Positions 1 through 40,200 of a stretch of 40,200 bases of DNA are shown here, one piece after another. The DNA is from an uncultured Coriobacteriales bacterium. Its GTDB lineage: Bacteria > Actinomycetota > Coriobacteriia > WRKU01 > JAENWW01. The notes below the pieces were generated by a model. The model was given only the letters and a program-made list of their open reading frames with translations, did not search any database and was not told where the DNA came from. Location of the stretch: the NCBI GenBank assembly GCA_937858655.1, contig CALLZE010000057.1:1-40200 (forward strand), given 5' to 3'. Numbering within the stretch: position 1 is the first letter of the stretch; each line of letters opens with the position of its first letter. The position numbers were made by a program, and so were the translations under genes.

Positions 1-839
1 TCATGCAGAGCGCGATTCAAATTTTCCGAAATGCCACCGCCCGTAATATGTGCCATTGCCTTAACGGCAATACCCGAAGCGAGCAGTGCCTGAATGCTTT
101 TGACATAAATACGCGTCGGGGTAAGCAGGGCTTCACCGAGCGTCTGCCCACCAAGTTCATCATAAGTGCGGTCAAGATTCGCTTCGTTACCCTCAACAAG
201 AACTTTACGCACAAGCGAGTAGCCATTTGAATGAATACCGCTCGACGCCAGACCAATTATCGCGTCTCCTGCGGCTAGCGCTTTGCCATCAATCGCCTTA
301 GGCTTGTCGACAACACCCACGCAGAAACCAGACAGGTCATAATCTTCGGGGCTCATCGTTCCGGGGTGCTCCGCCATCTCACCGCCAATGAGCGAACAGT
401 TGGCTTGACGGCACCCTTCAGCAATACCGCTCACGACCTCACCCACAAGGTCTGAGTTCAATTTGCCGATGGCAATATAATCAAGAAAAAACAGTGGCTC
501 GGCGCCGGTAACAAGGATGTCGTTGACGCACATGGCCACGAGGTCGATGCCTACGGTATCGTGCTTGCCAAGTTTCTGAGCAAGCGCCAACTTGGTGCCC
601 ACACCATCAGTGCCCGACACAAGAATGGGCTCGGTCATATCTTTGAAACTCATCGCTGAGAACAAGCCACCAAAACCGCCAATGTCACCAATGACCTCGG
701 GACGGTATGTCGAGCGAACCGCATTGCGAATAACCTCAACGGCATGCGCGCCTTCAGCGGTATCAACGCCTGAATCCGCGTAAGTTATCTGCTCATTGTT
801 TGCATTACTCTGCATATCGTGCGCCTTATCTGGTGCCAC
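1..839 (-). CDS. purM: Phosphoribosylformylglycinamidine cyclo-ligase (AIR synthetase), 3' end cut by window
   Basis: Cyclises FGAM to aminoimidazole ribotide with ATP, the fifth step of purine synthesis, in the cytosol. The reverse-strand translation has the PurM hallmarks: a YRPEVIGDIGGFGGLFS stretch near residue 40, then VSGTDGVGTKLALA, VAMCVNDILVTGAEPLFFLDY, LIGGEMAEHPG and SSGIHSNGYSLVRKVL. About 279 of the usual 340-350 residues lie in the window; the C-terminus continues to the left. I place the start at GTG 839, because GAGGAG sits five bases before it; an in-frame ATG at 815 has no such site. The gene begins 23 bases after purF and is the last purine gene visible. Certain in function; only the start is open. 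Confidence 0.95.
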   Translation of the reverse strand, partial: MAPDKAHDMQSNANNEQITYADSGVDTAEGAHAVEVIRNAVRSTYRPEVIGDIGGFGGLFSAMSFKDMTEPILVSGTDGVGTKLALAQKLGKHDTVGIDLVAMCVNDILVTGAEPLFFLDYIAIGKLNSDLVGEVVSGIAEGCRQANCSLIGGEMAEHPGTMSPEDYDLSGFCVGVVDKPKAIDGKALAAGDAIIGLASSGIHSNGYSLVRKVLVEGNEANLDRTYDELGGQTLGEALLTPTRIYVKSIQALLASGIAVKAMAHITGGGISENLNRALH

Positions 840-862
840 CGTAGCTCCTCAATGTAGAAAAC

Positions 863-2257
863 TTATCCTTCATAGGCGAGTTTATTGCCCGCCATGTCGC
901 CCGAAACTTCGACGGGGTAATCACCGTTAAAACATGCCAAGCAGAACTGATCGGCGCTGTGCCCCGTCGATTCAACCATGCCCTCGACAGAGATATACGC
1001 CAGTGAATCCGCTCCGATGTGCTCCCGAATCTCGTCAATTGATTTGTGGGGAGCAATAAGTTGATCGCGCGAATCGATATCGATGCCATAGTAGCAAGGC
1101 CACATAACCGGTGGTGAGGTGATGCGCATGTGTACTTCTTTGGCACCGAAGTCGCGCAGCATCTTAACCAGCTGGCGCATGGTGTTGCCACGCACAATCG
1201 AGTCATCAACGACAACGAGGCGCTTTCCCTCAATTTGATGACGCAGCGGATTAAGTTTCAAGCGAATGCCCAGTTCACGCTGCAGCTGGCTCGGCGCAAT
1301 GAATGTACGACCAACGTAGCGGTTCTTGGCAAGTCCATCGCCATAAGGAATGCCACTCGCGTGAGCAAAGCCGGCGGCTGCGGGAACGCCCGAGTCGGGC
1401 ACGCCCATGACCATATCCGCCTCGATGGGCGCTTCCTGCGCAAGACAGGTGCCCATTTGATAGCGCACCTGATACATTGAGGCACCATCAATCTCTGAGT
1501 CAGGGCGAGCAAAATAAACATATTCAAACATACAAAGTGCTTTATGAGCAGCGGGCACGCCGCCGAGCGTTTCGAGTCCGTTCTCGCTAATTTTTATGAC
1601 TTCACCAGGCTCGACTTCACGCACAAAATGCGCACCCACGATATCAAGTCCGCAGGTCTCACTCGAGACAACAAATCCGTGGCCGTTGGCTAACTCGCCA
1701 ATGCACAGCGGACGTATGCCCTGCGGATCGCGAAAGGCATACAGCGCCGACTCGGTGATGAGGACCACGGCATAGGCGCCGCGGATAATCTTCATCGTTT
1801 CGGCGATGCCCTCACGAATATGCGAGGTACGCTTAGTAAACTCTCCCACAAGCGAAGCAATCGCTTCTGAGTCGGTTGTTGACGAAAGGTGCACCCCCTC
1901 ATTAATGAGGCGCTCACGCAACTGCGCGGTATTCACGAGGTTGCCGTTGTGGCCAAGCGCAATAAGCTGCCTGCCGATTGAAGACATGTGGGGCTGAGCA
2001 TTTTCCCACGCGTTTGAGCTTCCCGTTGTCGAGTAACGGGTGTGGCCAATTGCCACGATACCCGGCAACGACTTGAGGTCAGTCTCTTCAAAAACTTGCG
2101 CGACAAGACCGAGGTTCTTTACCGTTGTGACGGTATTGCCATCGCCAACCGCAATACCCGCGCTCTCTTGGCCACGATGCTGAAGCGCCTGCAAACCAAA
2201 ATAGGTAAGACGCGCAACATCTTCTTCGCGAGACCAAATGCCAAAAACTCCGCACAT
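863..2257 (-). CDS. purF: Amidophosphoribosyltransferase (glutamine PRPP amidotransferase)
   Basis: Catalyses the first committed step of purine synthesis, PRPP plus glutamine to phosphoribosylamine. The 464-residue protein opens with MCGVFGIW, so Cys2 becomes the N-terminal nucleophile of the class II glutaminase domain (about 1-230). The PRPP loop VVVDDSIVRGNT lies at 348-359. Cys242, Cys388, Cys439 and Cys442 sit in the same sequence surroundings as the four 4Fe-4S ligands of the Bacillus enzyme, so a structural cluster is likely. Unlike that enzyme there is no N-terminal propeptide to cleave. The ATG follows the purL stop by one base, with GGAGA inside the purL end as ribosome site. Function is secure; the cluster is inferred from the four cysteines. 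Confidence 0.97.
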   Translation of the reverse strand: MCGVFGIWSREEDVARLTYFGLQALQHRGQESAGIAVGDGNTVTTVKNLGLVAQVFEETDLKSLPGIVAIGHTRYSTTGSSNAWENAQPHMSSIGRQLIALGHNGNLVNTAQLRERLINEGVHLSSTTDSEAIASLVGEFTKRTSHIREGIAETMKIIRGAYAVVLITESALYAFRDPQGIRPLCIGELANGHGFVVSSETCGLDIVGAHFVREVEPGEVIKISENGLETLGGVPAAHKALCMFEYVYFARPDSEIDGASMYQVRYQMGTCLAQEAPIEADMVMGVPDSGVPAAAGFAHASGIPYGDGLAKNRYVGRTFIAPSQLQRELGIRLKLNPLRHQIEGKRLVVVDDSIVRGNTMRQLVKMLRDFGAKEVHMRITSPPVMWPCYYGIDIDSRDQLIAPHKSIDEIREHIGADSLAYISVEGMVESTGHSADQFCLACFNGDYPVEVSGDMAGNKLAYEG

Positions 2258-2258
2258 A

Positions 2259-4511
2259 TTATTCTCCAGCTACCAATTTTTCGAGAGACGAGTTAAAAGG
2301 CTCAGCCATTTCCGCAACGCTGAGATCGATCTTATTTTCAATGATGAGGCGATCGCCGCCGACTTCACCAAGCACGCTATAAGGAACATTGTCGGCGCTC
2401 AAAATATCGAGCAGGCGCTCAACATCCCCGTTGGCTACTGTTACGACGATGCGACTTTGTGTTTCGGAGAAGAGCGATGACGTTGCCTCGAGTTCATCGT
2501 CAAGCGCAACGTTCGCGCCGATGTTGCCAGCAATGCAGCTCTCGGCCAAGGCGATACCGATTCCGCCTTCAGAACAATCGTGGGCGCTCTTAACGATGCC
2601 CTCTCGAATGCCAGCACGAACGGCATCTTGCACCGCAATTTCGAGCTCGAGGTCAAGCGCGGGAATTTCTCCTGCCGCGATGCCATGCTGCACGCTCAAA
2701 TATTCAGAGCCGCCCAATTCATCGTCAGTTTCTCCGACAAGGATGATGGTGTCGCCCGCATCTTTAAAGTGCATAGTGCAGCGCTGCTCCACATCATCGA
2801 GAAGCCCAACAAGTCCCACAACGGGAGTTGGATAAATGGGCTCGCCAAAGCTTTCGTTATAAAACGATACATTGCCCGAAATAACGGGGAGCCCAAAGAC
2901 CTTACAGGCCTCGGCTAAATTCTTGACCGACTCATAAAAAGTCCAGTACACCTCAGGCTTTTCGGGGGAACCGAAATTGAGGCAGTCAGTAATCGCCGCT
3001 GGCTCACCGCCGGCGCAGGTTACGTTGCGAGCCGCCTCAGCAAGCGCGATTTGCGCGCCGCGTCCTGGGTTGAGGTACACATAGCGGCCATTGCAGTCAC
3101 TTGATACCGCGATAGCGTGATTAGTCATCTCGCCGCGGCCGGTGTTGCCTATGCGGATGACCGCGGCATCGCTGCCGGGCAAAACAGCCGTGTTGCACAT
3201 AACTTGATGGTCGTATTGCTCCCAAATCCAGCGACGTGAGCAAATATTGGGGCTCGCGAGCAAATTCACGAGCGTTTTACCGAGTTCTTGAACCGTATCG
3301 GGCTTCTTCACGAGCGCAACATCGAAGGCTGCTTTCTCATCAATGTAGGCGGGACGGCTCATCGCAGGGTCATAGATGGGCGCGTCATCGGCGAGACACA
3401 GCGCGGGAATCTCCGCGTGTACTTCGTCGCCTGCGCGTACCACGAAGTTGCCCGTGTCGGTTACTTCGCCAATGACGGTGGCTAGAAGCCCCCAGCGCTC
3501 GCAGATTTCGAGCACTTCGTCCAAATTTTCAGGCACAACGACTGAGAGCATGCGCTCCTGTGACTCGCTGACCATAATCTCAAAAGGCTTCATTTCAAGT
3601 TCGCGCTGTGGAATGGTGGTGACATCAATATCAAGACCGACCCCACCGCGGCTCGCCATTTCTGAGGCGCTTGAGGTAAGACCAGCAGCGCCGAGGTCAC
3701 CAAGACCAACGAGCAAATTCTTGTGGAGCAGTTCAAGACATGCCTCGATGAGGAGTTTCTCCTCAAAGGGGTCACCCACCTGAACTGCGGGACGTTTGCT
3801 TTCAGCGCCCTCATCGAACTCTTGGCTCGCAAGAACACTTGCGCCACCAATGCCATCACGGCCGGTCGTTGAGCCAATAAGCACCAGCTTATTGCCCACG
3901 CCGCTTGCCGTCGCTAGCGTCAGATTTTCTTCACGCATTAGGCCAATAGCCATAGCATTAATCAGGCAGTTGCCTTCGTAAGCATCGTCAAAATACACTT
4001 CGCCACCGACGGTTGGTACACCGAGGCAGTTGCCATACCCACCGATTCCCGCAACCGCGCCTTCAAACAGATAGCGCTGGCGAGGATGCTCGAGAGAGCC
4101 AAAACGCAGCGAGTCGAGACATGCGATAGGTCGCGCGCCCATGGTAAAAATATCGCGGATAATACCGCCAACGCCTGTTGCTGCTCCCTGATAGGGTTCA
4201 ATGGCGCTGGGGTGATTATGAGACTCCATCTTAAAAGCAACGGCCCAGCCATCGCCTACGCTAATGACGCCCGCGTTTTCACCGGGCCCCTGCAACACGT
4301 GCTCGCCTTCGCTTGGGAAGAGGCGCAAATATTTGCGAGAATGCTTATAGCTGCAGTGCTCCGACCACATGAGCGAGAACATATAGAGCTCGGTCACTGT
4401 TGGAGTGCGATGCAAAATCTCAAGAATGTGCTCATACTCATCGAGTTTCAGGCCCAGCTCTTGAGCAAGCTCGGGCGCTACGTCGGCTGAGAGGTCATTA
4501 ATGATGCTCAT
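2259..4511 (-). CDS. purL: Phosphoribosylformylglycinamidine synthase subunit PurL (small type)
   Basis: Synthetase subunit of FGAM synthase, working with PurQ (glutaminase) and PurS (bridging). At 750 residues it is the small PurL of the three-protein complex. SEHCSYK near residue 50 holds the likely catalytic His52, followed by the ATP-binding stretch with MESHNHPS and GAATGVGGIIRDIFTMGA. The reading frame is open for 19 codons further upstream, but the family starts near MSIINDLSADVAPELA, which is ATG 4511, preceded by GAGGAG ten bases away. The start overlaps the 3' end of the membrane-protein gene by 14 bases, indicating coupling. All three FGAM synthase subunits are present in this operon. 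Confidence 0.96.
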   Translation of the reverse strand: MSIINDLSADVAPELAQELGLKLDEYEHILEILHRTPTVTELYMFSLMWSEHCSYKHSRKYLRLFPSEGEHVLQGPGENAGVISVGDGWAVAFKMESHNHPSAIEPYQGAATGVGGIIRDIFTMGARPIACLDSLRFGSLEHPRQRYLFEGAVAGIGGYGNCLGVPTVGGEVYFDDAYEGNCLINAMAIGLMREENLTLATASGVGNKLVLIGSTTGRDGIGGASVLASQEFDEGAESKRPAVQVGDPFEEKLLIEACLELLHKNLLVGLGDLGAAGLTSSASEMASRGGVGLDIDVTTIPQRELEMKPFEIMVSESQERMLSVVVPENLDEVLEICERWGLLATVIGEVTDTGNFVVRAGDEVHAEIPALCLADDAPIYDPAMSRPAYIDEKAAFDVALVKKPDTVQELGKTLVNLLASPNICSRRWIWEQYDHQVMCNTAVLPGSDAAVIRIGNTGRGEMTNHAIAVSSDCNGRYVYLNPGRGAQIALAEAARNVTCAGGEPAAITDCLNFGSPEKPEVYWTFYESVKNLAEACKVFGLPVISGNVSFYNESFGEPIYPTPVVGLVGLLDDVEQRCTMHFKDAGDTIILVGETDDELGGSEYLSVQHGIAAGEIPALDLELEIAVQDAVRAGIREGIVKSAHDCSEGGIGIALAESCIAGNIGANVALDDELEATSSLFSETQSRIVVTVANGDVERLLDILSADNVPYSVLGEVGGDRLIIENKIDLSVAEMAEPFNSSLEKLVAGE

Positions 4512-4902
4512 CGTGTGAAATCTCCTCGGAGGACTGAAGGGGCGTTTCTGTTGGTGCGGCAACGTCATCAGACGTTACATATTTCGGGAATATAACCCGC
4601 AAAAGATAGGCAACCTCAAATGCCACCATCACGGGTATGGCGAAAATTGCGACAGCCTTAAACTGATGGGGCGTCGAAGAAAATTGTGAGAGAGCGAATA
4701 CGAGCAGGTAAAGGCCCGCAAAAATCTGATAGAACCACAAAGGCTCACGCTTAATGCCGGCCGCTTTGAGCGAGGCGCGCGCGTGAGAACGCTTCGGACG
4801 CATGGCATCAATAATGACCGCGAGTGCACCAACAGCCACCAGAACGTAAATACCAATTATGATGTAGTAACCTGCGCTTAATTTTAAGTCTCCGTGAGGC
4901 AC
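4498..4902 (-). CDS. Unknown three-helix membrane protein inside the purine operon
   Basis: I do not recognise this 134-residue protein. Hydrophobic segments lie at about 10-31, 56-75 and 80-103; the loop after the first is basic (MRPKRSHARASLKAAGIKRE) and the tail is acidic and His-rich (ending SHDEHH). It starts with GTG 4902, with AGGAG eight bases before it at the end of purQ, two codons after the purQ stop, and its own stop overlaps the purL start. It is therefore translated as part of the purine operon. No catalytic motif is visible. A role in purine uptake or membrane placement of the FGAM synthase complex would be a guess; position alone does not prove it. Confidence 0.8.
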   Translation of the reverse strand: MPHGDLKLSAGYYIIIGIYVLVAVGALAVIIDAMRPKRSHARASLKAAGIKREPLWFYQIFAGLYLLVFALSQFSSTPHQFKAVAIFAIPVMVAFEVAYLLRVIFPKYVTSDDVAAPTETPLQSSEEISHDEHH

Positions 4903-4905
4903 GCG

Positions 4906-5574
4906 TTACGCTCCTATCTCTTGCATCATTGCCGCGATGGCCGTAAAGAATGATTGACCATCGGTATTACCACTAAGTGGGTCAACAACGCGCTCAGGAT
5001 GAGGCATGAGTCCAAACACATTGCGTTTCTCATTACAAATGCCCGCGATATTATCGAGAGCCCCGTTAGGAGCCTCGCCGGCGTAGCGCAAAATGACCTG
5101 GTCATTGGCACGCAAACGCTCAAGCACGTCGGCATCACATACGAAGTTGCCCTCGTTATGGTTAATAGGAAGCGAAATCTGAGTTCCCTTAGGAAGGTCG
5201 AGCCAGTCGCACGAGGCTTCAACGGTTAACGGCACGTCGCGACAGATAAACTTCAAGCCACGATTACGTAAAAGCGCGCCTTCCAACAGGTGCGCCTCAG
5301 TCAAAATCTGAAAACCATTGCAAATGCCCAACACCGGACGCCCGCCGTCGGCAAAGCGCTGCACTTCGCCCATAATCGGGCTGAAGCGCGCGACCGCTCC
5401 ACAGCGCAGATAGTCACCGTAGCTAAAACCTCCCGGCAAAACTACGGCGTCAACACCTTGGAGGTCGGTGTCTTGATGCCAGATGTAAGTATAATCGTGG
5501 CCAAGATAGGTCACAGCGTGAGCGACGTCTTGCTCGCAGTTTGACGCGGGAAATCGAACAATTCCAAAGCGCAT
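4906..5574 (-). CDS. purQ: Phosphoribosylformylglycinamidine synthase subunit PurQ (glutaminase)
   Basis: Class I glutaminase that supplies ammonia to PurL. The 222-residue protein starts MRFGIVRFPASNCEQD, has the oxyanion region LPGGFSYGDYLRCGA at 46-60, the nucleophile Cys85 in LGICNGFQIL, and the catalytic histidine and glutamate in LMPHPERV near the C-terminus. The frame is open a further 41 codons upstream through purS, but the ATG at 5574 has GAGGAGG seven bases upstream and matches the family start. It lies one base after the purS stop. Length is normal for PurQ. Confidence 0.97.
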   Translation of the reverse strand: MRFGIVRFPASNCEQDVAHAVTYLGHDYTYIWHQDTDLQGVDAVVLPGGFSYGDYLRCGAVARFSPIMGEVQRFADGGRPVLGICNGFQILTEAHLLEGALLRNRGLKFICRDVPLTVEASCDWLDLPKGTQISLPINHNEGNFVCDADVLERLRANDQVILRYAGEAPNGALDNIAGICNEKRNVFGLMPHPERVVDPLSGNTDGQSFFTAIAAMMQEIGA

Positions 5575-5575
5575 G

Positions 5576-5812
5576 CTATGCCTCCTCAACTGGCACGATG
5601 CGATAATCCTCAATGACAGGGTTTGCGAGGAGTTTCTCGCACATTTCGGTGACCTCAGCAAGCTCGGCGTCGGCCTCAAGTTGAATGAACTTACCAATTT
5701 GTACGCTCTTTACGCTGTCGTAGCCCATCTGTCCGAGCGCGCGTGATGCGGTTGCGCCTGCTGGGTCGAAAATACCCTCGCGATAGGTTACATAGATGTC
5801 ATAGCGTGCCAC
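5576..5812 (-). CDS. purS: Phosphoribosylformylglycinamidine synthase subunit PurS
   Basis: Small protein (78 residues) that forms a dimer and bridges PurL to PurQ in FGAM synthase. The pattern YDIYVTYREGIFDPAGATASRALGQMGY followed by VKSVQIGKFIQLEAD is typical of the family. Translation begins at GTG 5812, with a strong TAGGAGG site six bases upstream, and the stop is one base from purQ. PurS is a diagnostic marker of the small-PurL version of the pathway, in line with the 750-residue PurL here. Confidence 0.95.
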   Translation of the reverse strand: MARYDIYVTYREGIFDPAGATASRALGQMGYDSVKSVQIGKFIQLEADAELAEVTEMCEKLLANPVIEDYRIVPVEEA

Positions 5813-5822
5813 GTGGTTCCTC

Positions 5823-6374
5823 CTACTTGTCGTCTGATGATTTTTCAGCCGTTTTTTCTTTGGCTTTTTTGGCGTCTTCTTTTTCTGCGTCAGATTTTTT
5901 CATTTCTTTTGTTGCCTTCTGCGCACGCTTCTTTTTGTCCTTATTCTGCAACTCTTCGTATTGTTCAATTGAGATACCCATCTGGTGAGCTTTTACCATA
6001 GGGCGCACCTTTTTGAGGTCAACCCACCAGGCGAAAGCTACGAGACCAAGAGCAATCCACGAAAGTGCAAGGCTAAGCATTTTGCCCGTGGTGCCAACGC
6101 TCGGAGCAACTTTTTTAGTAGTGAGAACAAGCGAACCCAAAAGCATAACAACAGCAATGCCAAGAACCTTCCACCACAAGCCTCGCAAACGCTTGAACTC
6201 GGGCGTATCAGGCATCGACTGCGAATACTGCTCTTTTACACTTGCCTTTTGTTTAGGCTTGGCAGGCGTCGCGTTTTTGCGAGCAGGCTTTGCTGAAGCT
6301 GCTGACTTACGCGTTTGGCCTTTCGGCTCCTGACCTTTTTTGTAACGGCTGTTTAAGGGACTTCTTCTACTCAT
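5823..6374 (-). CDS. Unknown membrane protein with basic head and charged tail, between purC and purS
   Basis: I do not recognise a named function for this 183-residue protein. Residues 1-50 are lysine- and proline-rich with repeated KPK/KPAR-like motifs; two hydrophobic segments follow at about 68-87 and 101-120; the last 60 residues are almost all Lys, Glu, Asp and Ala and look helical or coiled-coil. ATG 6374 lies four bases after the purC stop with AGGAG before it, and its stop is ten bases before the purS start, so it is co-translated with the purine genes. The low-complexity ends suggest a scaffold or surface-charge role rather than catalysis, but nothing here proves one. Confidence 0.8.
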   Translation of the reverse strand: MSRRSPLNSRYKKGQEPKGQTRKSAASAKPARKNATPAKPKQKASVKEQYSQSMPDTPEFKRLRGLWWKVLGIAVVMLLGSLVLTTKKVAPSVGTTGKMLSLALSWIALGLVAFAWWVDLKKVRPMVKAHQMGISIEQYEELQNKDKKKRAQKATKEMKKSDAEKEDAKKAKEKTAEKSSDDK

Positions 6375-6378
6375 GTTT

Positions 6379-7254
6379 TTATGCTCCTAAAGGAACAAAC
6401 GTTGTTCCCGTGATAATTTCATACGCTTGAATGTACTTTTGACTGGTCGTCTCGATAACGTCAGCAGGAAGTGATGGTGGCTCAGTCGTCTTATCCCAAT
6501 CGGTTGACTCAAGCCAGTCACGCACAAACTGTTTATCGAAGGATGGTTGGTTCTTACCCGGTTCGTATTGGTCAGCTGGCCAGAAACGAGATGAATCGGG
6601 AGTAAGCACTTCATCAACAAGAGTAAGTTCACCATTAATGAGGCCGAACTCGAACTTCGTGTCGGCTATGATGATGCCGCGTGATGCTGCATGGTCGCGG
6701 CCGCGCGTATACACCTTCAGCGATGCGTCGCGGAGTTTGCCGGCCATATCGGCGCCCAACAACTCTTCCATGCGCTCGAAACTGATGTTTTCGTCATGGT
6801 CGCCGATTTCTGCCTTCGTTGAAGGCGTGAAGAGTGGCTCATCAAACTTCGACGAGTTCACTAGACCATCTGGCAGTGCGATGCCGCACAGCGTGCCCGA
6901 CTTGTTGTACTCTTTAAGCCCACTACCTGCGAGATACCCACGCACAATACACTCTGTTGGAAATACGTCCGCTTTCTTGACCAACATAAAACGGCCGCGC
7001 AGATAATCCGCGTGCGCCGCAAAGGGCTCAGGCAAATCAGCGACATCGGCCGAGAGGAAGTGCGTAGGGATAACATCTTTCAAAAAATCAAACCAGAACA
7101 GCGAAAGGCGCGTAAGGATTTCTCCCTTATAAGGGATGGGGTCTTTTAAGACGAAATCAAAAGCGCTGATTCGGTCGGAAGCCACAAGTAGCAACTTGTC
7201 TCCGAGGTCGTAGATATCGCGAACTTTTCCTTGTGCATCCGGAGTGAAATTCAT
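6379..7254 (-). CDS. purC: Phosphoribosylaminoimidazole-succinocarboxamide synthase (SAICAR synthetase)
   Basis: Joins CAIR and aspartate using ATP, the seventh enzymatic step of the route. The 291-residue protein has GKVRDIYDLGDKLLLVASDRISAFD at the N-terminus (ATP-binding P-loop-like segment), ECIVRGYLAGSGLKEY, the signature LFTPSTKAEIGDHDENIS near 140, and LVDEVLTPDSSRFWP near 215. It is the first gene of the purine operon; the next gene starts four bases after its stop. The ATG at 7254 has only a modest AAGGTGA site 12 bases upstream. The 117-base gap in front holds paired inverted repeats (see separate entries), which makes this the likely control point for the whole operon. Confidence 0.97.
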   Translation of the reverse strand: MNFTPDAQGKVRDIYDLGDKLLLVASDRISAFDFVLKDPIPYKGEILTRLSLFWFDFLKDVIPTHFLSADVADLPEPFAAHADYLRGRFMLVKKADVFPTECIVRGYLAGSGLKEYNKSGTLCGIALPDGLVNSSKFDEPLFTPSTKAEIGDHDENISFERMEELLGADMAGKLRDASLKVYTRGRDHAASRGIIIADTKFEFGLINGELTLVDEVLTPDSSRFWPADQYEPGKNQPSFDKQFVRDWLESTDWDKTTEPPSLPADVIETTSQKYIQAYEIITGTTFVPLGA

Positions 7255-7297
7255 AAGAGATTCAAATCACCTTTCGCAAGCTATCAAAATTTGAAAA

Positions 7298-7313
7298 TAG
7301 GCAGAAGTGCCTA
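7298..7313 (-). promoter_or_regulatory. Short hairpin in the purC leader repeating the core of the upstream terminator
   Basis: TAGGCA at 7298-7303, GAAG, TGCCTA at 7308-7313 form a perfect 6-base inverted repeat 45 bases before the purC start. On the purC strand it is followed by TTTTCA. Its arms match the stem of the hairpin at 7331-7356, so the two could pair with each other. It may be an attenuator, a second terminator or a repressor half-site; the sequence alone does not decide. Confidence 0.45.
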
Positions 7314-7323
7314 CGTTTATTGT

Positions 7324-7356
7324 AAATGAAAAATAGGCACCTATTCGTGCCTATTT
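7324..7356 (-). terminator. Probable intrinsic terminator after the histidine kinase gene
   Basis: A perfect 10-base stem, AAATAGGCAC at 7331-7340 and GTGCCTATTT at 7347-7356, with a six-base loop. On the minus strand the right-hand arm runs into ATTTTTCATTT, so it fits a terminator 15 bases after the kinase stop. The stem is only moderately G+C-rich, so termination may be partial and may also serve the purC leader. Confidence 0.6.
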
Positions 7357-7371
7357 CATCGTGTCTACATT

Positions 7372-8877
7372 TTATGACGCGAGGGGAATTTTTATCTTAA
7401 AGGTGGTTCCCTCGCCGGCCACACTCGCAACCTCAATGCAGCCCTTATGACGATCAACAATTTCTTTAGCAATCGAAAGCCCAACGCCTACGCCACCCGT
7501 TTGGCGGGCACGCGCATCGTCTGCTCGCCAAAAACGGCGGAAGAGCTTTTCTAGATTCTCTTCAGAAATGCCGATACCGGTATCTGCCACTTCAACAACC
7601 GCCTGGTCACCCTCGCGGTAGGTGCGCACCGATATGATGCCACCCTCAAGCGTATAGCGAGCCGCGTTACTGAGGAGGTTACCAACGGCCTGTTGCAGCC
7701 GGTCCATATCACCGATGACGAGCAGGTCAGAATGTAAGTCTGATTCAAGCGTGAGAGAGCCAAGATCGATGAGAGAAGAATGGGCATCAATCGCGGCGCG
7801 CACAGGATTGTTTAGGTCGACAAGCGCAAACGTAAAGGGAAGCGACCCATTTTCAAGGCGGCTTAACTCAAGGATTGCGTTGGTGAGACGAGAGAGGCGA
7901 CGCGTTTCGTGGCCAATGGTTCCCAAATGCTGAGCATCCGCAGGCAGAATGCCGTCCTGCATACCCTCAACTGTTACCTGGATCGCCATGAGTGGTGTAC
8001 GCAATTCATGCGCGACATCACTCGTGAGGCGCCGTTCGAGCTCGCGATCGGCTTTTACCGAATCCGCCATGCGGTCAAACGTCATGCCGAGTTGCGCAAT
8101 CTCATCTTCGCCCTCAAGTTGAGCGCGAGCGTCAAGATTGCCCGCGCGAATAGCTTGCGCGGCTTTGGTTATCCTGCTGATGGGCCCCGATACTTTGCGC
8201 GAATAGAGTGTTCCGGCAACGGAAGAAATCACGATTGCAAACAGTGCCGCAACCGCAAGAGCCGCCAAAACAGAAGTACGCAATTGGAGGTCTCTGTCGG
8301 TCAAAAGAGCACTATTTCCGTAGGCCCATACGCGCACGGTTCCCACTTTTTCTGAGCCCAACTTGATATCATGAGTAACAACCTCACCGCGAGGATTGCT
8401 ATTTTTCGAAATGGTATTGGCCCCAACTGTCGCACTTGAGACCACCGAGCCTTGCTGCTGCATCAACTGCATATGACTGCGCAACGACGCCTCATCATAA
8501 ATGACGGCGCCCTTTTTATCGAGAATCTGAACCGCGACATCCGACGATGATCCTACCTGGGGAATTTCAGAAAAAGAGTAGAAATTCCAACCACCATATT
8601 GCGCGTATGCCACAGCACTACTCGACGCAATTGCCGAGGCAATAGCTTGCAAGTTAGAGCGAACATAGCGGTCAAATTGATAATTCCAAACCACGTAACT
8701 TAAAAGCCCGCCAAGGATTGCGGTAAACGCCGCAACAAGAGCAAAAGCAAAAGCAAGCTGCGAAGAAAAGCGCTGACGATCTTCGGGTCCTTTTTCAGGA
8801 ACTGAAGCAGGCACTATTTCTTCCTGCGCTTGCTCGCATGTGGAAATTGTTTTTGCTTTTTTTGAAAGAAAACTCAT
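7372..8877 (-). CDS. Membrane sensor histidine kinase
   Basis: Sensor of a two-component system with the response regulator just upstream. The 501 residues read: cytoplasmic head to about 38, transmembrane helix 40-64, extracytoplasmic sensor domain about 65-200, second helix 203-223, HAMP linker to about 275, phosphoacceptor His290 in SDVAHELRTPL, then N box (VGNLLSNAARYT), G1 (VADTGIGIS) and G2 (GVGVGLSIAKEIV) of the ATPase domain. The start ATG is three bases past the regulator stop with no good ribosome site, so it relies on coupling. The stimulus cannot be read from the sequence; no known sensor domain is obvious in the periplasmic part. Similar pairs act in phosphate or cell-envelope responses. 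Confidence 0.93.
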   Translation of the reverse strand: MSFLSKKAKTISTCEQAQEEIVPASVPEKGPEDRQRFSSQLAFAFALVAAFTAILGGLLSYVVWNYQFDRYVRSNLQAIASAIASSSAVAYAQYGGWNFYSFSEIPQVGSSSDVAVQILDKKGAVIYDEASLRSHMQLMQQQGSVVSSATVGANTISKNSNPRGEVVTHDIKLGSEKVGTVRVWAYGNSALLTDRDLQLRTSVLAALAVAALFAIVISSVAGTLYSRKVSGPISRITKAAQAIRAGNLDARAQLEGEDEIAQLGMTFDRMADSVKADRELERRLTSDVAHELRTPLMAIQVTVEGMQDGILPADAQHLGTIGHETRRLSRLTNAILELSRLENGSLPFTFALVDLNNPVRAAIDAHSSLIDLGSLTLESDLHSDLLVIGDMDRLQQAVGNLLSNAARYTLEGGIISVRTYREGDQAVVEVADTGIGISEENLEKLFRRFWRADDARARQTGGVGVGLSIAKEIVDRHKGCIEVASVAGEGTTFKIKIPLAS

Positions 8878-8880
8878 AGG

Positions 8881-9633
8881 TTATGAGCCAATGGATTCTT
8901 TTGAAGGTTCACTCTTCATGGCATCGCCATCTCCTGGCTGTCCTTCAAATCGATAACCAACGCCATGAACGGTAAAAATGAAGCGAGGGTCACGGGGGTC
9001 ATCATGCAGCTTGGCGCGCAAATTTTTGATGTGCGAGTCAACCGTACGCTCATAACCCTCAAAATCATAACCCAATACTTTTTCGACAAGTTCCATACGT
9101 GAGTACACGCGCCCTGGATAGCGAGCAAGCGTGGTCAGAAGCTTAAACTCGCTCGCAGTGAGGTCGAGGTCTTCTCCCGCAAGCACCGCGCGATGCGCCG
9201 TGATATCGAGCTCAAGGTCGCCGTAGACAAGTTTGTCGCGCTGAGGCTCCTCGTTGACGTTTGCGCGACGAAGTAACGCGCGAATGCGCGCAATCAGTTC
9301 GCGAGGAGAGAAAGGCTTGACGAGATAATCGTCAGCACCCAATTCAAGACCGCTGATGCGGTCGTCAAGCTCCCCTTTTGCGGTCAGCATAATTATGGGC
9401 ACATCAGAACCATTTCGGATATCTTTGCAGACCTGCTCACCCGATACTTTTGGCAGCATAAGGTCAAGAATAACGACATCAAACGCATGAGCGTGAAACT
9501 GCTCGATTGCCGCCTCGCCATCGCCAACAGCGGTAACCCAGTAGCCCTCGCTCTCGAGATATGCCGCTATCACATCGCGAATTGACTGTTCATCTTCTAC
9601 AAAAAGGATTCGTTTGGTTTCAGAATTTGCCAT
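8881..9633 (-). CDS. OmpR/PhoB-family response regulator
   Basis: DNA-binding partner of the kinase downstream. The 250-residue protein has a receiver domain at about 7-122 with acidic pocket ED at 13-14, phosphoacceptor Asp57 in ILDLMLPK, and Lys in LVKPFSP near 107, then a winged-helix DNA-binding domain with LTASEFKLLTTLARYPGRVYSR and the recognition helix RTVDSHIKNLRAKL, ending VHGVGYRFEG. GAGGAC lies five bases before ATG 9633. The short tail after the domain is Ser/Glu-rich. The target genes are not evident; the neighbouring acyltransferase is divergent and could be one. Confidence 0.95.
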   Translation of the reverse strand: MANSETKRILFVEDEQSIRDVIAAYLESEGYWVTAVGDGEAAIEQFHAHAFDVVILDLMLPKVSGEQVCKDIRNGSDVPIIMLTAKGELDDRISGLELGADDYLVKPFSPRELIARIRALLRRANVNEEPQRDKLVYGDLELDITAHRAVLAGEDLDLTASEFKLLTTLARYPGRVYSRMELVEKVLGYDFEGYERTVDSHIKNLRAKLHDDPRDPRFIFTVHGVGYRFEGQPGDGDAMKSEPSKESIGS

Positions 9634-9921
9634 AATAAGTCCTCACTTTTTCTTCGGTACTTACTTGAAATCGACACGAACGGCACATATGTGAATAATG
9701 TACCCAATGTTTGATAACAGTTTACGACATGGACCATCACAATACACAGAAAGTTATCTGCGTTTCATCAAATCTACACCCACGCATGAACAAAACTACA
9801 CCATAAAGGGTGCCATAAGCGTGCGGGAGTGGAGCCGTAGGCGGGTATACTCTGCTCGACTGGCCACCAAGTCGGCTGGTCATCTCATTGGCGCGCGCAG
9901 ATTTTATGTAAAAATTAAACT
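9634..9921. other. Divergent intergenic region between the response regulator and the acyltransferase
   Basis: A 288-base gap that must hold both promoters. I find no convincing -35/-10 pair, no long palindrome and no reliable small gene; the open frame crossing it on the plus strand lacks a ribosome site and any family resemblance. The 50 bases before the acyltransferase ATG are A+T-rich with no clear Shine-Dalgarno sequence. Confidence 0.5.
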
Positions 9922-11106
9922 ATGGAAAAACCGCTCATAACTCAAACCTCACACACGCGCCCACGCATACACGCGTTCGACGCTCTGCGCGTTTTCGCAA
10001 TTCTAACGGTGCTTCTGATTCACGCGATAATGACCGGGCGCGAAATTGGCCAGCCCGCCTCACTTGCAAAGTTTGATGATTGGATTCACTACGCGGTGCC
10101 CCTTTTTGTTTTTGTTTCAGGCGCGCTTTTGTGGAGCAGGCCATGGAAAGGTGGGCACTACGGTGCCTTCGTCAAAAAGCGCATTCAGCGCGTTGGCCCT
10201 TCCTATCTTTTTTGGTCAATTGTTTACCTCGTTTTGCTCTATGCAGGTTTCACGGGCTCGCACGCTATCTATGCGTCTCAATATAACTGGCAGGGGCTCA
10301 GCACGGGCGGCGTGAATTGGCTCACAAATATCATCCGCATACCTGGTTATCTCTTTTCGGGACACACATGGTATCACCTGTATTTTATTCCGATGATTTT
10401 TACGTTTTACTTGTTGACGCCCCTCTTTGTTCGGGCGCTGCGAGCGTTCAAATGGTCGGCTGAGCTCACCGTCTTAGCCGCGCTCTGCCTCAAAATTCTT
10501 GTTTGGCCTCATGTTTCAGATGGATTAGAAGCACTCGGTAACCCCTTTTTGCTTTCGTATACCTCGCACCTTTTTCAGCACCTCCCCAACATGGCACTGG
10601 GCGGCTGGTTTGGCATGCGCTTCGGAGGGCTCCTGACGAGTTATTCATTGCACTGGACGTTTAACGAAGGCAAAAACGTTATGACGGCCATTGAACCTGA
10701 CGAAATTGGGCTCAAGCATGTTAAAGACGGCGAGCCCACTCGCACCATTGCCGCTCCCGCTCTGGCTGGATTTTCGGTCAAAGCGTGGTCTATGGGACTT
10801 TCTTCATTTTGGAACATTGGCATATTCGCGATTCCCGCCTGTTTGCTCGAACCGCTGTGGATAAAGATTCAAAAGCCGCTGCGAGCAGCTTCGCACCTCT
10901 CTTTTGGTGTGTACTATATTCACGCCCTCTATGTGTTAGTCGCGCAAAAACTTACCCTCGCATTTCTGGACCCCGACTATTGGGCGCAGTTCTGGATTAG
11001 CTGGCAAGGCATTGCTATCACGTGGGTTTTCCTCGTTGTCGCTTCGTATGGCACCTGTTGGCTGCTCTCAAAAAGCGAGCGCCTCCGCTGGATTATCGGA
11101 ATCTAA
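9922..11106 (+). CDS. Integral membrane acyltransferase (acyltransferase 3 family)
   Basis: Probably transfers an acyl group to a cell-surface polysaccharide or lipid. The 394-residue protein has the family opening RIHAFDALRVFAILTVLLIHA with Arg23 and His34, about nine to ten hydrophobic segments, and FGVYYIHALYVLVAQK near the C-terminus, where the family has a conserved histidine. A hydrophilic section at about residues 240-290 interrupts the helices, longer than I expect for the core fold. The ATG at 9922 is the first usable one; an ATG upstream meets TAA at once. It stands alone on the plus strand, with a divergent two-component system to the left and glnA converging from the right. Substrate unknown. 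Confidence 0.85.
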   Translation: MEKPLITQTSHTRPRIHAFDALRVFAILTVLLIHAIMTGREIGQPASLAKFDDWIHYAVPLFVFVSGALLWSRPWKGGHYGAFVKKRIQRVGPSYLFWSIVYLVLLYAGFTGSHAIYASQYNWQGLSTGGVNWLTNIIRIPGYLFSGHTWYHLYFIPMIFTFYLLTPLFVRALRAFKWSAELTVLAALCLKILVWPHVSDGLEALGNPFLLSYTSHLFQHLPNMALGGWFGMRFGGLLTSYSLHWTFNEGKNVMTAIEPDEIGLKHVKDGEPTRTIAAPALAGFSVKAWSMGLSSFWNIGIFAIPACLLEPLWIKIQKPLRAASHLSFGVYYIHALYVLVAQKLTLAFLDPDYWAQFWISWQGIAITWVFLVVASYGTCWLLSKSERLRWIIGI

Positions 11107-11151
11107 GCTCCAGCGACAATCCTCGCTTACTCACTAAACAGTCTTTGCGAC

Positions 11152-11184
11152 AAAAAAACACCGCCCCATTCAGGAGCGGTGTTT
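11152..11184 (-). terminator. Intrinsic terminator of glnA
   Basis: AAACACCGC at 11156-11164 and GCGGTGTTT at 11176-11184 form a 9-base stem with an 11-base loop. On the minus strand it is followed by a run of seven T (A at 11152-11158 on the plus strand). It lies 22 bases beyond the glnA stop and would also help to block read-through from the converging acyltransferase. Confidence 0.9.
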
Positions 11185-11205
11185 GAATATCTGTGAACGA
11201 ATACC

Positions 11206-12549
11206 TTAGAGCGTGGGGAGATACTCGTCGATTTCCCACTGAGATACGCGGGTGCGATAGTGATCCCACTCTTGACGCTTGTTGCGCAGGAGGTAATCAA
11301 ATACCTGATCGCCCAAAGTCTCACGCATAAGCTCTGACTCTTCAAAGCGGTCGATAGCGTGGTTGAGGTCTCCTGGGAGCATCCCAATACCAAGCTCTTC
11401 GCGCTCCTTCACCGACATCTCGTACACGTCAGCTGTAACATCATCAGGTGCCTTGAGGCCTTTTTCGATACCATCAAGACCAGCAGCGAGCATGACCGCA
11501 AACGCGAGGTAAGGGTTACACGCAGGGTCTGGTGAGCGCAACTCAATACGTGTTGCTTTCTCCTTGCCTGGCTTGTAAAGAGGTACACGAACAAGCGCGC
11601 TACGGTTGCGATGCGCCCAGCATACGTATACAGGAGCTTCGTAGCCCGAAACAAGACGCTTGTAGCTGTTAACCCACTGGTTTGTGACAAGACTAAATGC
11701 GGGAGCATGCTTCAGCAAACCTGCAATGTACGAACGACACGTATCGCTCAAGTTGTACTTGGCGTCGGCATCATAAAAGACGTTACTGCTTCCCTTAAAG
11801 AGCGACTGGTGAACATGCATACCTGAACCAGCCTCGCCATAAACTGGCTTAGGCATAAATGTTGCGTGAACGCCGTTTGCCATAGCGGTCTCTTTAACAA
11901 TCATCTTGTAGTTGATTACCTGGTCGGCCATCTTGAGTGCCTCTTGATAGCGGAGGTCAATTTCATGCTGGCTTGGGCCTACCTCGTGGTGGCTGTACTC
12001 AACTTGAATGCCCGCCTTGCGCAACTCGCGCACCGTCTCTGAACGAAGGTCGAAAGAAATATCGCGCACTGACTGGTCAAAGTAACTTGCGTTATCAACA
12101 AACTTAGGAGAAACGTCATCCTTGAGATAGTAGTACTCAAGTTCAGGACCAATGTAGAACGTATAACCCATCTCGGCAGCACGACGAAGCTGGCGCTTGA
12201 GAACTTCGCGAGGATCGCCAGCGAAGGGAGTGCCCTCAGGGGTGACGATGTTGCAGTACATAATCGCGATAGTCTCATCTGACTGACGCCATTTCTTGAT
12301 CATAAGCGTTGAAGGATCAGGGTAGGCAATCATGTCTGATTCCTCAAGGCGAGCAAAGCCCTGAATTGATGAACCATCAAAGCCCATTCCCTCTGACATG
12401 GCATTTTCTAGCTCATCGATTGCAACAACCAATGTCTTTACAAAGCCCAGTACGTCAGTAAACCAGAGATGAATAAACTCCACTCCCGCATCCTGAATCG
12501 CTGCAACCGCTTCTTTTTTGGCTGCATCGTATGTCGTGTAGTCTTGCAT
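11206..12549 (-). CDS. glnA: Type I glutamine synthetase, alpha subtype
   Basis: Makes glutamine from glutamate, ammonia and ATP; with the divergent glutamate synthase it forms the ammonium assimilation pair. The 447-residue chain has the beta-grasp start with WFTDVLGFVKTLVV, MGFDGSSIQGFA near 55, the metal-binding HHEVGPSQHEIDLRY, KPVYGEAGSGMHVHQSL, NRSALVRVP and RIELRSPDPACNPYLAF. Near 380 the loop reads VYEMSVKEREELGI, as in the alpha enzymes of Gram-positives, without the NLY tyrosine motif that is adenylylated in beta enzymes; regulation is thus likely by feedback and transcription. AAGGAGA lies four bases before the ATG. A terminator follows the stop. Confidence 0.97.
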   Translation of the reverse strand: MQDYTTYDAAKKEAVAAIQDAGVEFIHLWFTDVLGFVKTLVVAIDELENAMSEGMGFDGSSIQGFARLEESDMIAYPDPSTLMIKKWRQSDETIAIMYCNIVTPEGTPFAGDPREVLKRQLRRAAEMGYTFYIGPELEYYYLKDDVSPKFVDNASYFDQSVRDISFDLRSETVRELRKAGIQVEYSHHEVGPSQHEIDLRYQEALKMADQVINYKMIVKETAMANGVHATFMPKPVYGEAGSGMHVHQSLFKGSSNVFYDADAKYNLSDTCRSYIAGLLKHAPAFSLVTNQWVNSYKRLVSGYEAPVYVCWAHRNRSALVRVPLYKPGKEKATRIELRSPDPACNPYLAFAVMLAAGLDGIEKGLKAPDDVTADVYEMSVKEREELGIGMLPGDLNHAIDRFEESELMRETLGDQVFDYLLRNKRQEWDHYRTRVSQWEIDEYLPTL

Positions 12550-12715
12550 GGGTTCTCCTTAAGTGTGCGATTTCTTAAAAGAATCTTAAAAACATCCAAA
12601 TCCATTTTTTACTATACCTAGATTCTAGGGCAAACTTCAATGAAAGAGTGTTAAGCGATTGTTAACAGACATAATTTCGAAACATATCTGTAATAATTGC
12701 TACTATGTTTTTAAT

Positions 12716-12743
12716 GGATACGCCTTGAGGAAGAGGCGCATCC
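12716..12743 (+). promoter_or_regulatory. Hairpin in the leader of the FMN glutamate synthase gene
   Basis: GGATACGCCT at 12716-12725 and AGGCGCATCC at 12734-12743 pair over ten positions with one A-C mismatch and an eight-base loop. It ends about 40 bases before the gene start and is followed by ACGTTTTAG, so it could be a weak attenuator or an mRNA-stabilising fold. It matches no riboswitch class I know. Confidence 0.45.
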
Positions 12744-12784
12744 ACGTTTTAGCAGTGGACACAAAGAGAGAAGGGGTGATGGAC

Positions 12785-14374
12785 GTGAATCTTCAACGTC
12801 CAAATGCAAGTGATGCCACTCGTACAGCCAACCGCTCAAAGAGCGTTGTGCCTTGCTCAGGCCTGTGCAGCCGATGCGAGGACAGTTGTCGTGGCAATTG
12901 TGAAGTATGGAAAGCTTCATTCCGTGGGCGCGAGCTCATCTATCCTGGCCCATTTGGCGATGTTACCGCCGGTGGAGACAAAGATTATCCGGTCGATTAT
13001 TCACATCTCAATATTTGCGGTTACGCAATGGGAGCAAAAGGGCTGCCTGAAGGTATCGTTGCCGGACCCGATACGGTCACCTTCCCAACCGTAAATACTG
13101 AAATGGAATTTGGTTACAAAAACAAAGTTAAACAAAAAATGCCTATTTTTACGGGCGCTCTTGGCTCAACCGAAATTGCGCGCAAAAACTGGGCGCATTT
13201 TGCGGTGGGCGCGGCAATAAGTGGCGTTTCTCTCGTATGCGGTGAAAATGTTTGTGGAATCGACCCCAAGCTTGAACTCAACGCTCACGGCATGGTTGTC
13301 AAAGCTCCCGATATGGACCGTCGCGTTAAGCTGTATCGCGATTTTCACGAGGGATACGGCGATATTCTCGTACAACTCAATGTTGAAGATACGCGACTTG
13401 GCGTTGCGGAGTACGTAATCGAGCAACTCGGCGTAGAGACCATTGAACTTAAATGGGGACAAGGCGCTAAGTCGATTGGTGGCGAAATCAAGGTTGGCTC
13501 ACTTGAGCGCGCTCTTGAGCTGCAAAAACGCGGCTATATTGTTACGCCTGACCCTTCTGACCCCGTTGTCCAAGCAAGTTTCAAGGCGGGAGCGTTTAGC
13601 CACTTTGAGCGTCACAGCCGCCTCGGTTTCATTGAGGAAGAGGAGTTTTACGCTAAGGTTGAAAGCCTTCGTGCTCTCGGCGCAAAGCGCGTGACACTCA
13701 AGACGGGCGCTTACCCCTTGCGCGAAACCGCGCTTGCGTTGAAGTGGGCCTCAAACGCGCACATCGACCTCCTCACCTTTGATGGCGCTCCTGGCGGAAC
13801 CGGCATGTCGCCATGGCGCATGATGGAAGAGTGGGGCGTTCCTACTTTCTATCTCCAGAGCCAAGTACACGAACTTGCCTGCGAACTCGACAAAATGGGC
13901 TCGTATGTTCCTGACCTCGCTATCGCTGGTGGTTTCTCATCTGAGGACGGCATCTTCAAGGCTCTCGCCATGGGTGCACCTCACTTTAAGGCAGTATGTA
14001 TGGGCCGCGCGCTCATGATTCCAGGTATGGCTGGCAAAAATGCTGAGCAGTGGCTCGCTGAAGGCGATCTGCCCAACTCACTCAAGGAATATGGCACAAC
14101 ACGCGAAGAGTTGTTCGTCTCATATGAAGAGCTCAAGCAGAAGTACGGTGACGACATGGAGCGCGTGCCTCTGGGCGCTGTTGGCATTTACACATACAGT
14201 GACAAACTTAAAGTTGGCTTGCAGCAGATTATGGCAGGCTCACGCAATATGCGCCTCGACACCATTTCTCGTGATGACGTGTTTGCTCTCACCGAAGAAG
14301 CCAGCAAAATTTCTGGCATCTCGTACGTTATGGACGCCTATCGCGATGAGGCTCTTGATATTATTCGCAGCTAA
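12785..14374 (+). CDS. FMN-binding glutamate synthase family protein with N-terminal cysteine cluster
   Basis: Matches the central and FMN-binding half of glutamate synthase (glutamate synthase domain 2). About 529 residues. The N-terminus has five cysteines spaced C-x3-C-x2-C-x3-C-x3-C at 24-39, a likely iron-sulfur site. The barrel follows with LKWGQGAKSIGGEIKV, LLTFDGAPGGTGMSPW (compare the DGGRGGTG-type motif of the family), LAIAGGFSSEDGIFKALAMGA and VCMGRALMIPG. It lacks the glutaminase domain of full GltB, and no GltD is next to it. GTG 12785 has AAGGGG eight bases before it; ATG 12779 is only two bases from that site, so I prefer the GTG. Divergent from glnA, which supports a nitrogen role, though stand-alone members are not all proven glutamate synthases. 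Confidence 0.85.
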   Translation: MNLQRPNASDATRTANRSKSVVPCSGLCSRCEDSCRGNCEVWKASFRGRELIYPGPFGDVTAGGDKDYPVDYSHLNICGYAMGAKGLPEGIVAGPDTVTFPTVNTEMEFGYKNKVKQKMPIFTGALGSTEIARKNWAHFAVGAAISGVSLVCGENVCGIDPKLELNAHGMVVKAPDMDRRVKLYRDFHEGYGDILVQLNVEDTRLGVAEYVIEQLGVETIELKWGQGAKSIGGEIKVGSLERALELQKRGYIVTPDPSDPVVQASFKAGAFSHFERHSRLGFIEEEEFYAKVESLRALGAKRVTLKTGAYPLRETALALKWASNAHIDLLTFDGAPGGTGMSPWRMMEEWGVPTFYLQSQVHELACELDKMGSYVPDLAIAGGFSSEDGIFKALAMGAPHFKAVCMGRALMIPGMAGKNAEQWLAEGDLPNSLKEYGTTREELFVSYEELKQKYGDDMERVPLGAVGIYTYSDKLKVGLQQIMAGSRNMRLDTISRDDVFALTEEASKISGISYVMDAYRDEALDIIRS

Positions 14375-14395
14375 ATTACGAACCTATATATACAC

Positions 14396-14425
14396 AAAAA
14401 GGGCGCGAATTTTCGCGCCCTTTTT
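14396..14425. terminator. Strong intrinsic terminator, usable on both strands
   Basis: GGGCGCGA at 14401-14408 pairs perfectly with TCGCGCCC at 14413-14420; TTTTT follows on the plus strand and AAAAA precedes it, so it can stop transcription of the glutamate synthase on the plus strand and of the converging riboflavin transporter on the minus strand. Confidence 0.93.
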
Positions 14426-14498
14426 CTCTCAAAATAAATGAAGTCTGCGTTATTTATTCAGCGGACGAGTGAATACCGCCATCATTAGTACGCGGTGG

Positions 14499-15107
14499 CT
14501 ACATCCCATCGTTTTGCGCGACATGGTCACCTTTAAGAATGGGCGAAAGTGGTTTATAGATAAACATGGTAATTAAAATGACCACAAATCCCTTAACGAG
14601 ATTAAACGGAATAATCGACCAGAGAACCAAATCCAGCTTCGTTTTGATAGCAGGAAAAAATGCCGCTGCCATCGCGATAATCTGATCGATGGGCATGAAC
14701 TTCTCATAAAGCGCGAGCAGTACAAAATAATTGAACAGCGCGCCAACAATTGCCATAACTATGGCGCCAACAATACAACTGATCAATGCGCCCGAACGCG
14801 TATGCTTACGCTTGTAAATAAGCCCCGCCGTCGCGACAAACGCGCTTCCGATACAGAAGTTTGCGAGCTCACCAATGCCAGCGGTTGTCGTTGAGAGCAA
14901 TTGCAACGCATTCTTAAAAAACTCCACGGCAATGCCAGCAAGTGGACCAAACGCAAAAGCGGCAATTAACGAAGGAATATCTGAAACATCGAGTTTTAAG
15001 AATGACGGAAAAATTGGCAATTGAAATTCAAAGAATGCCAAAATATACGATACAGCCCCAAGCATAGCGACGGTCACCATAACGCGGGTTCTACTCTGTG
15101 ACTTCAT
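14499..15107 (-). CDS. ECF transporter substrate-binding subunit, RibU-type (riboflavin)
   Basis: Membrane S component that captures a vitamin and couples to a shared EcfA/EcfT module encoded elsewhere. The 202-residue protein has about six helices; LPIFPSFLKLDVSDIPSLIAAFAFGP at 30-55 resembles the riboflavin-binding loop region of RibU proteins, and the first helix carries small residues (VTVAMLGAVSYIL) as expected for packing on EcfT. AGGGAG lies four bases before the ATG. No FMN riboswitch fits in the 90-base gap upstream, so control may instead involve the short dyad there. Riboflavin is the best guess from the loop; other vitamins cannot be excluded. Confidence 0.85.
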   Translation of the reverse strand: MKSQSRTRVMVTVAMLGAVSYILAFFEFQLPIFPSFLKLDVSDIPSLIAAFAFGPLAGIAVEFFKNALQLLSTTTAGIGELANFCIGSAFVATAGLIYKRKHTRSGALISCIVGAIVMAIVGALFNYFVLLALYEKFMPIDQIIAMAAAFFPAIKTKLDLVLWSIIPFNLVKGFVVILITMFIYKPLSPILKGDHVAQNDGM

Positions 15108-15139
15108 GTTTCTCCCTAATAATCTGGGGCGCCAATTCT

Positions 15140-15153
15140 ATCTTATCTAAGAT
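15140..15153. promoter_or_regulatory. Short dyad upstream of the RibU-type gene
   Basis: ATCTTA-TC-TAAGAT is an inverted repeat with six-base arms, about 33 bases before the ATG at 15107, in the region where the promoter should be. A candidate operator only. Confidence 0.3.
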
Positions 15154-15198
15154 ACTATAAACGAGAGATGTTTAGAAAACTTCTTGGACAACACGCGA

Positions 15199-16335
15199 TT
15201 ATTTCACCCACCACGCATGGCCGCCAAGCCATTCAATGGCTTCGACGCGATCCTTAAACTCTTCAATATGCTTGCCGTTCTTATCTACCGTCGACTGCAG
15301 ACTATTAAAGGCCTCAAAACAATCCTCATACATTGTTTTATACCGATCAAACACCGCTTTACTTTGCGCTTCTTCAGCCAGTTGTTTTGCGCGAGGTGAT
15401 GCAGCAATCGCGGAATCACGTGCCGCAACGATATAAGAAACCTCATCCACGGCTTGCGCGGAATAGTAGTGCTCGCCGTCTCCAAAAACAATTACTTCGG
15501 GAGTTGATTCCAAGGTAATACCATCATCAAACTTTGTCACGACCTCGGAGAGATACTTTGGCCCCGTCGTCTCGACAAATTCATAGCCACTACCTTTGTA
15601 GCCAGCACCTTGCGATTTTATGCCCAAACTCATGTGCTTTTCAGATGTAAAGAGCAAGCCTGCGCACCCATAACCCTCATGTTTGAGCAATGCGGCAAGC
15701 AGATAGACTTTCTCGTCGCAATCGCCCTTGCCATCCACAATGACCTGAACAGGAAACCGCGGATCGCCCTTGAGCGTAATGTTATTCAAGCCCGCTGAGG
15801 CGCGCTCGGTATCGTAGGGAATACTCTGAACATATTTTGTGATAAATTCCGCATACTCGTCCGATGAAAATCCCCGCTTTTTCTTAATAGTTCGAAAGCC
15901 TTCGCACAACGCGGCAATTGCCTCCTGCTGGCTCGGGTCATCAACAAGCGCCTTCATATACTCGGCCCGTTTTTGAGTCTCGCTTTTATAAAAAGTTGCC
16001 ACATAACTCCGGCGAGCGTTCAAAGCGCCGGCGTATACGCGCGGGTCAACAATTCCTTTTACTTTATAGGTGTGATTTTCATACGTGAATTTTATCGTAG
16101 CGGGTGAAATCGCTGGCCCCTCTTGAGGAACGATTTTTAGACTAAATACCCCGCCATTAGCATCTTGTGTGAGTGTCTTTACGACCTCTTCGTAGCTCGC
16201 TTTGCCCTGAAGCGCGTCAAGATACAACTGGCCCTCTCCCGTATGCGCCCACAGCACCACAATGGCGCTAACTGACGCAAGAAGCAGGCACCCTAAAACA
16301 AGCAGTACTCCGTTGAGAAATCGATTGAATTTCAT
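15199..16335 (-). CDS. Membrane-anchored transglutaminase-like protein
   Basis: A 378-residue protein with one N-terminal membrane segment (about 8-30) and an exported body. The core has a transglutaminase/cysteine-protease fold signature: Cys206 in GKGDCDEKVYLLAALLKHEGY, His234 in SEKHMSLGI, and YEFVETTGP at 251-259, where Glu255 stands where the family usually has Asp. Such domains act as peptidases or amide-handling enzymes in the envelope. The C-terminal 100 residues look helical. Its ATG overlaps the stop of the kinase-like gene (ATGA), so the two are translated together. Substrate unknown; it may process or bind peptidoglycan or a surface peptide. Confidence 0.8.
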   Translation of the reverse strand: MKFNRFLNGVLLVLGCLLLASVSAIVVLWAHTGEGQLYLDALQGKASYEEVVKTLTQDANGGVFSLKIVPQEGPAISPATIKFTYENHTYKVKGIVDPRVYAGALNARRSYVATFYKSETQKRAEYMKALVDDPSQQEAIAALCEGFRTIKKKRGFSSDEYAEFITKYVQSIPYDTERASAGLNNITLKGDPRFPVQVIVDGKGDCDEKVYLLAALLKHEGYGCAGLLFTSEKHMSLGIKSQGAGYKGSGYEFVETTGPKYLSEVVTKFDDGITLESTPEVIVFGDGEHYYSAQAVDEVSYIVAARDSAIAASPRAKQLAEEAQSKAVFDRYKTMYEDCFEAFNSLQSTVDKNGKHIEEFKDRVEAIEWLGGHAWWVK

Positions 16336-17231
16336 ACGTGCATTGTAGCGCCAAAAGCCTCAATTATCTCTAGAACAGGAGTAAATACTTGGGCGCCAAT
16401 TTTTTGGCCAGCCCGGCGGTTCATGGCAAGAGCCCCAAACGCGGCATCTTGCGTCTCTTGCCCTATGGAGAGATAGCCACTTGCAAGGCCCGTGATGGTG
16501 TCGCCCGTACCACCGATTGCCTCCAATTCGGGGACATCAGGGTAATCAATGGTGCTCACAATATAATGAGGCGCGGCGCTTTTTGCGGCCACATAATCTT
16601 TTGAGCCTTTGACAATAAGCACTTCAGAAGCGGTGCCCAACTCATAGGCCTTATCAATAAGCGTTGGCACATCAAAATTCTCAGAACCAAAAAGATATTC
16701 GGCAACGTAAGCTGGGTGCGTTGCCTCTTTTTCGGCCAAAAACCCAATCTCGCCCACATCGGGTGTGAGCAGTTCGAAACGCCCACTCAGCCCCGCTGCC
16801 CGCGCGGCATACATGCCGCCAGCATCCGCAACAAGGAGAGCCTGGGGCGCGAGGCGGTCAATGATTTCGATCGCATGCTTCATGAGGCTCATGATAGGCA
16901 ACATATAGTGAAAGGTAATAACGAGGGGTTCAGTTCCTCCCGCAGCAGTATGGGCCACATGCCGCTCAACCATCGAAGCGAGCACTGACTCGAATCGCTT
17001 GAAGACCGCGCGCGTTCCCTCGCCGCCTCCCGTATCTCCACCGAACAGAACATAGGGAGCTGGGGCATTCATGGCATTTGTCACGCTATATGCCGCGAGC
17101 GCCATAGCCGCGCTCCCCTGACAAGGCGGAAGCTCATGTTGACCTACTTTGAAGACACCCTTCTCAAACGAAACAGGTCCCTCAAAAACTTCACCAGGCT
17201 GAACGGGCACAGTTCCAACGAGCAGCAACAT
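16332..17231 (-). CDS. Sugar-kinase-fold protein related to NAD(P)H-hydrate dehydratase
   Basis: A 299-residue protein of the ribokinase-like superfamily. ELEAIGGTGDTITGLASGYL at 236-255 carries the GTGD anion-hole motif, and LTPDVGEIGFL near 155 resembles the LTPNxxE segment of NAD(P)HX dehydratase (YjeF C-domain). No epimerase (YjeF N) domain is attached. The frame is open ten codons further upstream, but ATG 17231 has GAGGTGA seven bases before it and forms TAATG with the stop of the preceding gene. Translational coupling with the DUF3343-like gene before it and the transglutaminase-like gene after it suggests a common pathway. It may be a repair enzyme or a kinase of another small molecule; I cannot choose. 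Confidence 0.75.
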   Translation of the reverse strand: MLLLVGTVPVQPGEVFEGPVSFEKGVFKVGQHELPPCQGSAAMALAAYSVTNAMNAPAPYVLFGGDTGGGEGTRAVFKRFESVLASMVERHVAHTAAGGTEPLVITFHYMLPIMSLMKHAIEIIDRLAPQALLVADAGGMYAARAAGLSGRFELLTPDVGEIGFLAEKEATHPAYVAEYLFGSENFDVPTLIDKAYELGTASEVLIVKGSKDYVAAKSAAPHYIVSTIDYPDVPELEAIGGTGDTITGLASGYLSIGQETQDAAFGALAMNRRAGQKIGAQVFTPVLEIIEAFGATMHV

Positions 17232-17833
17232 TATGCGCTCACCTCGGAAGCAGACACGCAAGTGCTACCCTCAGGCTGAGCTCCACACAGCCGCTGCGCT
17301 TCATCAAAAGCGCGTTCAAGCATCAGGCCACAGAGCGTTTTACCCAGCGTCTGAGGATGCGGTGCATCGGTGAGCGTTTTGCCCACCAGCATCAAATTGA
17401 GATAGGGAATATCAGGGCATCCGCCGCCAGATGTATTGACGATGAGGCCGCTTGAGCGCTCGACAGTAATTTTCATATTCCCCGCGCGGACCATGAGGTA
17501 GTTTTTCCCGTCCGAACCCTCAAAATCATGAGTTGTGACAACGTCACTGAGCTGCGCTGTTCCTGCCGTATTGAGACGCTCATCAGTGATGACGAGCCCA
17601 GCTTTTTCAACAACCTCTTTTGCGAAAGTTGCCTCATAACTATCCAGCGCAATTGCCAAATCACAACCCGTGCGGAGTTCAAGCGGGGGTACTAAAAGCT
17701 CGCAAGCAATATCGGCTACTTTTAACACCTTTTCGGCCTGCAGTGCTTTAAGAACAGAGCCAAACATAAGGAGTACCTTATTTTGACTCTGTGCAGAAAT
17801 ATTTTCGTAGTTATCGGTCATACGCAAGGCCAT
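17231..17833 (-). CDS. DUF3343-like protein with an added C-terminal domain
   Basis: About 200 residues. Residues 18-78 match the shape of DUF3343, a small putative sulfur/selenium carrier: KVLLMFGSVLKALQAEKVLK, then LLVPPLELRTGCDLAIAL with Cys57 where that family has its conserved cysteine. The remaining 120 residues are not part of that domain as I know it and include NTSGGGCPDIPYLN with Cys139, followed by a helix ending in LCGAQ. Start chosen at ATG 17833, two bases after the uppP stop; ATG 17821 is an alternative, and neither has a strong ribosome site. The stop overlaps the next start (TAATG). The carrier role is an inference from the cysteine motif. Confidence 0.65.
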   Translation of the reverse strand: MALRMTDNYENISAQSQNKVLLMFGSVLKALQAEKVLKVADIACELLVPPLELRTGCDLAIALDSYEATFAKEVVEKAGLVITDERLNTAGTAQLSDVVTTHDFEGSDGKNYLMVRAGNMKITVERSSGLIVNTSGGGCPDIPYLNLMLVGKTLTDAPHPQTLGKTLCGLMLERAFDEAQRLCGAQPEGSTCVSASEVSA

Positions 17834-17835
17834 TC

Positions 17836-18648
17836 TTAGCCGATGCCCAAGGCGTGAAGCGCGAGAAGCACGACGCCAAGAATGGCCGTATAGCCGGCAA
17901 ACCAATACAGTTTAATTTTCTTAACAAGATTGACCATAAAGCGAATCGCAAAATAGCCCGCAATCGCCGAAGCCAAAAAGCCGACGACACACACCAACGT
18001 GCTTGGCAATATAACTTGGCCCTGGAGGGCATCAATTCCATCTTTGAGTCCACCCGCGGCAATAATCGGAATCGCCAGTAAGAATGAAAAGCGTGTTGCC
18101 TTTTCGCGGTTTAGGCCTATTGCCATACCCCCAGCAATCGTTGAGCCTGAACGAGAAATACCCGGCACAACAGCAATGCCCTGAATAAGTCCCACAACGG
18201 CAGCCCGCACAACACCCATATTTTCTGGAGTACGCGCGCCCTTATTGCCCGTAAAATACTCCGCCGCGCACAAAATCACCGTTGTGCACAAATAAGCAAT
18301 GCCCAGCGCGAGGAGCGAAGTAGACAGCGCATCCAACTTTGGTCCAAGTATTAAACCGATGGGGCCCGTCACCGCGGTTGCTACGATAAGCGCAAGTACC
18401 ATTTTGCGCTCGCCCACCATATGTTTATTGCGCGGCAACAGCGACTTCAATAAGTCGACAATATCGTGCCAGAAGAAGATAAACGTCGCGAGCAACGTTC
18501 CGATATGCAGAAGGAGCGTGAAATCAATACTCCCCTTTGTCGAGCCAAACAAAAGGTTGAGAAGCGCGAGATGTCCCGATGACGAAACAGGCAAAAATTC
18601 GGTCAAACCCTGTACGATACCTAAAACGAGCGATTCAATGATACTCAC
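17836..18648 (-). CDS. uppP: Undecaprenyl-diphosphatase (bacitracin resistance family)
   Basis: Recycles undecaprenyl pyrophosphate to the monophosphate, the carrier lipid for cell-wall synthesis, in the cytoplasmic membrane. The 270-residue protein has both signatures: QGLTEFLPVSSSGHL at 14-28, with catalytic Glu and Ser/His, and VVPGISRSGSTIAGG near 160. About eight hydrophobic helices. Starts at GTG 18648 with AGGGAGAG eight bases before. The following gene begins two bases after its stop, so it leads the DUF3343/kinase/transglutaminase set. Bacitracin tolerance is a family property. Confidence 0.96.
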   Translation of the reverse strand: MSIIESLVLGIVQGLTEFLPVSSSGHLALLNLLFGSTKGSIDFTLLLHIGTLLATFIFFWHDIVDLLKSLLPRNKHMVGERKMVLALIVATAVTGPIGLILGPKLDALSTSLLALGIAYLCTTVILCAAEYFTGNKGARTPENMGVVRAAVVGLIQGIAVVPGISRSGSTIAGGMAIGLNREKATRFSFLLAIPIIAAGGLKDGIDALQGQVILPSTLVCVVGFLASAIAGYFAIRFMVNLVKKIKLYWFAGYTAILGVVLLALHALGIG

Positions 18649-18662
18649 GAAATGGTCTCTCC

Positions 18663-19322
18663 CTATTCAGATTTCTCTTTATCAGTGCTGTTTGTCGCAG
18701 CGATTGCAGCGGCAACGGCCTGAGCCTCAGCTTGCGCCGCTTCATCTTCTGCCTTTTTAGCAGCTTCTTTTGCCTCGCGCTCCTTGTATACATAGAGCGG
18801 TGAGCGAGGATAGAACGATACAAATAATACAGCAGCACCAATGATAAGTATCGAGGCTGCTGAATTTGTAAGCAAACTCGTCAAAATCCAGATGATTATC
18901 GCTGCCGCGAGGTAGCGCACAATGAGTGTACCAAGAATGCGGCGGTTTTCGCGCGAATTCCACGTTCTCCACCATGATTTCATCTCATCAACCGATTCGC
19001 CCACTGCTTGCTCGGCCGTGTTTGCTGCCTGCGAGGCAGCGTCTTTGAATTGCGCGCTCGCTGAACTAAATGTTGAGCGCGCATCCGATGAGCCTTGAGA
19101 GCTGCGAGAAAAATCCCAACCCATTTCGTCGCAGAGTTCTTCCATTGAGCCGAACTCACCAGCAACAGTCCCAAAGGCTTCTGCCTCATTTTTGCCTTGC
19201 GCGAGGAGATCTTCATACTTCTCGGTCATGTTTTCTTGAATAATACGCTTAGCCTCAAGCACTTCGTCTGTCTCGGGCAGACCAATAAACATATTGTCTA
19301 TATAAGCGGATAATTTACTCAT
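18663..19322 (-). CDS. HAAS-domain membrane protein paired with PadR regulator
   Basis: A 219-residue protein. The first 70 residues form a HAAS-type helical domain (repeat LSAYIDNMFIGLPETDEVLEAKRIIQEN through EAFGTVAGEFGSMEEL), which in this family sits next to PadR regulators and precedes membrane parts. A Ser/Ala-rich linker follows, then two hydrophobic segments at about 130-152 and 155-172, and an Ala/Glu/Lys tail that looks helical. GTG 19325 and ATG 19322 both follow AGGAG; the ATG has better spacing. It overlaps the padR stop by eight bases. Likely works with PadR in sensing envelope state, an inference from the repeated pairing. Confidence 0.85.
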   Translation of the reverse strand: MSKLSAYIDNMFIGLPETDEVLEAKRIIQENMTEKYEDLLAQGKNEAEAFGTVAGEFGSMEELCDEMGWDFSRSSQGSSDARSTFSSASAQFKDAASQAANTAEQAVGESVDEMKSWWRTWNSRENRRILGTLIVRYLAAAIIIWILTSLLTNSAASILIIGAAVLFVSFYPRSPLYVYKEREAKEAAKKAEDEAAQAEAQAVAAAIAATNSTDKEKSE

Positions 19323-19665
19323 CACTCTCTCCTTTTACCTCTTGTTCTTGAGTGAACTGATCAACAAGCTCTTTGGTAATCGCCCATTCTTTACATTTGC
19401 CTTCGTAATACTCACGGCCTTCTTGGGTAACGCGCAAATATGTGCGGCGCTTCCCCTGTGTCTTATCGCCGTAGTATGTTTCGACAAGACCATTTTTCTC
19501 AAGTCGGTTAAATGCCGAATAAAGTGTCGTTTCCTTAATTGCGTACACATGGTTGCTTCGGCGAGAGATTTCTTTTGAGATCTCGTAGCCATATGAATCG
19601 CCGTCCAACAGCACGGCAAGGATCATGGTGTCATTGTAACCACGTAAAACGTCACTGCTTATCAA
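19315..19665 (-). CDS. PadR-family transcriptional regulator
   Basis: A 116-residue winged-helix repressor. DTMILAVLLDGDSYGYEISKEISRRSNHVYAIKETTLYSAFNRLEKNGLVETYY is a textbook PadR N-terminal domain, followed by KRRTYLRVTQEGREYY and a C-terminal dimer helix. The start is TTG 19665, five bases after an excellent GGAGGTGA site; the frame runs five codons further but those codons include that site. Directly upstream is a long palindrome overlapping its own promoter (see next entry), which points to autoregulation. It is co-transcribed with the HAAS protein, the usual target or partner. Confidence 0.93.
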   Translation of the reverse strand: MISSDVLRGYNDTMILAVLLDGDSYGYEISKEISRRSNHVYAIKETTLYSAFNRLEKNGLVETYYGDKTQGKRRTYLRVTQEGREYYEGKCKEWAITKELVDQFTQEQEVKGESDE

Positions 19666-19686
19666 TCTTGTCACCTCCAAAATAAA

Positions 19687-19744
19687 AGTACTCCACTTGT
19701 CGTAGTAATCAGTATACTGATTTTACTACGACAGGTAAAGTACT
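19687..19744 (-). promoter_or_regulatory. padR promoter with a very large palindromic operator
   Basis: On the minus strand, -35 TTTACC (19734-19739), a 17-base spacer and -10 TATACT (19711-19716) make a good promoter. Overlapping it is a nested dyad: a perfect 14-base palindrome ATCAGTATACTGAT at 19708-19721, flanked by TGTCGTAGTA (19698-19707) and TACTACGACA (19724-19733), and further out by AGTACT at 19687-19692 and 19739-19744. Only two bases break the symmetry of the inner part. Such a site would let PadR block RNA polymerase at its own promoter. Confidence 0.8.
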
Positions 19745-19785
19745 AAATAATTTTTCTTTTCTGCGTTTGATAGAGAGTAACGCTG

Positions 19786-20373
19786 TTAAGAGAGCCCCGC
19801 CACCTGAGCAGGCAAAATGTTCATCCAGTAATAGACGGCGCCACTCATAAGAGCAACAAAAAGAATCGCTGAGACGCCCGCCCAAATATACTGACGCTTT
19901 TTGAATTGCTTGAAAGTCACCTCGTCATACCCTGTCTTAAAGGTACGACGCCATGCAAATCCCCACCCGCGGCTTGCGATCCAGCCCATCAGCGCAATCG
20001 TCAATATGGGCAACAAAACCGCTAAGCCATAGGTAACGATTTTTGCCGAAGTTGCAGCGCTCGGCTGAATGGTATAAATCGCTGAACGCAAAACAGAGTC
20101 AAGAAAGAGCCAGAGAGGCAGCACAATAATGCCGGCCCATGCTCCGTAAGCTGGCCCCCAGATTGGCGGCATGAAAAACGCGCCCCAATTAAAACGTGGG
20201 AGTTCAGGCATTTCTTCTCCCTCTTTGAGCACATAAGCGCCATGCACCATAAACTCGGGGTGTCCATTTTCGCACTCAGCCTTTTTCGTACGATGAACCA
20301 GCTTATTGCATCCGACGCAGTATCCAATTGTTTCTTCGGGACGCAAACGAACATAGCCTTTAATTTTTGCCAT
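19786..20373 (-). CDS. Membrane protein with N-terminal zinc ribbon (DUF2628-like)
   Basis: A 195-residue protein. The N-terminus has a likely zinc site from Cys19, Cys22, Cys34 and His38 (GYCVGCNK ... CENGH). Then RFNWGAFFMPPIWGPAYGAWAG near 60-80 resembles the FNW-x-AFFF-PFW motif of DUF2628 membrane proteins, followed by three or four hydrophobic helices. Role unknown; related proteins are often small membrane proteins of unclear function. AAAAGG precedes the ATG. It lies between the padR promoter and a DUF554 gene, 30 bases from the latter. Confidence 0.75.
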   Translation of the reverse strand: MAKIKGYVRLRPEETIGYCVGCNKLVHRTKKAECENGHPEFMVHGAYVLKEGEEMPELPRFNWGAFFMPPIWGPAYGAWAGIIVLPLWLFLDSVLRSAIYTIQPSAATSAKIVTYGLAVLLPILTIALMGWIASRGWGFAWRRTFKTGYDEVTFKQFKKRQYIWAGVSAILFVALMSGAVYYWMNILPAQVAGLS

Positions 20374-20403
20374 TACCTTTTCCTTTTCAAAAATTCGCTT
20401 AAT

Positions 20404-21186
20404 TTAACCGAGCAACCAGCCAGACGCGAGGGCAAACACTAACGCTGGTAACATGTTTCCCACGGGGAGGCGCTTAATTTCGAGAATATTGATACCTATT
20501 GCTGCAATTATCACACCGCCCACAGCCCCAAGAGTTGTGATGGCGATAGCGGGCACAATATTGCCCGCAAGCAGCGTAAACACCACGAGGGCTCCTTGCG
20601 CGACAAAGACCGGAATTATAGAAAGCCCTACCCCAATTCCGAGCGTTGAGGCCAAAAAGACTGATGTTAATCCATCAAGCGCCGCTTTCAGAAAAAGCGT
20701 ACTGGGATTGCCAAGGCCATCCTGTATTGAGCCTAAGATAGTCATTGCTCCCACCGCATAAATGAGCGAGGCGGTCACGAAGCCCTCAACGATAGTACTT
20801 CCATGCTCATCGTCATCAGTGCCTTCAGCCACGCTCCGTGTTTTTTTCGAAAGCATCTTTGTCTTAAAAAGCCAATCATGGAGTTTTTCTCCGATGAGTT
20901 CGAGGCCCCGTTCAATATGGAGCCACTCCCCAACCATCGTGCCAACAACAAGCGAGGCGACCATGACAATCGACGCGTATTTACCTACAACGGAATGATG
21001 TTTTCCTAAAGTGGCAAGCGCGCTAAGAGCGCCTGAAAGGCCAATAACTAGTACAGACAAGCCAATAACTTGCGTGGCTGATTTCCGGACCTTTTCAGGG
21101 ATAGTTGAGCCAAACATAAGGCCAATGAGTGTGCCGACGACAATTGCGCCGACATTAACGAGTGTTCCAAGTCCTGGCATAGTCAT
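20404..21186 (-). CDS. DUF554 family membrane protein
   Basis: A 260-residue polytopic protein starting MPGLGTLVNVGAIVVGTLIGLMFG, with LGNPSTLFLKAALDGLTSVFLASTLGIGV near the middle, both typical of DUF554. Six or more hydrophobic segments. A hydrophilic loop at about 105-130 holds KKTRSVAEGTDDDEHG. It begins five bases after the threonine aldolase stop; ATG 21180 is an alternative start. DUF554 proteins have no proven function; transport is often suggested. Context gives no clearer hint. Confidence 0.88.
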   Translation of the reverse strand: MTMPGLGTLVNVGAIVVGTLIGLMFGSTIPEKVRKSATQVIGLSVLVIGLSGALSALATLGKHHSVVGKYASIVMVASLVVGTMVGEWLHIERGLELIGEKLHDWLFKTKMLSKKTRSVAEGTDDDEHGSTIVEGFVTASLIYAVGAMTILGSIQDGLGNPSTLFLKAALDGLTSVFLASTLGIGVGLSIIPVFVAQGALVVFTLLAGNIVPAIAITTLGAVGGVIIAAIGINILEIKRLPVGNMLPALVFALASGWLLG

Positions 21187-21191
21187 TCTTT

Positions 21192-22223
21192 CTACAAGTA
21201 CCCGAGATGCTGGTCAAGCGAGCAAAGCAAAGCATCAATTTCCTCTTGGCAGGTATCCCACGACGTAACAAAGCGCACTTCATCAGTCGCATCGTTCCAC
21301 GTATAAAAATGATACTGCTTCTGCAACGGTTCAATTATCTCATGAGGCAAAATCGCAAAGACTTCATTTGAGTACACCTCTTTTGTCAGCACGATGCCAC
21401 GCTGTTTGAGGCCCTCAACCAGAGAGCTCGCCATTGCGTTTGCGTTGCGCGCGCACTCATGCCATACGCCATTGCGATACAGCGCGCTAAACTGCGCAGC
21501 CACAAAGCGCATTTTACTGGGCATCTGACCGCTACTTTTTCGAATCATAAAGAGTGCGCGATTGCGGGCAGCGCCAAAGAGCACAACGGCTTCTGCTCCC
21601 ATAAGGGCATTTTTCGTTCCCCCCAGCGAGAGTGCATCAAGACCAGCTCCCGCCGTCAAATCATTAAGCGTGCACCCATTACCCACCACAGCGTTTGCGA
21701 TGCGCGCTCCATCGCAGTGCACGAGCAAATTGTGAGCATGCGCAAAATCGCACAGTGCCTTTACTTCTTGTGGTGAATAGAGTGTGCCCTCTTCAGTGGA
21801 ATTTGAAATTGAGATTACGCGCGGCTGCGCGGCATGTTCAAAGCCAACGACCGACAGACAGGGCTCAATAAGTTGCGGTGTTAACTTACCGTCAGGCGTA
21901 GCGACGGGCACCAACTTGAGACCAGCAATATGTTCAGGAGCTCCGCACTCATCAGTATTAATGTGAGCAGACTCGGCGCAAATAACGCTTTCGTACGAAT
22001 GCACAAGCGCGCTCAGCGCAACAACATTAGTGCCGGTGCCGTTCCACGTAAACATGATGTCGCAGTCGCTACCGAGCAACTCATCGCGCTGTAATATCGC
22101 AACCGCCTCGCGCGTGTACTCATCATCACCATAAGCGACAACGTGCTCTGAGTTAACGCGCATAAGCTCCTCAAAAACACACGGATGTACGCCAGAAAAA
22201 TTATCTGAACCAAACATTTTCAT
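21192..22223 (-). CDS. Low-specificity threonine aldolase family protein (PLP enzyme)
   Basis: A PLP-dependent fold-type I lyase that splits threonine or allo-threonine to glycine and acetaldehyde, or acts on a related beta-hydroxy amino acid. The 343 residues include FGSDNFSGVHP at the start, HCDGARIANA at 169-178 with Asp171 for the PLP nitrogen, and SLGGTKNALMGAE with Lys204 as the Schiff-base lysine. Length and order match the family. AGGGAG is nine bases before the ATG. It lies 16 bases after the ABC permease stop and just before a DUF554 gene. Exact substrate cannot be read. Confidence 0.92.
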   Translation of the reverse strand: MKMFGSDNFSGVHPCVFEELMRVNSEHVVAYGDDEYTREAVAILQRDELLGSDCDIMFTWNGTGTNVVALSALVHSYESVICAESAHINTDECGAPEHIAGLKLVPVATPDGKLTPQLIEPCLSVVGFEHAAQPRVISISNSTEEGTLYSPQEVKALCDFAHAHNLLVHCDGARIANAVVGNGCTLNDLTAGAGLDALSLGGTKNALMGAEAVVLFGAARNRALFMIRKSSGQMPSKMRFVAAQFSALYRNGVWHECARNANAMASSLVEGLKQRGIVLTKEVYSNEVFAILPHEIIEPLQKQYHFYTWNDATDEVRFVTSWDTCQEEIDALLCSLDQHLGYL

Positions 22224-22239
22224 ACGGTCTTACTCCCTT

Positions 22240-24639
22240 TTATTCATAGGATATTGCATCTCGAATTGAGACGAGACTTGCGCGCCACGCTGGCAATAAC
22301 GAACCTAAAATCGAAATGAGGCACACCATACAGAGCCACATAAAGATGCCAATAAAACTATATTTGTACGCAAGCGGCATGCCAAGCGCCACTTCAAGCA
22401 AGTACATCAAAAGCCATGAGAGCGGATATGAAATGATTGCGCCGCCCAACCACGAGAGGAGGCCTATCACCAACCCTTGTGTGATATAAATGCCAAAGAT
22501 TGAGCGGTGACTCGCGCCAATCGAGCGCATGACGCCAATTTCGCGCGTCGACTCAATAACGGTCAGCGTCATGGAGCCCGAAAGTCCGATAACACCGACA
22601 AGCGCGAGCGCAGATGCCATGATGATGAGGAACTGGACTAAGATCCCCAACTGGCCCTTTGTGGTCGCAAGTTGTTTTTGCTGAGTTTGAACCGATGAAG
22701 TCACGTAACCCTTGCGCGACAACGTGGTTTCGAGGTCATCGCCAAGCGCCACTTGCTTACCATATGACAGCCCCTGCCCCGCCTTAATAATCACGCGCGT
22801 TGCCGCACCCTCCACACCCATAAGTTGCGAGAGGTCATCTCGGTCCATAAAGAGATAGGGCCCCATAAGCGAACCTGTCGCCACGCCGACGACCTTGCGC
22901 TCAACTTCATGGCCATTTATTTCAAGGTAAATTGAAGATCCTGGCTTGAGATAGGGCTCGTCATTATAGAGCTCAGTGTTGAGCACAACACCTTTTTCTC
23001 CTTTTTCAAGAGCCCGACCTTGCGTGTACTCAAAATCGAGCACTTTCGTGTCTCCAGGGATACCAAGCGTGAAATAGCCCTCGTTTGTTGAGCCATCGGG
23101 GCGCTTGATAACCGTGCGCGCATCGAGCCACGTTTCAGCATAGGTCACACCATCGATCTTAAGCGCATCGCCTTCGAGCGATTTATAGGGAGCCGCCGCT
23201 GAGAGATTCAGCATCGCATCATAACTCCACCAATTGCCCACATTGTCGACCGATTGAAGCAGCGAGGCGCGCGCCGAAAAGACGGCCATAACTACGCCGC
23301 TCGCAAGAATAAGCGTGATAAGCGTAAGCGCAAGACGACCCTTTTTCGCAAACGTTGAACGAAGCGCAAGCGCTGTCGGACGCGGCAATCCTTTAACTTT
23401 TGCGAGTAAGCGGTCGAGGAATCCATGACCGAAATCGCCCATCAGGGCATCAGCATTAAACGCTTCAACAATGGAGCGTTTTACTCCCGAAGAAATGGGG
23501 ATAATAGCCGCAAGAACGGGCACAAGGGTGCCGATGCCGACAAGCACCGCAATGACCCATGCCGGATAACTGTAATCGTAGATATAAAAATTGAGCATAT
23601 CAGCCGCGTAGATGATAAAGCGATGCGCGAAGAAAAGCCCCAATGGCAGACCCACTGCAACAGCTAAAATGCCATAGCCGCAGACAAGCCCCACATACAT
23701 TCCCGCCAATTGAGGACGACGCCCGCCAATTGCTTTCATGATGCCGAGTTGGCGCGTTTGTTGAATGAGAATAGAACTGATGGTGGTGACCACCAAGAAG
23801 CCCGAAAGGGCCAGTGCCATGAGAGCCATCGCGAGCAGAAGCACTGAAACTGCCTTGAAAATGTCGCCGAAAAAGTGCGAGCCCGGCTCAGGCACGCTCA
23901 TGCGGTCAACTTGAACGCCATTAGGGATGAGCACCTCATCGCGGATTTTGACACCGATGCGCCCCACTTGCGCGCGGTCAAGATTGCGGTCGACATCAAT
24001 GAGAATGGTATTGAACTCTTGCTGCTCACCAATTTCATTGAGCGTATCCATCGATACATAGCCTGTTACTTGGCGATAGTAGCGCGAGGGAATCGCATTG
24101 AGGTCATGAGCAAAGCCTACTACGCGCAGCTTTGCCGTACCCTCGGAGGTCTCAACGTCTACCATCTCACCGATTTTGAAATCATAGAGCGCATGAGCGC
24201 CCGCTTCGATGACAATCTCACCTCTGCGCGGAGGCCATGAAAGAGCATTAGTCTTGATGATGCGACCTGGCTGAGCACCAAACTCGCCCAACGCATTGAG
24301 TTCAAGCGATTCCCACTCATTTGAATTATGCACCGCGCCCGTTGCCTTGGGCGCCTGACGCACACGACACATAATATTGCGGCGCCCCGACACCTGTGTC
24401 ACATCACTGCGTTGAGCAATTTGCTTGAGAACGCGCCCACTTACATTGGTCGTGGTCAAAGTAATTGAAGCGCGGTCACTATTGGCATAATCACGGTCAA
24501 ACTCGCGAAGCAGCACTTGACGTGCCCCTAAAATCGCGCCCGTCGCAAAGATTCCCACAGCGATAGAAAGCACCACGAGCATCGTCCGAGAACGATTACT
24601 CAGGAGGTCTCGCAAAATCTTTTTCCAACGGATGGACAT
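22240..24639 (-). CDS. ABC transporter permease with two FtsX domains (MacB/Lol-like)
   Basis: A 799-residue membrane protein pairing with the ATPase just upstream. One helix at about 18-40 (MLVVLSIAVGIFATGAILGARQV), a large extracytoplasmic domain to about 255, an FtsX core at 256-400 with the motif TRQLGIMKAIGGRR, another helix near 430-450, a second extracytoplasmic domain, then a second FtsX core from about 663 with TREIGVMRSIGASHRS. The two-core layout fits efflux or lipoprotein-type transporters of Gram-positives rather than FtsX itself. AAGGAAG precedes the ATG by four bases. Substrate unknown; no adaptor (MacA-type) gene is adjacent. Confidence 0.9.
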   Translation of the reverse strand: MSIRWKKILRDLLSNRSRTMLVVLSIAVGIFATGAILGARQVLLREFDRDYANSDRASITLTTTNVSGRVLKQIAQRSDVTQVSGRRNIMCRVRQAPKATGAVHNSNEWESLELNALGEFGAQPGRIIKTNALSWPPRRGEIVIEAGAHALYDFKIGEMVDVETSEGTAKLRVVGFAHDLNAIPSRYYRQVTGYVSMDTLNEIGEQQEFNTILIDVDRNLDRAQVGRIGVKIRDEVLIPNGVQVDRMSVPEPGSHFFGDIFKAVSVLLLAMALMALALSGFLVVTTISSILIQQTRQLGIMKAIGGRRPQLAGMYVGLVCGYGILAVAVGLPLGLFFAHRFIIYAADMLNFYIYDYSYPAWVIAVLVGIGTLVPVLAAIIPISSGVKRSIVEAFNADALMGDFGHGFLDRLLAKVKGLPRPTALALRSTFAKKGRLALTLITLILASGVVMAVFSARASLLQSVDNVGNWWSYDAMLNLSAAAPYKSLEGDALKIDGVTYAETWLDARTVIKRPDGSTNEGYFTLGIPGDTKVLDFEYTQGRALEKGEKGVVLNTELYNDEPYLKPGSSIYLEINGHEVERKVVGVATGSLMGPYLFMDRDDLSQLMGVEGAATRVIIKAGQGLSYGKQVALGDDLETTLSRKGYVTSSVQTQQKQLATTKGQLGILVQFLIIMASALALVGVIGLSGSMTLTVIESTREIGVMRSIGASHRSIFGIYITQGLVIGLLSWLGGAIISYPLSWLLMYLLEVALGMPLAYKYSFIGIFMWLCMVCLISILGSLLPAWRASLVSIRDAISYE

Positions 24640-24671
24640 ATACTTCCTTATCGCAAAGATATCAACCGGCG

Positions 24672-25361
24672 TTAGTGGCGGACGTCGTTCAAAATGAGAC
24701 CGTCAACAACGTGCAGCGTTCGGGAAACGCGCGAAGCGAGATCATTGTCATGAGTAACCATAACAATGGTTTTTCCCGCCGCTACCTGGCGTTCGAAGAG
24801 CTTAAAAACTGAGTCAGCCGTTTTTGAGTCAAGATTACCCGTTGGCTCGTCGGCCACAATGAGCGGCGGATCATTCGCAAGCGAGCGAGCAATCGCCACA
24901 CGTTGCTGCTGACCGCCCGACAAGGCCGCAGGCATTTTGTCGGCTTGGTCGGCCATCTCAACCTGATCAAGAAAATGAAGTGCTTTGGCACGGCGCTCCT
25001 CTTTTTTGTAGACGTTACAAAAATCCATAGGGAGCATGACGTTTTCGGCCACGGTGAGCGTTGGTAAAAGTTGAAAAAACTGGAAAACTACGCCGATGGT
25101 TTTACCGCGCCATTGTGCGAGTTGATTTTCGTTATACGTATGAACAGGCGCGTTGTCGACCCAGATTTCACCGCTGGTAGGGTGATCGATGCCCGTAATC
25201 ATATTAATGAGCGTCGTCTTGCCAGAGCCCGACTTGCCAATGAGCCCAACAAACTCGCCCGCGGAAACCTGAAGGTTTACACCTCGAAGTGCCTTAAAAG
25301 GCACTTCTCCCTTGTCGTAAATTTTTACAACATCGCGCAATTCAATGAGTGGCTTTTCCAT
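24672..25361 (-). CDS. ABC transporter ATP-binding protein (LolD/MacB type)
   Basis: ATPase of the neighbouring FtsX-type permease. The 229 residues have Walker [10 protein letters not shown] at 42-50, Q-loop [14 protein letters not shown], signature LSGGQ at 147-151, Walker [14 protein letters not shown] with Asp171 and Glu172, and the switch histidine in VTHDND. The N-terminal [14 protein letters not shown] and [11 protein letters not shown] fit the MacB/LolD subfamily. It leads a five-gene run on the minus strand to the DUF2628-like gene. AGGGG lies a few bases before the ATG. A terminator for upstream transcription stands about 90 bases before it. Confidence 0.95.
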
Positions 25362-25449
25362 AGACGCCCCTAAAAAGTACCAGCCGCGTTAAGTACCTTA
25401 ATCATACCGTAGCCAGCCTATTTTCGAACACGAATGCACGAAATGTCAC

Positions 25450-25484
25450 AAAAAAAGAACCCGTAAGCATAAGCAAACGGGTTC
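25450..25484 (-). terminator. Intrinsic terminator
   Basis: GAACCCGT at 25457-25464 and ACGGGTTC at 25477-25484 form a perfect 8-base stem with a 12-base loop, followed on the minus strand by seven T (A at 25450-25456). It lies 180 bases past the rubrerythrin stop, too far to be its immediate terminator, which fits a separate short transcript ending here. Confidence 0.88.
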
Positions 25485-25560
25485 AATAATTTTTGGGTGG
25501 GGGCGCCGCTAATTAGAGGGGGGAGGTATCAACGGACGCCCCATAAACAGAATAACATGA
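25450..25560 (-). ncRNA. Candidate small RNA with a C-rich loop
   Basis: On the minus strand a 9-pair stem (25533-25542 with 25500-25508, one bulged A) carries a 24-base loop containing ACCTCCCCCCTC, followed 15 bases later by the terminator stem. The loop resembles the anti-Shine-Dalgarno end of 16S RNA, as in C-rich small RNAs of Gram-positives that block ribosome sites. The 5' end is only a guess; a TGTTATTC element near 25551-25558 might be part of a -10. It could also be just the 3' untranslated region of the rubrerythrin mRNA. Confidence 0.35.
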
Positions 25561-25613
25561 TTTCAAAATTCCGAGAGATAATTGTACGGCAGCCGAACAC
25601 TCTTTCGCAATAT

Positions 25614-25646
25614 CTCCACAATATTTTTTTACCCAATTTTGTGGAG
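25614..25646 (-). repeat. Hairpin just downstream of rubrerythrin
   Basis: CTCCACAA at 25614-25621 and TTGTGGAG at 25639-25646 are a perfect 8-base inverted repeat with a 17-base A+T-rich loop, starting 20 bases past the rubrerythrin stop. No T run follows on the minus strand, so it is more likely an mRNA-stabilising fold than a terminator. Confidence 0.55.
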
Positions 25647-25665
25647 CGAAAACTTAAGCTCGGAA

Positions 25666-26169
25666 CTAGTTCTCAAGCTCCTCAAGAGCCTTCAGATAAC
25701 CCTCTTTGTGCTCGTTCTCAAACTTGCCCACCATGCGGAAATAATGAGCAATATCGTCAAGACCTTCGCTCTCCGCAATTTTGGCGAAATCATCGTACAT
25801 AATATCGTGCTCATATGCTTCGCCCTCAGCAGCGGCCTTCAAATTTGCCTTGGTATCACCGAAACCTCCCGCGTAGACAAGGTGAGAAAGCGCGTGAGCG
25901 GTTTCCTCAGCAAGTGGACGCGCAAACGCGTCGATTACTGACTGTGACATGCCCTCAAGGCGCGCAATGTTCTGAAAGAGCGAGTAGCGACGATTCGCCT
26001 GAGACTCTCCCGCAAAAGCAGCTAACAAGTTCTCAAGAGTCTGCGTGCCTTTCAAATCAGGTGCCTCATACTCGACAAATGCGATTTTTGCAGCGCCGCA
26101 CATGGGGCACTCTTCGGGCGCTTCACCTACGTGAAGATAACCACATACTTTGCAACGATACAGTTTCAT
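25666..26169 (-). CDS. Reverse rubrerythrin (rubredoxin domain first)
   Basis: A cytosolic peroxidase that reduces hydrogen peroxide in anaerobes. The 167 residues begin with a rubredoxin domain, Cys6, Cys9, Cys21, Cys24, followed by the four-helix diiron domain with Glu55 in AGESQANRRY, Glu88/Glu89 and His92 in LAEETAHALSH, Glu117/Glu120/His121, and Glu151/His154 in FENEHKE. In classical rubrerythrin the rubredoxin part is C-terminal, so this is the reverse type known from clostridia. GGAGGAGA lies before the ATG. It follows perR and a rubredoxin gene in one operon, in line with peroxide-induced expression. Confidence 0.95.
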   Translation of the reverse strand: MKLYRCKVCGYLHVGEAPEECPMCGAAKIAFVEYEAPDLKGTQTLENLLAAFAGESQANRRYSLFQNIARLEGMSQSVIDAFARPLAEETAHALSHLVYAGGFGDTKANLKAAAEGEAYEHDIMYDDFAKIAESEGLDDIAHYFRMVGKFENEHKEGYLKALEELEN

Positions 26170-26192
26170 TCTGTCTCCTCCAGTTTTTATTA

Positions 26193-26306
26193 CTACTCAG
26201 TTACTTCTTCAAACGCGTCGGCGCCAGCGCCGCAGATTGGGCACACCTCAGGAGGAGTGTCTCCCTCATGAACATAACCACATACGGTGCAAACAAACTT
26301 TTTCAT
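26193..26306 (-). CDS. Minimal rubredoxin-like protein, 37 residues
   Basis: A very short gene between perR and rubrerythrin. The translation starts MKKFVCTVCGYVHEGD and has CxxC at 6-9 and CPIC at 22-25, a rubredoxin-type iron site, ending EEVTE. It closely mirrors the first 25 residues of the reverse rubrerythrin downstream, suggesting duplication of that domain. AAGGAG lies five to six bases before ATG 26306 and overlaps the perR stop (TAAGGAG). The stop TAG is followed at once by TAA. Likely an electron donor to the rubrerythrin; shorter than the usual 52-residue rubredoxin. Confidence 0.9.
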   Translation of the reverse strand: MKKFVCTVCGYVHEGDTPPEVCPICGAGADAFEEVTE

Positions 26307-26316
26307 CTTTTTCTCC

Positions 26317-26748
26317 TTACTGACAGGTCCGACACTTCCCAACAAATTCTACGTGCATACTTTCAATTTCAACGGCCAAGGCTTTCTCAACCTTTGCAAT
26401 GCCGTCTTTATACCCATCTGAGATTTCAAAGTCTACGATGCGCCCACATTTCTTGCAGTGCACATGACCATGAAAGTTAGTATGAGGATCAAAATGAGCT
26501 GCCTCATTACCATTTCCCCTGCCCTCAAGCCGCTTTACAAGACCAAGATCAACCAATTCATTCAGCGTCTTATAGATTGTTGAAAGCGATACGCCTTGCA
26601 TCTTTGCCATAACCCGCCGGGCGATTTCGTCAGCTGTTGGATGCGAAATATCACCAACGAGTTCGTCGACCACCGCAAGCCGCTGGGGAGTAGCTTTCAT
26701 GTTATGCGCGCGATACGTTTCTCGCGCGATTTCGCGACTCATCATCAT
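26317..26748 (-). CDS. perR: Peroxide-responsive Fur-family repressor (PerR-like)
   Basis: Metal-dependent repressor that senses peroxide by oxidation of histidines. Counting from MSREIA (ATG 26742), the residues match the Bacillus PerR metal site: His34, Asp85, His91, His93 and Asp104, plus structural zinc cysteines 96, 99, 137 and 140. Asp104, where ferric uptake regulators have Glu, favours PerR over Fur. Three ATGs in a row (26748, 26745, 26742) follow AAGGAA; the exact one is unclear. It heads an operon with a rubredoxin and a reverse rubrerythrin, as expected for a peroxide regulon, and is probably autoregulated through the dyad upstream. Confidence 0.9.
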   Translation of the reverse strand: MMMSREIARETYRAHNMKATPQRLAVVDELVGDISHPTADEIARRVMAKMQGVSLSTIYKTLNELVDLGLVKRLEGRGNGNEAAHFDPHTNFHGHVHCKKCGRIVDFEISDGYKDGIAKVEKALAVEIESMHVEFVGKCRTCQ

Positions 26749-26771
26749 TCTTCCTTTTTCAAAATGCTTCT

Positions 26772-26818
26772 TAATTAGGAACAATTATGAATATACTCTG
26801 ACAAATGTTACCTGTCAA
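26772..26818 (-). promoter_or_regulatory. perR operon promoter and likely operator
   Basis: A near-consensus promoter on the minus strand: -35 TTGACA (26813-26818), 17-base spacer, -10 TATATT (26790-26795). Just downstream is a dyad TAATT-N6-AATTA at 26772-26787, comparable in A+T content and symmetry to Per boxes. A second dyad, TGACA-N9-TGTCA, spans the -35 and spacer. Binding by the PerR product would block initiation. Confidence 0.8.
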
Positions 26819-26841
26819 GTGATAATTACATTTTTTAGGAA

Positions 26842-27948
26842 TTATTTGGAATTTTCTTTAAGGCGCTTTTTCATATTTTTTGAATAACTGCGCGACTTAC
26901 CCTCTCCACGCGCCCACGATTGCTCTTTCGTCGACTTATCAAGCTCCGCGAGCTCTGCCATAAAGGCTTGGTAGCGCGCGAGACGTTCGGGATTGATGGA
27001 TGGATTGTCCACAACGTTGCAGCCAGGCTCCCCTTTGTGAGTGCAATCCGCGAACTTGCACTCTAACGCCGCCTGCGCAATCTCGGGGAATGCTCGATCG
27101 AGCCCTTTATACGCACGCCATGGCGCGAGAGCGCGCATGCCCGGAGTATCAATGAGAATGCCACCCCCTGGCATTTCAACCATTGAGCGTGCCACGGTGG
27201 TATGGCGACCTTTATCATCACCTTCGCGCACCTCGCCCGTTTCCTGTGCGTATTCACCTACGAGCCGATTGGTGAGCGTCGATTTCCCCACACCAGATGC
27301 GCCAATCATGGCCGCGGTAACGCCCTCATACAAAAATGATTTAATTCTATCGACACCGCGCTCAGTCACTGCACTCTCAACTATAACTTCGGCGCCAGCG
27401 CCAAGCGATTGGGCGAGACTGCGCTGTTCTTCGATAAAAGCGTCGTCATCGATAAGGTCAGCCTTAGCCAGCACAATGATAGGTTGCGCGCCACTTTCAT
27501 ATGCGATAACCAACTCGCGCTCAAGGCGTCCCACGTTGAGACCGCCTCCCGTAAGCGCGTGCAAAATCAGAACAATATCCACATTGGCGATAATAACCTG
27601 CTCGTTTGCGACATCCGCAGGGTCTTTACGCACAAAAGCGCTTGTTCGCGGCAAAATCCGCTCGATCACGGGCATTTCATGCGCTTCGGGATGAGTGAGC
27701 ACTACCCAGTCGCCTATGGCCACGCGTGCCTGCGCGTCAGTTTTTGCCGCTTTTATTAAGTGATTTGCTGACTGCACGCGGCATGTCTCAAGGGCACTCG
27801 TTGCGAGGGGAAGCCCTCGGTCAAGACGCACGATGCGCGCGAGATAAGCTCCCTCGATGCTACGCGCCGCTTCATCAAACGAAGCCTGCACGACATCGTT
27901 GAGCCCAAGACGATTAAAATGATATGTGTTGTCTGTGGTTTCGGTCAT
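26842..27948 (-). CDS. rsgA: Ribosome small-subunit-dependent GTPase A
   Basis: Circularly permuted GTPase that helps mature the 30S subunit. The 368 residues have an OB-fold N-domain to about 110, G4 at 161-164 (AKAD instead of the usual NKxD/TKxD), P-loop GASGVGKST at 216-224, DTPG at 267-270, and the zinc site Cys297, Cys302, His304, Cys310. The N-terminal YHFNRLGLND is typical and fixes the start at ATG 27948. No ribosome site precedes it; -10-like TATGAT/TATAGT sits close by, so the mRNA may be leaderless. It is divergent from the flavoredoxin gene. The highly basic C-terminus (KNMKKRLKE) may bind rRNA. Confidence 0.95.
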   Translation of the reverse strand: MTETTDNTYHFNRLGLNDVVQASFDEAARSIEGAYLARIVRLDRGLPLATSALETCRVQSANHLIKAAKTDAQARVAIGDWVVLTHPEAHEMPVIERILPRTSAFVRKDPADVANEQVIIANVDIVLILHALTGGGLNVGRLERELVIAYESGAQPIIVLAKADLIDDDAFIEEQRSLAQSLGAGAEVIVESAVTERGVDRIKSFLYEGVTAAMIGASGVGKSTLTNRLVGEYAQETGEVREGDDKGRHTTVARSMVEMPGGGILIDTPGMRALAPWRAYKGLDRAFPEIAQAALECKFADCTHKGEPGCNVVDNPSINPERLARYQAFMAELAELDKSTKEQSWARGEGKSRSYSKNMKKRLKENSK

Positions 27949-27961
27949 ACGGTTATCATAC

Positions 27962-27967
27962 TATAAT
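27962..27967 (+). promoter_or_regulatory. Possible -10 element of the flavoredoxin gene
   Basis: TATAAT lies 20 bases before the ATG of the flavin reductase-like gene, with a weak -35 upstream. The complementary strand offers -10-like hexamers for rsgA in the same 20 bases, so the two promoters probably overlap and may compete. Confidence 0.4.
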
Positions 27968-27986
27968 GAACAAAAAGGAGGATGCC

Positions 27987-28583
27987 ATGACATCTACTAA
28001 ACGTTCGTTGGGACCACTCGAAAGGCTGTTTCCTATGCCGTGTGTCCTCATCGCAAGTGGATCGCTCGATAACCCCGGAATACTTGCTGCGGCCTGGATC
28101 AATGTGGTTGCCTCTACACCCCCAACGCTCGTCGTGGGGCTACGCGAAACACGCAATACCCTCGCCAATATCGAACAGACGGGCTGCTTTTCGGTTAATA
28201 TCCCCAGCACTTCTCTCGTTGAAGAAGTCGACTTCCTTGGTATGGCATCGGGCAATTCGGGCCTCAATAAGTTACAGGCCGCGCAACTTTCTACCAGCGC
28301 GGGCCAGCAAACGGGCACGCCCCTCATTAACGAATGTCTCTATAACCTCGAGTGCGTTGTGAGTGAAACACAAGTGGTCGGCTCATACCACGTAATCACC
28401 GCGGAGATCGTCGAAACCTATGCCGACGAATCGATTTTGATTGACGAAGAGAGCACCGTTGTAAGCATGGAGGCCCTCGATCCGCTCATCTACATTGCGG
28501 GAAACCGTGAATATCGCGCGCTTGGCTCAAAGGTGGCCGACGCCTACGACATTGGCAAATCGCTCATCCAGCGCCATAAATAG
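27987..28583 (+). CDS. Flavin reductase-like / flavoredoxin family protein
   Basis: A 198-residue FMN-binding split-barrel protein. The N-terminus reads RLFPMPCVLIASGSLDNPGILAAAWINVVASTPPTLVVGLRETRNTLANIEQTGCFSVNIPS, the pattern of flavoredoxins, and EVDFLG follows. The C-terminus has ALDPLIYIAGNREYRALGSKVADAY. Start at ATG 27987, five bases after AAGGAGG; the open frame extends 21 codons upstream without such a site. In anaerobes such proteins pass electrons or reduce flavin; the partner is not adjacent. Its 3' end overlaps the converging glycosylase gene by 40 bases. Confidence 0.9.
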   Translation: MTSTKRSLGPLERLFPMPCVLIASGSLDNPGILAAAWINVVASTPPTLVVGLRETRNTLANIEQTGCFSVNIPSTSLVEEVDFLGMASGNSGLNKLQAAQLSTSAGQQTGTPLINECLYNLECVVSETQVVGSYHVITAEIVETYADESILIDEESTVVSMEALDPLIYIAGNREYRALGSKVADAYDIGKSLIQRHK

Positions 28584-29197
28584 AGCGCGGCACACGAGCG
28601 ATACGGTGCCCACTGTTCCGAAACTAATTCAATAAGCTCTTTTGGAGCGTTTGACTCAAACCCTTTGAGGCGGCACACGCTGCGCCGCAAACCTCCGTCA
28701 TCGAGCGCGAACACATCAGGGCGCTCAAGCGCAAAAATCAAAAACATTTCCGCTGTCCAACGGCCAATGCCTTTTACACACACAAGTTTTTCGATGATTG
28801 CTTCATCATCAAGTCGGGCAAGCTGTTCAAAATCGAGCGTACCATCCAGCGTTTTGGTAGCCAAATCATGAAGATACGAAGCCTTACGCGCCGAGAACCC
28901 GCACGCGCGCAGTTCTTCTTCATCCAGCAGAGAAAGCGTTTCTGCCGAAACTTCACCCTCGCATCGCTGAACCAACCGACCCCATATAGCTTTTGCAGCA
29001 TGGATTGAAATCTGCTGATCGCAAATCGCGCGGGCCAGAGAAATGAACCCATCAGCTTCGATATCAAGACGCACCTCGCCCACCGCGTCGATGATAGCCG
29101 CCATATCTTCGTCCTGCTCACACAAGTAAAGACTTGCCTCACTTTGAGGCGTAAAGATTATCGTTCGCTGAGGTATGTCATACGTGGGTCGCACCAT
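28544..29197 (-). CDS. AlkA-like DNA glycosylase (HhH-GPD superfamily)
   Basis: Probably removes alkylated bases such as 3-methyladenine. The 217-residue protein has AICDQQISIHAAKAIWGRLV, LDDEELRACGFSARKASYLHDLA, the helix-hairpin-helix KLVCVKGIGRWTAEMFLIFAL and the GPD region with catalytic Asp in VFALDDGGLRRSV. Cysteines for an iron-sulfur cluster are absent, which fits AlkA rather than MutY/Nth. I start at ATG 29197; the frame is open 30 codons further but the added part is not family-like. No ribosome site is visible; TACTAT ten bases upstream hints at a leaderless message. Tail-to-tail overlap with the flavoredoxin gene. Confidence 0.88.
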   Translation of the reverse strand: MVRPTYDIPQRTIIFTPQSEASLYLCEQDEDMAAIIDAVGEVRLDIEADGFISLARAICDQQISIHAAKAIWGRLVQRCEGEVSAETLSLLDEEELRACGFSARKASYLHDLATKTLDGTLDFEQLARLDDEAIIEKLVCVKGIGRWTAEMFLIFALERPDVFALDDGGLRRSVCRLKGFESNAPKELIELVSEQWAPYRSCAALYLWRWMSDLPMS

Positions 29198-29235
29198 AAT
29201 ACTGCGATAGTAGCATAGTGAGCGCGCGTGGAAAA

Positions 29236-30627
29236 TTACTCGTGCGGTTCCTCTGTATTTTGATTGAAGAATTTTTTCATGAACCAAGGCTTAAGCGAAA
29301 TGCCGAGCACAAGCAATACTGCTGTCGCAACAAAGACGTACAACAAAATTTTGATTGAGGTCGCTGTGCCACCCACCGAGGCGAGGTATGAGTACACAAG
29401 TGTTGCAGGGAGTTGCCCAAGGCCCGTTGCTAAGAAAAACTCCCCAAAGCCCATCGAAGTCAGGCCCGCGCCGTAGCTGATGATATCGAACGAAACAAAG
29501 GGAAGCAGTCGCGCGATGAGAACAGCCTTATTGCCAAACTTGTCAAAAAATTTATCTGAAATTTCGAGCGCGGAAGAACCGCCTGCAAGTTTTTCCACCA
29601 GCGGTCGGCCAAATAAGCGTGCGAGCCAAAAACAAAGTGCCGCTCCTGCCATGGCCGACGTCCACGAGAGAAGTGCGCCCCAGAGCCAGCCCCAGATCAT
29701 TCCGTTTGCAAAGGTAATAACGAATGCGGGGAGCGGGGCGGCAACCGACTGCAAAACCATCAAAAAGAAGCTTACGATAGGACCAATTAACCCAAAGCCG
29801 CGCAAATATGTGGCCACGCCCGCAGGGTTGCCAAGCGTTACATTGATTCCGGCATCAACCCAGTCTTTTACACTAGGCACCGCAAAATAAATCGCGCCCA
29901 GAATAATAACCAAGCCGCTCACAATAACAAGCATCCGCTTACGTTCGGGCGTGAGAACAGTACTTGAGTAAGTATCACGTTTTAAATACAGTGTGCCCGC
30001 GAGTAATGCACAGCCCGCAAGCGTCATAATCCACCATAGAAGCGGTGAGTTGCCCGCCGTGACCAAAATGAGCATGGTGCTTGCAAGCGCGCTCCCCGCA
30101 AGTATGTGCGATAGCGACGAGGCCGTTGCCCCGAACCCGTATGCAACAAGACCCTGCGGCACAGCCGGTATAAGACGCAGGCCAAAACCGATTAAAATGC
30201 TCGCCTTGGTCGGTTCGGATGAAAGATGCTTTTTGCGACGCCAGCGCAATACATGCTGGCCAATAAGGAGGTACACCAGTCCTGTTGCGCTAAGCATGCC
30301 CGCCATAAGACCTAACCACACAAGCGCTGTGCCCCATGCCGCGCCAAACATATTTTGGGCAGCCGTGAGCAAACCCCCGAGGGGAAGCGTTGGCACCAAC
30401 ACCACGCACAAGGCCATGGGCAGCACAGCCAAGGGTGAGCGCTGCGCTTTCAAATTAATAAACAATGTGGCCGACTGAGCGCTATCAGTTTTCAAAATGC
30501 TCAGCGCCCCTGAGACAGTCTTGTTTACACTAGGCACAAACAAAACTCCCAGCGCGCAGAGAATAAGTACCACAACAACTGTTGCGGTACTTATTACAGC
30601 AAATCTATGAGAAGTCTTGAGACTCAT
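29236..30627 (-). CDS. Membrane protein with two VTT (TVP38/DedA-like) domains
   Basis: A 463-residue protein with many hydrophobic helices. The second half, about 283-415, is a clear VTT domain: VLQSVAAPLPAFVITFANGMIWG, FWLARLFGRPLVEKL, and VLIARLLPFVSFDIISYGAGLTSMGFGEFFLATGLGQLP. Residues 65-180 look like a weaker copy with LVPTLPLGGLLTAAQNMFG and FGLRLIPAVPQGLVAYGFGAT. DedA-like proteins have been linked to lipid scrambling and small-molecule transport. ATG 30627 overlaps nothing but lies one base after the rhodanese stop (TAA-A-ATG). Sulfur-related context suggests a transport role, an inference only. The frame is open 31 codons upstream into the rhodanese gene. Confidence 0.85.
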   Translation of the reverse strand: MSLKTSHRFAVISTATVVVVLILCALGVLFVPSVNKTVSGALSILKTDSAQSATLFINLKAQRSPLAVLPMALCVVLVPTLPLGGLLTAAQNMFGAAWGTALVWLGLMAGMLSATGLVYLLIGQHVLRWRRKKHLSSEPTKASILIGFGLRLIPAVPQGLVAYGFGATASSLSHILAGSALASTMLILVTAGNSPLLWWIMTLAGCALLAGTLYLKRDTYSSTVLTPERKRMLVIVSGLVIILGAIYFAVPSVKDWVDAGINVTLGNPAGVATYLRGFGLIGPIVSFFLMVLQSVAAPLPAFVITFANGMIWGWLWGALLSWTSAMAGAALCFWLARLFGRPLVEKLAGGSSALEISDKFFDKFGNKAVLIARLLPFVSFDIISYGAGLTSMGFGEFFLATGLGQLPATLVYSYLASVGGTATSIKILLYVFVATAVLLVLGISLKPWFMKKFFNQNTEEPHE

Positions 30628-30628
30628 T

Positions 30629-31585
30629 TTATTTTTCGAGCTTGAGCGCTGCGTCGCCAGCCCACGCGTAGTACGAAGCGTCATAGTTTTTCGCTTCTTT
30701 GTAACCAAGCCAACGGGCAACCATCGTCGCGTAGCCTGAACGAATGCCCTTGGTGCAGTAGTTTACGAACTCAACATCCTTTTGGGCGCCGGCATTGGCA
30801 AACATTGTGTCAAGTTCGGCCGCGTCTTTAAGTGTGCCATCCTCTTTAAAGAATGTAGGGAACTCAACATTTTTAGCTCCAGGAAGATGCCCGCCGCGCT
30901 TCTCTCCAAAGTCAGTCGCGCCATCATATTCCTTTTTGTTACGCACGTCGATGATGAGCAATTTGCCCAAATTCTGATTGATATAGTCGGTCGTAACGTT
31001 GAGGCCAGCATCGAGCTGATCTGAAACCTCGACCGTGGTAACAGCAACCTTCGTCGCTTCTTTGGTCACTGTGTTTCCAGCAGCTGCATAGTAGGGATAA
31101 CCGCCGTCGAGCAAGCGTGTATCAGTGATTCCTACAGAAGCAAGTGACCACATAACGCGACCGTCTTCTCCCCAACCGGTAGGGTCGGCATAAAGGACAA
31201 TCGTCTTTGACGTGTCAACGCCAGCGGCGCCAAGCACTTTAGCCATTTCGGCTGGCTGGAGAAGCGTCGCCCAGTCGGGATCGCCCGCTACTCCCTTTGC
31301 CGCTGAGGTCAGAGGCTGCCAAGGTAAATTGATTGCTCCTGGAATGTGACCCGCAGCATAAGCCTTCGCGTCACGACAGTCGATAACAAAATAGTTGTCT
31401 GGATTTGCGGCTAGTTCATCCGCCGTAACAAGCAAATCAGCACGATTTGGCTGGCTCGCCGTTGTTGTCTGCTCTTGGGCTGGCGCCTTAGTATCTTGAG
31501 TTTTTGCGCCACAGCCCGTAAGCGCGAAAACTAAAGCAAAGCTTACGACCAGTCCTCCGAGAATTCGTATAGTGTGCTTTTTCAT
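30629..31585 (-). CDS. Rhodanese-type sulfurtransferase, exported lipoprotein with two domains
   Basis: A 318-residue protein with a lipoprotein signal (LTGC, Cys25). Two rhodanese domains follow: at about 55-165, with YFVIDCRDAKAYAAGHIPGAINLPW but Asp134 (LYADPTGWGEDGR) where a catalytic Cys would be, so inactive; and at about 195-315, with LLIIDVRNKKEYDGATDFG, the HLPGAKNVEFP segment and Cys277 in VNYCTKGIRSGYATMV as the sulfur-accepting residue. This is the layout of two-domain thiosulfate sulfurtransferases. GAGAAGGACG precedes the ATG. It is co-transcribed with the tandem VTT protein behind a good promoter, implying sulfur handling at the cell surface. Confidence 0.92.
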   Translation of the reverse strand: MKKHTIRILGGLVVSFALVFALTGCGAKTQDTKAPAQEQTTTASQPNRADLLVTADELAANPDNYFVIDCRDAKAYAAGHIPGAINLPWQPLTSAAKGVAGDPDWATLLQPAEMAKVLGAAGVDTSKTIVLYADPTGWGEDGRVMWSLASVGITDTRLLDGGYPYYAAAGNTVTKEATKVAVTTVEVSDQLDAGLNVTTDYINQNLGKLLIIDVRNKKEYDGATDFGEKRGGHLPGAKNVEFPTFFKEDGTLKDAAELDTMFANAGAQKDVEFVNYCTKGIRSGYATMVARWLGYKEAKNYDASYYAWAGDAALKLEK

Positions 31586-31620
31586 AACGTCCTTCTCCCT
31601 CTCGATACCTGAACACGCCC

Positions 31621-31649
31621 ATTGTAGGAAACATCATTTAATAATACAA
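31621..31649 (-). promoter_or_regulatory. Promoter of the rhodanese-VTT operon
   Basis: On the minus strand, -35 TTGTAT (31644-31649), 17-base spacer and -10 TACAAT (31621-31626), placing initiation near 31613, about 30 bases before the ATG. The DNA further upstream is very A+T-rich and could act as an UP element. Confidence 0.65.
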
Positions 31650-31769
31650 GTTTATTTTATGTATAAATAATTTTGATATTTAAGGCGTGAAAGGTCGCAA
31701 ATATTTGAACTTTATGCAAAGAATGTGCAGCAGCCTGTCCGAGAAGTGAAGGGGTGATACCATAGAGGC

Positions 31770-32927
31770 ATGAGAATTGGACTCTTTAGCGATACATACA
31801 CGCCTGAGATTAACGGCGTTGTTTCATCAGTACTCATGCTCAAAGAGGGGCTTGAGGACCTCGGCCACGAGGTTTGGGTTTTTGCGCCGGGCCACCCAGC
31901 CACCAGTGACGATGATGACCATATCGTGCGCATCCCGAGTATGCCGCTTGTTGTCCTGCCAGAGCGCCGCGTGGCGACGCCTCTTGAAATTGGGCTCATT
32001 CGCAAAATTCGCTCGCTCAACCTCGACATCGTCCACACCCATACCGAATTCGGTGTTGGCAGCTTTGGTTTCAGAGCAGCCAGCAAATTCGATATACCCC
32101 ACGTCCACACCTACCATACCGTGTATGAAGAGTACACGCACTATGTTGCGCTGAGGATTTTTGATGCGCCCGCCAAGGTGGCCGTGCGTCAATTTACGCG
32201 TCTTGTTTGTGAGCGCTGTGAGCGCATTGTTGCCCCAACACAAAAAACAAAAGACTTGCTTGTGCGCTATAAAGTTGGGGTTCCCATTGATGTCGCGCCT
32301 ACCGGCGTTGACCTTGCCCGCTTTTACATGCCTTCAGAAAGTGACCGTCCGCGCCTAGCAGACTTAAAGAAGTCTCTCGGCATTGACGGGTTCAAACATG
32401 TCATTCTCTCGCTTGGGCGTGTGGCACCCGAAAAATCAATTGTCCACCTTTTTGAAATGGTTGCCCCCTATCTTCGAGCGCACAAAGAGAGTTGCTTCCT
32501 TGTTGTCGGTGGAGGCCCCTCGCTCAAGAATCTTGAAAAGCTGCGCGATACTTATGGGCTCGCTGGCCAGATCGTCTTTACGGGCGAAGTGCCTTGGAGT
32601 AGCGTGCCCGACTACTATCGTATCGCCGATGTACTCGTCGGAAACTCACACACCGAAACGCAAGGGCTCACCTTTATCGAAGCGCTCGCCTCGGGTGTAC
32701 CGCTTGTTGTGCGCTACAACGCATGCTTTGATGGAATTCTTGAAGACGGTGTGTCCGGAACGCTCTTTACTGACGAAAAGATATTCGAAAGCGAACTGAA
32801 CCGTACTCTCAATGATGATGCACATAGAAAGTGCCGCATTGAGCACGGGCTCAACGCGGCACAAAATGTTTCAAAAGAGAGTTTCGCGCGCAATATCGAA
32901 AGCGTTTATCTCAAAACCAAAAAATAA
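31770..32927 (+). CDS. GT4 glycosyltransferase, probable diacylglycerol glucosyltransferase type
   Basis: A retaining GT-B glycosyltransferase of 385 residues. MRIGLFSDTYTPEINGVVSSV is the typical start of the 1,2-diacylglycerol 3-glucosyltransferase-like group; VHTHTEFGVG and HTYHTVYEEY lie in the acceptor domain, APTGVDLARF links the domains, LGRVAPEKSI is the donor-binding start, and the EX7E motif is Glu296/Glu304 in HTETQGLTFIEAL. It probably adds a sugar to a membrane lipid anchor. The ATG has GAGG just before it and GGGGTGAT 15 bases away, an unusual spacing. It stands alone on the plus strand. Acceptor and sugar are predicted only. Confidence 0.88.
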   Translation: MRIGLFSDTYTPEINGVVSSVLMLKEGLEDLGHEVWVFAPGHPATSDDDDHIVRIPSMPLVVLPERRVATPLEIGLIRKIRSLNLDIVHTHTEFGVGSFGFRAASKFDIPHVHTYHTVYEEYTHYVALRIFDAPAKVAVRQFTRLVCERCERIVAPTQKTKDLLVRYKVGVPIDVAPTGVDLARFYMPSESDRPRLADLKKSLGIDGFKHVILSLGRVAPEKSIVHLFEMVAPYLRAHKESCFLVVGGGPSLKNLEKLRDTYGLAGQIVFTGEVPWSSVPDYYRIADVLVGNSHTETQGLTFIEALASGVPLVVRYNACFDGILEDGVSGTLFTDEKIFESELNRTLNDDAHRKCRIEHGLNAAQNVSKESFARNIESVYLKTKK

Positions 32928-32947
32928 CGTAACTCCCGCACTACAAT

Positions 32948-33385
32948 TTAAGCCTTTACAAAAGGTTTAAACTGGCCGCGGTCAACTTTCAGGAACTGAT
33001 AGAGGAAGGCCGCACCCGCAGCAAGCAATGCCGCGCCGAGGCCTGCATAAAACATGGCAATATAGCGCTCAGGCATAAGATGGAATTTTCGAATAGTGAT
33101 GCCCAACGTCATCATGATGGCCATAATTATGTACGACTTGATATCAAAAAATTTGAACACCCAAACTTTCTCATCGTGATAGCCCAAAATCCGGTGGGTA
33201 TGCTTGCCAACCAATCGGCCAAAAATGAGAAAGAAAAAGAGACAGAATACAACCGCAGCGGCGGCGAGCGACACAAAGTGCCAAACTCCATGAGCTGCTT
33301 GCAATCCAATGTGAATAATGTTGCCGCCCGCAATAAGCCACACAATGCCAGCGATAAACAACAACCAATCTTTGCGTACTTTCAT
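32948..33385 (-). CDS. Unknown four-helix membrane protein
   Basis: A 145-residue protein starting MKVRKDWLLFIAGIVWLIAG, with hydrophobic helices at about 7-25, 35-56, 80-98 and 108-130, and a loop with RLVGKHTHRILGYHDEKVW. I do not recognise a function; the N-terminal motif (KVRKDWL..IAGIVWLIAG) seems to belong to a conserved small membrane family. Start at ATG 33385 after AAAGGTG; an upstream TTG codon is possible. It converges with the glycosyltransferase and its stop lies only 20 bases from it. Confidence 0.8.
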   Translation of the reverse strand: MKVRKDWLLFIAGIVWLIAGGNIIHIGLQAAHGVWHFVSLAAAAVVFCLFFFLIFGRLVGKHTHRILGYHDEKVWVFKFFDIKSYIIMAIMMTLGITIRKFHLMPERYIAMFYAGLGAALLAAGAAFLYQFLKVDRGQFKPFVKA

Positions 33386-33606
33386 AAACGGCGCACCTTT
33401 CAACTAATGCACAATAGTACCGTTTTTAGACAGAAGAACCTACGATTTCCTCTAGGTGCAATCATGTTTTTCATGTTTCGCCGACAATACTTCAATGAAA
33501 AGAAGAGAGCGCGAGCGTCTCGCGAACACTCCGCAGCGAAGCGAGGACGTGAGAGAGACGACCGCAATCTCTACTTGGCAATAGAAATTTATGAGAGATG
33601 TAACAT
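33386..33606. other. Structured gene-free region after hspR
   Basis: This 221-base gap has no protein gene I trust. Its middle (33500-33570) is unusually G+C- and purine-rich for a spacer and includes a perfect hairpin CGCGAG-CGT-CTCGCG at 33510-33524, followed on the minus strand by a pyrimidine-rich run CTCTCTTCTTTTC, which could act as a weak terminator. ACCTA-N10-TAGGT at 33438-33457 is another inverted repeat. Confidence 0.45.
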
Positions 33607-33632
33607 AAAAAACGAGGGGCTAAAGCCCCTCG
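33607..33632 (-). terminator. Intrinsic terminator embedded in the 3' end of hspR
   Basis: CGAGGGGC (33613-33620) and GCCCCTCG (33625-33632) form a perfect 8-base stem with a four-base loop, and TTTTTT follows on the minus strand. The hspR stop codon TAG (33620-33622) lies at the loop, so the last four codons of the gene are part of the stem. It ends the heat-shock operon. Confidence 0.95.
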
Positions 33633-34018
33633 TCATCATAAAACTGAATGAGTTGACCCGAAACTGGCACAATTGCGGTACGCCGCGCATCAAGCAGTTC
33701 GCGCTCGATTGCCTCGCGCTTCATCGCGCGCATCTCTTGCCGCAAATCATCGAGCTCTTTTTCAAGGCGCTCACGCTCATCCTCGGCTTCCAAAATGCGT
33801 ACGACACCCGCCAAATTTATGCCTTCATCTTGCGTCAACTGCTGAATCAAACGCAGGCGCTCAATGTCAGCCTCAGAATACAAGCGCGTATTGCCGCTGG
33901 TGCGTTGAGGTTCAACAAGACGTTTGCGCTCATAAATGCGCAGCGTCTGTGGATGAACGCCTGCCAATTCGGCGGCGATACCAATCATATAGACCGGGCG
34001 ATGTTTATCTCTGCGCAT
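33620..34018 (-). CDS. hspR: Heat-shock repressor HspR (MerR family)
   Basis: Repressor of the dnaK operon that binds HAIR elements with DnaK as co-repressor, as known in Streptomyces. The 132-residue protein has [54 protein letters not shown], the MerR winged helix with HspR-type sequence, then a coiled coil rich in Glu and Arg ([18 protein letters not shown]). ATG 34018 follows AAGGAG by five bases; GTG 34024 is less well placed. It lies 64 bases after dnaJ in the order dnaK, grpE, dnaJ, hspR, the classical actinobacterial arrangement. Confidence 0.96.
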
Positions 34019-34082
34019 ATTCACTCCTTAAACTTTTCTCTTATCCATTGTAAGATATCTCATGCATTCAGGCTGCAATTTG

Positions 34083-35054
34083 CTACTTGAAATCCTTGCG
34101 AAGTGTCGCGCCATTCTGCTTTGCCCCAAGAGCGTTTTCAAAGTCTTCCAGCAGTTCTTTTTGCTGCTTAGTGAGCGAGGTGGGGATAACAATATGAGCC
34201 TTAACCATAAGGTCTCCGTTATCCTTGCCTTTTAACTTGGGCGCGCCCTTGCCTTTCATTCTGAAAATCTTGCCCTCTTGCGTTCCCGCGGGAATCTTGA
34301 GCTTGGCCTTAGAGCCATCAGGAACAGGAATGGTTACGGTAGTTCCCAATGCCGCCTCGCTAATCGTGAGGGGCAACGTCAAGATAACGTTAGCTTTGTC
34401 GCGCGTGTAGTATTTATGAGGCGCAATTTTGGTAACGACATATACATCGCCGGCTGGGCCGCCATTAACACCAGGCTCACCTTTACCGCGGAAGCGAAGC
34501 TTACCGCCGTCAGTTGCACCTGCTGGTACATTGACTTTAAGCTCACGGCCGCTTGAAGTTTTCAAATTAAGCTGCGTACCAGCAAAAGCCTGCTCAAACG
34601 TGATGGTCGTCTCAATCTGAAGATCTTGCCCACGCATGGGAGCATTACCGCCACGGCCGCCAAATCCGCCGAAACGACCTCCTTGCGAGCCGCCTCCAAA
34701 CATCGATCCGAAGATGTCGCCTAAATCGCCGAGATTAAAATCAACTTGCTGTCCGCCTTGTGAATATCCACCAAAGCCACCACCCGGAAAACCGCCGCCA
34801 GCGCTTCCACCTGCTGCGCCATACCCAGGAGGGGGGCCTTGCTCCCCGAAATACTGACCATACTGGTCGTATTGATCACGTTTTTTCTTATCCGATAAAA
34901 CCTCGTAGGCTTCATTTATTTCTTTGAACTTTTCTTCGCTTCCGCCCGCATCAGGATGGTGCTTACGCGCAAGCTTACGAAAAGCTTTTTTAATTTCGTC
35001 CTCAGAGGCAGTTTTGCTTACCCCGAGAACGTCGTAATAGTTTTTCGACGCCAT
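34083..35054 (-). CDS. dnaJ: DnaJ-type cochaperone lacking the zinc-finger domain
   Basis: Stimulates DnaK ATPase and hands over substrates. The 323 residues show a J domain at 4-70 with His33-Pro34-Asp35, a Gly/Phe-rich section at about 74-140, then two beta-barrel substrate-binding domains ([19 protein letters not shown] and onward). No CxxCxGxG repeats are present, so it is a type B (CbpA-like) DnaJ, shorter than the classical 370-380 residues. AAGGAG lies eight bases before the ATG. Sits in the dnaK operon after grpE with a hairpin between. Confidence 0.95.
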
Positions 35055-35082
35055 GCGTCTCGCTCCTTCTTACACTGAATAA

Positions 35083-35113
35083 CAAACAGGACGCTCAAGC
35101 GGCGCCCTGTTTG
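35083..35113 (-). repeat. Intercistronic hairpin between grpE and dnaJ
   Basis: CAAACAGGACGC (35083-35094) pairs with GCGCCCTGTTTG (35102-35113), 11 of 12 positions, loop of seven. No T run follows on the minus strand. It may set the relative levels of grpE and dnaJ by RNA processing or partial attenuation. Confidence 0.55.
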
Positions 35114-35119
35114 TGTGTG

Positions 35120-35680
35120 TTATTTTGCGGGTGCCCCGCCGGTTGATACAATGACCATCGCTGGTCGCAGTACCACACCGTTGAGTTCATAACCTTTTTG
35201 CAAAACCTGCACAACGGTCTGATCTGGCTTTTCCGCGTCAGTGACCATTTGCACCGCGTTACAGGTGTTGTGATCAAACGGCTCATCGAGCGGATTAATC
35301 ACCGACACGCCTTCTTTAATAAACGCGCCGAGCATTTTTTCTGCTATCGCGTGAATACCCTTAGCCTCCGCTTCGCGACCCGACTCGGCTGCATGCTTTT
35401 CCGCATACTCCAAATCATCAAGCGAAGGAATCATATTCTTGATTACGCGAGCGCTTGCCTGTTTAACGGCTTCGGCCTGACGATTCTCAAGACGCTTCCG
35501 CGAATTCTCAAATTCTGCTTGCGCACGCGCGAACTGGTCTTTCCACTTCGCTACTTCCTGCTCAAGAATTTCCAAGGGAGAAAACTCTTGCTCTTGCGCA
35601 GACGCCTCTGCCTGAGAGGCTGGTGCGGATTGCTCCGCACCCTGTGCCTCAGTATGCTTCTTTGAACTACTCATCGTCAT
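35120..35680 (-). CDS. grpE: Nucleotide exchange factor GrpE
   Basis: Releases ADP from DnaK. The 186-residue protein has a charged, Gln/Ala/Glu-rich head (about 1-45), a long helix [50 protein letters not shown], and the beta domain with [23 protein letters not shown] and [24 protein letters not shown]. Start at ATG 35680, with GAGG six bases before, overlapping the dnaK 3' end by 14 bases; ATG 35674 is the alternative. The open frame in dnaK extends further but is not GrpE-like. Confidence 0.95.
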
Positions 35681-37571
35681 CGACGACCTCGAAATCGCCC
35701 TCCTCGACGTCAGCCGCACCGTCCGCTGAAGCACTTGCGCCTTCAGCTTCGCCGGCTTCTGCCTCAGCGTCCTTGTAAGCAATCTCAGCAAGCTTATAGG
35801 CGGCGTTCTGAAGTGCCTCAGTCTTTGCCCTGATGTCGTCGATATCATCGCCTTCAAGAGCGGTCTTAAGTTCAGCCGCCGCGGTCTCTACCTCAGACTT
35901 CGTCTCTGCAGGAACCTTGTCGCCCAACTCATCGAGCGTCTTTTCGGTCTGGTATACAAGGCTATCTGCCATATTGCGAGCTTCGATTGTCTCTTTCTTT
36001 TTCTGGTCCTCGTCAGCGTGAAGCTCTGCATCGTTGACCATCTTCTCTACTTCCTGATCAGAAAGCGTGGTTGAGCCTGTGATGGTAATCTTCTGCTCTT
36101 GGCCAGTTCCGCGGTCCTTCGCAGAAACGTTAACGATACCGTTTGCGTCGATATCGAAGGTTACCTCGATTTGTGGAATACCACGACGCGCTGGTGGGAT
36201 ATTGCTCAAGCTAAACTTACCTAATGTCTTGTTATCAGCAGCCATCTCGCGCTCACCTTGGAGAACATGAATCTCTACAGAAGGCTGATTATCAACAGCG
36301 GTTGTGTACACCTCAGTCTTGCGCGTTGGGATAGTGGTATTGCGCTCAATCATACGCGTCATAATTCCACCCATTGTCTCAACACCGAGTGAAAGAGGCG
36401 TAACATCGAGGAGCAAAATATCGCCCTTGCCAAAGTCGCCTGAAAGAACGCCACCCTGTACTGAAGCGCCGAGAGCAACAACCTCGTCTGGGTTTACTCC
36501 CATGTGAGGATCCCTGCCAGTCTCTTTCTTAACAAGTTCCTGAACAGCAGGCATACGAGTTGAGCCACCAACAAGGATGACCTCATCGATATCACCCATC
36601 GAAACGCCGGCGTCTTTCATGGCCTGCTTAACGGGCTTCTTTGTGCGCTCAAGCAAATCAGAGGTAATCTTCTCAAACTCTGCGCGGCTCAAAGTGAAAT
36701 CAAGGTGCTTTGGGCCTGAAGCGTCAGCGGTAATGAAGGGCAAGTTAATGTGGGTCTCTTGCGCTGATGAAAGTTCCATCTTCGCGCGCTCTGCCGCCTC
36801 TTTCAAACGCTGAAGCGCCATCTTGTCATTGCGAAGATCAACGCCGTTGTCAGACTTAAACTTATCCGCCATCCAGTCGATGACTTTCTTGTCCCAGTCG
36901 TCGCCACCAAGGTGGTTATCGCCTGAGGTTGAAAGAACTTCAACAACATTGTCACCCAACTCGAGAACTGAAACGTCGAACGTACCGCCACCGAGGTCGA
37001 AGATAAGAACTTTCTGCTCTTTATCTGACTTATCGAGGCCATAAGCAAGTGCTGCCGCGGTTGGCTCGTTGATAATACGCTTTACATCAAGGCCCGCAAT
37101 TTTACCCGCATCTTTCGTTGCCTGACGCTGAGCGTCGTTAAAGTAAGCAGGAACAGTAATTACTGCCTCGGTGATTTTCTCGCCAAGATACTTCTCTGCA
37201 TCTGCCTTAAGTTTCTGAAGGGTCATTGCGCTGATCTCTTCTGGGGTGTAGTTTTTACCCTCAACGCGAATCTCAACACGGCCACCTTTACCAGAAACAA
37301 CGTCATAACTTACAGTTTGAATCTCTGATTTAACTTCATCGAACTGACGTCCCATAAAGCGCTTTACTGAGCTAATCGTGTTCTCTGGATTGGTTACCGC
37401 CTGGTTCTTGGCAGGCTTACCAACAAGGCGCTCGCCATCTTTCTTAAAAGCAACAACCGATGGAGTCGTACGGTCACCTTCTACATTGATGATGACTGTT
37501 GGCTCGCCGCCTTCAATAATTGCCATTGCTGAGTTTGTGGTACCGAGGTCAATACCAAGCACTTTACCCAT
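35667..37571 (-). CDS. dnaK: Molecular chaperone DnaK (Hsp70)
   Basis: ATP-dependent chaperone, also co-repressor with HspR in actinobacteria. The 634 residues start [14 protein letters not shown], with the Hsp70 signatures [15 protein letters not shown] and [17 protein letters not shown], then the substrate domain ([16 protein letters not shown]) and a C-terminal acidic tail rich in Ala, Glu and Asp ending [11 protein letters not shown] 37571 lies after AAGGAG, ten bases away. First gene of the heat-shock operon, with an excellent promoter and HAIR-like site about 100-130 bases upstream. Confidence 0.98.
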
Positions 37572-37614
37572 AATTGCATCTCTCCTTTTCTTAGTGGCAA
37601 CGGCTTGTGGATTT

Positions 37615-37635
37615 TTAAGAGGTGCCTCTTAAGAG
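37615..37635 (-). promoter_or_regulatory. Overlapping palindromes in the dnaK 5' untranslated region
   Basis: TTAAGAGG-TG-CCTCTTAA (37615-37632) is a perfect 18-base dyad, and CTCTTAAGAG (37626-37635) is a perfect 10-base palindrome overlapping it, so TTAAGAG-type arms occur three times in a row. They lie about 30-50 bases after the predicted transcription start, 45 bases before the ATG. They may be a second repressor site or an RNA fold; they do not match CIRCE. Confidence 0.5.
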
Positions 37636-37670
37636 CCGCTGCATCACATCTGTAACTTGTTTATGCCACC

Positions 37671-37700
37671 ATATTAAAATCTGAGTGTGCTATTGTCAAG
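37671..37700 (-). promoter_or_regulatory. dnaK promoter with HAIR-like HspR operator
   Basis: Near-perfect promoter on the minus strand: -35 TTGACA (37694-37699), 17-base spacer, -10 TAATAT (37671-37676). CTTGACA-N7-ACTCAGA at 37680-37700 matches the HspR consensus CTTGAGT-N7-ACTCAAG at ten of fourteen positions and covers the -35 and most of the spacer, so HspR binding would block RNA polymerase. A lone CTTGAGT half-site lies on the minus strand at 37790-37796. Confidence 0.85.
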
Positions 37701-37819
37701 TTATCTGTAAATGGAAATTTTATGAAGAGCCTTCCATCGACCACCTGATAAAAGCATACAAAGAATGCAATGAGGATATACCCCACTAGACTCAAGAAAT
37801 CTAAAGGTGTCTTAAGTTT

Positions 37820-38371
37820 TTAAAAAATGGGGGCATGAGATGCAGGCAGCATTTGTGCCCATGCAAGCCGTTTAAGTTCAGGATCACTAAAACACGCGAA
37901 AAAATCACTCACCATGGCAACCACACGCATATTCGAGTAGGCAAATTTCTGCATGCGCCCTGCCCCTTGCTCGTGAGCTTTCTCTACCTCATAATCCCGT
38001 GGCCACAATTCCAGAATTGAGGCCTCAAGAACAACAACCGCTTCAGGGTCGAGAACTTCAACGTACAGGTCGATAGCCTCGGGAAGAGTGAGCGCGTTTT
38101 GCGCCTGTTCAAGACGATCTTTGAGATCAGAAATTGAGAGAATGCCATACTGAGTTTTTGGATAGTTGAGGCCAGAGGCTGCCCCTTCAAGCGCCGCGCG
38201 CAGTTCGTTGCTCAACTCGCTCTGTTTACGGTTCATGATAAACAGTAACTCAACCGAGCTGGTTTGGCCCACGGGCCCTAAGTCAAGTTCGAAAGCACCC
38301 AACTCTGCAAGCGCTTTTTTGCGCAATGCCTCAGAGTGCTCATATATATTAGATGAGGAATTCGTCATCAT
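37820..38371 (-). CDS. Unknown protein overlapping the galE-like gene
   Basis: A 183-residue protein I do not recognise. It has no signal or membrane segment. ALRKKALAELGAFELDLGPVGQTSSVELLFIMNRKQSELSNELRAAL opens it, and LPEAIDLYVEVLDPEAVVVLEASILELW and ACFSDPELKRLAWAQMLP lie near the C-terminus; it looks mostly helical. ATG 38371 (or 38368) lies inside the last codons of the epimerase gene, about 20 bases before its stop, so expression depends on that gene. No good ribosome site. After its stop a TTTTTT run follows without a stem. Possibly a small enzyme or regulatory partner of the sugar pathway, unproven. Confidence 0.7.
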   Translation of the reverse strand: MMTNSSSNIYEHSEALRKKALAELGAFELDLGPVGQTSSVELLFIMNRKQSELSNELRAALEGAASGLNYPKTQYGILSISDLKDRLEQAQNALTLPEAIDLYVEVLDPEAVVVLEASILELWPRDYEVEKAHEQGAGRMQKFAYSNMRVVAMVSDFFACFSDPELKRLAWAQMLPASHAPIF

Positions 38372-39344
38372 GCACTGCTTCGGGGTGCTCGCTCTCATAG
38401 CGCGCCTTAAACCAGTTATACGTCGATTCAACGCCTGTGTTGAAATCTACATCAGGCAAAAATTCAAAGGTCTGACGAGCTCTCGTAAAATCGAGTACAG
38501 ATTCTTTTATGTCGCCTTCACGCGCAGGTGCTTTGCCATATTTGCCAAAGAACTGGGCAGCCATTCTAAAACTTGCGCCCACTTCGGCAATACTTGTTGA
38601 GGTACCCGTGCCCAAATTATAACGGCCCGGATCTTCCTGGGTTTGCGGGTCGCCGGCAAAATCAATGTCACCACCGATGACGCTAATGAGACCAAAAACG
38701 ATATCTGAAACATAAATGAAATCGCGCGTTTGCTTTCCGTCACCCTCGATGAAAGGAGTATCACCTTGCGCGAGAGCTTGGGCGAACGCCGAAATAACGC
38801 CACCTTCACCTTGCAGGCCCTGACGTGGACCATACACATTAGCAAAGCGCAAAATCGCAAAATCAATGCCCGCGGGGCGCAACTCATCATCAATGAGTTT
38901 TTCCGCGTCGAGTTTTGACTGCCCATAAGGATTGATGGGCTTTTTTGGATCACCCTCCTGGAGAGGAAGGCGCTCAGGGTCACCATAGACGGCCGCCGTT
39001 GAGGCAAAAACGACACGCTGACAGTCAGTTGCCTTAGCGGCTTCAATCACATTGCGCGTTCCTCCGACGTTAACGCGAAATGTCTCGTCAGGGTTCTTAG
39101 TGGACTCAGCAACGCTTGCCTGAGCGGCGAGGTGCACAATAACGTCAGGATTAAATTTCTTGGCCGCCTCAATAAATTCGGGCGAAGTCACATCGATTTT
39201 TCGAAATTCAGCCCGCGGGTCAACATTCGCAAAATCGCCCGTTGAGAGATCATCGATTACCAGAACTTCTCCATCCAGAACAACCAGTTGATACACCAGT
39301 GTGCTGCCGATAAATCCTGCTCCACCCGTAACCAAAATGCGCAT
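38349..39344 (-). CDS. NAD-dependent UDP-sugar epimerase, UDP-glucose 4-epimerase-like
   Basis: A short-chain (extended) dehydrogenase of 331 residues. GGAGFIG at 7-13 binds NAD, Asp31-Asp32 the ribose, Ser115/Thr116 with Tyr140 and Lys144 (YGQSK) form the catalytic set, and RFANVYGPRQ and GDGKQTRDFIYVSDI follow, the pattern of GalE-type epimerases. It supplies UDP-galactose or a related sugar for envelope polymers. AGGGAG lies five bases before the ATG. The product could also be an N-acetyl-hexosamine or pentose epimerase; the substrate is not decided by sequence. Confidence 0.9.
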   Translation of the reverse strand: MRILVTGGAGFIGSTLVYQLVVLDGEVLVIDDLSTGDFANVDPRAEFRKIDVTSPEFIEAAKKFNPDVIVHLAAQASVAESTKNPDETFRVNVGGTRNVIEAAKATDCQRVVFASTAAVYGDPERLPLQEGDPKKPINPYGQSKLDAEKLIDDELRPAGIDFAILRFANVYGPRQGLQGEGGVISAFAQALAQGDTPFIEGDGKQTRDFIYVSDIVFGLISVIGGDIDFAGDPQTQEDPGRYNLGTGTSTSIAEVGASFRMAAQFFGKYGKAPAREGDIKESVLDFTRARQTFEFLPDVDFNTGVESTYNWFKARYESEHPEAVHDDEFLI

Positions 39345-39442
39345 ATAAACTCCCTAAGAATTCGAATGAGCGTTGTATGTTTTTCGCTTGTTATTCTATC
39401 CCATATATCGAAAGTGCAGACAAAGATGGCATAATAAAAGGT

Positions 39443-40200
39443 ATGAATTTCAGTTTGCAAACTCAAATACACCGTAATCGGCGGCTCGTTAAATGCGCTT
39501 TTGCCGTGATTGCGCTTTTCAGTGCGTATTTTTTCGCGCCTCTCTCTCCCGCTCAAGCAACCTACGCCTCGCCTGTGCCCACAAGTTTCGCCGCGAAAAC
39601 TGCGGCAGCAACAACTGTGAGTGCTCAATTTCTCGCTCCCCAAAAGCTTTCGCTGTCTGGCACTGAGTTTGCACTTTCCACCGCAACACCGAGCATCCCC
39701 CAGACAGGAACGTTTAACTGGCTCGTTGCCGTCAAACCTTCAAGCGCCGCAAAGTCAGCTCAAATTCGCTTTGAAGTGCGCCGCGACAGCGGCTCTCTTG
39801 TATATCGACGCACACGCTACCTCAATAATCTCAATAAGAAAACTGAAAAAAAGAAAGCTCCGAAAAGTTATTTCGAGGCATTTAACCGAGACCTCACAGG
39901 GCTTGCGCTCTACGAAGGCACTTACACCATCGCTGTTGAGGTAACGGTATCAAACGGCACCGACCGCGAAACCGCTTCGCTTTACAGCACGCAATATATC
40001 TATGATGAAGCGCGCGAACCAACCAAGTGGGCATGCGCTCTCCACTTCACATCAATGCCACTGCGCAACGCTCAAGGTATCTTTGTTGTAGACCCTTCTG
40101 AGGGGACCCCAGAGGCTCAACGACAGGCGCTATCTCGCCTTGCCGCGCTCGCCGCGACGAATAAAAATGCACATATCACGCTCTTTATTTCTCCACTTCT
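39443..40200 (+). CDS. Exported protein of unknown function, 3' end cut by window
   Basis: The first 252 residues are visible. A signal segment at about 19-42 (basic RRLVK, then CAFAVIALFSAYFF, ending SPAQA) is followed by a Ser/Thr/Ala-rich mature region, a beta-rich part (FNWLVAVKPSSAAKSAQIRFEVRRD) and ALHFTSMPLRNAQGIFVVDPSEGTPEAQRQAL, which may begin a second domain. No function recognised. AAAAGG stands one base before the ATG, too close for a normal ribosome site, and a -10-like CATAAT ends seven bases before, so the message may be leaderless. Divergent from the galE-like gene. Confidence 0.75.
   Translation, partial: MNFSLQTQIHRNRRLVKCAFAVIALFSAYFFAPLSPAQATYASPVPTSFAAKTAAATTVSAQFLAPQKLSLSGTEFALSTATPSIPQTGTFNWLVAVKPSSAAKSAQIRFEVRRDSGSLVYRRTRYLNNLNKKTEKKKAPKSYFEAFNRDLTGLALYEGTYTIAVEVTVSNGTDRETASLYSTQYIYDEAREPTKWACALHFTSMPLRNAQGIFVVDPSEGTPEAQRQALSRLAALAATNKNAHITLFISPL

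Follow-up and report, generated by a model that had tools for sequence, protein, structure and literature searches.

A predicted small RNA with a C-rich, anti-Shine-Dalgarno-like loop in an uncultured Coriobacteriales bacterium, and a second locus of like design

The window analysed here, a stretch of 40,200 nucleotides from an uncultured Coriobacteriales bacterium (contig CALLZE010000057.1; the genome is G000 in what follows), carries on its minus strand a rubrerythrin-like gene and, further downstream, a gene for an ABC transporter ATPase, and the space between the two holds a predicted small RNA, termed sRNA1 (Table 1). The ATPase gene, which a sequence-only reading of this stretch had left unmentioned, starts at 25361, which is 89 nt downstream of sRNA1 and on the same strand; a leader RNA of that gene is therefore a rival explanation that needs a test.

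Table 1. Features of the sRNA1 locus in the window.
Feature	Position	Strand	Basis or remark
Predicted small RNA sRNA1, ~93 nt	25450..25542	-	Hairpin plus terminator, z -7.1; counterpart in G001
5' hairpin, 14 bp, one bulged U	25500..25542	-	Predicted fold; pairing kept between two genera
Exposed anti-Shine-Dalgarno-like loop ACCUCCCCCCUCUA	25514..25527	-	Within 18-nt run identical in G001; predicted unpaired 0.97-1.0
Intrinsic terminator, stem plus U7	25450..25484	-	Sequence and fold; G001 terminator at matching place, other sequence
Putative extended -10 promoter element TGTTATTCT	25549..25557	-	G001 has TGTTAGTCT at equal spacing
Rubrerythrin-like gene, upstream neighbour	25666..26169	-	Absent as neighbour in G001, where rsgA stands
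LolD/MacB-type ABC transporter ATPase, downstream neighbour	24672..25361	-	Also after the hairpin in G001

The sequence-only reading had described a stable minus-strand stem exposing its loop and followed by a terminator, and both parts of that description stand. The hairpin (25542-25500) reads GGGGCG-U-CCGUUGAU[ACCUCCCCCCUCUA]AUUAGCGG-CGCCCC, with the 14-nt loop in brackets, and a 15-nt link separates it from the terminator (25484-25450), which reads GAACCCGUUUGCUUAUGCUUACGGGUUC-UUUUUUU. The folding energy of the whole of 25542-25450 is -41.5 kcal/mol, as against -20.5 +/- 3.0 kcal/mol for dinucleotide shuffles, none of 200 of which folds as well. Within the predicted ensemble the C-rich part of the loop, CCUCCCCCC, which contains six or more C, is unpaired with a probability of 0.97-1.0, and the loop region of the terminator, UGCUUAUGCU, is without a C run. 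A simple terminator scan overlooked this terminator because its loop is longer than the limit of 8 which the scan allows. The same reading had placed the structure 180 bases past the nearest gene end, which needs amending, since the hairpin starts 123 nt past the stop of the rubrerythrin gene (25666) and a distance of ~180 nt fits the terminator instead.

With regard to expression, an extended -10 element (TGTTAnTCT) stands 6 nt ahead of the first stem base, a G, in the window and in G001 alike. No convincing -35 element was found in the window, and the promoter score is not above that of shuffles. From this element transcription of sRNA1 would begin at the first base of the stem, and it would end at the predicted intrinsic terminator.

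The conservation of the locus can be read from two sequences, those of the window's genome and of G001, which belongs to another genus and is the only other genome of the family compared; a search at the DNA level through 150 related genomes returned this one match. In G001 the counterpart of sRNA1 has rsgA on one side and the same ABC gene on the other. Between the two genomes the ABC proteins share 80% identity and the fourfold-degenerate sites of their genes only 29%, such that neutral sites are saturated. Despite this saturation, the run UACCUCCCCCCUCUAAUU, which comprises the loop plus its edges, is identical at 18 of 18 nt, where shuffled intergenic sequence reaches at most 12; a loop that is not conserved, which the sequence-only reading had named as a refutation, is thus not what the comparison shows. 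In the stem, two pairs differ in both bases and three in a single base, and all are still paired; the shuffle control for such compensation, which has little power with two sequences, gave 119 of 500. The G001 terminator is of unrelated sequence but occupies the matching place. A link to iron or peroxide through the nearby Fur-like and rubrerythrin genes was considered and rejected, the neighbourhood being different in G001. Separately, an inverted repeat, CTCCACAA...TTGTGGAG, lies 3' of the rubrerythrin gene at 25603-25645 of the window, without a T run, and TGTGGAGA recurs upstream of the G001 hairpin.

Since RNAs of such a design may keep only their loop, a stem-free model was built, in which randomised, invented stems serve as a search device only, and was applied to 400 genomes. 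It returned, within the genome that contains the window, a second copy (G000 C218; L119 2366-2408), here sRNA2. Moreover, a scan of ~1.14 Mb from G001 and 0.59 Mb from G000, which looked for hairpins with a C-rich loop and a terminator 3' of them, recovered the G001 counterpart of this second copy (G001 C5; L153 about 12251). The scan counted 6 such hairpins in G001 and 2 in G000, none in either genome for a G-rich-loop control, and 3 in each for another control motif; with about four-fifths of G001 and under half of G000 covered, further copies may exist. The sRNA2 loops are ACCUCCCCCCCUC (G000 C218) and AACCUCCCCCCUUA (G001 C5), each locus has a terminator, and in both genomes sRNA2 lies between pstB (convergent) and nhaA (divergent), with the gene order pstC-pstA-pstB conserved. 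The model score of sRNA2 is weak, at 22.7 bits, its support coming from synteny together with the loop. There are, in other words, two loci that are syntenic in both genomes, with a common C-rich core and differing stems. Where stems drift freely in this way, ordinary homology searches will miss RNAs of such design, and it was the search freed of the stem that found the sister locus. A possible further locus (G000 C145, L201 about 18000; G001 C8, L164 15010) has a hairpin with a C-rich loop of the CUCCCUUCCC type. The hairpin directly follows a tiny conserved gene (M[HY]DSFSAGKM...), with purE and a gene of LysR type close by, and its loops differ between the two genomes (CUCCCUUCCCU and AUCCCCCCCUUCCC).

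Beyond the family, the hairpin covariance model accepted only the window and G001 among 400 genomes of the class and had no match in 12 further genomes of the order. Likewise, Rfam gave no credible match in the window, whether at the gathering score or at E up to 10, and sRNA1 and sRNA2 look like a small family that Rfam does not list. A pattern match on a viral contig (L006) has the loop letters without a stem and is attributed to chance. In the search of 400 genomes a match in G112 (E 0.01) is a dms-type intergenic hairpin without a terminator, which was judged to be chance and not a homologue. This hairpin of a dms-type operon, seen in G112 (L009 about 1500) and G134 (L113), places its C-rich loop immediately ahead of an AGGAGG ribosome site, and may regulate the following gene in cis.

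The position of sRNA1 ahead of a same-strand gene raises the question of whether the hairpin is a cis-acting leader or attenuator of the ABC transporter operon, which would sense something and control read-through of the terminator, or the loop of which would cover the ABC ribosome site. In keeping with this, the same ABC gene lies downstream in both genomes, 80-90 nt past the terminator, and its ribosome sites are G-rich (AGGGGCG, GGGG); moreover, in G009, which belongs to the order but to another family, rplL and the same ABC gene are separated by a strong structure of two hairpins (L084 2236-2343, z -7.4), of a different kind and with a C7 loop. That structure, however, scores at chance with the hairpin model (E 0.44). 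Orthologues of the ABC gene were found in eight genomes of the order outside the family, and a C-rich-loop hairpin is missing upstream in six of the seven that could be read there; in G002, rsgA abuts the ABC gene. The predicted ensemble, furthermore, contains no alternative antiterminator fold, and the predicted pairing with the ABC ribosome sites is weak (-9.5 and -8.0). At the second locus both neighbours are on the opposite strand, leaving no downstream gene to lead, such that sRNA2 cannot be a leader. We infer that this independence carries over to the window RNA, and the independence proposed by the sequence-only reading gains probable support from sRNA2, which shares the design and has no gene downstream on its own strand. 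A leader role is, on this evidence, rather unlikely.

A terminator search of the window found no clear separate terminator 3' of the rubrerythrin gene, as would be expected if the hairpin were merely a 3'-end or terminator structure of the upstream gene with a loop that is C-rich by accident. Such a reading is quite improbable, given that the letter-for-letter conservation resides in the loop and not in the stem, that the upstream gene in G001 is a different one (rsgA), and that a separate terminator already lies 3' of the hairpin. The same nucleotides can also be read as a short leader peptide in which a proline run stalls ribosomes before the terminator (AUG GGG CGU CCG UUG AUA CCU CCC CCC UCU AAU UAG, MGRPLIPPPSN*), and an open frame with a stop is present in both genomes (GRLLVPPPSN* in G001). 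This reading is very improbable: the G001 frame has no in-frame AUG or GUG start (TTG only), no ribosome site is present, all third positions of the proline run are identical, and the changes in the stem alter amino acids while keeping base pairs.

As regards what the loop could bind, the 16S tail of the window's own genome contains GGAUCACCUCCUUUCUA, which the loop resembles with C in place of the U run. For a plain AGGAGG the predicted pairing favours the 16S tail (-12.6 versus -10.4 kcal/mol for the loop), and for G-run sites it favours the loop, as at rplW (-18.6 versus -17.3) and nuoH (-16.5 versus -13.1); by these computations the loop outbinds the tail on G-run ribosome sites that include those of rplW, rpmC, nuoH and recN. 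The earlier proposal that the loop can pair with strong sites such as GGAGG is supported, with the nuance that its predicted pairing is stronger at G-run sites (GGGGAGG) than at plain AGGAGG, for which the 16S tail is the better partner. Averaged over 229 genes, the computed pairing of the loop (-7.0) is below that of the 16S tail (-8.6) and about equal to that of shuffled loops (-6.65), and the loop therefore appears to be selective and not a general anti-Shine-Dalgarno sequence. Pairing of -14 kcal/mol or stronger on both sides is predicted for 3 of 229 orthologue pairs (rpmC, nuoH and recN), as against a permuted mean of 0.38 and maximum of 3, a modelled excess that is marginal; these three genes are accordingly put forward as weak predictions of sRNA1 targets. 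All target genes were named from their protein sequences and not by family search. The ribosome sites of rplW, rpmC and nuoH overlap codons of the preceding gene, and their conservation is no proof of targeting, because upstream coding sequence alone can conserve them. A conserved site, AGAGGGGAGAGAT, in G000 C155 and G001 C3 was rejected as a target, as it apparently lies on the strand opposite to a yidD-like gene.

Taken together, the best explanation, to which we assign a probability of about two in three, is that 25542-25450 of the minus strand is an independent, trans-acting RNA of ~93 nt which blocks G-rich ribosome sites, and which has at least one companion locus of like design in the family. 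The stem would display the 14-nt C-rich loop, which would pair with the G-rich ribosome-binding sites of selected mRNAs; the paired loop would compete with the 3' tail of 16S rRNA, and translation would be lowered. That the block would operate by covering the ribosome site is deduced from published work on B11 (PMC10470900, PMC12395582). A wider proposal, in which the RNAs form a lineage-specific 16S-tail-mimic family, with an origin separate from those of the 6C and cuckoo RNAs, that would act jointly as a global competitor for G-run sites and tune essential genes (ribosomal protein, respiratory complex I and DNA repair) and not one operon, is unlikely.

C-rich-loop small RNAs that act against ribosome sites occur in mycobacteria, rhizobia and Firmicutes. 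To our knowledge, none has been described from the present lineage. Known RNAs with C-rich loops are repressors that mask ribosome sites (PMC10470900, PMC12395582), among them the 6C/B11 RNAs of actinomycetes (Rfam RF01066), the C-rich loops of which are reported for B11 to pair with ribosome sites (PMC10470900). With these sRNA1 shares an exposed hairpin loop of six or more C, but 6C consists of two C-rich-loop hairpins, the second of which is the terminator, whereas sRNA1 has one C-rich loop and a separate terminator. 6C RNA is present in other genomes of the same phylum, with 3' hairpin loops such as CCUCCUCCCCCCC, and at each of six such loci it is this 3' hairpin that the window hairpin model matches best, albeit weakly (14-20 bits); the 6C model itself matches nothing in the window (E up to 10), elsewhere in G000 or among the sampled genomes of the class. 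This occurrence of 6C points to Actinomycetota as the phylum, and gene content suggests Coriobacteriia as the class. The alpha-r14 or 'cuckoo' RNAs of Rhizobiales (RF02344 ar14; NfeR1) have an invariant anti-Shine-Dalgarno loop, freely varying stems and several loci (PMC10746234, PMC3927594), much as sRNA1 and sRNA2 have a conserved loop core, variable stems and several loci per genome. They differ in having three or more hairpins, each with CCUCCUCCC, where sRNA1 has a single hairpin with ACCUCCCCCCUCUA and C6-C7. They presumably belong to another phylum, and the window has no Rfam match. It is because sRNA1 has one such loop instead of two or more, and because the Rfam models do not match, that it is filed under neither.

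The csRNAs of streptococci (CiaRH regulon) are similarly related short RNAs, several per genome, with an unpaired sequence complementary to the Shine-Dalgarno (PMC3091779), but theirs lies between two stem-loops and also covers the AUG, and their CiaR promoters have no parallel seen at sRNA1. FsrA and RoxS of Bacillus subtilis also aim C-rich single-stranded regions at ribosome sites (PMC8464778), with another architecture; FsrA is Fur-controlled, while the Fur-like gene of the window is not adjacent in G001. The best reading is of at least two trans-acting small RNAs that form a lineage-specific family, 6C/B11- and cuckoo-like in action and a member of neither. The finding of a compact, single-hairpin RNA with a C-rich loop at two loci suggests that this design arose more than once, or that it is wider than Rfam shows.

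Other C-rich loops were seen in passing. In G008 (C4 about 31650-31850; L120) a hairpin, UGCAAAGAGCAGC[UACCUCCCCCCU]GCUGCUCUUUGCA, has as its neighbour a repeated UUAGUUUGUUGAUUAGAGACAUU element, the C-rich loops of which are smaller. In G039 (C69; L121 3447-3554), of the same class, two hairpins side by side, the loops of which are ACCUCCCCCCUC and CCCCCUC, resemble the 6C/ar14 architecture, the best Rfam match of this two-loop RNA being ar14 at E 0.011, below the gathering score; going by this genome, multi-loop forms may exist in the class.
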